NCBI GenBank assembly: GCA_013416795.1
Contig: RQSC01000027.1
Location: forward strand, 845,553-909,552
Length of the DNA: 64,000 nucleotides
Direction of reading: 5' to 3'
Source of the DNA: Prasinococcaceae sp. CCMP 1430
Lineage: Eukaryota; Prasinodermophyta; Palmophyllophyceae; Prasinococcales; Prasinococcaceae
Shown here: piece after piece, positions 1 through 64,000 of the stretch
Numbering within the stretch: the stretch's first letter is position 1
Layout: every line of letters starts with the position of its first letter
The notes under the pieces: generated by a model
Databases searched by the model: none
Told to the model about the DNA's origin: nothing
What the model saw: the letters and a program-made list of their open reading frames with translations, nothing else
Position numbers and translations under genes: made by a program

Positions 1-3000
1 GCTCGGCAACCTCCGCCTCGTCCTGTGAATGGCCGCTCGACGCCAACACAACGCGCGCGCCGGCTGGCCAGTCCACGCCCTCGGCGAGCGTGACAGCATC
101 AGCGCCGGCCGATGCAGTCGCACCCAGCCGCGTCCAGGAAGCTGTGCGCGGAAGGCCTTTGATGATGGCCTTGCCCACGACAACGAGCGCGCGGGATCCA
201 GCGTCTATATACTCGCCGTCCGCATCCTCGCCCAGCTCGAGGTAGACACCGTCGGGCGTGCCCGTCAATCGGATGAGCGCTTGGCCGCAGTATGGCGCCG
301 ATGGATCGCCGATCGACAGCTCGCCGAACACAACCACTGACGCAGCCTCGAGGGCGATGGCCGCCGTGTTGTCGGAGCCCAGTGCGGCAACGCCCGTGCA
401 GGCAGCCGCCCCCACGCCGGGGTCACACCAACGCAAGCTGCCGTATATGCGGACTAGACCAAGACTGGGCGTGGGCACGTCCAGCACAAGCTGCCACGCA
501 GGGGGCACGTCGACGTCCTCACCCGCCCTCGGGAGCACACCGCCGGGCCACATGCTCGCGTTGCTCCAGAGGCGCTCGAAAGGCTCGCGCTCCACGGCAG
601 GCGGCAGCTCGGGCGGTGGGCAGCCATCGCGCGGGCACTCCGCCCCCACCAGATGCAGGCGCTGGGACTCATACGCGCCCTCGCGCTCGGTGCCCGCGAA
701 GCGAACCGTCAGCGTTTGCGTAGCCGCATCGTAGAACGACGCGCCGGTGGCGGCACCCGCTCCGGGCATCGCGGCCAGCGAGACGGCGGCCTCCTCGCCA
801 GTCGAGAGGTCGTGCACCTCAAAGTGGTCGCGGTAGGTCGTATGGTTGAACACCAGGTCTAGATGCTCACCTTCGCGGAGGCCAGTCACCTCCACGTCGA
901 GCTCTTCCCAGTCGCCCGCGCCGCGACCGAGCTGCACGCGCCACGTGCGGCCAGCAAGCACGGCGATCGCCCAACCGTGTGCGGGATCATGCCATTTGTG
1001 GTTCCTGTAGGTGACCGCGCTCCTTCCACCCTGCTCGGATGCGGACTGGACCTCGGACACGAGCAAGTCGTCGTTGTAGAAGACGCTGAACGGCTGCTGT
1101 CCGTACACGGCGACACGTACTGGGCGCTCTTTGGGAGCGCACAAGACGCTGACGCCGTCGGCCTGCTCGGCGCACGGGCCGACGAGGTGCGGCCAGCGGG
1201 CGGCCAGGTGTGCGCCCGCTGTGCCGGTCACGCTGCCGTCGACGTCGCGCAGCACGCCTTTGTGGGGGATGTTCCATCGCACGAGGTTGGCGAGGCTGGC
1301 GTCGTGGAGCGTGATTGCCTCCAGATGGCCGGTTTTGGCGTCGTTGTCCTTGGTGTTTGGGAAGTCGCAATGGTTGCACGTGGCGAACGCCGCCCCCTCG
1401 CGGTCGAAGCCGACAAGATCGGTCGACGCCAAAGTGAAGTTTTCACTTTGGGGCATCCACACGCCCACGGGGCCCGTCCCCCCGTTGGCCTCCGCCGCCG
1501 CGCTCCACTGACCAGAGGGCCCGAGCGCCTCGATTGCTGCGGGGGACATGCCGATCACGAGCGCGCCCTCGATGCGCGCCGAGCCCAAATTCGTGCGGCT
1601 CTCGAGGACTTCGAAGCCCGCCCGGCCGTTGTCGGCCACGCGGAAGTTCTCGAAGCGCAGATCGCCCGCCATCCCGACGCTCACGCCCGAGCGGGCGCAT
1701 TTGAATGCCGTGAAGTCCTCGAAGGTCGTTGGAAGGAGCTTTGAATGGGGCACCGAGCCCCACGAGCAACCGTTGGGGTCCTCCGTAGACACCACAGGCA
1801 CATATCGATTGAAGATGCGAAGCCCGTAGCGCCCGTTCGAGTGGGCGACGTTGCCCCGGAAGGCTCCCAGCGGCAGGCCGGGAGGACACACGTCGGGCGT
1901 GGAGCTGGGTCCGGTGGGGTGGAATTGCAGGTCGAACCAGAAGCCGTATCGCGCGGAGCCTGCCGCGGCATTATTCACAAACGTGTTGGAGGGGTTGGTG
2001 ATCCAGAAAGAAGCGGGGGTCGTGTCCGTGTCGAGCAGGCTGCTACTGGGCCGCGTGCTGACCGCGAGGTTGCCCTCGATACGGTTCTGGGACTCAATGC
2101 CGTCCTCAATGAAGTACGTGTGACCCAGCGTCTCGAAGGCGACGTTGCCGCTCAGCTCGAGGTGCTTGACGCCGTGCACTGTGACCGCGCGGTTGAATGT
2201 GTGGTGGATCGCGCAGTTGCGAATGTACGAGCGCGACACGCTTCCAATCATGTGGAAATGCAGCGGGTAACGGCCTGCAGGTGCGCGCGGCGCGCGTCAG
2301 GGCCCGGGACGGGGCGCGGCGGTGCGGGCGCACGCGCAGCCTCGCGAGGACGCACCGAGATTGAAAGCCTGCCCCACATTCGCGAGCTCGACGTTGGAGA
2401 AGCGGCCGACCGCGCTGTTGTCTCCATGGCTATGAAGCATGATGTGCGCGCCCCACTGCGTCTCCGCAGACCCCTCGTCACCACGAACTTTCACAGAGCG
2501 GCTCAGAATGCCCACCTCGGCGCGCATCTCGATCGTCTTGCCCCCGTGCGTGTAGGATACGCTCAGATGCGTGTGAGTCAGAGGCGAGGAGAGGATGAGC
2601 GTCCTGCCGCCGTGTGCGACCGCAGCAATCGTCACCTGCTCAGCGTGGTCCATCTCGAAGTCCGTTGAGGCGACCACGATGACGTCGCCGGCGCGCCAGC
2701 CTGACGTGGCGTCCAGCAGCAGCAGAGTGTTGCTGCCCGCGCGCGCCGTCTCCGCAAGGCAAGTCCACGCGGGCGACTTGGGCGCGCCGTGCATGTCCAG
2801 CACGCCGCGGCGCACGGCGATGTTTTTCGCGCCGTAGAGCGGCAGCTCCGGTGTCACCAGCGGCTCGCCGTGAAGCGTTATGACCGCATTGTGTTCAAAG
2901 GGACGCTCGAGAGTACCCACGCGCATCTCGCCCCCGCGCAAGAGCAAGTAGGACGCGTCCAGGGATACGTCGCTCTCGTCCGAGAAGATGAGCCGTCCCT

Positions 3001-6000
3001 CGACGACGACAAGAAAGAGCTGTGGCGTGTGAATGTCGAGCAAGATCGACTGGCCCGGTGGGATAACCACACTGTCGCCATCCAGGGGCACCGCCCTCGA
3101 GATGCCCCACGAGCGCTCGTCTGACCACCTGTCAATGTACAGAAACTCAGCCGCAGGGTCAATCACCGCGTCACCACGGCCATCCGAGGCAGACACAACA
3201 ATCGATGGCTCGACGAAGTCCGGCCGCGGCCCTGTGACGCACGTAATCGCTGTCGCCGAGGCAGACAGCACCGCGCATTCGATGCCGTCGATGCTGACCG
3301 CGTACGTTGCCGCAGCGTCGAAATTGCCCGACAGCGTGAGCGTGTCGCCCCCCAGCGTGGAGCCGACCGAGGGCGCGACGGCGGTCACCGCCGCGCTGAG
3401 GGACGAGGAGTACGTATAGGCATCCTCCAGAAGCGCCGAAGCGCCCTCCTGCAGGGCGGGGATCCCGACGCCCTCCTGCGCGCCTGGCTCGGCGGTGACG
3501 CGCACGCGCACGTCGCAGGGCTTGTCAGCAGGCCTTGTCGAACCCTGCACGCCATACAGTTCGATCTCGGCGAGGACGAGCGAGGTCCGCGCATCGTCGA
3601 AGCTGCGCACTTGGACGAATCGGGACGGCATGTCCGGAACGACGTCGACATCGAAGGTATTCCAGCCATCGCTAAAGATCCTCTCTGACGTGCTCAAGTC
3701 CAGCAGCGTCACCCAGGTCGAACCGTCCGCCGAGCCTTCGAGCAACGTCCGCTCAAGCTGGCGGTCGGGCTTCGCCCACCAGAGCTCGGGCACCGCAGCG
3801 AAGATACTCACGTGACTCAAGTACGCGGCGGCGTCCTGACCGAGGTCGAGGCCCACGTAGGGAAACGGGGTGCCTTGCCCGTCTGTGCCGGCGGCCCGGT
3901 CCCATCCGCTCCACGCGCCAAAGAAGGCGCTCGTAAGGTTTCCGTCGAAGGCATCGGCGGCCGAGGATCTCTCGCCCTCGCGCCACACGCCGTAGGAAGA
4001 GAAAGGCGCGCCGCCGCCGATGCGCCTGGCCTGCGCGCGTAGCTGCTCGGCGCTAGGGGCAACCTCGAGCGGTTGCATTGCGCCTGTCACACACTCAATG
4101 CTGTCAGGGGCCACGGCGGTGGCGGCGCACGGCACACCACACATGTCCACCTGGATGCGCCTCGTCTCCGACCCGAAGCCCGCGCCTGCGATGCTCATGA
4201 CCGTTCCACCTCCCCGGCTCCCCGCGGATGGCGACACATCTCCTACGCTCGCATTGACCTCCAGTAGGGCAAAGCAGCCGAGCTCGCACACGGCAAATCC
4301 TGTTGCTGTTTGGAGGGTGAGCTCGTGCGAGCCGGCCGGCACGGCAGACACGTCCACCAAGAGGTGTGTCTCATTCGCGGCGAGCAAGGTCAGCTGGGTG
4401 TCGCCGAAGCGAGCAGTAATGTTTGCTCCGCCGACGGGAAAGCCGCGTCCTCTGATCGTGACGCTGCCAGCGCCGGCAGCCCACCCTCTTGTGTACGCCG
4501 TCGCGTTGGTGCGGTATTCGATGCTCACCGTGCCGTTGGCCACCTGCCCGCCCGATTGCACCTCAAGCTCGTGCGACGCCTCCGCGCTCACCCCCGGTGC
4601 CGTGCACGTCAGCGCTGCCGGGCTGCGCACATCGACATCCGCGCACTCGGCGGTTCCGATGGTGACCGAGGTTGCGCCTCGAACGAAGCCAGCGCCGTAG
4701 ACCTCGATGCGCGCACCGCCCAGCGAGAGCGTTGGCAACGTGGCGGAGCGCACGCGCGGCGGGACGTCGATCGTTGCGACTCCCTGCGCAATGCCGGCAC
4801 GTCCGGAGGGAGAATAGGCGTACACCTCGTGAATTCCTCCCCATAACGCCTCGGCAGTCATGGAGCACGTCACCTGGGGGCCGGATGCTCGGTCGATCTG
4901 GCACGGGACCATTGCCTCGAGCTCCACACGCGTCGGGGTTGGGCATGTGGCAGCCACGCCAGAGCAGCGCAGTGCGGCGGTGTCCTCGCTCACCGTGACG
5001 ATGATGTCCGAGGGCACTGACTCATTGAAAGTCACCTCGAGGGTGTGCAACCCGCCTTCAGCGGGGGAGTAGGAGGATGTGGCGTTGAGCATTGATAGGG
5101 TCTCGCTTTGCTTGTACGCAAAGCCGCAGTCGTCACCGGCTGTGGGCGGTACTGTGGACAGGTCGAGGCCCGCGCACGACGAGTGCGCGCCTCGCATGAA
5201 GACCACCACGGGCAGCTTCTGGTCTGGCGCCGCGCCGAGATACACCATAGCGGGTGACTTGGCAGCCTCCTCGTCTGGCGCTGTGCAGGTGACGCGCTCC
5301 GCCTCGGCCGTGAGCACCACACACGGTGCGCCTCCAACGGTGACGGTGACGGCTGACAACGATGCATCGCGAGCTTCGGCAGAGGGCGCGAGGCCTCTTC
5401 CACTGATTGTAAGGGTCTGCCCCCCCCCGCGCCCCCCGCTTGCGGGCGTGACGCCACTGACCTCAAAGGCGAAAGCAAATGCGACCTGGGAACCCACCGT
5501 CGCCAGGCCCACCCCGTCGACCCTGACGACAACGGGAGCGTCTTGTGCGACGTCGCCGCCGTTGAGCGCGCAGACCAGCCGAGCGGGCGACGCCTCGTAG
5601 ACGACGCACTTCGATCCGCCGAGCTCTACGGCATTGTCTGCGACATTTGGGCTGAAGTTGCTGCCTGTGATGGTGACGATCGTCGCGCCCGCGGACGAGG
5701 CAACAGATGGAGCGATGGACTCGACCGACGGCGTGCTCGCGTCGTCGAGATACGTGAAGCTGTCGGGAAGGGTGAAAATCTCACCACCGATATGGAGCGT
5801 CACATCAGCCGTGCCCGCTCCGTTAGCCGACCCGGGCACCACCACGACAGCACTTCGCCCGTCTGTTTCGACGACAGTCGCAGCAACGCCTCCAACAAAC
5901 ACGCCGATTGCGCTTGCATTCAGACCAAAACCTTGGCCGGCGATTGTGACAGCCAACCCACCTCGCGCGCCACCCTCGGAGGGCGTCACAGATGTGACGC

Positions 6001-8995
6001 CGAGAGGCACCGCCAGGGTGGCGTCTACCCCATCAGCAGCCACGGCGGCGCCCAGCTCCGAGAGGATCACGTCAAAGCTGTGCAGGCCAGCGGGTGCGCT
6101 CGCGGGCACGACGCACGAAACTGAGCTTGGCGCGACGACTGACACGTTGGCGCAAGCGACGCCACCAACTGATGCAAGCACTTGGCCCCCATCCTCGAGC
6201 AGGGTCACCGTCGCATCCACCACTGCAATTGCGCCGGTGTTCTCGCTGGGTGCATGTGCTTTGAAGGCGGAGATGGACGGGGTGGCCTCCTGTTCGCCGC
6301 GATATGTGCAACCTCCGAAAGTGTCGAGAGAGGCGCACATGGCCAAGCTGCCGGCCGAGTGAATGCTCAACACCGGCTCGGTGACCGGCACTCGCAGCCA
6401 GTCGCTCGGCACCTGTGCGTAGAACATGCCACTTCCTGCCAACAACTGCACGGCGGACGCATTCGGCGGCCCACGAGCATCGCCGCCGACAAGTGTTGCA
6501 TTCTCGACTTCAATAAGAGGTACCTCCTCGCGGTGGCCGCTGAGGACCACGCGCCAGCGTTGCGGCGAGCCGCCGTCGTTGCTGTAGGTGATCTTCTGCT
6601 CGTAAAAGACGTCGGCATGCGCGAGCGCAGCATCACCGCTCGCGCTCGCCAGCGCCTCGAGCGCCTCGACCATGGGCGCCCGAGCATCGCTCTCCGATCC
6701 TCCCACGCGCAGCACGGTGGTCGCATTGCGCCATCGCAACTCGACCGTGCCACTCAGCGCATTCGTTGCCTGTGCGACGCGCTCCACCGTCTGTACGCAT
6801 GCGCCTCTGCAGCGCAGCCCCGCGGGCGCGAGGGTGAGGAGGTCTCGAGCCGCACCGAGCGGGGGAGGCTCCTCGAAGCGAACATCCCAACCTAGCGAGC
6901 CGTCCGATGTCGCCGACTGCGTGACCCGCACGCCCGCGGCGGCATTGGTAACGCCGGCCGCCGCGGCTTGAAGCGCCTCGGAGAGCTTGTCTCCGGGGTT
7001 CTCTGCGTGCGCCACCAGGGCAGTGGTTGCGAAGACTTCGCTGCCGTCGACCATTGTGAGACGCGCCGACAGGCGATAGGCGCCTCCTGTGGTGTTTCCC
7101 AGCAACACGCGCTGCGTCTCGAGCGAGTACGCAGCCTCAAATTCGATCGCCTGGACAGAGCGCGTGGCGAAGGCGTTGCCTTCGCCATTGTCGAGGCCAT
7201 CTGGCTCGAGCGGCGCGGGTGCGACGAGGCTTACGTCAAACCAGTCGCCACCACCTCCCTCCGAGCCATACACCTCGAGCAGGTACGGTACGCCCTCCTC
7301 CAGACGCACTGGCCGGGGCACGTCGCCCTTGCCGTCCTCGTACTGAAAGATGTTGGATGTCCAGCTCGAGATGAGGTAGAGCAGCTCGGGCTCGGTTGCG
7401 TTGCCTGGTCGCGTAAGCACCACGGCGCACCAGTCATCGCAGGCCGCGAGGAATGTGTGGTTGCCAGTCGCGCGTGGCACGAAGATGGAGCTAATGACCT
7501 GCTCATAGGCCCCCCAGCGCGTATTGGCTTCGACCTCGAAGCCAGGTATGACCTCCTGAAAGGTTGGGGGCGAAGCACTCGGCCAAAGGGCCGTATCGAA
7601 ACGACGCTCGTTCATGAGCAGGTTCCAGAAACTGCTGCTCGTTCCTCGCCGATAAACGGAACGCCGCGCGCCGCGGCCACCCTGCCCCCACAGTGAGGCA
7701 GCACCGCGGTACGCGTGCGCCTGCCACGCGGCACCGACATCCTCCGTGCTTGGCATGATGCACTCTGCGCTCGCGCCTGCGCCTCCCAGCGGCACGCACG
7801 TGGACCGCGCCCCGCCCACATCCGCCTCGATCGGAGCGCGGAGCCCGCGTCCGACGACCCGCAGCCGATGTCCTCCCGCGAGCGACCCGTTGCTTCGTAC
7901 CAGCGCGTCCACCGCCGGCACGACCTGAACTTGGTGGGCACTCCCACCTTCGGCGCTGGCGGGCGCGTACGCCATCTCGCGAAAGCTGCCAGCATCCGGG
8001 TATGAGAAGGCCTCGTCGGCACGTGCGGCGCCTCCGCCCCGGTTCCCATTGCCTTCTAAGATTAATGAGGCGTTGTACAGGCCCGGGCGAATGTCTTCGC
8101 CGAGCAGGCAGCCCACGGCTTGCCACCGCGTGTGGAAGCTCAGATAGCGCCCCTGATGCCGCAACACGAAGGGTGCGTACGGCTCGTGGCCGCGGTGCTC
8201 CTCGCCGAGCGCGCGCTGCGCGTCCGCCAAGGCGTCCTCATCGGGCAGCGCGCAGGCGAATTCCCCCCCCAGCATAACTGAGCGCACACCCTCGGCGTTG
8301 CGCACATCGCCTTCGAGCACGACAGCCGTCCCAGCCGGGGCGACGCGTGGCCTCACGCGCCTGAGCGCGGGCGTCGCGTCCTCGCTATACGAGAAGGTTG
8401 TCGGAGCGGTGGCGCGCTTGCCTCGGCCCGCAGTGACCACAATAGGAAGCTCGCGGAGCAGCTCCTCCGACTCGCCGTGGAGCAGGGTCGCGGCCGGCGC
8501 CGGCGGGGTGTCCACGACGAGCAGCGTGTCGGTCGACAGGAACTCAACCACCGTAGCGCTCTGGCCGCCGACCGACACGAGCGCACCGCCGAAGGCACCT
8601 CCCTCGGAAGAGAACCCGGCGCCACGGATCCAAAGGCGCGTGCCGCCCGCCAGAGAGCCTTGGATAGCCCCCTCACCCGAACCGGTTTCAGTCGCAGCCA
8701 CCGAGCGCACCGTTGGCGGCGCCGCTGGCACGCCCGCACCATCGGTCGCCGTCGTTGCGTCGCCGAGCAACCGCCTGCCACGCACGAATGCCTCGGCGCG
8801 CCTGCCCGCCACGCGCAGCGCGCCCTCGTTGTGAGCCTCATGTAAGATGTCATCCACGGATCGCCGGTCGGAGGCGGCAGCACCGGCCGACGCCCGTGTC
8901 GCACCGCATGCGGGGGCGCATGCGAGCAGCAGCGTGAGCGCCGCTACGGCCGCCGTGGCCCTTACCGCCGTCCCGAGCCGCCGCGGCGGCGCCAT
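1..8995 (-). CDS. Fibrocystin-L (PKHD1L1)-like giant extracellular protein, 3' end outside window
   Basis: Predicted secreted or cell-surface adhesion protein. I start it at the ATG at 8995 because a hydrophobic signal peptide (TAAVAALTLLLACAPACG) follows; the frame stays open upstream to a non-ATG codon. Order seen: several IPT/TIG repeats (motifs such as GGxLTISG), a PA14-like domain (about 7180-7620, with FLAACDDWCAVVL), more IPT repeats, an F5/8-type-C-like domain (about 3540-4030, YVGLDLGQ to LAEIELYG), a last IPT, then a G8 domain (about 2590-3130). An 81-bp intron (2275-2355, donor GTGCGT, acceptor CTGCAG) joins NLG to GRYPLHFHMIG, the hallmark of the right-handed beta-helix part of PKHD1L1, TMEM2 and CEMIP proteins. 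A second G8 domain (about 565 to 1) runs off the window edge. The IPT-PA14-G8-helix-G8 order is that of PKHD1L1; the discoidin-like insert is extra. Over 2,980 residues are visible. The protein has many N-x-S/T sites. Confidence 0.85.
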
Positions 8996-9146
8996 TGCAC
9001 ACCGCGCGCGGCGGCGCGCGGCGGCGCGACCACCGAGCGAGCGCGAGCGCCATGCGCGCCGCCATGCGCGCGCTGTGGCGACCCCGCCGACCGATCGCGA
9101 TCGCGGCGCGCCACGCGCGCGCCACACGCTCCCCTCGCGCGGAACA

Positions 9147-9172
9147 ATTAGGGTTTAATAATTAGGGTTAAC
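9147..9172 (+). promoter_or_regulatory. Telomere-repeat-like (telo-box) motif pair upstream of the fibrocystin-L-like gene
   Basis: Two ATTAGGGTT units sit in an AT-rich island about 150 bp upstream of the 8995 ATG, in otherwise very GC-rich DNA. The first unit is ATTAGGGTTT, which is AAACCCTAAT in the orientation of the gene. In plants the telo-box (AAACCCTA) is a promoter element; whether it acts so here is inference. Confidence 0.35.
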
Positions 9173-9319
9173 TCCGCATCTGGACGCGTCTTTCGTGCTT
9201 TCGTTACCTGGCTGGGCGGCGACGATGCGCTCCGTCGGCGGGCGCGGCCGTGCTGTACTACAGTGCGCGCCGGGGATGGTGGCCCTCGTTGCGCGACCCA
9301 CTCCTCGGGAGCGACGTCA

Positions 9320-12156
9320 TCAGCCCCCCGCAGCAGGGTGGGCCACGCGCGAGGCGTCACGCTCGGCAGCGAGCGCGCCCATCCAGCTCGCCTCTTTTGA
9401 GGACAGACTGCGGTTGCGGTGGAGGCCGTTCCCGCTGGCGTTGCCAAGAGCGACTGCGAGCGACTCCGAGAGCGAGCCTGATCGCACGAGGGTCGGGCGA
9501 TCGGCGCGACGCGTCTCATGAGGCTGCGTGCCCAGCTCGGAGGACGCCGATGACTGTAACGCTGCGAAGGCCGCGAGCGTCGATTCTTGTGTTGGCGCGA
9601 TCGACTCATGCCGCTGCAACATGGGCGTGTCGTCGATGTCCATGGACACGGCTGCGTCGTTTGCCGCCGCCACAGCGGCTGGCGCGACGGTGGCGGTCTC
9701 CCTCAGGCTCCTCGCAGCCGCGGCGGCCGCCATGCGCTCGCGCTTGGCCTCCAGGAGAGCAGAGTTGTACCCGGGCTCCACAAGCGCGCCCGAGCCCATG
9801 AGCTCGTACATGAGCCCTTTGTATGTCGCGACGTGTGACTTGGGAGCCACGTCCAGAGCTCGAAAGATGCCGGCGCACCAGCGCGCCGCGAGCGGCTTGG
9901 CGGTCGTCGTGTGGGCCGGCGAGCGGCACGCCACGCTTTGATCCGGCTCGTTTTGGCCTCTCTCCGCACGCGCGACGGGCAAAGCCGCGTGGTTCGCGCC
10001 GCAGTCGGTTGGAGAGGACGTGCGTTCGGGCGAGCTGTCATCGGGCGAGCCCGTCGCTCCAGGACACATCGTGCCGCAGGCAAGCAGGCGGCTGAAGGCG
10101 CTCTGCTGGTAGTGCGTATCGCGCGAGTGATGCGTCGGTGAGGGGTAGTGGCGCCGGCCGCGACAAGCTCCCTCCTGCGGTTGGGCTCCGCGCGAGCCAA
10201 AGTGGATGGCTGAGCCGGACGACTCCCCATCGGGCGGCAAAGCAACGACGCTCTCGCCATTTGCGGGAGCGTCCGCGGCCGCTGCTGCAGCGGCGGCGGC
10301 GGCCATGTCGTTCCGCGCCGACTCCGTGAACTTGGCAAGGAAGGGATGGTGGAGGCAGGCAGCCGCGCTGGGGCGCCTGGTGGGCTCCCAGCTCAGCAGC
10401 TGCGCGACGAGGCCACGCACGCCCTGCGCGGGTGGCTGGCAGCCCTGGTGGCATTTGTTGGCGGTGCTGTGGCGGCGGTGGCCGCCCGCGCCGCCGAAGA
10501 AGCGGCGCGTCTGCACTGCAGTCGTATCGCCGGCGGCGGGCATCGCCGCCATTGCGAGGTAGATGCTGCGCGCACCCGCCTCGGCAGCGCGCGAGCCGAA
10601 GCGACGGCAGTCGCTCGCCTCGCCCTGCTCCTCCTCCTGTCGCCGCACTCCCTCTCCTGTGGGGGCCGGCGAGGCACCCGCAATGTCTTCGGGCGATGGC
10701 AAGCTACCTGCCGCGCCAGTCGTGTCTGGCGAAGACGCCATGATGACGGAGCTGCTGCTGGTGCTGCTCGTGACCCTCGTGCTGGGGTAGTCGGAGGGTG
10801 TGGGGTGTCCGATGGCGGCGGCGATCTCCGCGTCGTGCTGCGCCATCTCCTCGATCGCCAGGGCGGCGCCTGCGAGCATTTCGAGCTGTTCGCGCCCGTT
10901 GCGCCCACGGAAGAGCGGCTTGCCCAGGTACATCTCGGCGATGATGCACCCCGCGGCATACATGTCAATGGAAGGGGTGTAGGGGGCGCTGTAGGGGCAC
11001 TTGGCGTTGCGGTCCTCGCCTGCGCCGGTGCTCTCGTTCGCGTGTCGCAACGCGCCGCCGCCGCAAGCGTGGCCGCCGCCGCCCACGCTGGCAGCCTTGC
11101 TCTTCTCGCTGGCGCCGCTGCTGCTGCTAGTGGCATGAATTCCGGCGGCGGCACTCCTGTTGCTCTGGTTGCGCTGCCGCCTGTGCCCCCCCGGGCGCTG
11201 CTGCAGCCACAGGATCTCAGGGGCGCGCCACCAGCGCGTCTGCACGTACTCGGTAAAGGCGCGCCTGTCATCGTCGGTGGCCAACGCCGTCGCCCCGCCA
11301 CGGTCGAGCACGCCCCGCACCTGCTCGCAGCTTTGGCGGGCGGCCGCGCCGACGCCAGCGGATTCCGCGCGCTCGAGCGCGCCGCAGGCCGTTCTCGCGA
11401 GCCCCCAGTCGGCAACCTTGAGCTCGCAGCCCACGGTGAGGAGCAGGTTGGCCGGCTTCAAATCTCTGTGCATGAGCCCGATGCCGTGGGCGTGCGTGAG
11501 GGTGGAGACCAGCTGGGCGGCGATGTACTGCCGGTGCACGGGCTCAAGCAAACGACTGGCGATCGCGTCGTGCAGGTCCGTCGGGAGCAGCTCGAAGACC
11601 AGGTAGACGTCGCGCCCGTTCGCCGCGGGCAGCACCTCCAGCATGGTGACCACGTTGGCGCACTCGCGCAGCTCGCGCAGCGCCAGCGCCTCGCGCACGG
11701 TGCGCGTGGCATCCGTGCGGTTGCGGAATGCGTCCGTCTGGCGCTTGAGCGCAACGTGGAGGCCTGTGTGTGGGGACCGCGCGCGCGCGCCAGTGCGCCG
11801 GCCGTCGACGCGAACGAGATGTCGGAAGGAACCGGGCCGACCGTGGTTGTACGCGATTGAATCAGTCCCGGAGTCAGACGGAGTGGCGGCGGCGATGTTG
11901 TCAGTGCGATTGCGATGCCTCGAGGCGCGCGCCGGCGAGCGCGCGAGCGAGCGAGCACGTGAGCGCAACGGCCGCTAGCTGGGACTTGCTCCTGCCTTTC
12001 CCGGGCCGAGGGCGCGGGCGCACCTGTCAGCCTGCATTCGGCTCGCCAGACGGTGCCGTAGGCGCCCTTGCCCAGCACGGCCCCAACGCGGAAGCGCGCG
12101 GCCACGGTTGTGTCGATGCCCGCGCCATCGTGCGCGCCGTCGGCACCGCCTGCCAT
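9320..12156 (-). CDS. CMGC protein kinase, MAP kinase-like with TEY activation motif
   Basis: Serine/threonine kinase in two exons. Exon 1 (12024-12156) starts at the ATG at 12156 and carries the glycine loop GKGAYGTVW. A 260-bp intron (11764-12023, donor GTGCGC, acceptor CACACAG) leads to exon 2 with the VALK lysine (HVALKRQ). Exon 2 then shows the catalytic loop HRDLKPANLLL, a metal-binding motif that reads DWG instead of DFG (KVADWGLAR), and FTEYVQTRWWRAPE, where TEY is the ERK-type activation motif and WW replaces the usual WY. A low-complexity insert splits the APE region from SIDMYAAGCIIAEMYLGKPLF. The kinase domain ends near HPFLAKF and is followed by about 250 residues of low-complexity tail, recalling MAPK15/ERK7 in layout. 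Orthology to one MAPK class is not certain. Confidence 0.85.
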
Positions 12157-13712
12157 CGGATCGCGCGCGTGTGCGCTCAGCTCTGGCTGGCGCGCGGCGA
12201 GCGTCCGCGCCGTATGGCGCACGCGCGCGCGCACGCCCGTCGACCGCTACCCCCTTCCTCCTCCCCTACTCTCCCCTCTCGACCTCCCCCACCCCCCACC
12301 GCCCCCCGCGCCGCCCGCCCCTCCACCCTCCCGCGCATGCGCGTGCGCGCCGCTGTCTGGCTGCGACGGCGGCCGGCCGCGCGCGCGCGCGACCCCGCGC
12401 GCGCGCGCTTGTTCGTTCGACCTCGCCTGCGTTTCGATATGACACAAACGCACGGGAGACACGCGAGAAGCAATGCAGAGGATGAACGTCCAAAATCGAA
12501 ATGGAATGGAATGGGAACGGGCCCGAATCGATCGACGCCATTTTTAATTGTTCGTACAATGAGTCGAACCGATCGATTGGTTCCGCGGAGGCCCCCCTTA
12601 AAAAAAAATAGTAAACGCGCGATCGCCTGCAATTTCAACCATTTTGCTGGCGGTGACAGTGACAAACGCAGTACTGTACCCTACAATGCTACCAATTGGG
12701 CTGTTGCAGTCCACACTGGCGAGCGAGGTCCTCGCTCTGGCTCTGGAGAGGCCTATTGATTGAATAGGACTACGTAGTACTAAACAGTTTTCAGTCTAGC
12801 ACTGCCGGTAGCGACCATTGAACTGTTCCTCCGGCCGGCTTTCAATCGTGCAATGCGCACGCGCCGCTTTGCCAGCGGTCTCTGGCGAGCGCGCGTTGGG
12901 CCGCGCCTTCCGAGGGACACGCGCGCGCGCGGAGCGCGGGCGCAAAGACAGAGCGACAGAGACGGAGACAGAGACAGAGACAGAGACAGAGACAGAGACA
13001 GAGACAGAGCTGCGGAGACGGAGACAGAGCGCTGTCTGCACATGGTATCGCATGGATGGCCCGCGCGACCGCGCGGCTGTTCGCCCCACTCTCCCCCTGC
13101 CCCCTCTCCCCGCAGCGCTGCTACGACGCCGCGCGGCGCCGATCGCGACGGGCGACGCAAAAAAAAAAAACGCGCAACGGAAATGCGCGCGCGCGCCCCT
13201 CCGCCCGCGAAATTCCGCCCTGGACGGTGTCGTTCGGCATTGCCCGCCGGCCGCGTCGCGTCCGGGGGCGAGTTTGCGCGCGCCGCGGCGTTTTTTTTTT
13301 TTCCATGGTTCTGTTCGGCCCCGCTCGCCCCGCGCTCGGCGGCGCTTCCCCGCGAGGGGTCCCACGAGGACTCCGACGAGGGGAGGAGTGTGTGTGTGGG
13401 CAGGGAGTAGGGGGTGCAGGCCCGGCAGGGGAGGGGGCGGCTGCTCCGTCGAGGCAGGGAGGGAGGGAGCCCGCGGCCGGCGGGGCGTCGAGCGTCTGGC
13501 CGTCGGGGGTCGGCGCGGCACACCCGTCCTTGCGCGCGCGCGCGCGCAGGCCGGCCGGGCGAGCAGCGGAGGGCTCTCGGAGCTCGGCGGGCCGACGGCG
13601 GCGGCGCCGCGTAGGGGCGGAGCAGGAGGATCGCGCCGCGAACAGCAGGCGAGCGCGGACGCGCGGCGCGGCGGCGCCGCCGGAGCGGCTCGGAGAAAGA
13701 AAGAGAGGCGCG
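12157..13712. other. Non-coding spacer between kinase and SYLF genes with simple repeats
   Basis: About 1.55 kb between two divergent start codons. Long open frames on both strands here are low-complexity and look like products of GC-rich sequence. The spacer holds CG-dinucleotide runs, two AT-richer islands (about 12420-12800), poly-A and poly-T tracts near 13159 and 13290, and a hexamer array described separately. It presumably contains both promoters; no clear TATA box was found. Confidence 0.5.
12949..13029 (+). repeat. GAGACA hexamer tandem repeat
   Basis: Direct reading shows a run of GAGACA or ACAGAG units, imperfect at the edges and perfect for about seven units in the middle (12966-13009). 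It would encode RDRDRD or TETETE dipeptides if translated, which explains the spurious open frames across it. Confidence 0.9.
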
Positions 13713-14957
13713 ATGGAGGCCATCAAGGGCATCTTCCACGGCGCGACGCCCGAGGAGCTGCGCGAGCGCTTCGCCAAGCACGTCGCGCAGGCCAAGGACA
13801 CGCTCCGGGTGCTCACGACGCCCGAGGGGGGCGCCGCCGAGGGCGACGCGCCCGCGGGCTACGCCGATGCGACCACGCCGATGAACGTCGTGGAGCTCTT
13901 CAACTGCCAGGCGCTGGTGTTCGTCTCCGCGTGGAAGGCGGGCGCCGTCGTCAGCGCCATGCACGGCCACGGCTTCGTCATCAAGCGCGTGCGCGGCGAA
14001 GGCCGCGGCTACGGCGGCCCGACCATGGCGCGCTGGTCAGCGCCGCTCCCCATCGAGCTCACGTCGGGCGCCATCGGCCTCACGCTCGGCGTGGGCAGCA
14101 TGGACTCGGTCCTCGTGCTCGACACCGAAAAGGCCGTCGACGCATTCAAGCACACCCAGGTGTCGCTCGGAAACGACTTCACAGGTGAGCCGCGCGGGCC
14201 ACGCGCGCGCGCGGTTCGTCCCTCGAGCCTTTAAGAGCCGTCCTGACGCTGCCGCCATCCCACCGACCCCGGCCGGCGCTGCATGCGCCTCGCAGTGCGC
14301 GTCGGCAAGGAAAAGCGCGTGCCCCTAGGCGGCGACGGCGGGGGGCACATCGACCTCGCCAAGTTCCGCGACATGGGAACCACCTGGGATAGCTTCTCGT
14401 ACACGATCGCCAAGGGTGCGCTCGTCGACATGTCCTTCTCCGGCGACGGCGTCAGCGTGTCGCACAAGCTCGTGGACGCCCTCTACGGGACGAGCGAAGA
14501 AGGGCCGCTGGTGGACGACAAGGGCCACATGAAGCCCGAGTCCATCCTGCAAGGCGAGGTGCCGCCTCCCGAATCGATGACGGAGCTGTACGATGCTCTC
14601 GAGCTCACCATGTCCAAATATTGGGAGTCCTACAAGGCCAAGAAGGCGCGCGACGCGGGCATTTCGAGCGGCGGCGGCACCGCCGCCGCGCAGGGCGGGC
14701 CCCAGGAGCCCCCTGCGGCCGACGCAGCAGAGGCGGACGAGGCGACTGCGGCGGCGGCCGCCCCCGCCGCGGCCGCCGCTTCCGGCGACGTGCCGCTCGA
14801 GGCCGTGCCACGGGATGCTGACGCCCCCGCTCCTGCTGCTGAGCCTGAGAGCGAGGCGGCGGCGCCGGCGGAAGCGTCGGGGTCAGCTGACGCCCCGCAG
14901 GCGCCGGCAGCACCGTCGGCGTCCGATGCGGCGCCGGCGGAGTGGGCGAAGTTCTGA
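13713..14957 (+). CDS. SYLF (Ysc84/SH3YL1-type) lipid-binding domain protein
   Basis: SYLF domains bind phosphoinositides and in yeast Ysc84 also actin; role here is inferred from the domain. Two exons: 13713-14184 and 14296-14957, with a 111-bp intron (donor GTGAGC, acceptor CTCGCAG) that keeps frame through FTVRVGKE. The start MEAIKGIFHG follows a G-rich leader. The SYLF core is seen in NCQALVFVSAWKAGAVVSA, GYGGPTMARWSAPLPIEL, GAIGLTLGVGSMDSVLVL and the later SFSYTIAKGALVDMSF with YGTS. After the domain comes a coil (ALELTMSKYWESYKAKKARD) and an Ala/Pro/Glu-rich tail of about 100 residues. The protein is about 377 residues. It lacks a visible SH3 or FYVE domain. Confidence 0.82.
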
Positions 14958-15335
14958 GGAAGGCGTGTCTCCAGCGCTACCGATCACGTCGTGTGTGAGT
15001 GAGCGTCGCACCAGCGAAGTATTAGACGAGTCGCGCGCGTTGGCTCGAGGCGGTCGCGCGGCGTCGGACGAACGGGGCGGGACGCGCGACCGACCGACCG
15101 GGTGCGGGGCGGGCAAGGCAAGAACACGCGTGTTGCCGATGGGCGCTTCGGTCATGCGCCCGAGGAGGGCCTGGCTGCCAGTGGCTATAGCGGAGCAGCT
15201 AACTTGAGCGCGTGCCGGTGGTAAAGAATGATGAAGGTGTTGACACAAACAAAAGTGTACATACAGAGCGCCGCTCCCAAAAAGCGGAGCGCACGCAAGG
15301 ACGGGGGGGAGACGACGCGGTCGCGAGGCGCGCGC

Positions 15336-17516
15336 CTACGCGAGGCCCGTCTTGGGCACCCTCGCCGCGATCTCCCTGATTTGTGAGACGACCCTCTCCT
15401 CGGGCTCGCGCCCTCCAGCTATGCGCACCACGTCAGCGATGACCTCGGCATTGGACATGATCCCCACGTGGTCGCCCGAGCGCGGCCCCGCGTGCAGGTG
15501 GCGCGATGAGATCACGAGGTCGTTCATGTGGCGGTACTCACGCACGACGGTCTTCACGCCGTGCGGATTGTGCTCGGGGCGCTTCCATCCCTCGATTGGC
15601 ATGAAGCCCAGACTGAGTAGAGGGACGGTCCCGTCGCCGTCGGCAAACACCACACCCTTGCCAGGCATGTGCCTGGCGATACGCCCAGGCACAGGGGCAG
15701 AGGCACCGGCAGGGCTACCAGCGCCCGCGGACGACGAGGCCGTGCGCGATGCCCCGCGGCCACCCTCGCCGGCGGCATCGCCTAGCCTCCCGCCGTCCGA
15801 GATCTCAGCTTCCTCAGACGAGGAGGAGGACCCGCCACGCGCTGCGCCATCGCCGCCCCCAGGGTCAGCGCCCTGCGCGCTTCCGCCGCCGCCGCCTGCT
15901 CCGCTCGCCTGCGCCGAGTACACGTAAGCGCGCTCGGTCGGCAATCCGACGCCGTAGAGCGCGTATATGGTGAGGTTCGGCGCGTTGGGCAGCGGATTCG
16001 TCAGCGGGTTGGTGAAGCCGAGGTCGTCCACCGCGCGGCGTGGCTCCTCCGCGCCACCCCCCTCGCGCGGGTGCCAGTCAGACATGAGCGCGTCGATCGC
16101 CTCTTCAGTTGTGAGGGCATCGACGTGCGCGTCCGCGCGCACGACGGTGATCAGCCGCCCGAGCGTCACGTTGTGTGGGACGCCCGAGTCATCGCGCGCC
16201 ACGATGTCGTCGGGCGCGTGGCTGGCGTCTCCCCACACCTTGTCGCCGCCGATGGGGAGCATGATGCGCGGCGAGTGCCACGAGCGGAAGACGGCTCGCC
16301 GAGCCAAGGGCTGCACCACGCGGTCGACCAGGACGCCCACAACCTCGCCCAGGGCGGCGGTATCCGACATCTCTCCGCTGAGGACGCTGGTCAATGCCTT
16401 CGGCAATCCAAGGCCGACACCCCCAATGCTCGCAAGCGCATGCACGTGCCGACTGACCCACTGTGGGCCGCCGCCGGCATCGGCCTCGACCCAGCGCATG
16501 AAGTGGCGAAACACAACCTCGCCGAACGAATGGGAGACCACCACAGCCTTTCGACCCGAGTGCGCCACCTGCGTCTCGATGTGCGCCCTCAGCTGCGAAA
16601 AGTAGCCGTCGCGTGCCTGCACGCTGCGCATTCCCAGCCGCCAGTCATAGCTCGCCACATGCACTGTCGACGGGTCGTAGCCCACCAGCGCTAGAGATTC
16701 GATGAGGGGCCCCCACACAGGGTAACCCTGCACAAAGTAGTCGACCGCTGCGAACGACGCCATCGCCCTCAGGCGCACGCCGTCTGGGTCGAGCCCCGTG
16801 GTGGCATTCAGGCTGACGTGCTGCATCCAGCACTCGGGGTTGGCCAGAAAGCTCTGCGCCATCTGCGAGCTGCCCCACATGCGCTGGCGGAAGTGCGCGC
16901 GCGCGCACGGCAGGCTCTCCCACACCTCGAGGCCCGTCGTGACAAAACCCGGTAGGATGACCACCGGGTGCCTCGCCTCCACACCCTCGCTGCGCGGCCC
17001 CTCGCCCGGCAGCGGCAAATCCTTGAACGCCTCGCGCAGACGCTCGATGTCGTCGGAGATGCGCTCGTTGAGGCTCTGCAGAGACACGTTGAGGTCTCCC
17101 AGCGACGGGAGCTCAACCTGTGGGAGCAGCCCCGCGTCGCCGACGCGCCTCAGCAGCAGGGCGGCGAGGACGGCCAGCAGCGCCACCAGCAGCGCGAGCG
17201 CGGCGTACTGCAGGTGCACCTGGCGGCGCAGCGTTTTGACGGCCGTGAGCGCGTGGCGCGCAGCACTCTCGCTGAGCATCAAGCCCGAGCCCGCGCGCGA
17301 CCGCGCACGCGCGCGCGCGCTGCGAGTTCGGGAGCTGCTGCCGCCAACACTCTCATCGCTGCCGTGGCAGCCCTCGCCGTCGCCTCCGACGTCCTGGCCG
17401 CCGCCCGTGTCGCTGCCGCCCGCGCAGCCGTCCTCGCCGCCCCCCTCGCTGTCGCCCTCTGCAACGGTCCGCATCGGCGGCCTGCTGCGCCGCCGCGAGA
17501 CGCCCGGCGGCCGCAT
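15336..17516 (-). CDS. Phospholipid:diacylglycerol acyltransferase / LCAT family
   Basis: Likely makes triacylglycerol by moving an acyl group from phospholipid to diacylglycerol, at the ER. I start at the ATG at 17516; another in-frame ATG is at 17474. One transmembrane segment (LQYAALALLVALLAVLAALLL) follows a low-complexity acidic N-terminus, as in yeast and plant PDATs. Family motifs: HPVVILPGFVTTGLEVWE, CWMQHVSLN, DPDGVRLRA, YDWRL, the nucleophile elbow SHSFGEVV (usual G-H-S replaced by S-H-S), the acid motif FADGDGTVPLLS, and the catalytic histidine in SGDHVGIMSN. A Gly/Ser/Ala-rich insert of about 70 residues lies before the acid motif. No intron is needed. Divergent from the unknown gene that starts near 17779. 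Confidence 0.88.
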   Translation of the reverse strand: MRPPGVSRRRSRPPMRTVAEGDSEGGGEDGCAGGSDTGGGQDVGGDGEGCHGSDESVGGSSSRTRSARARARSRAGSGLMLSESAARHALTAVKTLRRQVHLQYAALALLVALLAVLAALLLRRVGDAGLLPQVELPSLGDLNVSLQSLNERISDDIERLREAFKDLPLPGEGPRSEGVEARHPVVILPGFVTTGLEVWESLPCARAHFRQRMWGSSQMAQSFLANPECWMQHVSLNATTGLDPDGVRLRAMASFAAVDYFVQGYPVWGPLIESLALVGYDPSTVHVASYDWRLGMRSVQARDGYFSQLRAHIETQVAHSGRKAVVVSHSFGEVVFRHFMRWVEADAGGGPQWVSRHVHALASIGGVGLGLPKALTSVLSGEMSDTAALGEVVGVLVDRVVQPLARRAVFRSWHSPRIMLPIGGDKVWGDASHAPDDIVARDDSGVPHNVTLGRLITVVRADAHVDALTTEEAIDALMSDWHPREGGGAEEPRRAVDDLGFTNPLTNPLPNAPNLTIYALYGVGLPTERAYVYSAQASGAGGGGGSAQGADPGGGDGAARGGSSSSSEEAEISDGGRLGDAAGEGGRGASRTASSSAGAGSPAGASAPVPGRIARHMPGKGVVFADGDGTVPLLSLGFMPIEGWKRPEHNPHGVKTVVREYRHMNDLVISSRHLHAGPRSGDHVGIMSNAEVIADVVRIAGGREPEERVVSQIREIAARVPKTGLA

Positions 17517-17778
17517 CGCGCTGAGGCGCGCACGCAGCGCCCCGCCTCCCACCCGCCACCCCCTGCGCGGCGCGCACCGTGTGCCGCGCACCCGGGGGGG
17601 CCTCCGCACGGCACCGCAGCAGCGTGCGCTCGCCGCCGCGTCCTCGAATCCGAGCGCCTGTTCGAAAATGCCAACAGTGCGGCGCGCCCGCGGCGCGCCA
17701 CTGCGCGGGCGCGCCTGGCGCGCGCGCAGCGCATGGTGGTGGCGGAGGGCGTTGCCCCAGGCTGTGGCGCCGGCGAGC

Positions 17779-19194
17779 ATGCGGGAACGGCCAATGCGCA
17801 ACATCACCAAGCCGCAGAAGTTCAGCTTCGAGAGTACGAGCGTGCGTGCGCGCCTCCGACTCGGTCTCCGCCGCCGCCGCCGCTGACGCCAGCGCGCGTG
17901 CGTCCCCGCCTCCTATAGATGCTGGACTAGACGACGCGCGCAAGAACCAGCTGGCGCAGTTCAAGCTCGAGCGCACCGAGAATGGCCTAAACCGGCTTGT
18001 GGCCATCAAGGCCGCCATCGATGACCACACGACGAGGATGCAATTGAGAAAGGCCGCCGAGCGCTCCGCCGCAGCGGGCAGCCGCGCCGCGAGCGCACCA
18101 AACAGCAGACCCCCCTCGCAGCAGCACAAGCCCCCGCCGTCAACGGAGGGTGCCGACGGGCTCGGCGCAGCCGGCGCGAACGCTCTCAAAGAGCAGCGCC
18201 AGCTCTTGCATGAGGCCAGTGCGGGCATTGCCGACGCGGTGCGGGGTAGCGCCTGTGCCGCCATGCGCGACAGACCCGACTTCGCCCGTGGGGTCTTTCA
18301 CGGCCAGCCCAAGCGGGTGTCCGGGAAGGACCTCGCGGGCTTCGGAGTGTTGTCGGGAGAGCGAGGGCGTGCCATGGTCGGCGCCAGCGGCAGCGGCGAT
18401 GGTGCCACCGCGCCCGGCATGAGCGCGCAACTCGCCATAACGCTCTGCAGTCGCGGGGGCGAGGGCAACACATTCGACGAGGGCGACGCTATCTCCTACA
18501 TGCTTACGGAGGCGAACACTGCCCCGCCACCGCCCGTGCGCGCCGGGGGGGGCGCACGTGCTCACGCCAGTGGAGGAGGTCGTGCGCGACAGCGCCATAG
18601 TCGATTGGCACGACAAGATGCCCGCGCCCGAGCCGCTGTACGTCGCGAAGGGTGCGCCCATTCTCGTGAAGCTCACCGACTTGCAGGTGCGCCCGCGCAG
18701 CGGCGCTTTCGCACGCGCGCGTCGCGGCATGCGAGCACGCCTGAGGTGCAGAGCGCGTGCGCTGACGCGCGCCACGATGCGCACCACATCTCCACGCGGC
18801 GGCGTAGTTCGCCAGGTGCCAGAGGCACAGGGCCGAGGAAGTCGAAGCGTGCGAGCGGGTCGTCAGCTTCGACGACCTGTGCAAACTCCAGCGCGGTAGC
18901 GACGCCTTCACCGCATCGCTCTTCTTCCTGCGCGACAACGATGAGCGCGCAGCGCAGGAGGTCGATGCGGCCAAGTCGAGGCACGCGCCCAGGGACGACG
19001 CCGACCATGAGAACGGCGATCCACCGGCGGAGTCACCGGCGAAGCGGTCGCGCGGACCGCCCAGCGAGGAAGGGGGAGTTAAGTACGCGACCAGCCGCGC
19101 GGTGCAGGTGGACATCATGTGCATGCCCTGCGCTGCCGTCACGCCACTCTTCTACGCCGTGCAGCTCGAGCGCGTCACCGTCATGCTCGCATGA
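17779..19194 (+). CDS. Unrecognised protein, three exons, with a homopolymer frame break
   Basis: I do not recognise this gene. A consistent model starts at the ATG at 17779 or 17794 (MRNITKPQKFSFE), with an 85-bp intron (17834-17918, donor GTACGA, acceptor CTATAG), then exon 2 (NAGLDDARKNQLAQFKLER and on) to 18686, a 136-bp intron (18687-18822, donor GTGCGC), and exon 3 (RHRAEEVEACERVVSFDD) to a TGA at 19194. Within exon 2 the frame shifts at a run of eight Gs (18545-18552); seven Gs would restore one frame from YMLTEANTAPPPP into GAHVLTPVEEVVRDSAIVDW. The protein would be about 390 residues, soluble, with charged and low-complexity stretches and no known domain that I can see. Divergent from PDAT, with 262 bp between start codons. 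Confidence 0.5.
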
Positions 19195-19355
19195 GATCTT
19201 GCCGTAAATGTGAAATAAATGTTAAAGTACGAGATAGACTACATACAGACATGTACAAACAGAGACACTGGCTTTCGCACGACCCCGCGCGCCCGCCATC
19301 CCGAACACTGCCGCTCTCGCCGGGCCGCGCGCGCCTAGCCGCGTGCGCGGCCCCT

Positions 19356-19901
19356 TCAATTGCGGCTCGCCCCCTCGCCGCAGTCGCCGCTGCCGACTGT
19401 GCGCTCTTTCGCGCTGGCGCCTGGCACCGTCTCCGGGAGGAGCGTCCTCTGCAAGACGTCGAAGGTCGACAACGCGATCCCGAAGAGCGGCGCGACGGTC
19501 GCCACGCGCACCGTCAGGCCCCTGAAGAGGCCCGCCGGACCACGCTCGCGCAGGACGTCGCCCACGGCCGACCGAGCCGTCACGCCGCGTTCGGCGGCGC
19601 CGGCCTCCATGACCTTGGTCTTCAGCACGTCGAAGGGATGCGACAGCACCGTGGGCGCGATCGCCGCTCCTGTGGCCATGCAGACGAGCTTCCACGGCGG
19701 CAGCGACGCCACCTGAGTGCCGCAACGCTCGGCCTCCCCGCGCTTCAGAGCGGCGAACGAGCTGAAGAACATCGCGTTGAAGAGCACGTCCCTCGCACCC
19801 ATGAGCCCCACGCCACGGTAGAGCCCCTTCGGGCCCAGCTGCCGCGCGAGCGCGAGCGGCCCCTGCAGCACTGGCGCGGGCGCAGCCGCGGCCGCGGCCG
19901 C
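19356..19901 (-). CDS. Mitochondrial carrier (SLC25) family protein, 5' part lost in N gap
   Basis: C-terminal part of a solute carrier of the mitochondrial inner membrane; substrate unknown. The last carrier repeat shows the signature HPFDVLKTKVM (P-x-D-x-x-K) followed by GPAGLFRGLTVRVATVAPLFG, the usual G-x-x-x-h-x-R-G pattern. The preceding repeat gives LYRGVGLMGARDVLFNAMFF. The frame remains open leftward to the assembly gap at 19902, so about half of a typical 300-residue carrier is missing. The only initiation-like codon inside the visible part is GTG at 19871, which is unlikely to be the true start. Confidence 0.78.
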   Translation of the reverse strand, partial: AAAAAAAPAPVLQGPLALARQLGPKGLYRGVGLMGARDVLFNAMFFSSFAALKRGEAERCGTQVASLPPWKLVCMATGAAIAPTVLSHPFDVLKTKVMEAGAAERGVTARSAVGDVLRERGPAGLFRGLTVRVATVAPLFGIALSTFDVLQRTLLPETVPGASAKERTVGSGDCGEGASRN

Positions 19902-20253
19902 NNNNNNNNNNNNNNNNNNNNNNNNNNNNNNNNNNNNNNNNNNNNNNNNNNNNNNNNNNNNNNNNNNNNNNNNNNNNNNNNNNNNNNNNNNNNNNNNNNN
20001 NNNNNNNNNNNNNNNNNNNNNNNNNNNNNNNNNNNNNNNNNNNNNNNNNNNNNNNNNNNNNNNNNNNNNNNNNNNNNNNNNNNNNNNNNNNNNNNNNNNN
20101 NNNNNNNNNNNNNNNNNNNNNNNNNNNNNNNNNNNNNNNNNNNNNNNNNNNNNNNNNNNNNNNNNNNNNNNNNNNNNNNNNNNNNNNNNNNNNNNNNNNN
20201 NNNNNNNNNNNNNNNNNNNNNNNNNNNNNNNNNNNNNNNNNNNNNNNNNNNNN
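19902..20253. other. Assembly gap (352 Ns)
   Basis: A run of N that truncates the carrier gene. The flanks are (GCCGCG)n-like on the left and CG-dinucleotide rich on the right, which suggests that an extreme-GC stretch failed to assemble. Confidence 0.99.
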
Positions 20254-21092
20254 CCACCACCTCCCCCTCCGAGCCCCGCGCGCGCGCGCGTGCCGCGCGG
20301 GTGCGCCGGTCACCCCGCCCCGCCCCACCCCCGCTGCGCGCGCGTGCGCGCGCGCGCACAATTCGCGGCGCGCAGCGGCCCTCGCAACACAGCTCCGCCA
20401 AACAGCTAAACCCTCATCATTGGATCCCACGGACAGACACACAGACAGCCCCACACACACACACATCCGTCCGCGCGCATCCCATTCCACCATCGCCCCA
20501 TCGGATCAACCGGCCGGTCAGATCCATGCCGATGCGCTCGCGTCGCGCGCCCGAATCGAAGGGGGTTCATCGGCGGATACATCGATTGGTGGGGTGATGG
20601 GGGGGCTTCCGTCTCCATCGGAGCCAACGTGTGCGGGTGGTTTGGGATTGGGTTTGTTTTTTTTGGGTTGGGCGCAACTTCACTCAAATTGGCGGAGATC
20701 GAAATCGACCTGCCGTGCTCGTTGGTTGGCATGAAGTGACGGGTGGCGTCATCATTGGGGTCGAGCGGGCGACGGGTGCGCGCGGGTGCGCGCGCGCGAG
20801 ATCGAAATCGCCCGCGTGGCGCGCCGCCGCGCGGCCTGGTTCGGCTGGCGCCGCCTGGACGGCGCATGTGGATTTGAAATGTGGGAAACGTGGTTTTGAT
20901 GGTGTTTTGGATGCGGATTAAACACCGGTGCTCTGCGAGTGTCCGTGGATTGAAAAAGGCTCCTCGCGGTGCGCGACGCAGAGGCCCAGTGAGCACCGGC
21001 GCCCTCTGGACGGCGCTTATGCACGTGCGCGGCGGGCGGGCGCATGTATTTCGATTGGATATTCCGAAATATGGTATATCATTCTGCGGCTC
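20254..21092. other. Region without a recognisable gene
   Basis: About 840 bp. Composition swings from CG-dinucleotide runs (20275-20380) to patches with more A/T (20400-20740 and 20870-21090), including CACACA near 20451 and TTTGTTTTTTTTGGG near 20655. Open frames here are short and compositionally biased. It could hold the 5' end of the carrier gene and 3' sequence of the next locus. Confidence 0.4.
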
Positions 21093-21738
21093 TCATGTGG
21101 TGTCGTTGCGCGGGTACCCGTCCCACACCACCTCGTACACGTACAACCTCAAGCCGTCCGGCGGCGCTCCCGCGCCGCTGGCGCACACGCTGCGATGCTC
21201 GTCCCACGGCACCTTCCTGTCAGCACCACGACAGTCCCCCCGAAGACGCGGACGCTCGCCTCGCAGACTTGGAATTCTCCGATAGGCGCGCCCTTGCCGT
21301 CGGCGGACACGTATGCGACCACTTCGTGCTTCGGCGTGCCAGTGGGCACGTCTACGCCTGCAGGATCGCGCGCTCCCCGTCGGCAGCCTCGACATCGGCA
21401 GGCCCCTCGGCGTCCACGCCACCAACGTTAGGTCCGTCGTCGCCGCCGCCGCCGCCGTCGCCTCACCGCCGCTTCCCCCTCGCGCCTCGTTCCCCCTCGG
21501 CAGCCTCGACATCGGCGTCGCCGCCGTGGCCTCGCCGCCGCTTCCCCCTTGCGCCTCGCTCGTCTTCGGCAGCCTCGACATCGGCAGGCCCACGGGGGTG
21601 CACGCAACCAACGTCATCCGCGAACGCAGGCCACTCGGCGTCCACGCCACCAGCGTCAGGTCCGTCAACGTTGACTTGGACGGTGCGTCCGCCCGGGTAG
21701 TGAACACGGGCGAGTACCCTCTCGCCATGGCATCCGGG
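21093..21738 (-). CDS. Probable minus-strand coding locus with acidic repeats and broken frames
   Basis: Protein-like stretches appear in more than one minus-strand frame. After a splice-acceptor-like TTTGTAG at 21739-21745 comes VHYPGGRTVQVNVDGPDAGG, then acidic repeats of the type GPADVEAAxxERxARGKRR. A TGA near 21463 interrupts them, and the same frame resumes with GPADVEAADGERAILQA. A second frame then gives GTPKHEVVAYVSADGKGAPI and VFGGTVVVLTG, and a third gives KVPWDEHRSVCASG and RLYVYEVVWDGYPRNDTT before a stop. One or two single-base errors, small introns or pseudogene decay could explain this. I do not recognise a family. The antisense strand also reads as repeats (GSLDIGRPxGVHATNV), so the strand is not certain. 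Confidence 0.35.
21380..21660. repeat. Imperfect direct repeats in the broken-frame locus
   Basis: A block containing GGCAGCCTCGACATCGGC occurs three times (near 21391, 21500 and 21570), alternating with C-rich blocks CTCGCCGCCGCTTCCCCC and with GGCGTCCACGCCACCA units near 21410 and 21640. Unequal recombination or assembly collapse of such repeats could have produced the frame breaks seen here. Confidence 0.7.
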
Positions 21739-22072
21739 CTACAAATAAAATCCGCGTGTCCGTCGGGCGACCTTCGCTCGCGCACGCCCGCGCTCCGTCC
21801 CGACCGCGCGTTCTGATTTCGTCGCGATTCGCGACGCGTTTCCCGCCACGCATGCGGAGCAACACCGATGCGCCGATGCCGGAACGGATGGGTGCGCCGC
21901 ACCAATCCAACGCACACACTCCATCAATACTGCGAAGATTTGGATTTGGTTCGGTTTGATGTGCAAACGCATGCGGGCGGGGCGGTACGAGCGCTGGGTG
22001 CGGGCGGGAGAGCGGGAGCGCGCGCGCACGCGTGTCGGTGAGGGGAGGAGGGAGGAGGAGGGGAATGGAACG

Positions 22073-22345
22073 ATGGACCACGGCGCGATGATGGACCACG
22101 GCGACATGACGGAGCCGGGGACGATGGACCACGGCGCGACGATGGACCACGGCGACATGACGCACTCCGCGCAGGCGCCAAAGCCCGCTCCGATGGTGCA
22201 CGAGCAGCAGCACGGCGCCTCCGGAGCGGGCCACTCCTCCGCGGCGAGCACGGCGGAGCAGGCCGCGAGCGCGGATGCGGAAGAGCCGCCGTCCAACACG
22301 GGCCTGCCGTGCAACGCCGACAGCAACAACCGATTCTGGTTCGAC
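22073..22345 (+). CDS. Met/His-rich N-terminus of a truncated protein, possibly copper-related
   Basis: Starts at the ATG at 22073 and reads MDHGAMMDHGDMTEPG followed by a second copy, MDHGATMDHGDM, then a low-complexity stretch and CNADSNNRFWFD, where it is cut by a single N. Repeated M-D-H-G-x-M motifs are typical of the metal-binding ectodomains of CTR copper transporters and some copper proteins, so copper binding is a reasonable inference. No transmembrane segment is left to prove it. An upstream in-frame ATG lies at 21956, but the sequence between is low-complexity Arg/Glu. Confidence 0.4.
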
Positions 22346-22346
22346 N
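22346..22346. other. Single N, probable contig join
   Basis: One ambiguous base separates two unrelated coding fragments in different frames: the Met/His-rich N-terminus on the left and a coiled-coil protein without a start codon on the right. Confidence 0.6.
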
Positions 22347-23432
22347 GCGGCCAAGAGCGCGGCGGGCGGCGCGGCGCGGGTCGCCACCAGCCCGTCCGCG
22401 GGGATCGCGCTCGCGGGCGCAGTCGCCGTCGCCGGTGCCGTCGCGGTGGCGCGAGGCGAAATCAAGGTGCAGCGTACGAGCGCCACCATCATGCAGCAAG
22501 AGCTCGAGCGCGAGCGCGAGCGCACCGACGCCGAGCGGCAGGTCGTCGAGGCGTCCGTGGCGGGGCTCGCAGACACGGCGAGCGCCAGCGCCGCCGAAAT
22601 CGCGCGCCTGCGCGGCCTTCTCGACGCAGAGCGCGAGGATCGCACCAAGAGCACCAACAAGCTGCTCGACGACGTGACGAGCGCGGCGGAAGGGCGCGAG
22701 CTCGCGCGCACGCGCGTCGACGAGCTGCAGGTCGAGCTCGCCAACGCCAAGGCCGAGCTCGCCGTCGCGAGCGTCGCGCTCACCAAAGAGCGCGCCCGCG
22801 CCGACGCGGAAGGCTCGCGCCTCGGCGCCCGCGTGGATGCCCTCACCGCACAGCTCAAGGAGGCGGACGCGTCGATCGCCGAGCTGCGCTCTGGCACCGC
22901 GCGCCTCGAAGAGGAGCTGGCGACGATCGAAGGGAAGCAGCAGAGCGACGAGGCCGATGCGCCCGTAGGCCAACTCGCGGCCGCGGAGCTGGCCCTGCGT
23001 TCCGAGCGCGAGCGCGCGGAAGGCGCCGAGGCCGCCCTCGAGGAGCTGCGCGCGGCGGAGAGCGAGGCGATGGCTACGCGCAAGGCGCTGGTGCGCGAGC
23101 TGCAGCTCGAGGTGGACGCCACGAAAGCCGAGAACGAGAACCTCAAGGAACAGCTGCAGCGGCGCGTCGAGTCGGACAGGAGCGCGCTCGAGAGCGCACT
23201 GGGGAGCGCCGAGGATGCCAAGGCCGTGGCCGACTCGCAGGCGGCGATGTCGGACGCCGCCTCCTCGCTCGAGGCGGACGTCGCGGCGCGCAAGGCGCGC
23301 CAGCTACGCCTGCAGGACGAGGCCAGCGGCACCTTCACTCAGGCGGACGCGCAGTCGGCGAAGGGCGCCAGCCTGCGCGACGAGATCGAGCGCAGGGTCA
23401 GGGCGATCATGGGGGGACGCGATGGAAGCTGA
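22347..23432 (+). CDS. Long coiled-coil protein, N-terminus truncated
   Basis: No ATG precedes the conserved-looking beginning, so the start was probably lost at the N. The visible N-terminus has a small hydrophobic segment (GIALAGAVAVAGAVAVA) that could be a membrane anchor. It is followed by about 310 residues of nearly continuous heptad-rich coil, for example RERERTDAERQVVEASVAGL, ARTRVDELQVELANAKAEL and LVRELQLEVDATKAENENL, ending in RDEIERRVRAIMGGRDGS. Such proteins act as structural or tethering factors; no specific family is recognised. Confidence 0.6.
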   Translation, partial: AAKSAAGGAARVATSPSAGIALAGAVAVAGAVAVARGEIKVQRTSATIMQQELERERERTDAERQVVEASVAGLADTASASAAEIARLRGLLDAEREDRTKSTNKLLDDVTSAAEGRELARTRVDELQVELANAKAELAVASVALTKERARADAEGSRLGARVDALTAQLKEADASIAELRSGTARLEEELATIEGKQQSDEADAPVGQLAAAELALRSERERAEGAEAALEELRAAESEAMATRKALVRELQLEVDATKAENENLKEQLQRRVESDRSALESALGSAEDAKAVADSQAAMSDAASSLEADVAARKARQLRLQDEASGTFTQADAQSAKGASLRDEIERRVRAIMGGRDGS

Positions 23433-23639
23433 AGTGCCCTAGATAGAAACACGCGACGGCGCATGCCTGCCGCGCCTTTTTGAGGCATGCACGATGTATG
23501 GCAGCGCGGTGGGTGCCACGGTGCGAACGCATTCGAGCGTGGCAACGGAAACATTAGTACACACCACGTGCGTCGTAGTTATGCGTGTGCATGCGCGAAA
23601 GAGAGCAGCACGCATGGAGGGGGCGGCCCTTGCCGTCCG

Positions 23640-24620
23640 TCATGCGGGCCTCTGTTCCATGAGCCCCCGCAGCTCCTTCTGCTGCCTTTCTCTCAGCGCC
23701 TGCACCTCGCCCTCCGCCTGGACGGACAGGGCTCGCCACTCCAGGGCCTGCCTGAACTCGAGCGTGTTTCGCTGCGCGAAGTGACCAGCGACGATGCCCT
23801 GCATGCCGTCGTGATTCACGATCCAGCCAGGATTCACGTCGGGGCTCTCGCCGATGGGTGGCCGCGGGGGCGGCGCGGGTTTCGTTGCAACCAGCGGCGA
23901 GGGCGCATGCGAGCCCTCAGCGCCGCCCTTCACGGGAGGCGTCAGAAGCAACATGTGCTCCCACAGCAACGCAATGGCCTCCGCTGCGTCCGCAGCCGTG
24001 CGGAAGTGTGCGATGAGGTTGCGCCGACCGGGCGAGCAAAGTGCCTCGGCGCGCATCGTGGCAATGTCCCTCACCCAAGGCTCGTCCACGCCGCCGCCGG
24101 TGGCGCTGCCGAGCGTCGACGTGCGCCACAGCTCCTCGAGAGACACTTTCAGAAGGGCCTCCGCCAGCGCAGATGAGCCGTGGCGCACCAGGTGCGCTCG
24201 CAGCGCTTGCATCACCACGGCAGCCTCGAGCGCAACGGGCACACCCACCAGGCGCACGTGCCCTTGCGCGCCAGAAGCAAGCTGCTGATCGGCGGCATTG
24301 TCCTTCGCCCTCGAAGCCTGTCGCGCCGCCTTCTTTTGACTTTGCGCAGCCTGAAGCGACGGTCGACGCGCCTGCGCGTGGTTCTGTTGCCTTGCGGCAT
24401 CAGCGACAGATGCTGCTGTCACCTTCTTGAAGATGGCCGACTCTTCGTGCGCGCCTGATACTCGGGCCCTCTTCTGCGGCGGTGCGGAGCTGCCGCCACC
24501 ATTGTCCGCTGACTTGGCGAGGCTCAACCCCTCAGCGCCTGCAGTTCCTTCCATGTCTCTCCTAGCCGCCGCAGCCGCAGGGTCCATGCGCGAGTTCTGC
24601 GCGTCCTTGCAGGCCGTCAT
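23640..24620 (-). CDS. Unrecognised 326-residue protein
   Basis: Single open frame from ATG at 24620; further in-frame Met codons follow at residues 12 and 23. The N-terminal 110 residues are low-complexity with basic patches (PPQKRARV, SQKKAARQASRAK) that could serve nuclear import. A more ordered part follows (RLVGVPVALEAAVVMQALRA, SLEELWRTSTLG, RRNLIAHFRTAADAAEAI) that could be a small alpha/beta or RNA-binding-like fold. The C-terminus is a short coil (EFRQALEWRALSVQAEGEV to KELRGLMEQRP). I cannot name a function. Confidence 0.6.
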   Translation of the reverse strand: MTACKDAQNSRMDPAAAAARRDMEGTAGAEGLSLAKSADNGGGSSAPPQKRARVSGAHEESAIFKKVTAASVADAARQQNHAQARRPSLQAAQSQKKAARQASRAKDNAADQQLASGAQGHVRLVGVPVALEAAVVMQALRAHLVRHGSSALAEALLKVSLEELWRTSTLGSATGGGVDEPWVRDIATMRAEALCSPGRRNLIAHFRTAADAAEAIALLWEHMLLLTPPVKGGAEGSHAPSPLVATKPAPPPRPPIGESPDVNPGWIVNHDGMQGIVAGHFAQRNTLEFRQALEWRALSVQAEGEVQALRERQQKELRGLMEQRPA

Positions 24621-24766
24621 AAGTTTATCAGAAGAGCCTTCCTTGTGCGTTCTATGACAACACCCGCACCAAGAACGTCGCCGCCGGTGGTGTCAGCGCT
24701 CGGCGTGCGCATTGGCGTGCGGCAGAGGCGTGGCATTCAGTGGCTGCAGTAGGGGCATTGCTACCG

Positions 24767-25701
24767 TCATGCCACGTACCTCTCGATGACCGAGTTGAAG
24801 ACCGACGGGGGCAGATAGTGCGGATTAAAGCCCTTCTTCACCGCGTAGTGGTCCACGTTTTTGACCACCTTGACGGCGAGCGGGCACGTCTCATCGACGT
24901 AAATGTCGTCCAGCGGGTGGAACACGGCGGGATTGTTGCAGCGCAGGGCAAGGCGGTAAAAGAACTCGACGTTCGTCAGGTCGTTGATGCTCACCTGGAA
25001 ATTGCGTTTGTGAACCGCCAGGCAGCACACCTCGACCTTTCGCAAGATGAGCTCCACTGCGACCACGCTCTCGGCGGGAGAGTTGGCCTCGTCGCACTTG
25101 GACGCGTAGTACAGCTCTTGGCAGCCCTTGGGTAGCGCGCTCATGAGGTTGTCGTACACGCGTGTGGCCTCCTGCAGCGCCCGTGGCGCGCGCACGGCAC
25201 GCCCACGCCTCCACAGCCAGCGCACCACCATGAGCTGCTCCCCCTCCTTGTGCTTGTTCGTGTCTTTCATGACCTTGAAGATCGACACTACCCGCGCCAC
25301 CTGGTTGTCCGCCTGCGAGAGAGGGACGATGGAGAGGGGCGTGCGCGCGCGCGATCGACTGAGTCAGGGGCGCTGCGCCGCCCCGCGCGTCACCGCGCTC
25401 GAGCGGCAGTGTACCTGCCCGCTTTGTCCCTCTCTCTCTGTCGCTCGCTCGCGCATGCGCTGCGCTCAGGCGCACGCCGGCGCATCAAGTGGCGCACCTT
25501 GTCTTCGTCGTCCGCGCCCGCCTGGTACGTGCGCGTGCGTAACAGCACGAAGTCACCCACCTGGACCTTCCGGATCTCATAGCGCTTGCCCTCCTCGGCG
25601 GCCTTCGTCTGGACCCGCAAGACGATGCGGCTGAAGTAGCGACGCGCCTTGAGCGCCGGCGGCACCTCGTCCTCGAGCGTATACTCGACCACCTTCACCA
25701 T
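24767..25701 (-). CDS. BAH (bromo-adjacent homology) domain protein
   Basis: Small chromatin-type protein of about 249 residues. Exon 1 is 25498-25701, starting at MVKVVEYTLEDE; a 185-bp intron (25313-25497, donor GTGCGC, acceptor CTCGCAG) joins DEDK to ADNQVARVV. The BAH core spans the junction: VQVGDFVLLRTRTYQ, VARVVSIFKVMKD, EQLMVVRWLWR, then ELYYASKCDEANSPAESVV and LRKVEVC. These are the standard BAH strands that read histone tails or bind partners in ORC1, DNMT1 and plant EBS/SHL proteins. No PHD finger, bromodomain or ATPase is present. The C-terminal third (NDLTNVEFFYRLALRC, FHPLDDIYVDE) has no match that I recognise. Its ATG is only 75 bp from that of the divergent neighbour. Confidence 0.75.
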
Positions 25702-25730
25702 CGCCGACGAGCGCGCGCGCGCACGCACGG

Positions 25731-25761
25731 GCGGACCGCGGACCGCGGACCGCGGACCGCG
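25731..25761 (+). repeat. GCGGACC heptamer tandem repeat in a bidirectional promoter
   Basis: Four perfect 7-bp units plus a partial fill most of the 75 bp between the divergent start codons at 25701 and 25777. It may be a protein-binding array in the shared promoter, or simple sequence. Confidence 0.85.
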
Positions 25762-25776
25762 CCTGCGCACACGGTG

Positions 25777-28281
25777 ATGGGCGCCGACGCAGACGCCTCA
25801 GCCCCACAGGAAACTGTGGGGGGCGACGAGGTCGAGGGGGATGCCACAGAAGTCGAGGTAGTTCCGATCCCAGTTGAGGACGAGCTTGCCCAGCTCAAGG
25901 AGGCGCTTGCCGCTCTCGCCGCCAAGCGTGCCGAGCACAACGCTGCGCATGCAGCGGCCGCGGAGGCCTCGGGGGATGCCGCGTCAGCCGAAGACACAGA
26001 GGCAGCCACCGCAGAGGAGCTGCCACCGCTGGATGACTCGGCTGAGATTGATGTTGTCTCATCAGCTGCCGCGGCGCTGTGCGCCGTGCTCGTGCCAGCA
26101 GCCACGGAGTCCCCTGCATCTGTTGCAGCAGCATTGCTCTCTAGCGGCGGGGAGTGCCGGGCGGCGCTCGGTGCGGCGCTTGGCGCGGCTGCGCCCGAGG
26201 CCGCCACAGGCGGTGCCCCGCTCTTCTTCACGCCAGGCGCTGTGTTGGACGCTCTTGTCGACGGTCCGCCCCCTATCGTCGATGGTGCCGAAGATATCAC
26301 CACCGAAGCCCTCGAGAGCGCGTCGGCGGACGACCCGGCCCCGCACGATACTGCTGGTAGCGGTGGCACCGATGACAATGTCGCTGACAGCGTTGATAGT
26401 AGTGGTGAGGCAGGCACAGCGGAGAATGACGTGAAAGAGGAGGATGTGCCCGCGCCTGTGATGGATCCGGTGGAGCCAGTGAACGGTCTCGTCGCAGTGC
26501 TTGCGAGCAAGACAGTGCCGCTGCCGGCGCGTTTCGCGGCTCTTCGCGCGCTCACGTCGGCGTGCACGCTGCGCGTGGCGGCTGCGACAGCCGCGGCGGC
26601 CGACACACGGATGCCTGGCGCATTGCTGGAGGGACTGGCGCACCCAGCGGGTCCCATGGCGGCTAAGGCGTCGCGGCTTGCCCAAATGCTGGCAGCTAAC
26701 GCGCACTTTGCTAGGGCCATGATGCGCGTCGAAGCGCCCGTCGCCGAGGGCGGCGGTGGCAATACTGACCCTGACGACACCGACGGCGGCGACGGCGCAG
26801 GCGAAGGCGCGGAAGATGCCGCAAGCGAGGGTGAGGGCGAGGTGGAGGGCGCGTCAGCTCCTGACGTGGTGGCGTTCGATGGCGGCGTAGCCGCAGCTGC
26901 GCAGTCTTGTGCAATCGTGAGCGCGCTCGAGGCATGTGTGAGAGGAGGGGACGCAGGCGTTGGCGGGAAGAACGATGAGGGTGAGAATAGAAAGGATGGA
27001 CACGCCACCGACGGAGGCGCTGCAACGGGAGCGCACCTGTTGCATACTGCCCGGGTGCTCCAAGCGGCATGCTCAGCGGGAGCAGCACCAGCGACGCCTG
27101 CCGCGCGCGTCGCGGTGCGCGCGCTGTGCGGTGCGCTGGGCGCTGAGCGTGCGGATGTGTCGCCCGCTGCGCAGGTCGCATGCGCCGATGCACTGCGTGC
27201 TTTGGTGCAGGCATCGCCCAATCTCGTGGGCGATGTCCTGCGCGCCGATGTGGGCGCGCCCGCAGTGCCTGCTGAGTCGGCCGGTGTGCTCGCGCTTTGC
27301 CGCGAGTCGCTCGAATACGAATGGATTGAATACTCGCCGCCGCCCCCGCCGAAGAAGAAGACCTTCGGACTGTTGTCGGCGGTGGTGGCACAGAAGCTAC
27401 CCGAAGCGCCAGCGGACGCAGCAAAGGTGCGAGATGGGGCATGCGGCCAGCCTGAGGTGCAGGTGGCGTTGCTGCTGCTTTGTGGCACACTGCTAGCTGT
27501 TGGAGGTTCGGAGGTAGACGACGCCTTCGAGGTGATGGCCCAGCGACAGGCGCCCAGGTTTGCCGAAGTCCTAGAGCTTGCGCTTACTGAGCATGAGGTG
27601 GATATCCCCGACGATGCGGACGAGGACGATCACACTGACGCGATAAGTGGCGACGACATCGTCGGTGGCAGTGGCAATGGTGAGGGCGGGGGCGCGGACG
27701 GCCCCAGCGCTGAGAACGAGGGGGAGCCCCGCGAGGCGCAGGGAATCGAAGACGATGACAGCAGCGATGATGAGCCGCCGCCGCCGCCACCGCCGCCACC
27801 GCGCCAGAAGGTTTCCGCTCCGCCCGCGGTGCGTCTCGCGGCGCTCGAGGCCTTGGCTGCCGGCTGCATGCACCCGAGCGTGCGAGCTCAGCTGCATGAG
27901 CGTGCCGACACCGCGTTGGCCGCAGCGGCCGCCACTGGCGCACTGCCTGGTGGTCCGCTGGTGAGCGAGCACCTGGCGATTCTCGCCCAGGCCATCGGTG
28001 GCGGTGCGAGCGTGCTCGCGGATCTCGCGAGGGACGATCGCAAGGATGGGCCGTCCGCGCTGTCAGGCGCGGCGCGCGGTGCGCTACACGCAGCGTTGCT
28101 CATGCTACCCGAGGGCGACGCACTTGCGCCTCCACGACCGCCGCCGCGATCGCCCTCGCCGCCGCCAGCTCCCCCCCCGGTGCGCTTCTCGCGTTCGCTC
28201 GCTCGCATGCGCCGCGCAGCACTGCGGCGGTCTGCAGACGCAGTTGCAGCATCGCCCGAGGCCGAGCCTGCGGCGGCTTAG
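25777..28281 (+). CDS. Acidic, alanine-rich protein of about 834 residues, possible helical repeats
   Basis: One uninterrupted frame from ATG at 25777. Blocks of predicted alpha-helical hairpins (AAAALCAVLVPAATESPASV, ARVAVRALCGALGAERADVS, QVALLLLCGTLLAVGG, AVRLAALEALAAGCMHPSVR, RAQLHERADTAL) resemble HEAT or armadillo repeats and alternate with long acidic low-complexity linkers. A poly-Pro run (PPPPPPPPPP) lies near 27776-27805 and a second Pro-rich stretch near 28130-28185. The C-terminus is basic (SRSLARMRRAALRRS). I do not recognise the family; scaffold or nuclear roles would fit but are not shown. The reverse strand carries a 597-residue antisense open frame that I reject. Confidence 0.65.
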   Translation: MGADADASAPQETVGGDEVEGDATEVEVVPIPVEDELAQLKEALAALAAKRAEHNAAHAAAAEASGDAASAEDTEAATAEELPPLDDSAEIDVVSSAAAALCAVLVPAATESPASVAAALLSSGGECRAALGAALGAAAPEAATGGAPLFFTPGAVLDALVDGPPPIVDGAEDITTEALESASADDPAPHDTAGSGGTDDNVADSVDSSGEAGTAENDVKEEDVPAPVMDPVEPVNGLVAVLASKTVPLPARFAALRALTSACTLRVAAATAAAADTRMPGALLEGLAHPAGPMAAKASRLAQMLAANAHFARAMMRVEAPVAEGGGGNTDPDDTDGGDGAGEGAEDAASEGEGEVEGASAPDVVAFDGGVAAAAQSCAIVSALEACVRGGDAGVGGKNDEGENRKDGHATDGGAATGAHLLHTARVLQAACSAGAAPATPAARVAVRALCGALGAERADVSPAAQVACADALRALVQASPNLVGDVLRADVGAPAVPAESAGVLALCRESLEYEWIEYSPPPPPKKKTFGLLSAVVAQKLPEAPADAAKVRDGACGQPEVQVALLLLCGTLLAVGGSEVDDAFEVMAQRQAPRFAEVLELALTEHEVDIPDDADEDDHTDAISGDDIVGGSGNGEGGGADGPSAENEGEPREAQGIEDDDSSDDEPPPPPPPPPRQKVSAPPAVRLAALEALAAGCMHPSVRAQLHERADTALAAAAATGALPGGPLVSEHLAILAQAIGGGASVLADLARDDRKDGPSALSGAARGALHAALLMLPEGDALAPPRPPPRSPSPPPAPPPVRFSRSLARMRRAALRRSADAVAASPEAEPAAA

Positions 28282-28410
28282 TGGCGCGCTCTGCGTACAC
28301 GCGCCAGAAACTCGTAAGTACCCAAACAGGTATGCTTCCACCGTCCCTCACATTATTACAGGCAGACGCCGTGCACCTAGGGGGGCGATCGGCGCACGAT
28401 CGCACCTGAC

Positions 28411-30457
28411 TCATTGACGACCGGCGGCCGTGCCAGCTTTGGCCACGGCGTCCTCGTCCATTGGCGCGGCGCGGTCCTCCCCGATCTTTCCGACGAGCTC
28501 CATCGGGTCGCCACCGTTGTCAGTACCGTCCCACAGCTTTGGACGCTCCCTCCGCTCCCCATCTCCGCTGCCGCCGTCGGCGCCCCCGACCGGTTGGGTG
28601 GCAGGCTCGACCTGCACGCCATCGGACGGTGCCACGGCGAACTGCGCCCCGGTTGGTGGCTTCAGGCGGCTCAGCTGGTCGAGAATTTTCGTAAGGATCT
28701 TCTGGCAGTACTCGGGCGTATTCTGATTGGCGCCGTTGTGCGGCGTAAGGTGCAATTTGTAGTCCGGCCCGAAGTACTCGTAGTAGTCTGACGCAGGCAG
28801 ATCGTTGGCGATATCGACGCCGAGCACAGTAGCGGTCTCGTAGGTCCAGCAGCGAGCGACATTGCGTATGGTGTACCCCCCTCCACCCAGTAGCAGCAGC
28901 GGCACGCCGAACGACTTCATGAATGACACGCACTCTGCGTGACCCTTGAGAGACAGATTGAAGGAGCCCAGTCGGTCTCCCGTCAGCGAGTCCGCGCCGC
29001 ACTGCAGGACCACCGCACCGGGCTGGTACCGCTCCATCACTTCGGTCATGATTGGCTTGAAGAGATTCTGGTACGAGGAGTCATCCACACCGTCGCGCAG
29101 CGGCACGTTGACGCTGTAGTACTTGCCCTTGTTGTGCCCCACGTCCGCCACATCGCCCGTGCCTGGGAAGAAGTCACCGTACTTGTGAAAGCTGACCGTC
29201 ATGACTCGGTCGGTCGTGTAGAAGGCCTCCTCGACGCCATCGCCGTGATGGATGTCAATGTCGATGTACAGGACACGATGGTGGTACTTGAGCAGCTCAA
29301 GGATCCCTAGCACGATGTCATTGATATAGCTGAGCAGTGCGATCGCGCGCGCGCGAAGGTGGGGGGGCAGATCGCACGGTCGTCAGGAGGGAATCCGCGG
29401 AGCGTCATGCGCCACCGGCAAGCGCCCGCGCTGAGATCGTACCAAAAGCCGCTCGCCTCAGACTTCTTTGCATGATGCAGGCCGCCCATCCAGTTGATGG
29501 CCACGTCGGCTAGCCCGTGATTGAGCCTCGCGGCGCCTCCCATCGATGCGCCCGTGTACCTGCGGCAGAACTCAAACAGCCCATCGAACACGGGGCAATC
29601 TTCGCCGACATTGAAGCGCTTCAGCGTCTTCAGGCTCTCGTGCTGCGTTTCGGGCGTGACCGATGACAGGAAGTTGACATAGTCCGACGAGTGGAACCTG
29701 GTCATATCCTCGGGGTCCGCCAGGCGCGGGCGATACACCTCCATGTGCCGATACAGCCCGTAGTGGAGCAGTAGGTTGTGCGTCATTCGCACGCGGTGCG
29801 GCTTCATGGGGTGGCCTGTCGGCAGCAACAGGGTATGGGAACGCACCCGACCAGCGCGTCAGCAAAAGCGCATCCGCAAACGAACTATTCGCAGCACCCG
29901 GGCAGCGTGTCGCCGCCGGCCAAGAACACACGGGCACACGCTGCGGCCGGCACGAGCGCCCCCCTTGCGGCAGCGGCGGCTCACCCTGCCCATAGTAGTA
30001 GTTTCCGACGTCTGCATCGTAGAAGTACGAACTGTATGCCAGCGCGCGCGATCGTGAGCAGCGACGTGATGTCAGCACGCGAGAGCGCCGCCCTCGAAGG
30101 CTCCCACTGCGGCACGCAGCGCCGCGCTTGAACGGAGCTGCGTAGGGCGCACAGCGAGTCACGTCGCTCGGCAGAGTGCAGGCAGCGCCTTCGGCGGGGC
30201 CCATCTTCTGTCCTTCCCTCCACCCACCCATCCGTGCACCCACCCGTGGGTCCGCGCGCCAGCGCAGCGCGCAGCTCTACCAGCCCGCGCCTTGCTGGCT
30301 GCGAGCTGTGCTTAGGGTGGAGGCGAGCATGACATGGGAGCGCCGCGCCGCCGCCGCCCGGTCGGGCGCCCCGCCCCCCACCCGAACCCCCCGAACCCCA
30401 CGGCCGCGCCCATTCTCGCGCCCTCCCGCGCGCGTCGTACACTTTTTCCTTGGGCAT
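28411..30457 (-). CDS. Class I histone deacetylase (RPD3/HDAC1 type)
   Basis: Zinc-dependent deacetylase of histone tails, nuclear, in Sin3/NuRD-type complexes by family knowledge. Four exons: 30441-30457 (17 bp, MPKEK plus two bases), 29985-30031 ([15 protein letters not shown]), 29443-29815 and 28411-29329. Introns are 409, 169 and 113 bp, with donors GTACGA, GTGAGC and GTACGA. Spliced junctions restore [19 protein letters not shown] and [17 protein letters not shown], which are canonical. Catalytic features: [29 protein letters not shown] (zinc ligands and charge relay), [11 protein letters not shown] and [17 protein letters not shown]. The tail after SRLKPPTG is low-complexity and acidic, as in other class I enzymes. 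Divergent from the oxygenase gene, with 177 bp between start codons. Confidence 0.95.
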
Positions 30458-30634
30458 GGCGGCGCAGCTAGCGGCGGCGCGGCCACGGTCGCCGCGCCCG
30501 GCGCGCACACTCTGCCACCGCTTCGCCGCGGCGCCCACACGCTGGCATCGGACCCATCCGCCAGTCCGCCAGCACGAAAATTGCATGAGAACGTCCGCGC
30601 AGACGTCTGCTCCGCTGCAGTCACACGACGCGCG

Positions 30635-31737
30635 ATGGACGTGGGGCCCGCACGCCGCGTGGCGACGGCCGCGAGCGACGGCCTCGCGGCCGCTGTCCTG
30701 GGGCGCTTCCGCGGCCTGCGCGAGGCCCTCGCGGGCGCTGACGGCTACGCAGTGGTGGACAGCGCGTGCGGGGCGCCGGCTTGGCTCGCAGCGCTCCGGG
30801 AGGCTGCCGAGGCGCTCCCGAGCTCGCTGCTGCGGAAGAACAGCACGCTCGTGCTGCGGCCAGGTAGCGACACGCCGGACGTCTTCGCAAAGAGAGGCAT
30901 CGACGAGGCAGAGGTATCACTTGACGCCGAGGTGCAAGCCGCTTCGCCCGTTCTTGCGGCGCTTGCCACCGACACGACCACCGCCACGGCACTTGCCGCT
31001 GCACTGCCAGCGGAGCGCTTCGCAGGCGGCGCGCAGGCGATTAAGCTCCAAGTGTCTCGAGGAGGGGGGGCATGCTTCCCGCTTCACCACGACGCAGCAG
31101 ACGACGGGAGAGAGCTTACAGTCATCCACTACGTCTCTGAGCGCTGGGAGCAGGGATGGGGAGGAGAACTGAAGTTGTTCCCCCTTGGCAAGCCTGCCGT
31201 GCTTGTTCCACCGAAGCCTGATCGCCTCGTGGTGTTCCGTTCAAACTCGATGCTGCACCGCGTACTGCCATACAGCGCAGACGGCGACGTTCCGAGAGTT
31301 TGCTACAGCAACTGTGCGTGTGTGCGCGCCTGCACGCGCGCGTGCCTTTGCGTGTGTGTGTCTGACAGGCGCATGCGTATGTGCGCGCGCCAGGGCTTCA
31401 CCTGCCACCACGAGAGCGTTTGCGCCAGGCCAGTGGTGCGAAAGGCGCCGGCCGGCCGCACGGCATCGGGGAGATGCTGGGCTCGGCGCCCTTCCGCAGG
31501 CACCTATCAAGAGTGCTCTTCGCCGGCGAGTGGGAGCGCTCGCTGCTCGAAGCGCATGGGCATCGTGAGGGCACTGAGCTAGTGCGGAATCACGTCGAGC
31601 AGGTGAGCATCATCCGCCGCGCCGCCCGCCTGGATGAGTTGGAGGGTGAGGACGCTCTTCTCATGGGCGAGCTGGAAGCAGCGGCGGCCCTCGAGCCCGT
31701 CGAAGCTGTGCCGCTGGCGCTCGACGCCCTCCGATAG
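30635..31737 (+). CDS. 2-oxoglutarate/Fe(II)-dependent oxygenase, prolyl-4-hydroxylase-like
   Basis: Probable hydroxylase using 2-oxoglutarate, Fe(II) and O2; substrate unknown. Exons 30635-31313 and 31394-31737; the 80-bp intron (donor GTGCGT, acceptor CGCCAG, rich in TG and GC dinucleotides) joins CYSN to WLHLPPRE. The double-stranded beta-helix shows KLQVSRGGGACFPLHHDA with the H-x-D iron ligands, then LTVIHYVSERWEQGWGGEL, and the distal histidine plus arginine in FRSNSMLHRVLPYSADG. The C-terminus is helical (RNHVEQVSIIRRAARLDEL). About 340 residues. No signal peptide is evident, so a cytosolic, nuclear or plastid site is possible. Confidence 0.8.
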
Positions 31738-31773
31738 AGACACTTTAATTAATTATAGGACTAGGGTGATAGC

Positions 31774-33305
31774 TCATGCCACGAAGAGCTCCTTCGGAAT
31801 CGTGGCGATGGACCACGCCGCGGTCAGGTGCCATAGCTGCGCGGTAGTGAGCAGGCGTTCAGTCGCGCGTGGGATACACCCGGGGTCAGCTACTGCGCAG
31901 AACGTTGGCGAGCGCGCGATGGCGCGAGCTGATGGGTGCGCTCGACAACGCGTGGCACCTCTTGCCCGCTGCGCCCCGCGCGGGCCTGCGGCGCACACGC
32001 TGGCTCGCACGCGTGCCCGTCAACACTTACCGGATGCATAATCCAGTGACCCCAGCTGGCGTCCTCCCCCAGCCAGCACGCGACGCTGAAGACGCTGGAC
32101 AACACGTGCGAGATGTGCTTTCGCCTGATCGCGTCATCTTTGATGGCGGCCTGTGCGAATTCGTGCTCGATGACGGCGGTCTGTGCCGCGGTGACAGGCA
32201 ACGGGAACGCCGGCGCCAGCGCCAGCGCGACCGCGCGAACGGCCCCGGGCAGCTGGGGCCGCACGCATGCGGACAGGTGCGTCGTGTTGACGGCAATGGA
32301 CACGAAGTCCAGCCGGCGTGTGTGTGGCCGCACATGTCCCGAAGACGAGTGAAAAAGCATCGACGCGCAGCCAACCGCAAAGATGCCGTTGGCGAAGCGC
32401 CGCCGCTTGGCCGTGTCCCGCGGGAAGTGCTTGATCCCAAGCCACAGGAACGGGAGGCTCGTGATGACGTTTAGCACGTTCTCGAATGGCGGCTCGTGCG
32501 TCTTCGCAGGTCCGGGAAACGGTGGCGGCAGGGCGTCATACACGGCCTTGGCAGCGTACGCACCCGTGACGAGCGCCTCTCGGCCAAAGACAGCCGCGCG
32601 CACGCTCAGTCGCAACGGCACAAGCCCCAAGTTGAGCGCCCCGGCCTCGCCATCGGCCGTGCCGACGGCGTCGATCTGGTCCTCGGTCGCAACAGCCTCA
32701 TCTACCAGCACGTCTCGCTCCTGTTCCTCACCCTGCTCCTGCTCGGCCAAGAGTGGAAGCGGCGGGGGTGGGGGGGGAGGAGGAGGGGGCGACACTCCCT
32801 CCGTTTCCTCACCACCCGACACGCAGCCAATATCGTCGCCTTCACTCGCGCCGTCTGCGATGGGGTGGCTGTTCAGCGGGCGACCAGTCGCGCCGTCGTC
32901 GAGCTCGGTAAACACGTTGTGCTTGTCGAGCGCATCGAGCCCGGGAGCGGCCTTGTCGAGCACAGGCGGCAACGCGGCGGTCGACGCGCACGCAAGGGTA
33001 GCAAAGCGGCGCCTGCGCGTGCGCGGCGCGCGGCGCGACGCAGCGACGCCGTCCCCTGCGACCGGCAACGGCGCGCCGCGGCGGTCCCTCCCCTCCCCTG
33101 CCTCCGCGGCCGCTCCGCTGGCGGGGTCCCCGCGCGCGCGCTCGGCCCGGGCGGAGCCCGCGGACCCCAGAGTTTGATAGAGCTTTTTGGCGAGGCGTCG
33201 AGGCGTTGCGCTGCGGGGCGCGCGCGCGGGGGGCCCTCGCGCGCCCTGGGACCCGCCCGTTCCCGCCTCGCGGATTCCGTGCACTCTTTCGTGATGTATG
33301 TACAA
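31774..33305 (-). CDS. Polytopic membrane protein with CREST-superfamily (ceramidase/PAQR/Per1-like) features, start unresolved
   Basis: Several hydrophobic segments (NVLNVITSLPFLWLGIKHF, NGIFAVGCASMLFHSSSG, AVALALAPAFPLPVTAAQ, HVLSSVFSVACWLGEDASWG). The pattern S-x-x-x-H-S followed by R-R-L-D (ASMLFHSSSG, then RRLDFVSIAV) and a late H-x-x-x-H (HWIMHPLWHLTAAW) matches the CREST arrangement of Ser, Asp and His ligands in putative metal-dependent amidases and Per1-type proteins. The last exon is 31774-31836, joined over a 194-bp intron (31837-32030, donor GTAAGT) so that HWIMHP meets LWHLTAAW. The N-terminal half is low-complexity (a Pro run, acidic linker) and has no ATG in frame up to 33305, so at least one 5' exon is missing from this model, possibly starting at 33948. 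Confidence 0.5.
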
Positions 33306-33704
33306 ACGGGAGACTCACATCTATCCGTGTCAAAGCGCATGCAACTTGCCGATCCGATTCGCGGCCGAAGCGCGGCGGCGGCGGAGGCAGGTGGCAGGTG
33401 CAGCCGGCCGGCGATGGGCCGATGGCGCGAGGCGGGGGGAACGTCCCCGTTTCGCCGGCATACATCATTCTTTTTTGTAGTAGATGAACCCACGGGAGAC
33501 TAAAAAAAGGGTGTCGACTTCGACGACAGGGGGCGCCAGCTGCGGGCGCGCTGCAGGCGGTGGGGAGTGTTGGAGGGGGGAGAGCAGGGGACGGAGGTGC
33601 CGGGCGGCACAGCGCGCGCGGCAGGCGCCGGGAACCGCGGGCGAGGGGGAGCGGCGCCGCACGGGCGGGGATCGGCGAGCCCTGCGCGAGGTGCACGCTC
33701 CGCC

Positions 33705-33948
33705 TCATATACGCGCCAGGCACACACATATGCGATGACGGCGCTCGCCATGCGGAGGCGCGCACGGGGCGCCGCCGACTGCGGCGCAGATAGAAGCACA
33801 GCTTGAGGAGGCCGCACTCCCACCTGAGGACATAGCCGAGGCGTTCCAGCGCGCAGCGCGGGCTCGCGCAGCCGCAGGAGGTGGCTGCGGCGGCGAGTGC
33901 AAGGGCCATGAGCACCCGCGAGGCGCGGTGCCACCGCAGCAGCCGCAT
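33705..33948 (-). CDS. Short signal-peptide-like open frame, possibly a first exon
   Basis: From ATG at 33948 the frame reads MRLLRWHRASRVLMALALAA, a convincing signal or transit-like peptide, then CASPRCALERLGYVL up to a possible donor CTCAG/GTGGGA at 33823. A splice acceptor (CGCCGCAG) follows at 33779, after which two frames remain open (one reads RMASAVIAYVCAWRVYEAER). It may be the first exon of the CREST-like gene or a separate small gene; the phases do not settle it. Confidence 0.25.
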
Positions 33949-34159
33949 GGCGAGCCACGCGGTCGTTAGAGTAGCTCTAGTAGACGTGGACTATCATAGT
34001 AGTAGCTAGACGTAGAGCGATGACGAGCGTGCCATGCGGGCCAGGTGTTGTGGTCTCTGCGGTCACAGTGTCACGTACAGTATTTACAACAAGTGCGCCC
34101 AGGTCCGCGCGTGCGAGCGCAGGGGTACGAAGCGGAGCGCAAGGGCGAGCACACACGAA

Positions 34160-36436
34160 TCAGAACGCTGCGTCGGGCGCCCCGCGCATCTCTTCGTCAT
34201 GGCCACGGCCGCACAGGCGGGCCTGCGCTCGATCACCCGCAGCGGCAGCTGCGGCGAGGCAAACAAAAAACTCCTCCCGCGCGGCGGTGGCAGCGCGTTC
34301 GTTGAAACGAGCGGCGGCGGCTGCGCGTGCACGCGCGCCGGCGGCCGCTGCCTCCAACGGCGACGTGGCCAGCCGCACCATGAGCTCAGCGAGCGCCTGC
34401 GATGTTGGCTCGCTGGCAACGTAGCTGTGCGCGTCGATCCGAGCGTAGGGCGATTCTCTGGCACCGCCCATCAAGTACGACGCCGGCAGCGCCCAGTCAG
34501 CCGCCGCCGGCAGCCCGAAGTTCACCACGGGCAGCTCCATGGCCATCGCCTCGATGGCCACGTAGCCGAATGTCTCGCTCTGCGGGCGAAGCGAGGGAAA
34601 GAGCAAGGCGTCCGCGCGCTCCAGATGCTCGACAAGGCCCTCGCCACCTGCCTGGCCAACGAAGGACACGCAGTCGCTCACGTTGAGGTGAATCGCCATC
34701 GCACGGAGGTAGGCCTCCATGGGCCCCATGCCCGCGAGCGCGAGCGCGAGCGTGGGGCTGCCAACCCGAGGAAGCGACGCACGAGCGAGTGCGAGTGCGC
34801 GCAGCGCCATGCCTGGCGACTTCTCGCTGCTCAGGCGGCCAACGTACGCGAAGGTGAAGGGCGGGGCGTCCTTCGAGGCAACGCTTGGCGTCGCGTTCTC
34901 CCCAGCCACAGCTGCCCCGCGCGCTCGCCGCGCGCGCGTCTCCGCCTGCCTCCGCAGCGAAAAGTGCGAAAGATCGACGCCCGGGCGCAGCAGCCGTACA
35001 GGCGGCAGCACGTATCCCTCCTCTCCAGCATCGATGTACCCACCGAGAGGAGGCGTTCTAGCCGCCTGATCGCGCAGGACATCGGCTGTGTGCTGTGCCA
35101 CGTACGCCGCAGGCGCCACCACAACATCGACCTCCTCAGTAGTTGCGGGGTGCAGATTCCAGGCCTCCAGCAGCACGATCGTGTGGTTGCCATTCGCCGC
35201 CCGCGCTGCCAGCCCGATGAGCTTGTCCGCCGCGGCCGCCGCCGCATTCGACGCTGCTGAAAATGCAACGATGCTGCAGCCGCGCACAGCGTCTGTGAGT
35301 GACCTGGCGGTCGCAGAGGCCCAATCTGCAAGTGCGCCCCGCCCATCTGCGGAGCTGTCGGCACCACCGGGAGGCTCGCACTCCCCGACGCCTTCCATAC
35401 TCGCGGGCGAAGGCTGCGCGCGCAGCACGTCCTCGACGGCTTTCGCTGCTTCAGTGGCCGTGCGCACCTCACCGCGCGGCACGTGGCCGAGCTCAACGCG
35501 CGTGACGTCCAACCCAGCTTCTCCGAGTGCACGCGCGAGCCGAGCGTCGACATTCACCGCGTTGGTGGTCGAGATATAGCGCGCCGAAGCCGCGCCCGCC
35601 GCAAGGTACGCCCGTGCGTGCGCCATCGCAGCAGTTTTAACGCCGTCGAGCTTGTCCAGGCCCCCAAAGAAGCACGCCGTGCCAGCGAGTGCGCGCGTGC
35701 GCTCGCGTGCGCCCTCAGCGGCGCCATCGGGCAACAACGCTGCTCCTTGCGCGAGAGCGCGGGCGGCCTCCTCGGCAACTTGACGCCTTGCAAAAGGGTC
35801 GTCGCTCTGTGGCACGACATCGAAGACTACGGACGCCTCGGTCTCGAAAGCGGCGCCGCGCTCGCACGCATGCTGCGTGCCAGCACATGCCAGCCGCGCC
35901 CGTGCGACGTGCGTGCCCCACGGCAGCGAACTCAAAGAGAGCGAGAGAGTGCTGTTGCGCCCGCCACCGTCCGCGCCATCGCTTGGCCCGTCGTCAGGCG
36001 CCTGCACGACACCAAGAGCTTGCCAAGGGCTTGGGACCGCGCGGTGGTGGAGCTCCACGAGCGCCTCCAGTCGGGGCGGGTGCTGCAGCTTGCGGCCCCC
36101 GGCGTGCGCCTGTGCGCAGCACTCCTCCGCGGCGAGCGCTCGCGCCGCCGCAGAGCCCTCGCCACGCTCCCACTCAACTTGCAGTGGGACCGTCGCTCGC
36201 GGTGCTGTCGCCATCTCGATACCGGCCCCCTCGCGTACGCCCTCGCGCTCGGACTCAGCCGGCACGCGCAGCTCAGCGTACTGCGCAGGCAGCTGGAACA
36301 CGAGCAGCGGTGGCGGGCGCTCTCGCTCGCGCTCGAGCGCGCTGACGTGCCCGCCCGCGCCCGCGAGTACCGCCATGAGCGCGCAAGTGATGCATCCCCC
36401 CACGCGAAACCTACGGGGTTGCGGTCGACCCCGCAT
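34160..36436 (-). CDS. GT4-family glycosyltransferase with N-terminal signal anchor
   Basis: Retaining glycosyltransferase of the GT-B fold, probably in the Golgi or ER. I start at 36436, where MRGRPQPRRFRVGGCITCAL and a hydrophobic segment form a signal anchor; the frame is also open from an ATG at 36661 inside the divergent neighbour. The N-terminal 350 residues are poorly conserved. The C-terminal domain is typical: FAYVGRLSSEKSPGMALRAL, LALAGMGPMEAYLRAMA, DCVSFVGQAGGEGLVEHLER, DALLFPSLRPQSETFGYVAI, then EAMAMELPVVNFGLPA, with the E-x7-E nucleotide-sugar motif in SETFGYVAIEAMA. About 758 residues, no introns needed. Donor and acceptor sugars cannot be told from sequence. Confidence 0.85.
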   Translation of the reverse strand: MRGRPQPRRFRVGGCITCALMAVLAGAGGHVSALERERERPPPLLVFQLPAQYAELRVPAESEREGVREGAGIEMATAPRATVPLQVEWERGEGSAAARALAAEECCAQAHAGGRKLQHPPRLEALVELHHRAVPSPWQALGVVQAPDDGPSDGADGGGRNSTLSLSLSSLPWGTHVARARLACAGTQHACERGAAFETEASVVFDVVPQSDDPFARRQVAEEAARALAQGAALLPDGAAEGARERTRALAGTACFFGGLDKLDGVKTAAMAHARAYLAAGAASARYISTTNAVNVDARLARALGEAGLDVTRVELGHVPRGEVRTATEAAKAVEDVLRAQPSPASMEGVGECEPPGGADSSADGRGALADWASATARSLTDAVRGCSIVAFSAASNAAAAAADKLIGLAARAANGNHTIVLLEAWNLHPATTEEVDVVVAPAAYVAQHTADVLRDQAARTPPLGGYIDAGEEGYVLPPVRLLRPGVDLSHFSLRRQAETRARRARGAAVAGENATPSVASKDAPPFTFAYVGRLSSEKSPGMALRALALARASLPRVGSPTLALALAGMGPMEAYLRAMAIHLNVSDCVSFVGQAGGEGLVEHLERADALLFPSLRPQSETFGYVAIEAMAMELPVVNFGLPAAADWALPASYLMGGARESPYARIDAHSYVASEPTSQALAELMVRLATSPLEAAAAGARARAAAAARFNERAATAAREEFFVCLAAAAAAGDRAQARLCGRGHDEEMRGAPDAAF

Positions 36437-36603
36437 GGTCGGCTGTGCGGGCACGCCCCCCCGGCGCGGGGGGCGCGCGCCGCGCCGTGTGGCGTGGTGC
36501 ACACTGCTCGCGTTTGCGCAGGTCTGGGCAATGTGCTTTCGGCACCTCGCCACTGCTTGCGCGCGGGGCGCGGCGCAGTGTTGTGCGAGCGGCGCGGCGG
36601 CCA

Positions 36604-37869
36604 ATGTCGACTCCTTCACCGAGCCCTCCGCCCGCCAATCCCTCGCCGATTCCGCCGCCATCGAGCCCTACGCCGAGCCCTCCTCTGCCGAGCGCTCCTC
36701 CGCCGAGTCAGCCGCCATCGAGCCCTACGCCCAGCCCTCCTGCGCCTAGTCGGCCACCGCTGAGCCCTGCTCCTCCGAGTCAACCGCCACCAAGCCCGCC
36801 GCCCCCTGCAGCGCCGAGCACTCAATCGCCGAATCCCCCTCCTCCGAGAGCGCCCAGCGCACCGCCCACGCCAACGCCACGCGCGCCACCGCGGCCGGCC
36901 GCGCGGACTGCGCCCAGCTCAGGTGCATCCAGCAGCAGCAGGAGCGGTGAATCTGGTACGTGGATGTCCACTTTGGCTGCAGGTGCGGCGGCGACCGCCG
37001 CCGCTGCCCTCGCGGTTGCGGTGTACATCCGTCTGAGGCGCTCAGAGTTCCGCGTGCTTGCGACGAGCGCTGCCTCCGCAGTGCCTGAGGTGGGCGAGCC
37101 ACTCGAGGCGCGCTTCGCCGCGAGCGCAGATGCGTTTCAGGCCGCCTCCATGGCCTCCGCTGTGGGCATGGAGGCCGCGCCGCGGTTGAGCGGTCCGCAG
37201 CGCCTCGCGCTGTACGCGCTGTACAAGCAGGCGACATGTGGCGACTGCCGCGCGGCGATGCCGCCGAAGCTGTTTGACTACAGGGTGCTCGCAAAGTGGG
37301 ATGCGTGGTGCTCACTGCGTGGCGTGAACGTGGAGCGCGCGCAGGCCGCGTACGTTGGCGCAGCGATCGCGATGCTCGGTCCCGAAGCGATTGCTGCTGC
37401 CGAAGAGGCCGCGAGCAAAGGAGGCGCTGCTGGTGGCGTGACGTCCCGGCTGATGCCGGCGCAGGACGAGGGCGAAGACGCTGGCGGCGATTCCGGCGAG
37501 GGCTGGGGTGAGGGAGCCGAGGGATTTGTTGCTGGCAAAGGAGAGGAAGGCGTCACGATCGCGCATCGCCTAGCAGCTGAGGGCAACGTCGAGGCGCTCA
37601 AGCTGCTCGACCCTCGCTGGCTTACGCAGCGCGATGACAACGGCTGCCTGCCGCTGCATTGGGCTGCCGACAATAATAAGGCGGCGGCGTGCACTGCGCT
37701 AGCGCGCGAGCTCGGCGCAGACGTGGACGCTCGGGACGAGGACGGCTCGACGGCGCTGCACTATGCCGGGATGTGCGGCAACAAAGAGGCCTTCGAGGCG
37801 CTGATCGCTGTAGGAGCTGACCCCGACGCACGCGACAACGAAGATGAAAGGCCCGTGCTTGAGGCGTGA
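36604..37869 (+). CDS. Acyl-CoA-binding protein with proline-rich N-terminus, membrane anchor and ankyrin repeats
   Basis: Binds long-chain acyl-CoA esters. From ATG at 36604: about 115 residues of extensin-like Ser-Pro-Pro repeats (SPSPPPANPSPIPPPSSPTP and on), one transmembrane helix (STLAAGAAATAAAALAVAVYI), an ACBP domain (EARFAASADAFQAASM, GPQRLALYALYKQATCGDCR, VLAKWDAWCSLRGV, AQAAYVGAAIAML) with the Tyr and Lys residues of the ligand site, an acidic Gly-rich linker, and at least two ankyrin repeats (DDNGCLPLHWAADNNKAAAC, DEDGSTALHYAGMCGNKEAF). TM-ACBP-ankyrin is the order of plant ACBP1/ACBP2, where the protein sits in ER and plasma membrane. The proline-rich part is unusual. An ATG at 36964, just before the helix, is an alternative start. 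Confidence 0.85.
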   Translation: MSTPSPSPPPANPSPIPPPSSPTPSPPLPSAPPPSQPPSSPTPSPPAPSRPPLSPAPPSQPPPSPPPPAAPSTQSPNPPPPRAPSAPPTPTPRAPPRPAARTAPSSGASSSSRSGESGTWMSTLAAGAAATAAAALAVAVYIRLRRSEFRVLATSAASAVPEVGEPLEARFAASADAFQAASMASAVGMEAAPRLSGPQRLALYALYKQATCGDCRAAMPPKLFDYRVLAKWDAWCSLRGVNVERAQAAYVGAAIAMLGPEAIAAAEEAASKGGAAGGVTSRLMPAQDEGEDAGGDSGEGWGEGAEGFVAGKGEEGVTIAHRLAAEGNVEALKLLDPRWLTQRDDNGCLPLHWAADNNKAAACTALARELGADVDARDEDGSTALHYAGMCGNKEAFEALIAVGADPDARDNEDERPVLEA

Positions 37870-37957
37870 GCGGTCGCGCCGCGAGGGACAGACCTCCCTA
37901 AGGGTGCATACATCTTGTTACTGTACAACATTCGCTCGCCCGCCCTACGCTGCACGC

Positions 37958-38987
37958 TTACGCTGCGTCGGCCTCGAAGCCGTCCGACGTGCCGCGCGCC
38001 TCACACCACGCATCGCCATACCGACTCCAGCGCTCGCGCTCGCCGCTGCCGCCGCAAAGCGTGTCAGCGAGCGCAGCTGCGGGCACGAGGACATCTGTGA
38101 GCTCTCGCTGGTTGCGGGACGAATGAACGACGTATTCCACGCCCTGCGAACCCAGAGACCATCCCACGCATTCAGCCGCGCTCGGCGGGGCGCCCAGGCC
38201 GAGCTCCGGCGCTTCCTCGAGCAAGCCATTCCACCGCGTCGAGCAAAAGCCAACGACGGGCACGCCGAGCGCCGCGGCGCGCTCGAGCGTGCTCGCTGTC
38301 TCGTGCACCTGGTGTGCCATGCCTACACGCAACATGATCGCATCAAGCAGCGGATCGTCCTCGGCCTCGTGAAGGTCCAAAAGCGCGGACGCTGCGCTCA
38401 CCGAGTGCGTGCTGGCCCCGACAGCGCGCACACGCGGGTCTGAGCTCGCAGCGAGCAGAGCGTCGCGCACGTCCTGCAGGTGCTCGTCGGGACATACATA
38501 CTCGGCGAAAAAGGCGTCCAGGTGTGCGGCACCGAGGAGCTCACATGCGTCGGAGATGCGCGTCGATATGCCCGCAGGGCTGGTGGCACGCCGCAGAGCG
38601 CGGGCGCGCACGTCAGCCGCAGCCGCTACCGACGAGCGCAAGTGCGGCAGGGCGACGGCAGTACGCGGCTCACCTCCGGTCGTGCGTGCCGCTCTGCAGG
38701 CAAATTCTCGCACGCGTGCGCCGCTGTTCGCAGAGCTGTCGCACGCCCGACACGAAAGCTGGATATCGGTGCGGGTTATACACGAAAGTCACGAGCGAGG
38801 TATCGCCAGGCAGTGAGGCGAGCGCGGCGCCTGGTAGCGACGCCGGCTGCGGCGGATTGGCGCGTGCGGCGCCGCCAAGGCCCACGCGCCAGAGCGGCGC
38901 CCCGCCTGGTGCTGTGAGGGGCATGCGTTGCGTCGCGTGCGCGCTGTGCCATGCAGCGGCGTTGGCGCAGCCCAGCGTGCGCAGCAT
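37958..38987 (-). CDS. Aldo/keto reductase-like protein
   Basis: Two exons, 38714-38987 and 37958-38625, with an 88-bp intron (donor GTGCGA, acceptor GGTAG); total about 313 residues, the usual size for the family. After splicing the order is: N-terminal GAPLWRVGLGGAARANPPQP, VTFVYNPHRYPAFVSGVRQL, then RISDACELLGAAHLDAFFAE, SDPRVRAVGASTHSV, LLDAIMLRVGMAHQVH, ERAAALGVPVVGFCSTRWNG and SLGSQGVEYVVHSSRNQREL. These follow the TIM-barrel order of aldo/keto reductases, including the late position for NADPH contacts. The catalytic Asp-Tyr-Lys-His tetrad is not clearly kept, so enzymatic activity is doubtful. Confidence 0.6.
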
Positions 38988-39251
38988 CAGCGCCTCGCGC
39001 CGCCGCCGAAGGCCCGTGGCAGCGGCGGCGCTTCCGATCGCGGCGGCGGGAGCGATGGCAATGGCAACAGGTACGGCGCACAACGATGCGTATCAACGTA
39101 TGGCGCCGCGCAGATCACGGATCGCACTCGCTTGGCTGTGCGTGCGCTGCGCATGCGGGCGTACACGCAGATATGCGATACGATGAGGCCGTCTGTCACC
39201 TGGAGGTTACAACTTGTGCAGGCTGCGCTGGGCCGCGCTGCGCACGAGCGT

Positions 39252-40754
39252 CTACTCGGCGGGCGACTCGTCGTCTTCAGGCTCCTCCTCCTCGGCGTCA
39301 AAGACGGGCTCGCCCCCATCGCTGCCGTCGCTGTCGGCGCTGTCAGCGTCCCCGGCCGGGGCCGCAACCTCGGCGACCTCGGCGTCTTCGTCATCGTCGT
39401 CCTCCTCCGACGACTCACCGTCAAAGCCCCCGGGGCTGTCGTCCGGTGCTGGCATCATCTCAAGATCGTCGTCATCGCCGCTGTCGTCACCATCGCTTCC
39501 TGCCGCCGCGCCTGAGTCCGAGTCGTCGTCGAGCACGATGGGGTCGGCGGCGGTGTTGCTGAACGGCTCGGGCACGTCGCTCGACTCCTCCGCGTCCTCC
39601 CCCTCCTCTTCGTCCCCGTCCTTGCACGAGTAGTAAAAGACCGGGTCGGCCCATATCTCCCTGAGCGCCCCTAACACGCGCGGCTCGCCGGCTGCGTCGA
39701 CTGTCGAGCCAAAGAGTACCTCGAAGATGTTCTTGTAGCCCCCCGAGCACTCCACGGCGAACAGCTTCTCTCCTTCTTCTGTGAGCGGCGGCCTCTGCAC
39801 GCCTCCGTCGCTCCCGACCCCGTCCGCCGCACCGTCCGGCTCCGCGTCGCGAGCGGTGGCTGTGCGCGACAAGACGAAGGGGGCGTCGCCCACGAAGTAC
39901 TTCTTCGCGCCATCGCCAAAGGTGATCTTGACCTCCCCCGCGCGTTGCTCGCCTTTCGTTGGAAAGTCCATGGCGACGTCGTCGATGAAGTCCATCGCCG
40001 CCCAGATCTCGTGGTGGTACGTGTAGTCTGCGAGCTCGTCGTGGTTGCCGATCGCGTGCGACCAAAACTCACACTCGGCAGGCAGTTGTCGGATCACCTG
40101 CGAGCGCGTGCGCCAGAACTTGGTGCGGTCCTCGCGGTGTGCGGTCTCAAACTCGATCTCCGCAGCCGCGGCCGCAGCGGCTGCGGCCGCAGCAGACTGC
40201 TCGGCGCACCTCTCATCGAGGTCGCGCAGCGCCGCCTGCACCACCTGCAGGGTCTCGAACTGCTCCTGCTCGTCCACCGCGGGCCCGTCGCCCGGCTGCG
40301 TCGCCGCCGCGCCGCTGCCTCCGGCCTCGCCGTTGGCTGCGGGCGCCGGCTCCTCTGCTGCCGCGTTCGCCACCGTGGCGGCAGCATCAGCTGCGGGTTC
40401 GGGCTCCACCGCGGCGTCCCCAGCTGGGACGGGTCCCTCAGCACCCGGCTGCGCGCCCTCGCTCTCGCGATCATCCTCGCCGTCCGTGCGCGCGCGCTTT
40501 GAGGAGGGCTCACCCTCCTCGGCGCACGGCGCGGCGGGCACCAGCGTACTCGATCGGCACGACACGGCCGGTTGGTGTGCTGACGTGCCCACCTGCGGGC
40601 GTCGCCCGCGCCCACCGCACCGCGCGAAGGGGCGCGCCTCCGCCCGTTCGCGTTCGCGTTCGCTTTCCAGCGTCGGTTTCGCGGCGCGGTGTGGCGCCGC
40701 AAGGTCGGTCGGCGCGCACCAATTTTTACACTACGCTGACTGAGCGCAGCACAT
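39252..40754 (-). CDS. NAP/SET-family histone chaperone
   Basis: Nucleosome assembly protein type histone chaperone, nuclear. The main exon (39252-40548) has the long dimerisation helix (QEQFETLQVVQAALRDLDER, FETAHREDRTKFWRTRSQVI), the NAP core (IRQLPAECEFWSHAIGNHDE, YHHEIWAAMDFIDDVAMDF, VKITFGDGAKKYFVGDAPFV), an insert, and a long acidic tail of Asp/Glu/Ser typical of the family. A basic patch (SSKRARTDGED) near the N-terminus may be a nuclear signal. The main frame has no ATG; a possible 20-bp first exon (40735-40754, MCCAQS plus two bases) spliced over 186 bp (donor GTAGTG) keeps frame, but the donor is weak. Spacing and sequence resemble SET more than NAP1. Confidence 0.82.
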
Positions 40755-41043
40755 CCCGGCTCTGATTTTTTTTCGGTTTTGGGGGGGGTGAAGGTTTGAA
40801 TTCGTTTCTCCCCTGACTGACTTGACTGAATGGTCAGATTCGGATTCGCCAGCCGGCGCGCCCGCGCGTGGCCGAGCGAATCCGGAAAAAAAAAAATCCG
40901 AACGCGGCGAGGCTGCGCTGGATGGCCATGGCCGCTTGCTCGTTGGTTGGTGGTCGGTCGGTTGGTGGCGGTAGAGGGGAGCGCCGCGGCGTCGCTCGCC
41001 CAAGAAGGACCTCAGACAAAAGGCGTCGCCGAGGGGGGCAATC

Positions 41044-41157
41044 ATGGCCTGCGGTGCGGCGTCGACGGCAGGCGTGGGCGATGGCAGCGGCGGCGGCGGT
41101 GGCAGCGACGATGCGGACAGCGCGCCGTCGAACACTGAGGATAGCCTTGACATGTGA
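41044..41157 (+). CDS. Small open frame of 37 codons, uncertain
   Basis: Reads MACGAASTAGVGDGSGGGGG and ends SNTEDSLDM before TGA. It is the only plausible start between the NAP/SET and ABCG genes. The composition (Gly/Asp/Ser) and a competing minus-strand frame make it doubtful; it could be an upstream open frame or a stray exon. Confidence 0.15.
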   Translation: MACGAASTAGVGDGSGGGGGSDDADSAPSNTEDSLDM

Positions 41158-41279
41158 CTCTCAACTTTGGTTGGTAGCGTTCGTTTCCCCCCTCTGAGCC
41201 TGTGCCTGCTGCGCTATGTGGCGAGGCGGGGATGGGGCACGTGCATGCCCCCGCGCGAGCGACGTCCTTCTATGAGCGC

Positions 41280-43607
41280 TCAGCGCGAGCCGTGCCTGAT
41301 GAATGTGAGCGCCGCCCACGCGAAGACGCTGAAGATCGGGATGAAAAGGGTCAAAAACCCGATGTAGCGGTCGTATGTCTTGTTCGCGAAGCCGTAGTAT
41401 TCGAGGACGGTCTCGCCGTTGATAAATTCCACCGCGCCGGGGTCCGAGTTCTGGAAGTTGTTGATCATGAGAGCCTCCCACCCGAAGCGCATGGGGTCGA
41501 TGTTCGAGTACCAGCGCCACCCGCGAGGAATGGTATCCAGCGGGATCAGGAAGCCCGCGAAGAATAGGTTGATGATCATGTACGTTGGCAGCAGTGCGTT
41601 GGCCACCTCGAGCGTCGGCGAGACTGCCGCCGATGTGTACGCCGCGGCGATGCCCACGAAGGAGCTGAGAAAGTAGATGATGAAAAAGATGCCCAGGCTT
41701 CCTTGCAGATCGATGGCCCACCAAACGATGAGGGTGTACAGGATCGATGTCACAGAAGAGATGATGACCTCCTCAATGAGGTTATAGGCGAGGTATATGT
41801 ACGAGCGGTACAGCCCGTCGGCCATCTCTCTGTAGAATAGCGCCCGCTCGAGGCTCAGAGTGGGGACGTAGCTGGCCGCGCCGAAGCCGTTCAGTGCCAC
41901 GACCATGAAAAGGACTGCCGCGGTAGAACCGACAGACTGCACGTCCTCGCGCGAGCCCACGCCAATGAACAACGTGGCGCTGATGAAGGCCGTCAACATC
42001 TTGTCGGCGAAGCGCGGCGCGATGAAGGCGATGCTCCTCAGGTTCTTCGACGCGCGGTACTTGAGCAGCACCCACAGCGCGAAGTACGAAGGCACTGCCG
42101 TCGCTTTCTTCACCGTCCGCGCGCGCTGCAGCGCTGGCTCTTCCGTCGGCCCGTCTTCAAGGCTCCTCTCGAGCTCGTCGTTGCCGGCCTGGTCGGACTT
42201 CTCCAAATTCTCGGGCAAGCTGCTCGCGCTGTAGCCTCGCTGCAGCAAAAGGCAGCGGATGCGACGCCACATCTGCGTCTTGAGCTCGCTCTTCGCGTAC
42301 GCGGCTGCAAAGTCGGTCTCGTCGTCTCCCTTGTCCTTCTTGTTCTTCATCACCTCGGCCAGTGATTTCGAGCGAGCAGTTGCGTAGGGCGCCTTGGACG
42401 GGCGCGTGCGAAGACCCGTCTCCTCTGCTCCCTCCTGGACGCGCTCATCGCCCGTCCCTTCCGCGGCGGCGCCGACACCGCTGGTGATCTCGCCACCCGC
42501 GCGCCGCATCGCCACACTCTCTTGGACCAGACTGTACTTTCCTGAGATGACGTCGACAATCCACTCGACGAGGGAATAGGCACCCGCAGAACGCGGGAAC
42601 TCGTACCCCAGCGACTCGAAGTGCCTCAGGACATCTGAGCCGCCCTCGCCGAGCGGGCCGAAGTACGCAACCCGCCCGCGCGAGAGGCCGTCGCCGCCCA
42701 GCAACAGGAGGGTATCGAACAGATTGAATGCGTACGACGTCGGGGAGTGAATGGTCGCACACACGGTCTTGTCGAGGGAGTCAGCAATCTGGCGCAGGCA
42801 GAGGGCCACCTCGTTCGCCATGAAGCTGTCCAGGCCCGTCGTGGGCTCGTCCAGGAATATCACCTGCGGGTCTGCGACCAGGCTGAGCCCTATGTTCGTC
42901 CGCTTGGCTTGGCCCCCCGAGATGCCCCGGTGGAGCTCGTCGCCGATGACGGTGTCGGCGCACACGCCGAGCCTGAGGAGACTGATGGTGTCCTCCACGA
43001 CGCGCCTCTTGTCCGCGTTCGACTCCCCCATGGGCCTCTTGAGCTCCGCGGTGTAGCTGAGCATCTCGCGCACCGTGAGGTTGGCGACGAGCGTATCGAA
43101 CTGTTCGACGTATCCGCAGCGGCTTTTGAGGAGCGCCTCCGTTGGCTGCCTGCCGCCGTACAGCACGGACCCACGCCGCGTGCCCACCGTCTTCCGCCCC
43201 GAGAGCACGTCGAGCAGGGTGGTCTTGCCGCACCCGGAGGGACCCATCAGCGCCGTCATCTCGCCGGGCACGAAGCAGGCCGTGACGTCCCTGACGATCT
43301 CGTACTCCTCGGACCTGTTCTTCCGGTTCGGCACGGAGTAGTGCAAGTTGACGAAGGTCACCTCGAGGCCGTTGTGCGACAAGCGGTGGCGGTTCTTCTC
43401 CTCACACGGAAGGGGAATCTCGGACTCGCCGCTGGGTGGCGCATCGTTGCCATTGTTGCCCGCAGTGTGGCCGTTGCTGCCTGCACGGCCTAGAGCTGTC
43501 GTCGTCGCGACCTCAGTCTCTGCCACGGGCGCCGCCGGCGTGGCCGCCTCGACGTCCATCTCTCCCTCCCCTCCCGCCCCGCCCGTGGCGCTGTAGCTTG
43601 TGCCCAT
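41280..43607 (-). CDS. ABCG-type half ABC transporter
   Basis: ATP-driven exporter of the G subfamily (ATPase first, membrane domain second), likely for lipids or other hydrophobic compounds. Starts at MGTSYSATGG, which could be a myristoylation signal (M-G-x-x-x-S). Motifs in order: Walker A GPSGCGKTTLLDVLSG, Q-loop YVEQFDTLVANLTVREML, signature ISGGQAKRTNIGLSLV, Walker B VIFLDEPTTGLDSF, and the switch histidine in ATIHSPTSYAFNLFD. A linker of about 150 residues follows with acidic and basic patches. The membrane domain has about six helices, including LFIGVGSREDVQSVGSTAAV, NLFFAGFLIPLDTIPRGWRW and FLTLFIPIFSVFAWAALTFI. About 775 residues; it would need to dimerise. No intron is evident. Confidence 0.93.
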   Translation of the reverse strand: MGTSYSATGGAGGEGEMDVEAATPAAPVAETEVATTTALGRAGSNGHTAGNNGNDAPPSGESEIPLPCEEKNRHRLSHNGLEVTFVNLHYSVPNRKNRSEEYEIVRDVTACFVPGEMTALMGPSGCGKTTLLDVLSGRKTVGTRRGSVLYGGRQPTEALLKSRCGYVEQFDTLVANLTVREMLSYTAELKRPMGESNADKRRVVEDTISLLRLGVCADTVIGDELHRGISGGQAKRTNIGLSLVADPQVIFLDEPTTGLDSFMANEVALCLRQIADSLDKTVCATIHSPTSYAFNLFDTLLLLGGDGLSRGRVAYFGPLGEGGSDVLRHFESLGYEFPRSAGAYSLVEWIVDVISGKYSLVQESVAMRRAGGEITSGVGAAAEGTGDERVQEGAEETGLRTRPSKAPYATARSKSLAEVMKNKKDKGDDETDFAAAYAKSELKTQMWRRIRCLLLQRGYSASSLPENLEKSDQAGNDELERSLEDGPTEEPALQRARTVKKATAVPSYFALWVLLKYRASKNLRSIAFIAPRFADKMLTAFISATLFIGVGSREDVQSVGSTAAVLFMVVALNGFGAASYVPTLSLERALFYREMADGLYRSYIYLAYNLIEEVIISSVTSILYTLIVWWAIDLQGSLGIFFIIYFLSSFVGIAAAYTSAAVSPTLEVANALLPTYMIINLFFAGFLIPLDTIPRGWRWYSNIDPMRFGWEALMINNFQNSDPGAVEFINGETVLEYYGFANKTYDRYIGFLTLFIPIFSVFAWAALTFIRHGSR

Positions 43608-44126
43608 CACCCTGCGCGAGCCGGCAGGCGCAGGGTTTGCACGCACGATCCGAGGTGCCCCTCCCACCCGTAGCCCCCTGCTCGCGACCGGACCGCGCCG
43701 CCAGCGGGCGCGCTCCCGCGCGGCGCGCCGGGAGTGGCGCACCGATGCGTCGCGGCGGCAGGGTGGTGACCAACGGAGGCCTGCGCGCCCGCACGCGGCC
43801 TCCCTCGCGCGCGACCGCGCGGGCGTGCGTGTGCCCGGCGCTCGCACGGAAGCGGAAGCGCTTGCTGCGCGCGCCCCCCTGGTCCCATCCCCAGTCATTC
43901 GGCCCGGTTTCCAATCGTAACATTCTGACACGGAAACGGTCACTTTCTGAATCCTTTCGCCTTTGTGTGGCTGGGAATCTCGAGGAGATTGGGATCTTAT
44001 CTTTGCCTGCGCCGCGAAAAAGCGCAGCCGCGGAAAAAGGCGCGCACACCCGCGAGCTGCTCCGTTTCGCGGGGGTTTTAGGGTGCGGGCGGTGTGGAGG
44101 GTTGCGCGGGGTGGAGGCTCTACGAG

Positions 44127-45541
44127 CTAGCGTCGGGCGCGCACCGCGGCCTCGAGTTGAGGGAGCAGCTCCGTTCGGCCGTACGTGGCCTCGTTGTGTG
44201 CGTTGACGTCGAGCGGCGTGAGCTCGAGTCCAGCTCTGAGGACCCGCAGGGCCTTCACATGGTCGCCTTCGTGGTAGAGGACCTGCGCGCACATGAGGGC
44301 AGATCAGAGTGCCGCGTCAGTACGTGTCCTGGCCCTACGTGCCGACACGCGCAGCACCAGGCGGCGGGTGACGCGTCGCAGTACCTTCGCGAGCTCACAC
44401 GCGTGCTCGAGCCGAGAGGGTTCAAGCGCCATGGCCTTCTCAAATGCCTTTCGTGCGTCGCTGGTGCTCGCGCCCGTGCACGCCCAAGCACCGCATGCAA
44501 CCATGGCCGCGCGCTGCAAGACGCCGAGCTGATAGACCTCGAAGTGCCAGCGCCCTGCCAGCGCACGAGCATACGCGCAAGTAGCGGGCACACAGCCGCG
44601 CACACAGGAGTCAGCCTTCTGTTGGTGGTGGCGCACTACTGCTCTGCTACGCAATTGCTCTGGGCTCACCGACGAGGTGCCACGCAAATCCGGAAGACGA
44701 ATCGGCGCCCACCGCTGCGTAGGCGTGCGTGTGCATCTGCTCACACAGGCGTATCTGCACGGTGGCACGCGCGCGCGCATGATGCGCGGGTCCGCTTGTC
44801 GTCAGCGCGCGTAAACACAAAGAATCCTTGGACGCAAAGCCACGCGCACGCTTCCAACACGCGAGCCGCGTGCAGCTCGCGCTAGGCGACCGCGCCGTCG
44901 GGCTCGTGACTCACCTTGTCAAGCACGTTGTCAGCATACGTCGCCTGCCTACCCAGCACGGCGGCGAGGGCCACCTCAGCTTCGGCCAGAGTCGCATCGG
45001 CGGCGCTCACCGCGGAAGCCTCCTCAGAGCCGCCGCGGTGGCCACGAGCGTATCCAGCGACAGAGAGGATGCCCATGAGGCCGCTCTGTGCGCCTGCAGC
45101 TTTTGAGTGGCCCCCACTGTTGTGTCGCTCCCTCAAGGCTTCCGCATCGTTGCGCGCATGCTCAGCAAGGTCGAGCGCCTCTTGCGCGTTTGCCCGTCCC
45201 TCCGGCTCGAACTCCGCCAGCGGCGCGGGCCGCGCCCTCTCGCAGAAGATCTCGCCGATCGAGCGAGCGTAGGCGTTCCAAGACATGTCGCTCAGCTGCT
45301 TGGCCTGACGACAACGCGCCCTCACGGCGAGCCGCTCCAGCTCGCGCAGGCGCTCCCGCCCCTCCGCGCCTTTGCCGCCACCCACGCCCTCCGCGGCGCT
45401 CGTGGCGAGCGCCGCCGCTTCTGCAAACGCCGCGGCGGCAGCGCCGAGCCTCAGCTCGCGCTCGTGAGCCTCGCCGCGCGCGTAGGCCGCCCCCGCCGCC
45501 TCCGCTGCTCCCGCGTGGCGTTTTTGCGACGAGTCACCCAT
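44127..45541 (-). CDS. RMDN/FAM82-like TPR protein
   Basis: Related to regulator of microtubule dynamics proteins (FAM82), TPR proteins of mitochondria, ER contact sites or spindle. Four exons: 44915-45541, 44670-44736, 44385-44554 and 44127-44282, with introns of 178, 115 and 102 bp (donors GTGAGT, GTGAGC, GTACTG). Spliced frame gives about 339 residues. The diagnostic segment spans exons 2 to 4: SSSGFAWHLVGRWHFEVYQL, then DARKAFEKAMALEPSRLEHA, CELAK joined to [20 protein letters not shown]; this is the family pattern of LGRWC-x-V followed by two TPR units. The N-terminal exon (ARCRQAKQLSDMSWNAYARS and HARNDAEALRERHNSGG) is helical and less conserved. Confidence 0.65.
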
Positions 45542-45658
45542 GGACAGCCGCGGCGACCGCGGCGCTCAGCGCGCCCGCGGGCGCAGTGTGGCGCACACTT
45601 TGTTCCCCTCCCCGCCCCCCCTCTTCCCCCCTCAGGCGCCTGCGTTGTGTCTGTAGCT

Positions 45659-45784
45659 ATGCTGAAGTCGAAGACATCTCCCGCCTCGCAGGCCGGCGCC
45701 GCAGAGCTGCGCGGCACGCTCGCATCCATCGATCCCCACATCACATCTCACGCCCTCGCACTGTCAGACTGTTGCGTCCGTGCG
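45659..45784 (+). CDS. Possible first or internal exon of an unknown gene
   Basis: Starts MLKSKTSPASQAGAAELRGT and ends DCCVRA at a canonical donor GTAAGT (45785). A pyrimidine-rich acceptor (CCCCCCTCAG at about 45625-45634) just upstream allows it to be internal instead. It continues in the direction of the single N at 46041, so the rest of the gene was probably lost at that join. No family recognised. Confidence 0.3.
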
Positions 45785-46040
45785 GTAAGTACAGCATCGT
45801 CAGCACGCTTCTGATGATGGTTCTGATACCATGGCTATGGCGATGCCATGGCATGACGACGGCGATGGCGATGGGATGGCACGTCCCTACCGCGCAGGCA
45901 TCCGCAACAGCCCGGCGCCCCCGCCCCGCGCGCGCGCGCCCTCGGCCGCACGGCGCCAAACGTCAGGGGGTCGTACACGGCGCTGAAGTCGAAGTCCTCT
46001 GCGGGGGCTGTCGCCGGGTAGAGCCCCTGCGCCACCGCGA

Positions 46041-46041
46041 N
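46041..46041. other. Single N, probable contig join
   Basis: Lies in a CG-repeat stretch. On its left a minus-strand segment reads VAQGLYPATAPAEDFDFSAV and stops being coding at the N; on its right the actin gene lacks its first exon. Confidence 0.55.
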
Positions 46042-46367
46042 CTGCGCGCGCCGCTGTGCGCGCGCGCGTACAGGCGCGCGCGCCTTCTCACCCGAAACCG
46101 AAACGCGCGCCGCGGCCGCGGGCCTCGCGGAGGGCGCGGCGCATGAGGGCAGGACGGTGGGCGATGCGTGTGCCGTGTGCGCGCGTGTCCGAAGAACGAG
46201 ATTGTGTTGTGGGTGGGCGGGGGGAAGAGGCGGAGCCGGGCGCTGCCACCCCGGGCTTGGCGCGCGCGGCGGCCCCTCGGCATTGTAGGAGAAAGTCAGC
46301 AACGCGCTATTCTAGCTGGCGAGAGGGAGACGCTGCAATGGTGTTGATGGGCGAAGTCGCGCGCTGA

Positions 46368-47992
<1,625 letters not shown>

Positions 47993-48282
47993 CTCACTCC
48001 AGAAGGCGCGTTGCCTTGTCCGAAATGGAAGAGTGGTAGTACAAGAGAGGAGCAGACAAATAGTGTACACGCAAGCATCAGTCGCGAGGCGTTGCGGCAC
48101 AGCGTGCGCGCCTGGCCGAGGCATGCAGACTGCGCGGCCGCCGTTTAAAAGATAAAGACAGAGGGCGCGAGCCCTACTATGGCGAACGCCAGTGTCATCA
48201 AGTTCGAGCGAGTATTACAGAGGCGTCCTTTCTCAGCAGCACGGGCTAGCTTGATATTAGTTCAAAACTCAAAAAGGGGGCC

Positions 48283-49973
48283 TCACCAGCGCAAGACGCC
48301 GACGACAGCCGTGACGTTGTCAGTGCTACCGCACGCGATGGCACCGCGCACCAGCGCCCGCGCAGCCATCTGCGCCGCCCTCTCATCGACAGCTCTGTCG
48401 CAGCCTGCGCCGGTGCCGTCCGGCCCGATCGTTCCAGCCATCTTGCGGGCATTGAGCAGCTCGCGGATGGCGACGGCCGCCGCGGTCGCATCGCAGAGGA
48501 CGTCGAAGAGGCCGTCCGAGGCAATCAGGATGATGGCGTCACCCCTGGCCTTGTCGAGGCGCACCCTGCGCACCTCCGGGTCCGCGGTGAGCAGCGGTAA
48601 CGGGTGCTTGAAGTCCAGGTCGCCTAGCGTCCTGCTGCAGGCCACCGCGACGGGCAAGGAGGTGTGCCGCACGCGCCAGCAGCCAAGGTGCTCGACCGAG
48701 CCGCCCACGGCCTCCACGCGGGCCTTCTCGTTGGGCAGGTCGGGCTTGTGGTCCGTTGTGAGCCGCATCGCGCTGGCCTGGCCGCAGTTGCCATCGCCGT
48801 TTCCGGGAGGCAGCCGGACGAGCACCGCGCGGCAGTCGCCCGCGTTCGCGGTGTACAGCCAGTCACCCCAGCGCAGCACAACCAGGGCAGTCGCGCCGTC
48901 GCGCGTTCCCATGGAGCTCGTCTCCTACGGTGCACCGAATCGAGGACGAGCACGAGAGCGCCCGGTAGTCACGCATCCGCAGCGAGGCGTCAGCAGGCGT
49001 AGGCGACGGGCTTCGGCACGCGCGGATGGCGCGGTCGCGGCGCAGGCGCACGCCGCGCGAGCGGCGCGCACGCACTCTCAGTATGTCTGCATCCAAACGC
49101 AGGAACGCTCGCCGCATCGCAACGGCGACAGAGTCGTTGACGGGGGTGCTGTGTGCCAGGAGCGGCATCTTCAGCTCGCCAGCCATGGTGACAGGCTCAT
49201 CTGCACCCGGTGGCACCGGCCCCGGCTCCGTCCCGGCCAGGCCATCGTTTCCTATGAACATCTCATGCATGTGCTCAGCGGCGTACTCCGCGGCCCGCGT
49301 GCCGTTGTGGCCGTCGTACACGGCCATGTACGAGCGCTGCACGCCGTCGCAGCTCGTGCCGGCGCCCGCAACGACCTGGGCGTCTGTTTCGGAGTCGTCG
49401 ATGACGAAGTGCGTGTCCACTGCGTGCCTGTCCTCCATGTACGGCCTGTGGCCCTGCTCGGCTGCACAGCCCACCACGATGTCAAAGGAGGGGTATCCGT
49501 GCCCGTCGGCGCACGGAGGAGTGGGAGGGCGCTCGAGGCGCACCCCCTGCAGAGGGTCGACGCACGCCTCCGACACCCCGCCAGTTTTCCCGGACGGCGG
49601 CGCCTCATCAGCCTCCTGAGGCTCGTCGACGCTGCGCCTTCTCACAGCGCGCTCCCTCGCGTCCCTGTCGGTGCCTACCGGGCGTCCGCGTTTCTGATGC
49701 GCCCCCTCCCCTGCCTGCAGCTCCTCACACGGCGGTTGCGGCGCGTCGCCTGCGGGCGCCGCCGCGGCAGCGCTGGGCTCGACCGCCACATCCAGCGTGC
49801 CCTCCCGCAACGCCTTTGCAATGCCGCCGACCGCGTCATCGCATACCAGGCCCTCTGTCGCCCCGTCCTCGCCTAAGCGGTACAGGAAGGACGGCGCGCG
49901 CCTCAGCGGGACGACCGGGGCCGAGCCTTCCGCGCCGCCTTCAGCGCCGCCGGCGGGCTCGCGCGCGGGCGAC
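48283..49973 (-). CDS. PP2C-type protein phosphatase, N-terminus in N gap
   Basis: Mg/Mn-dependent Ser/Thr phosphatase. Exon 48283-48924 is joined to 49076-49973 over a 151-bp intron (donor GTGCGT, acceptor CCGTAG) giving DADILR-ETSSMGTRDGATA. Motifs in order: CAAEQGHRPYMEDRHAVD, YMAVYDGHNGTRAAEYAAEH (metal-binding DGH), GATALVVLRWGDWLYTANAG with DCRAVL, LTTDHKPDLPNEKARVEAVG, CSRTLGDLDFKHPLP, IILIASDGLFDVLCDA and ACGSTDNVTAVVGVL (C-terminal metal Asp). All metal-binding Asp residues are present, so it should be active. Upstream, a 160-residue linker (RRAPSFLYRLGEDGATEGLV and an acidic stretch) runs into the assembly gap, where the start is hidden. Confidence 0.9.
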
Positions 49974-50096
49974 NNNNNNNNNNNNNNNNNNNNNNNNNNN
50001 NNNNNNNNNNNNNNNNNNNNNNNNNNNNNNNNNNNNNNNNNNNNNNNNNNNNNNNNNNNNNNNNNNNNNNNNNNNNNNNNNNNNNNNNNNNNNNNN
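49974..50096. other. Assembly gap (123 Ns)
   Basis: N run within or just upstream of the PP2C coding region. The bases on both sides are CG-rich. Confidence 0.99.
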
Positions 50097-50504
50097 CGAG
50101 GCAGCGCCCTCTGCCGCCGCCACGCGCGCACATGCGCGCAGCGCCGGCGCAGGCGCGCGCGGATACGCATCCCTGCGTGGCGCGCGCGCGCATATCCCAT
50201 ATCCAGCGGATCCCCGCCGGGCCAGGGCGAAACACGGCGCACCCCACCCCCCATCCGGATTCGGATCCGCTTAGTTAATAAGGGCGGGACGCGAATGCGA
50301 TTCGCAAAAACCCCGAAACCCTTTGGCCGACCTCCGGCGCCGGCCCCGGCCAGGCAAGCAAGGACTACGTATGACCGGGACCGCCTCGCCGGCTGGCGGG
50401 GGCAGGAACGAGAGACGGAAACTGACACGCGAAGAAGAAGCCGGGAGGTGCTCGGTCGGTCGGTCGGTGCCGTTGCGAAGCACCGTGCCAGGTTGACGTT
50501 CGTT

Positions 50505-50524
50505 CGATCGATCGATCGATCGAT
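50505..50524. repeat. GATC tetramer microsatellite
   Basis: Five consecutive GATC-type units, self-complementary, in the spacer upstream of the HERP-like gene. Confidence 0.9.
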
Positions 50525-50564
50525 CAATCGAGCGCACAGTCTCCGCTCGTCGAGCTACGGTTTC

Positions 50565-50635
50565 TGGGTCCGTTTCTGGGTCTGTTTCTGGGTCTGTTTC
50601 TGTTTCTGTTTCTGGATCTGGTTCTGGGTTTTCTC
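50565..50635 (+). repeat. TTTCTGGG/TTTCTG short tandem repeat
   Basis: Degenerate units of 6 and 12 bp (GTTTCTGGGTCT) repeated about eight times, ending near GGTTTTCTCC. Confidence 0.8.
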
Positions 50636-50950
50636 CAGCCCGGACCCGGTTTCGAGCGTTCCGCTCGCGGCGCGAGCCGGAAGCGCACAGCGGCGGTCAC
50701 CGATGTCTTCGGGCTTCTCTGTGCGTTTGTGTGCTCGTGTGCGTGTAGATTCGAGGGCAGGGGGGGAGGGGGCGGCGCTGGCGCTGGCGCTGGCGGGCGC
50801 CACAGCGGCGCGCTGGCGGGCGGGGGCGGATGGGGGCCGCCGGCTCGGCGGCCGCCGGCTGGGCGCGTGCGGCGTTGGAGGGGCGCGCGGGTGGGTGCGT
50901 GGGTGGTCGCAGGCGAGAGAGGCGCGGGGGGCGCGGCGCCAGCGCAGGAG

Positions 50951-51337
50951 ATGGAGACGCGTGGGGAAGGGGCGATGGGGCAGGGCGAGGCCGTGCAGCT
51001 GATATTCAAGAACCCCTCGAAGCCTGACGTGGATTTCTCTCTCGAGGCGCGCCTCGGGTGGGACGTCTTCAGGCTCAAGGAGGCCGTCGCCGAGCGCTAC
51101 GAAGGCAACCCGCCCCCGCGCGAGCAAAAGCTCATCTACGCCGGGCGCGTGCTGCGCGACACGGCGGTGCTCGAGGACGTGCTCGGCCGCGCGAGCGCTG
51201 CGGAATCGGGGCCGCTGACGCTGCACCTCGTTGTCAAGCCCGGCGGCGCCAGCCAGCCCACCTCGCCAGCGCTGTCGCCTGCGGTGGTCCAACAGCCGGA
51301 GGTCCAACAGCAGCAGCACCGGGGTCGGGATCAAGAT

Positions 51338-51370
<33 letters not shown>

Positions 51371-52624
51371 GTCGAGGAGCGCGCGCGGGCAGCACAGCCC
51401 GCGCCGAGCCCGCCGACGTCGTTCTCCCCTGTGAGGACCGGGGCGTTCCCGGTGGATGCGCCGCCTGCCCCCGCTCCCGCTCCAGCGGCCGTCGGAGGCT
51501 TCGATCCGGCGCTGCTGGCGGCGTATCCTGAAGGCCTCGCAGCGGCGCGGAACGCCCTACCAGGATGGACGCCACCGCCGGCAGCTGGCGCGGCAGGAGT
51601 GCCGGCCCCAGAGCTGCCGCGTGGATACATGCCCGTCCCCGTCTTCTTCCCCATGCCGGTGGTCACGCCTCAGATGGTGCAGGCGGCAGGCCTGCCTATG
51701 ATGCCCGAGGCGTTCAACAACAGTGTGCCGTGGGCGTTCATGCGACGACCCGACGCGGGCGAAGCAGCAGCCGCGGGGATGCCGCACATGGGGATGGGCT
51801 ACGCAGACGCGGGTGTGAGGGCAGCAGCAGCGGAAGGACACGCGGGCGCGGCTACGTGGCAGCAGGTGCAGCTGGATCGTCGAGGGCAGCAGCAGGACGG
51901 CGCTGGTGGTGGAGCTGGCTTCGGCGCTGGCGGCGGTGTGCGCGACGCTGGTGGTGCGGGCGGCAATGCGATACTCGAGCCGGCCGCTGGAGGCGCTGCC
52001 GCCGCCGCACCCGCCGCTGCCAACCAGGAGATCGTTCGTGTGATACGAATCGACGTCAGACTCATAATCAAGCTGATGCTCATTGTGATGGTGATGACGC
52101 AGGACGCGTCCGACCGCAAGTTCTACGGTCTCATGGTTGCGGCGATCGTTGTGTACTTCCATCAGACGGGCTTACTCATGCCACTGTTGCGATGGCTTCG
52201 GCCCAGGCTTCGCGGACAGGGCAACGCTGATGCTGGTGCAGACAGAGGGGGACGCCGTCGCCGGATAGCGGGCGGACTACGTCCCATTGCAAGTGCCGAG
52301 GAGCTCGCCCAGCAGCCGGCGTTGTCTACCTTTGCGGAGGAGGCCGTGGTGCTCGCAGTGGGCTTGGTTACATCGATCTTTCCAGGCTTCCACGATGATC
52401 CCGCCGGTGCGTTGCGTTGCGGCGGGTGGCGCGAGCGCTCGTGCGTCGATGACGCGAGTGAGCGCCAAAATGCTACGAGGATTCTCGCGCCCACTACCAC
52501 TGCTGCGCGAATCGCCGCCGCTGACACGCTGATCGACTGGCCCGCTCTCCGCATGCGCGTTGCAGTCGCCGCGGCGGCGAGGCTCGCAATGAACGACAAC
52601 GAGCCAGCGCCTATGATGGGCTAA
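50951..52624 (+). CDS. HERP-like ubiquitin-domain membrane protein
   Basis: Likely ER-associated degradation factor of the HERPUD type. The start METRGEGAMGQGEAVQLIFK leads directly into a ubiquitin-like domain (SLEARLGWDVFRLKEAVAER, REQKLIYAGRVLRDTAVLED, GPLTLHLVVK). A low-complexity middle follows, with ten CAG codons (51338-51367, poly-Gln) and Pro/Ala/Gly stretches. The C-terminal region has IDVRLIIKLMLIVMVMTQDA and FYGLMVAAIVVYFHQTGLLM, the hydrophobic hairpin that anchors HERP to the ER membrane, then a basic segment (LLRWLRPRLRGQG) and a helical tail with VLAVGLVTSIFPGF, which resembles the end of plant and animal HERP proteins. About 557 residues in one exon. Confidence 0.72.
51338..51367 (+). 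repeat. CAG trinucleotide repeat encoding poly-Gln
   Basis: Ten uninterrupted CAG codons inside the low-complexity region of the HERP-like gene, with more CAG just upstream at 51307-51318. Confidence 0.9.
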
Positions 52625-52650
52625 GCGAGTATTGTAAGACATATGTTATC

Positions 52651-55461
52651 TCAGAAGCCGCCGAGGTCGGCGAACGGATCTTTTTTGGCGGGGGGAGCCG
52701 CGGGCAGCGGTGCTCGCTTTGCCGACGGGTGCACCGGCAGCTGGCCCGCACCCTGCACCTGCGGTGGCGTGCCGTACAGGGCGTCGAGGTTCACCTGCGG
52801 TCCTGCCGCTGGCGCGGGAGGTGCAGCCATGCCCGTGCCGATGTCCATCCCCGCAAACTGGTCCATGACATTTGTGGACGGTGGCTGCGCTGACGGCGCC
52901 GCGGCGGGAGCCGTCGGTGCGTCGAGCTGCATCAGCAGGTCGATGCTCGAGGGCTGCGGCGCGGGCGCAGCGGGCGGCGGCGGAGCAGCAGCAGGCATCG
53001 GCGCAGCCGAGACAGCACGTCGCGCTGGGCCGCTGCCACCACCTCCACCAAAGAGGCTCTGTGCAAGTCGCTGCTTCGTCGGGTCGACCGGCTGCGACGG
53101 TGGCGGCTGTGAGTGGTAGGGCTGGGGAGGGGCAGGCGCAGCGGTTGGGGCCGCGGCGATGGGGTCCGCGTATGAAGGGCCTGGACCGACGTCCAAACTT
53201 GCGGCTGGCGAAGGCGTAGGCCGCGATTGGGGCGGTGCCGGCATCCCCCACTTGCCCTTCGTCCCCGCCAGGTTGAGCGTAGGCTCAGTCGGCGCGACCG
53301 CGACAGCAGGTGGCGGCTGCTCATGCGCCCCACCGCCTGCGATCGCCGCAAGGTCGTCAAGCCCGCCCGAGCTCACTTGCTCCTCCTGCGTGTAAGAATG
53401 GTCGGGCACGTACGCAGGCGCATCGTGACCCCCTGACATGGGTGGGAGCGCCTCCTGCGCGATCTCGTCAACGGGCGGAGAGTAAGGCTGCGCGCCGTTG
53501 GCGAGGGCGTCGGAAACAAAGGTGTTGAGGAAGCCGAGGCCCACATCGACGTCAATATCCTCGGCAGCCCCGTCGAGAGGGATCGCAGCAGCCCGTGCAG
53601 CTGGGCTGAGCTGGCGCAGCGCCTGGAGCTCGTAGGCGCGCTGCTGTGCGTCCGTGGACCGCGAGTTCAGGGCGGACTTCGCGAACGCTTCCGCAACGGG
53701 CGACAAGTTGTGTCCCTGCGACACCAACTTGGTCATTGCAGTGAGCGCAAGGGCCCGCGCCGCCTCGGCGTCTTCCTCGTGACGCTCCGGCACCCCGCAC
53801 AGGAGCTCCATGACCTCTGCGGTGCCTCCAGACCACAGAGATCCGTATTCGCCGAGCGTCCAGCAGGCCACCTGCAGCGGCAGCGCGGTGAGTCGCTTGG
53901 CATTCCCACGCAGCATGGTGACGTACGCGGCGACGGCCGTCGTGCGCATGGCAGTGTCCGCAGCCTCGGTCTCCCCTGACCCCTCCGCGAGCAGTCGCAT
54001 GAGGTTATGTGCCGCCGACTCGGGCACCAGGTCACCGCCGAGGTCGAAGACTTTGTTCAGCGTCTCGACATACCACTGGGCTGAGGGGGCATACCGCTCC
54101 GCGAGCTCGACGATACGCCGCACGATGTCCGCCCGCGCATGCATGTCGCCACTCGTGTTGCCGACGAAAGCCGTCATGTGCTCTACGATGGTCTCCACGT
54201 TGTCTGCGCTGGTCATCGCATGCAGCAGATGCAGCGTCTTGTGCACCAGCATCTCGTCTGAGTCGTGGAGGCAATCTATCACAGCCATCTGGTGCTCCGC
54301 GGCGTACTGCGGATCGACCCCGATCACGCAACTGAGGCCCTCGACGCCACAATACTTCACTGAGCGGTTCGGGTGGCGGATGAAGTGCCCGACGATCGCC
54401 ATGCACTCCTTCAGCAGGGCAGTGTTGGGATAGATGCTGGCGCACGTCTTGACGCACTCGTACGCGATCGCGTCGTTCGCGGCCACGTGAGCCTTGTCGT
54501 GCTTTTTCCCACCAGCGTTCCTCGCCGCAGCCAGGGCCTCGCTGCCGCCGGCGCGCGCGCGCGCGATCACTTCCGCGAGTGCGCTGTACATCTGCTCCGA
54601 GGTGGCCTGGTCGGACGCACCCAGCGCTGCGAGGACCTTCAGGATGCGCACCTGCAGAAACGGGGCCGGCACACGGTGGTACTCGTAGGACTTGGGAAGG
54701 CGCCGCTGCACTGTCTGGCGGAGAATGGAGATGAACGATGGCACCAGCGGCTTCAGCGGCGCCGGCTCGACCACAGCGAGCTCGTAGATAGCAGCCATCG
54801 ACGCGATCATCACGCTCGGGTCGCGGTCGCACAGCCCAGCGCGCAGCGGCGAGCCAAGGGTCTCGGCCAGCTGCGGGTCGTCCTTGGCCATCACGTTCAG
54901 CGCCATGATCGCCTTCTTGCGCACTCTCGCCTCCTTGTGGCTGAGCAATGCCTGGACCGCTGGCGTGAGCGCGCCCGCGGCGTCGGCACCGACGCGCAAC
55001 GAGCAGAGTGCCGACAGCGCCGCGCACGCGACGCCAGGATCGTTGTCGCCTGCGGCCAGGTCACGCTGCAGCGTGTTCACGATCAGCATGAGCAGCTCGT
55101 GCCCCTCGGTGAGGAACAGGCTGGTGGCCAGGTAGCCCACGCGCTTGAGCATGGGGTTTGTGTCGCAGCACAGCTTCACCGCGTGGATATAGCCAAAGGA
55201 TGCCTCGTGGCCGAGCATTTCGACGTACACGAGACGCATCATCACCTCCTTCATAACCTTGCGAGGAGGCGGCGTCTTGGCACTGACGAGAATCGCGCGC
55301 AGCCGCTCGCGCTCGGCGCGCACGATTCGGTCTTCGTCGGCCTTGGACGTGCACTCCCCAACAGCCTTCACGAGGTCGAGGAACTCGCGAGACGACGCCC
55401 ACTCGCCGCCCTTCCCCCCCGCTGTGGCGCTGTCGGCAGTGGACGCATTGTTCGGAGCCAT
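52651..55461 (-). CDS. AP4E1: AP-4 complex subunit epsilon
   Basis: Large subunit of the AP-4 adaptor complex that sorts cargo at the trans-Golgi network. 936 residues, one exon, from ATG at 55461. The trunk matches epsilon better than gamma or alpha adaptins: SSREFLDLVKAVGECTSKAD, MMRLVYVEMLGHEASFGYIH, NPMLKRVGYLATSLFLTEGH, ELLMLIVNTLQRDLAAGDND, VRKKAIMALNVMAKDDP, KSYEYHRVPAPFLQVRILKV, EHQMAVIDCLHDSDEMLVHK, VELAERYAPSAQWYVETLNK and VFDLGGDLVPESAAHNLMRL. The C-terminus is a Pro/Ala-rich hinge ending in KKDPFADLGGF, with a DPF motif usual in adaptor-binding proteins; no folded ear domain is visible, so it is shorter than animal AP4E1. Its stop lies 26 bp from that of the HERP-like gene. Confidence 0.88.
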   Translation of the reverse strand: MAPNNASTADSATAGGKGGEWASSREFLDLVKAVGECTSKADEDRIVRAERERLRAILVSAKTPPPRKVMKEVMMRLVYVEMLGHEASFGYIHAVKLCCDTNPMLKRVGYLATSLFLTEGHELLMLIVNTLQRDLAAGDNDPGVACAALSALCSLRVGADAAGALTPAVQALLSHKEARVRKKAIMALNVMAKDDPQLAETLGSPLRAGLCDRDPSVMIASMAAIYELAVVEPAPLKPLVPSFISILRQTVQRRLPKSYEYHRVPAPFLQVRILKVLAALGASDQATSEQMYSALAEVIARARAGGSEALAAARNAGGKKHDKAHVAANDAIAYECVKTCASIYPNTALLKECMAIVGHFIRHPNRSVKYCGVEGLSCVIGVDPQYAAEHQMAVIDCLHDSDEMLVHKTLHLLHAMTSADNVETIVEHMTAFVGNTSGDMHARADIVRRIVELAERYAPSAQWYVETLNKVFDLGGDLVPESAAHNLMRLLAEGSGETEAADTAMRTTAVAAYVTMLRGNAKRLTALPLQVACWTLGEYGSLWSGGTAEVMELLCGVPERHEEDAEAARALALTAMTKLVSQGHNLSPVAEAFAKSALNSRSTDAQQRAYELQALRQLSPAARAAAIPLDGAAEDIDVDVGLGFLNTFVSDALANGAQPYSPPVDEIAQEALPPMSGGHDAPAYVPDHSYTQEEQVSSGGLDDLAAIAGGGAHEQPPPAVAVAPTEPTLNLAGTKGKWGMPAPPQSRPTPSPAASLDVGPGPSYADPIAAAPTAAPAPPQPYHSQPPPSQPVDPTKQRLAQSLFGGGGGSGPARRAVSAAPMPAAAPPPPAAPAPQPSSIDLLMQLDAPTAPAAAPSAQPPSTNVMDQFAGMDIGTGMAAPPAPAAGPQVNLDALYGTPPQVQGAGQLPVHPSAKRAPLPAAPPAKKDPFADLGGF

Positions 55462-55799
55462 AGCGCTCTCACAGGCTCACCGCTCGCGAGGGGAAACCCT
55501 CACGCGCGCGTCCCAAGCGTGACGGCTTGCGCGTCGCCTGGTTTCTACCCCGACTGCGCCGCCCCGCTCGACGCCAGCCAGCCCTCACTGACACCTCTCC
55601 CCGCCCTCGCGCCACCTTCCAGCGCCCCCGCGCCCCCTGTCGCGCCCAAAGATCTCCTTCGCGCGCGGCACGCGGCGGCCCGCCGCGCGCCGCCGCAGAA
55701 CGGATTCGAAAGCGCTCGGCGCGCCGAGCAGCGCGGCGGCCCGGGCGGGGGCTGCGGCAAGGGGACGCGCTTCTGCTGCGCATCCGGCGTGCTCTACGC

Positions 55800-56477
55800 C
55801 GCGCGAGCATGGCCGAGCCCGCACCGGCGTCGCCGCCGGCACGCCATCCCCTCCACCCAGCCCCTCACCACCCACGCAACGCCTTCACCACCCCCCCCCG
55901 TCCCCTCCCCTCACTCTCGCGCCGGCGCATTCAAAAAACAAAAAGCCGCCGCGCGCGGTCGTGCGAGGGCGCGGGCGCGCGCCCGCGCCCGTGCCGTGCC
56001 CGACGTGTACATGAAGAACCAGGAGCTCGAGGACGCCGCGCGCGCGCGCGCAGTGGCCGGGCCGCGGCGCGCTGCACAGCTGCACGCTGCGCGTGCGTGT
56101 GCTCGCCAGCGCAAAAAACAACTTTGAGAGCGCCGAGTGCTGTTCGCGCGCGCGCTGGAATCCAACGCACCCTCGCCACGGAACCTCTTCGAGGTAAGTA
56201 CATTACATTTGAATTAGGTCGATGGATTCCTTTTTTGGAATGTCTTGTGTGGGTGCAGTATCCAGTCGGTGTGGTCGAAGGACTGGCGGGGCGCCGCGGG
56301 CGGAGGCCACACGCCGCGCGCGGCCGGCGCCCGTCCAAGTCGCCGACCAAGTCGCCGACGCGCCGCCGCCCCGCGGGGATAGGCGCTTGCACGCGCGTGC
56401 GCGATCGGTCGTCGCTGCGAGTGTGCGCGCGGGCCGAGGCGCTGACGCCCTCGCCGCGCTATTGCGCGCCTCGGTGC
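55800..56477 (+). other. Probable 5' exons of the YL1 gene or a small upstream gene
   Basis: Coding-like fragments in different frames: MAEPAPASPPARHPLHP from ATG at 55809, MKNQELEDAARARAVAG from 56011, and ARALESNAPSPRNLFE directly before a perfect donor GTAAGT at 56196. A likely acceptor is GGGTGCAG at about 56254-56261. I cannot join these with confidence to the YL1 frame. The YL1 N-terminal DNA/H2A.Z-binding region must start somewhere here. Confidence 0.35.
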
Positions 56478-57350
56478 ATGCAGCGCGAGCAGGAAGAGGA
56501 TGAGGAAGACGATGTGTGGGCCGACGAGGCGGTGGCCGCTGTGTTCGCCGAGGAGGCCGACGACGAGGGCTATGAGACGGAAAAGTCCGAGGAGGACCTG
56601 GCGGACAGCGACTTCTGGGACTCGGAGAGCGAAGACGACGGCGAGGGCGCCGACGGAGGAGCGGACGACGACGAACCTCGGAAAAAGAAGAAGGCCATGC
56701 GCCCGCCGGGCGCTGGCACGGCGGCGAGGAGGCAGCAGATGGCGGCGCAGCGGGGGCACGGGTCTGGCGCGGAGGCGGGACCGAGCAAACCGCGTGCGCC
56801 GCGAGCACCCACCCCCAAAGTGAAAACGGGCGAGGAGCGTCGCTCGCGGCGAGCGTTGGCCGTCGCAGCGACCGCCGCGCGCGCCGCCGCGGTCGCCGAG
56901 GCTGAGGCCAACGCACGGGCTGCCATGCTGAAGCGCAAGAAGCGAAAGAAGGAACCAGAGGTGGTGCTCACGCAGGCAGACCTGCTCGCAGAAGCAGCTG
57001 TGACGGAGGTGTACAATCGCCGCCTGCTGAGCGAGCTCATGCAGCGCGAGGAGGAGACCAAGCGCAAGGCTGTCAAGCAAAAAGTGGTGTACACGGGGCC
57101 GATGGTGCGCACCGTGGACAGCGCGCGCACCGGGGAGGACGGCAAGCGAGCGGAGCGGCGCACGGTGGAGTTCAGCGGCGTGGACCGTGTACCTTGCGCT
57201 ATCAACTCGAAGGCGCCACCGCCGCCGCGGGTTGCGCGCTGCGTGGTCTCAGGAAAGCCAGCGAGGTACTTCGACCCGAAGACCCAACAGCCGTACCACG
57301 GCATCGAGGAGTTCAAGGTTTTGCGAGCGACTGCGGCGGCGCAGCGGTAG
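56478..57350 (+). CDS. VPS72: YL1/VPS72 (Swc2) subunit of the SWR1/SRCAP chromatin remodeller
   Basis: Histone H2A.Z chaperone subunit of SWR1-type complexes. The part I can read with confidence begins near ATG 56478 with an acidic stretch (EEDEEDDVWADEAVAAVFAE, DSDFWDSESEDDGEGADG), the H2A.Z-H2B-binding part of YL1, then basic segments (EPRKKKKAMRPPG, KRKKRKKEPEVVLTQADLLA), a helical middle (EVYNRRLLSELMQREEETKR) and the C-terminal YL1_C domain (CVVSGKPARYFDPKTQQPYH followed by GIEEFKVLR). The true start is probably in an upstream exon, since the conserved Arg-rich N-terminus is missing from this frame. The stop lies 48 bp from that of the TMEM106-like gene. Confidence 0.85.
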   Translation: MQREQEEDEEDDVWADEAVAAVFAEEADDEGYETEKSEEDLADSDFWDSESEDDGEGADGGADDDEPRKKKKAMRPPGAGTAARRQQMAAQRGHGSGAEAGPSKPRAPRAPTPKVKTGEERRSRRALAVAATAARAAAVAEAEANARAAMLKRKKRKKEPEVVLTQADLLAEAAVTEVYNRRLLSELMQREEETKRKAVKQKVVYTGPMVRTVDSARTGEDGKRAERRTVEFSGVDRVPCAINSKAPPPPRVARCVVSGKPARYFDPKTQQPYHGIEEFKVLRATAAAQR

Positions 57351-57398
57351 CGCCACAGGTGTGTCCTCATGCGTGATAATAACTCACTCACTGGTCTC

Positions 57399-58855
57399 CT
57401 ACTCGGCGTTTCCGTGGACGTGGCGTTCGCCGTACGCGTCGTAGGCTGTGCTGTGAAGGGTTGGGCAGGGGCACGTGAGATACGTATCAATAGGAGAAGG
57501 CGTGCGGAGTCCCCACAACCAGATCCTTGCGGTGAAGTTTGCACTGCGCGCGGACGTGAGCGCCAGAAGGCAGGATCCTGTCAGCGTGGGTGGTAGATGT
57601 GGAACCATCTACCTGCTGTCTGTGCGTGCGTGGGATGCGCATCTGAGTGAGGACATGCGCAGAGAAGGGCGGGCCTCGACACGCACCGAAGAATAAAGAG
57701 CACTTGCTCCGCGTAGTCGCACTGCGCGGCGTAAAGAGCGATCAGCTTGATCACTCCTGCCTCTTGGGGCAGGAACGTTTGATTGATTGCCGCGTTTGGA
57801 GTCAGGGTGCTGTGTCCTGCTTTGGCAGTGCCGGTGAAGGTCATGTTCCCCGCAGGCGAGCGGAGGTAGCGCACCTGCACGTCTGCGCTTATGGAAGACC
57901 GGAAGAAGCCCGGGTTTTGGACGCTGAATACTGGGCGCACTTGGAGCTCCCAACCGCCGCGAGCGCTCGCGTTGAACTGCAATGTGGCATCGATAGGCCG
58001 CACAAGACTCACGCTGACGTCGCGTGGCACCAACACGTAAACGCAGACCGTCGCCAGCGCAAACATGACGGCCGCGACCACAAAAGCAATGCGCGTGCGG
58101 CGCTGGCGCTCCCACGGCTGCAGCCGCTGATCGGACAGGGGCAAAAGCGCTATGTAGTCGCTCGGCGCGGCGGCCCCCGGTATGCGCCCTGCTGGCGAGG
58201 TGAGTGCCGGCAGCGCCACGCGCTCACCGCGCCATGAGGCCGAGCGCATAGCCGCCTGAGACTCGCGCTCCAATAGGGGAATCGACGCGTCGTCGGAAAC
58301 TTCGTTGGTCCTGCTGCGATCTTGTGCTGCCGTGCTTGCCTCGATCGTTGCCAAGTCCGACTCGATGTCTGCTGCGTCGCTCGCTGACGTGAGCACGCCC
58401 TCCCGGCCCCCGGCGGCGAATGGGACACCTGGTCCGCCAGAGTATACGCGCGGTACACCTAACGGGGTCGGCTCGTGGGAGGGCAACCTCGGCGAGCGCG
58501 TGTCGACGGGAGGAGGGCGCTGCGTTGCTGGCAGCGAGGACAACGATGGTGGGTCGCCTGCCAAAGGGCTCGGCGCCACAGGCAACACCGCGGGCGATGT
58601 GAGCGCCGGGCCACCCGGCGACACGGGCGCGGCGCCCGCTCGCACGCCGAGATGACGCCTGTGCTGCTTGCTTTCCCCACGCGCCCTCTCGCTGCTCGTC
58701 GAAGTAGGCGAAGTACTGCCCGCGGCGAGGAGCTCGGCTGCAGCCTCGCGCAGCGCGACGAGGTGCCCGTCACCGAGTTCGCGCCGCGCGCCGCTGCCCG
58801 GCGTCGCCCCCCTCCGAGCCCCCGCTGCACCCCCCCCGTGCGTCTGCTCAGCCAT
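57399..58855 (-). CDS. TMEM106-like late endosome/lysosome membrane protein
   Basis: Type II membrane protein of the TMEM106/LEA-2 kind. Start MAEQTHGGGAAGARRG at 58855; exons 57687-58855 and 57399-57543 with a 143-bp intron (donor GTGCGT, acceptor GCGCAG) joining LFILR to ANFTARIWLW. The N-terminal 250 residues are low-complexity. The signature YIALLPLSDQRLQPWERQRR precedes a transmembrane helix (IAFVVAAVMFALATVCVYVL), then PRDVSVSLVRPIDATLQF begins the LEA-2 beta fold with N-glycosylation sites, as in TMEM106B, where this luminal domain sits in lysosomes. About 437 residues; the long N-terminus is larger than in animals. Confidence 0.72.
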
Positions 58856-59071
58856 GGATGACGCTGCCGGCAATGTGCACTGGCAGCTTCGCACCGCGCC
58901 GCGCGTGTGGCGTGCCCGCGCCCGCCGCCGCCCTCTGCTGGCGCGCCCACGCGCCGACGCCACGCCCTGCATGCGCCCTCGCTTGGCGCGCTGCTATCGC
59001 GCCTGCGCATACACATATGGCTGTTTCGGCTGCAGCGTAATCAGGGTTCACATATCATACCTAAATATCTC

Positions 59072-59081
59072 AAACCCTAAT
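59072..59081 (+). promoter_or_regulatory. Telo-box-like AAACCCTAAT upstream of the TMEM106-like gene
   Basis: AAACCCTAAT in an AT-rich island (59035-59085), about 220 bp upstream of the 58855 ATG. The same ten bases, in the opposite orientation, occur at 9147-9156 upstream of the fibrocystin-L-like gene. Confidence 0.35.
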
Positions 59082-59484
59082 CCTGTCGCGCGCGATGATC
59101 TCGACTCGACGCTCGGAGTCCTTCGCCGCCGGGACGGCTCGGGCGTGGGGTGTTGCTGTGTGGGGTGGGCGCCACAGCGCGAGCGCCGTGCCCGCAGCAG
59201 CAGGACGTTGATCGTCACAGGTCGGGGCGCAAGTCTACCAGGGAGAGTCTGACCGGCCAGCGCGGTCCCACGCCTGGGACGACGCTTGAGGCGCAGCGAT
59301 GGACGAGCGCGACCATCGATCGCGCAGCTGCCGCTGACGCGGTGCCTGTGGTGGACTTGACTTGACGTGCGCGGAGCACGGAGACGCGCACGCGGGGAGT
59401 TGTGGATAATCAGTGGGGGGATTGCCTCGACAGCACGCCTGTTTTTAGCTACGATACCACGCACACTAGCTAGAGCCTCGTGCC

Positions 59485-60268
59485 CTACTTTCCGCTTTCT
59501 GCCGCCCAGTTCTTGAACATTTCGGGGTTGGCATCTGTGCTTTTGTGGTCCTGCGGCCGTGGAGCACTCTCGTACACGATGTTGCCCACCACCTCTCGGC
59601 GCACGCTGGTCGACGTGCCCTGCGCGCAGCACGCGTGACCAGGTCAGGAGCGTGCAAGGGCGATGGCATCGCGGGAGCACAAGCGGCGCGCAAAGTGCCG
59701 GTACTGCGGAGTGCCGGCGCACCTTGAAGCCAATGTACCAGATCCCCGTGGCTGAGTCCTCACCGGCATAGTTGCGCGGCACGTGCATCCAGATCTCGTG
59801 CACGCCCTGCCACTTGCGCGCTTCGGTCGGGTACTCGAGGCGCGCGTCGAGTTCCTCAGAAAGGTCGAACTTCTGCGTCGGCTTCCTCTCGCCCGCGCTC
59901 TCGAAATCTAGGTCGTTCACGTTGACGAAGCAGCGCAGCTCGGCGGGGGCACCGCCGCCACGGGCGCCGACCACCGCCAGAGACGTGATGTTCACGTTGG
60001 TGTCGAACGGGACGTACAAGAGCAGCTCGGCGTCGTCCTCGTTGGAGCGGACCGGCGGCTCGTCGCCATCAAAGACAAAGCGCTCTGAGTGGGGCTTGAA
60101 CGCGCGGGCGAGCGTCTCGGGCGCGTCATCCTCGGCGTTGAGGGCGCGCAGGGACGTGGTGTCCACGCGCATGTGCAGGTCCCACTGCCCCACCACGTCC
60201 TCCGGCGCCGGTCCGTGGTTGCACCCGGCGTGCCCGCACCCCCCACCGCCGTGGTCCTGGTGCGCCAT
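59485..60268 (-). CDS. PITHD1: PITH domain protein (PITHD1-like)
   Basis: Proteasome-interacting thioredoxin-type C-terminal domain protein. Start MAHQDHGGGGCGHAGCNHGP, the His/Cys-rich N-terminus typical of PITHD1. Exons 59723-60268 and 59485-59619, with a 103-bp intron (donor GTGCGC, acceptor CGCGCAG) joining WYIGFK to GTSTSVRREVVGNIVYES. The PITH fold is seen in ELLLYVPFDTNVNITSLAVV, LRCFVNVNDLDFESAGE, QKFDLSEELDARLEYPTEAR and HEIWMHVPRNYAGEDSATG. It ends APRPQDHKSTDANPEMFKNW AAESGK. About 226 residues; the family is about 210. Divergent from the XPA gene. Confidence 0.92.
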
Positions 60269-60628
60269 CCTCACGCCCACCGGGGAGCGCCTTCGCCGTC
60301 GCCAGCCTTCCCCCCCCCGCCCCGCCTGGCCTCACAGGCGCCTAGCCTCTAGCGAGCGCCCGCGCCGCCCACCTCCTCGCCCCTCCCCCCCCCCAACTCC
60401 TTGACACACACCCGGCCTCCGACCGTGCTGCCGCGCCTCTGCGCCGCGAGCGCGGAGTGGCAGCGGCGCGCGGCGCTTCATCTAATAAATCGGCTCAGGC
60501 GAGGTGGTGTTGCGAGGTGGCGGCCGCCAGCACAGCGCGCGCGCGGCGCGCCGTGTGCGCGCTGCGCTGGCAAGGGGCGGGGAGGTCAGGCGAGGGAAAG
60601 GGGGCTCGTCCTGGCCCCCGCCCGCGCC

Positions 60629-61322
60629 ATGAGCGCGCCCGCGCAGCGCGTGCCCGTGGGCGGCGGCGGCCTGCGATGTGCGTGGCGGCGGCGGCGGCGG
60701 CGGCGGCGGCGCGGGTGCCGGCGGCGGTGCAGGAGGTGAGGGAAGCCCCTCGACGGCTGCCGCCGTGCGTGAGGAGGAGCGCAGGCTGGCCACGTCGGTC
60801 TGCGAGCGCTGCGGTGAGCCCGGTGTGCTCGCCGACTATGCTCGCGCATTCGACGTGCTCGTCTGCCGGCGATGCACCAAAGAGGAGCCCGAACGCTACG
60901 AGCTGCTGCCCAAGGGCCAGGCGCGCGACGAGTACGTCCTGAGCGACCGCGACCTCGCCCCGCTGCGGACGCTGCGCCGGGGTAACCCCCGAAATCACCG
61001 CTGGGCAGACCTGCGCCTGTACATCCGTGTGGAGCTGGCCCGGGTGCAGGCGCGCAAGCACGGAAGCGCTGCGAGGGCGCACGCGAAGCGCGACGCGGCC
61101 GACGCGGCGCGTGCCGCGCGCGACGCCAAGCGGCGCCGGCGCGAGGAGACGCGCCCCGCACGCGAGGCGGCGGCCGCAGCGATGGTGCAGGCTGCTGAGA
61201 AGGCCGTCGCGCACGAGCACACCTACGGAGAGGCCGTCAGCGCGCACGATCCGGCCAACGAGGACCTCATGGTGAAGACGTGCACGGTGTGCGGCTTCGA
61301 GTGCCGCTTCGAGCAGCTCTGA
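60629..61322 (+). CDS. XPA: XPA-like nucleotide excision repair protein
   Basis: DNA damage verification scaffold of nucleotide excision repair. A C4 zinc finger (VCERCGEPG and LVCRRCTKEEP) is followed by LLPKGQARDEYVLSDRDLAP, the GNPRNHRWADLRLYIRVELA DNA-binding core, a long basic helix, and HEHTYGEAVSAHDPANEDLM with KTCTVCGFECRFEQL at the end, the TFIIH-binding part with a second Cys pair. The frame has only a GTG at 60678 for a start; a model with ATG at 60629, donor GTGCGT at 60677 and an acceptor near 60740 gives GLRC-EGSPSTAAA in frame. The putative intron is a GGC repeat. About 210 residues, slightly shorter than animal XPA. Confidence 0.85.
60683..60712 (+). repeat. GGC trinucleotide repeat at the XPA 5' end
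   Basis: About ten GGC units, probably inside a 64-bp first intron; if retained they would encode poly-Gly or poly-Ala. Confidence 0.85.
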
Positions 61323-61455
61323 TGCGGGCGTGGGCGGTCGTTGTTGTAACAAAGTTGTATCCTCAATGGCACAAAGGGCGCGCGGGCGCACGCGCGGGCG
61401 GAATGTGCGCTCATCTCGGTGCCCCTCCGCGCCCCCCTCCACCCCCCTTGGCGTG

Positions 61456-62569
61456 TCACGGAAAGCCCGTGCGCTTGGCGTCGATGGGCATCACCTTGAT
61501 CACCTGCTGGCCCGTCCACGCGGCGCCTGGTTTCAGCTCCACGGCGTTCTCTACGGCCGCGGGCTCGACGCACACCATGCGCTTCCACTCGTCGTCGCCG
61601 AAGTCGCCCATGCGCGCGCTCTTGGCGACGTGCGGATTCCACACGACAGCGTCGGGCAGGCCATGCTTCTCGACGCCGATGGCGCGGCCGCCCGCCTCGT
61701 CCTCGATGGTGAGCCAATCGGGCGCGCCGCAGTATATGCGATCGAACTCGCCGTCGAAGTTGATGGTGTCGGCGTCGTCGCCGTCGAAGCGCTTGCGGCC
61801 AGCGAGCGCGCTCTTGTCGGGGACGTTGCCGTCGTGGTAGGGCACGCCCTTCAGTCCCAGCACGCGCGTCTTCGCGATGTCCGCCACGCCAAAGTACGTG
61901 TGGAGCGCCGCTGTGAAGCTAAACGGCGCGTCGCCCGTGTTGAGCACGGCGAGCGTCGTCTTGAGCACGCCCGACGTGGCCGACGCGGCCGACCCCGATC
62001 CGCCGAGCTTCACCGTGAGCTGCAGCTCGAAGTCGTGAGGCCACATCGCGCGCGTCTCGTCGTTCGACTGCGCCAGCGCACGCAGGGCAAGGGAGCGAGT
62101 CCGCCGCGGTCGCCGCTGTCAGCGCGCGCGCGGGTGACAGCGGCGGCCGCGCCGCTGGCGGTGGTGGCTGCGCGCCCAGCGGCGCACGGGCCAAGTCTGC
62201 GCGCGCGCGCGCGACAGCGCATCCGCCTCGAGGCGCGGTGCACACCTTGAGCGTCATCACGACCTGGTCGTCCGTCTGCACCTTGACGGCCCACTCCGAG
62301 TTTCTGGCGAAGCCGTGCGCCTGCAGATCGCCCACGCCCCCGAACTGCGGCCAGCACACGGGCACGCCGCCGCGCAACGCCTTGGGCGGCTTGAAGACCG
62401 CCGCCTCGCTCGTGAAGAGGTTCTCGCCGCCGTCCGCATCGGTCCACGACGCGACGTGCGCGCCGTGGGTGAAGACGACGCACGCCTCGCCGCTGGGCGA
62501 GCGCAGCGTCACGCGCGGCATGCCGCTGTCGGCCTCCGAGGGCAGCGCACGCGGGCGGGAGGGGCCCAT
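61456..62569 (-). CDS. Glucose-6-phosphate 1-epimerase-like protein
   Basis: Aldose-1-epimerase fold enzyme that interconverts alpha and beta anomers of glucose-6-phosphate. Exons 62246-62569 and 61456-62067 with a 178-bp intron (donor GTGTGC, acceptor GCGCAG) joining VVMTLK to SNDETRAMWPHDFELQLTV. Motifs: ACVVFTHGAHVASWTDADGG, FKPPKALRGGVPVCWPQFGG, DLQAHGFARNSEWAV with the catalytic His, FSFTAALHTYFGVADI with the second His, and the acid in MGDFGDDEWKRMVCVEPAA. About 311 residues, normal for the family. The start MGPSRPRALPSEADS is one of two in-frame Met codons (the other at 62521). Confidence 0.92.
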
Positions 62570-62624
62570 CGCGTCCGCGCGCGAGCGCTTCGCGGACGGG
62601 CCGGGGCCAGAGGGGCAGGCGGCG

Positions 62625-62625
62625 N
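62625..62625. other. Single N, probable contig join
   Basis: Stands between the start of the epimerase gene and the sulfotransferase frame, which lacks a start codon on its side. Confidence 0.55.
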
Positions 62626-63940
62626 GGCGTTCGATGGGGCACTGGCCGCGCGCTCGGGCACGCTTGGGCGAGCCTCCGCGCGGCCCGCGGTGGGGGAGGT
62701 CGAGGGGCCGCTTCTCGTGCGCGATTCGCGCGAGTACCTCGCTGCTGCGTGCGCCGGCGGCGACGGGCGGGCCGGCCTCCCGCTCGGCGCGGCACAGCGG
62801 GCGGCCGTGTGCGCGCACGCCGGGGCGGACCCCCAGGCGAGCGCGCAGGCTGGGGACGCGCCCGCGCAGGCTGGCACCCGCTGCCGCCCAGACATTGTGC
62901 TCGCCGGTTCGACCAAGTGCGGCTCGTCGTCGCTGTTCGCGGCGCTGACGCGGCGGTTTGGCGCAGCTGCTGGCGGCGGCGGCGGCGGCGGGGGCAGGGC
63001 GGACGGTGCGGTCCTCATCGAGCCGCTGCGGAAGGAGCAGCCGTTCTTCACGAGGGCCGACAGGGAGGCGTCGCCGTACTTCGGGACGGAAACGAACGCG
63101 TCGGACGTGGCCGTCCGGTACCTCTCCGCCCTGCTGCTGCCGAGGAGCATGCAGGCGCGAGAGCGCCCGCCGAGGGGCCGGCCAGCGTCCGCGCACCCGG
63201 TGCGCGGGCAGGCGCAGCTCACCATCGACGGGCAGGTGCGCACGCTGCAGGCCGGCAGGCGCGCGGCGCGCACTGCCGCGGCGTTCTGCCCGGACACCAA
63301 GGTCGTGTTGATCCTGTGCGAGCCGGCGTCGCGAGCGCACCGACACTACAGCTTCCGCGCGTTCGGGAAGGGCATCTTCGCGGCGCGGAAGGCGAAGTAC
63401 GCCAACCAGACGTTCGATCTGCTCGTGGAGCGCCAGTTGCAGGAGCTGCCGCCCGAGGTGGTCGAGCTGAGGAGGGCGTTGCTGTCGTCCCCGGACGACG
63501 AGGAGGCCATCGCGCGCGCGGAGAGGGCGGCCGCGGAGAGCCTCGACGCCGTCGACAGCCGCGACACGACGACGTTCCTGACGCTGGGGCTGTACGCTGC
63601 CGCCATGCGCCCGTGGCTCGACGTCTTTCCCTCTCGCAGCTTCTGCGTGACGAGCCTTGGGCGCTTCGCGGCGGACCAGGAGGCGGTCGTGGACGAGATC
63701 GGGCGCTGCGTGGGGCTCTCCGCCGCGGCCGGCCCGCGCGTCCGCGGCGGCGGCGGGCCGCGCGAACGGGCCATCCACCGCAACCCCAATCCCGACAAGT
63801 CGGACGCCAGCGCGCACGCGTTCGCGGCGCTGCGCGAGTTCTACGCGCCGTTCGACGCGCGCCTCGACGCCGTGCTCGGCGATCCCGTGGCCCAAGAGTG
63901 GCGGGCCGCCGCCGCCGCCGGCGCCGCCTCGTTTCTGTAG
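62626..63940 (+). CDS. Sulfotransferase (heparan-sulfate/NDST-type), 5' end missing
   Basis: PAPS-dependent sulfotransferase, probably Golgi. The 5'-phosphosulfate loop reads IVLAGSTKCGSSSLFAAL (K-C-G-S-S-S-L) and the 3'-phosphate motif VVLILCEPASRAHRHYSF keeps the R-A-x-x-x-Y pattern with the usual R-x-P replaced by C-E-P. Other matches to this family are EKQPFF-like RKEQPFFTRADREASPYFGT and TFLTLGLYAAAMRPWLDVFP with FCVTSLGRF. The frame is open leftward to the N but has no ATG, and a signal anchor is not visible, so the first exon is lost. Short Gly-rich insert (GGGGGGGGRADG). The stop is at 63938-63940; only non-coding sequence follows to the window end. Confidence 0.8.
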
Positions 63941-64000
63941 AGTGACCATTTTTTTTGCGCGGAGAGGGGGCGGCGGCGGCGGCGCTGGCTGGCTCCCCCC

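Follow-up and report, generated by a model that had tools for sequence, protein, structure and literature searches.

The window, the whole 64,000-nucleotide stretch analysed here, carries on its minus strand most of a gene for a very large fibrocystin-L-like protein. The encoded protein consists of an IPT rod, two TMEM2-like G8 and beta-helix units and one C-terminal hydrophobic helix, and within its IPT array lies a segment of about 165 residues that, judged from its sequence, is probably an F5/8C (discoidin, CBM32-like) domain. We consider it likely that the protein as a whole is a fibrocystin-family surface rod bearing PA14 and F5/8C heads and contributing to an adhesive coat.

Gene structure and domain architecture

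The gene starts at position 8995 (MAPPRRLG...); its frame counts 2285 codons between stops and extends to 2297. Removal of intron 1 joins FNLG to RYPLHFHMIG, giving FNLGRYPLHFHMIG, and so restores colinearity with TMEM2 (QQMGRYPVHFHLCG). Exon 2 extends into the flank left of the window and ends at about contig 73:842188; that there is a short third exon is guesswork, based on an open frame and splice signals. The spliced protein would comprise about 4178 residues, in keeping with the very large size originally proposed, and reaches far past the window, which covers roughly its first 70%. Simple hydropathy analysis (19-residue mean) revealed a sole stretch above 1.9, at about residues 3922-3946, which is predicted to form a single transmembrane helix and, like the cytoplasmic tail, predicted at about 230 aa, is encoded left of the window. 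Directly upstream, in the same orientation, lies a protein kinase gene (9323-11974, minus strand; Pfam Pkinase E 5.2e-34). Its product carries a TEY motif in the activation loop and has an extended C-terminal part of low complexity.

The original prediction had described the order IPT-PA14-IPT-G8-beta-helix-G8, as in PKHD1L1. Frame, start and domain order were found as described. The IPT, G8 and beta-helix domains were recognised by Pfam and are certain, and the fibrocystin-L-like architecture stands on firm ground. A scan of the exon 1 protein gave TIG/IPT in nine stretches (E 2.2e-81), and the matches within the long IPT run lie at 5750-5998, 5489-5731, 5201-5461, 4520-4756 and 4301-4492. 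Compared with the PDB, this run matched plexin IPT domains (E 1.2e-11). Giant frames with many IPT repeats are also present on contigs 98 (151.6-162.2 kb, 6150 codons) and 36 (37.4-42.8 kb, 1848 codons), so the genome has an expanded set of very large IPT proteins. The CEMIP_beta-hel family was matched in two stretches overall, one of them at about 2272-1820, and the first G8 and beta-helix region matched the TMEM2 ectodomain structure 8C6I with an E-value of 9e-56. Pfam gave no match to a SEA domain before the membrane.

The PA14 call had a mixed outcome. Pfam returned no PA14 match in the protein at E ≤ 10, whereas a profile built from 29 PA14 domains of bacteria was colinear with residues 497-588 (HHalign 51%, E 1.6e-4); its score of 11.1 bits was reached by none of 5,000 shuffles. 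Asp520-Asp521 sits at the position of the DcisD motif, which holds the sugar-binding Ca2+ in PA14 lectins (PMC8092209). A putative PA14 domain nearer the N-terminus than the F5/8C domain is well supported by this comparison.

Table 1 Features of the fibrocystin-L-like gene in the window
Feature	Position	Strand	Evidence
Exon 1 (residues 1-2213 and first base of codon 2214)	2356..8995	-	Open frame 2285 aa, Met at 8995, donor CTCG|GTGCGT
Hydrophobic N-terminus, likely signal peptide (residues 1-32)	8900..8995	-	Sequence and hydropathy only
IPT repeat 1 (residues 93-206)	8378..8719	-	Pfam TIG E 5.7e-7 at 8387-8662
PA14-like domain (residues 425-600)	7196..7723	-	PA14 profile comparison; Asp520-Asp521 kept
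IPT run (residues 1000-1582)	4250..5998	-	Five Pfam TIG matches, E 1.6e-12 to 2.9e-6
Probable host IPT, N-terminal part (residues 1583-1641)	4073..4249	-	TIG E 1.6e-10, profile 3-59 of 84
Probable F5/8C (discoidin) domain (residues 1655-1818)	3542..4033	-	Profile comparison; Pfam sub-threshold; alignment-driven model
Possible resumed C-terminal strands of host IPT (residues 1822-1866, CDVRVRV...DAYTYSS)	3398..3532	-	Motif resemblance
Last IPT repeat (residues 1867-1956), directly before G8	3128..3397	-	Pfam TIG E 1.4e-7 at 3182-3388
G8 domain 1	2753..3109	-	Pfam G8 E 1.4e-29; 2.5e-30 in another scan
Intron 1, 81 nt, phase 1	2275..2355	-	GT...AG; GTGCGT...CTGCAG
Exon 2, window part	1..2274	-	Frame open to the window edge and beyond
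CEMIP/TMEM2-type right-handed beta-helix 1	1529..2272	-	Pfam CEMIP_beta-hel E 9.1e-56, Beta_helix 5.4e-14
G8 domain 2, then second beta-helix outside the window	125..550	-	Pfam G8 E 7.4e-15; 2.1e-15 in another scan

Identity, fold and placement of the discoidin-like segment

Residues 1640-1837, scanned alone, gave a sole Pfam match, to PF00754 (E 0.0072, profile 10-111 of 127), with a score of 16.9 bits, below the Pfam cut-off of 28.2, and F5/8C was absent from the Pfam scan of the whole protein and from the whole-genome Pfam searches. Plain Pfam searching, proposed as a check of all the domains, was thus significant for TIG, G8 and Beta_helix but fell short for F5/8C and yielded nothing for PA14. 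An F5/8C profile was assembled from bacterial-genome domains above the Pfam cut-off and relatives of one CBM32. Comparison of this profile with the segment gave HHalign 95% and E 3.8e-8 over 125 aligned columns, bearing out the F5/8C-like segment that had been placed at about 3540-4030. The blocks AADAFDGNLTSAF, YVGLDLGQ, LEGSADGSTWVTLLD and SRFVQVRSF...LVLAEIELYG are in register with the profile. In HMMER, the profile scored the segment at 16.7 bits, compared with at most 7.5 bits in 5,000 shuffles and at most 2.7 bits in the 126 windows scored from this protein and its paralogue. The F5/8C E-values refer to a single comparison, with no correction for many families, because the family had been named in advance by the original prediction.

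Relatives of the segment were also looked for outside the genome. Scans of viral contigs used three queries, namely a canonical F5/8C domain, the segment itself and the G8 region, and none of them brought up a relative; tblastn against phage sequences found none. Against plasmids, tblastn gave six matches with E-values of 3-10, one of which was a true F5/8C domain (GH43, H1); the sialidase matches from this search were not true F5/8C domains.

Candidate residues for a Ca2+ site in the segment are D1684, T1688 and either E1810 or E1812, in the motifs D1684-G-N-x-T and LAEIELYG. A domain of F5/8C fold could instead be a spacer that no longer binds a ligand and serves only to stiffen the rod or make it oligomerise. 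In favour of a spacer, many discoidin domains have a protein partner or no known ligand, the Trp that typically follows DGxxT in CBM32 is missing here (DGNLTSAF), and identity to F5/8C relatives is just 14-23%; the retention of the Asp, Thr and Glu of the Ca2+ site and of the S-x-DG-x-x-W and R-F-V-Q-V motifs argues against it, and we regard this alternative as unlikely.

For the fold, an AlphaFold model from the single sequence was uninformative (pLDDT 36). An alignment-driven model had a mean pLDDT of 56, with core blocks up to 85, and a pTM of 0.56, and its top structural matches were discoidin, CBM32 or galactose-binding-fold chains, including 4a42 (VIA-align Z 11.9 over 119 residues; Foldseek E 1.6e-5). 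Because the input alignment was made of 29 bacterial F5/8C domains, this model was steered by F5/8C sequences and its fit is not independent of the F5/8C claim. The model is compatible with a jelly-roll fold, at medium confidence. Structure prediction of residues about 1655-1818, as originally suggested, thus produced a jelly-roll when driven by an alignment but nothing of use from the sequence by itself, and the contrary outcome, a segment showing neither an F5/8C nor a jelly-roll fold, did not occur.

The lack of a confident fold without F5/8C relatives, together with a score under the Pfam cut-off, would also fit a segment that is some other beta-rich insert or a diverged linker, resembling F5/8C by chance. 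Set against this are the colinearity over 125 columns at the HHalign E-value given above and the failure of any shuffle or any other window to come near the segment's score, so that chance resemblance appears very unlikely. It is hardly credible that the segment represents an unspliced intron or an artefact of gene prediction, since the frame is continuous over 2285 aa and encodes a recognisable domain, even though the gene models rest on open frames alone.

The probable F5/8C domain had been described as an insert between IPT repeats. It does lie within the IPT array, but the sequence suggests that it is nested inside one repeat. The TIG match upstream of the segment reaches only as far as profile position 59-60 of 84 and breaks off where it meets the insert. 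Downstream of the insert, CDVRVRV...DAYTYSS resembles a typical IPT ending, such as SIVVSAS...AEFLYID of the repeat that follows. The IPT cysteines are mostly paired about 12 residues apart; C1619 and C1827, which flank the insert, are unpaired and could act as a staple across it. The Pfam TIG score was no higher with the two flanks joined, and against a home-made IPT profile 126 of 2,000 shuffles reached the score of the joined flanks (p about 0.06).

Proposed function and the predicted cytoplasmic tail

Searches of the 24.5-Mb genome gave 22 chlorophyll-binding (light-harvesting) and 14 dynein-stalk matches, indicating a photosynthetic, flagellated eukaryote; the genome is small and GC-rich, as would suit a prasinophyte-like green alga. 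In such an alga the protein would belong to the fibrocystin/fibrocystin-L family as a giant type I surface protein that crosses the membrane once, with the membrane helix as the anchor of its rod. The PA14 and F5/8C domains would stand out from the IPT rod as a pair of glycan-binding heads that depend on Ca2+, and the discoidin domain may bind carbohydrate or, alternatively, lipid. The G8 and beta-helix units may bind polysaccharide near the membrane; processing of polysaccharide by this part is doubtful, since soluble TMEM2 was found to have neither hyaluronidase activity nor HA binding (PMC10206443). Such a rod could cover the surface of the cell or flagellum with an adhesive coat, with a possible role in recognition of or adhesion to a mating partner, prey or bacteria, or the cell's own glycocalyx. 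By analogy with PKHD1L1, which makes the stereocilia coat in mice (PMC6707252), a role as surface coat or adhesin is our best guess.

The predicted cytoplasmic tail (FVAEVTSYNEVAPSVSRILQCMLAMLGYLKW...SFDPATVDPQI; contig 73:842.4-841.8 kb) is weakly colinear with the dynein microtubule-binding stalk. Against a 12-member dynein-stalk profile it scored 5.4 bits, a score reached by 3 of 5,000 shuffles for a family picked after the fact; the tail had no Pfam match and no paralogue in the genome. A transmembrane lectin rod coupled to microtubules through a tail derived from the dynein stalk is a long shot on this evidence; if true, the rod on the algal surface would be joined directly to the axoneme of the flagellum or to cortical microtubules. 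Elsewhere in the genome, on contig 99 (13540-22302), one frame of 4747 codons combines an IPT/TIG match with a dynein stalk, and we take it to resemble the Chlamydomonas outer-arm dynein heavy chain with N-terminal Ig-like repeats. Contig 64 (195152-196264) contains a dynein-stalk-like sequence that is divergent and has a long stretch inserted into its stalk region.

Relation to known proteins

The algal protein shares with PKHD1L1 and PKHD1 an IPT array, a putative PA14-like domain near the N-terminus, two G8 and beta-helix units, a last IPT repeat directly before G8 and one C-terminal transmembrane helix, and differs from them in the discoidin domain within the IPT array. In PKHD1L1, too, IPT14 leads directly into the TMEM2-like domain (PMC11043200). 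In PKHD1L1 the tail is 8-9 aa long and in PKHD1 192 aa (PMC6707252, PMC13424714), against the length of about 230 aa predicted for the algal protein. TMEM2 (CEMIP2) and CEMIP have in common with it the G8 and beta-helix homology and the RYPxHFH motif, but they lack the IPT array, PA14 and discoidin domains, and TMEM2 is a type II protein; an insert of about 170 residues inside the G8 unit of TMEM2 has no counterpart in the algal protein. With F5/8C, discoidin and CBM32 domains (galactose oxidase N-domain, bacterial glycosidase-linked CBM32, neuropilin b1, DDR) the segment shares the profile and core motifs, whereas its low identity, an insert after the DGxxT region and its sub-threshold Pfam score set it apart.

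A second G8 gene of the genome (contig 21, about 146-157.6 kb) likewise encodes IPT, two G8 and beta-helix domains, with 33% identity over 662 aa in the G8/beta-helix part and a further common region at about residues 3530-3773 of the fibrocystin-L-like protein. No F5/8C match was obtained in any readable window of this gene; part of the gene region is N, and a long run of N follows it.

Discoidin-domain proteins are already known in prasinophytes. Those of Micromonas CCMP2099, a small green alga, are incomplete predictions, with no fibrocystin-like architecture reported, and substrate recognition in phagotrophy was suggested for them (PMC4815162). Fibrocystin-family orthologues have been reported from green algae to vertebrates (PMC13424714). 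A search of the open-access literature found no report that combines the fibrocystin family with a discoidin domain. With each part separately known in green algae or prasinophytes, the predicted presence of a discoidin domain in a fibrocystin-like protein would be a new combination of real but modest novelty.

Both fibrocystin and fibrocystin-L have links to kidney disease and deafness in humans, and neither protein has a known ligand. A second lectin-type module on the same rod would support the IPT array as a scaffold for glycan-binding heads, and the small discoidin domain is directly testable for a ligand. The algal protein would also indicate that the modules of the fibrocystin family can be rearranged.
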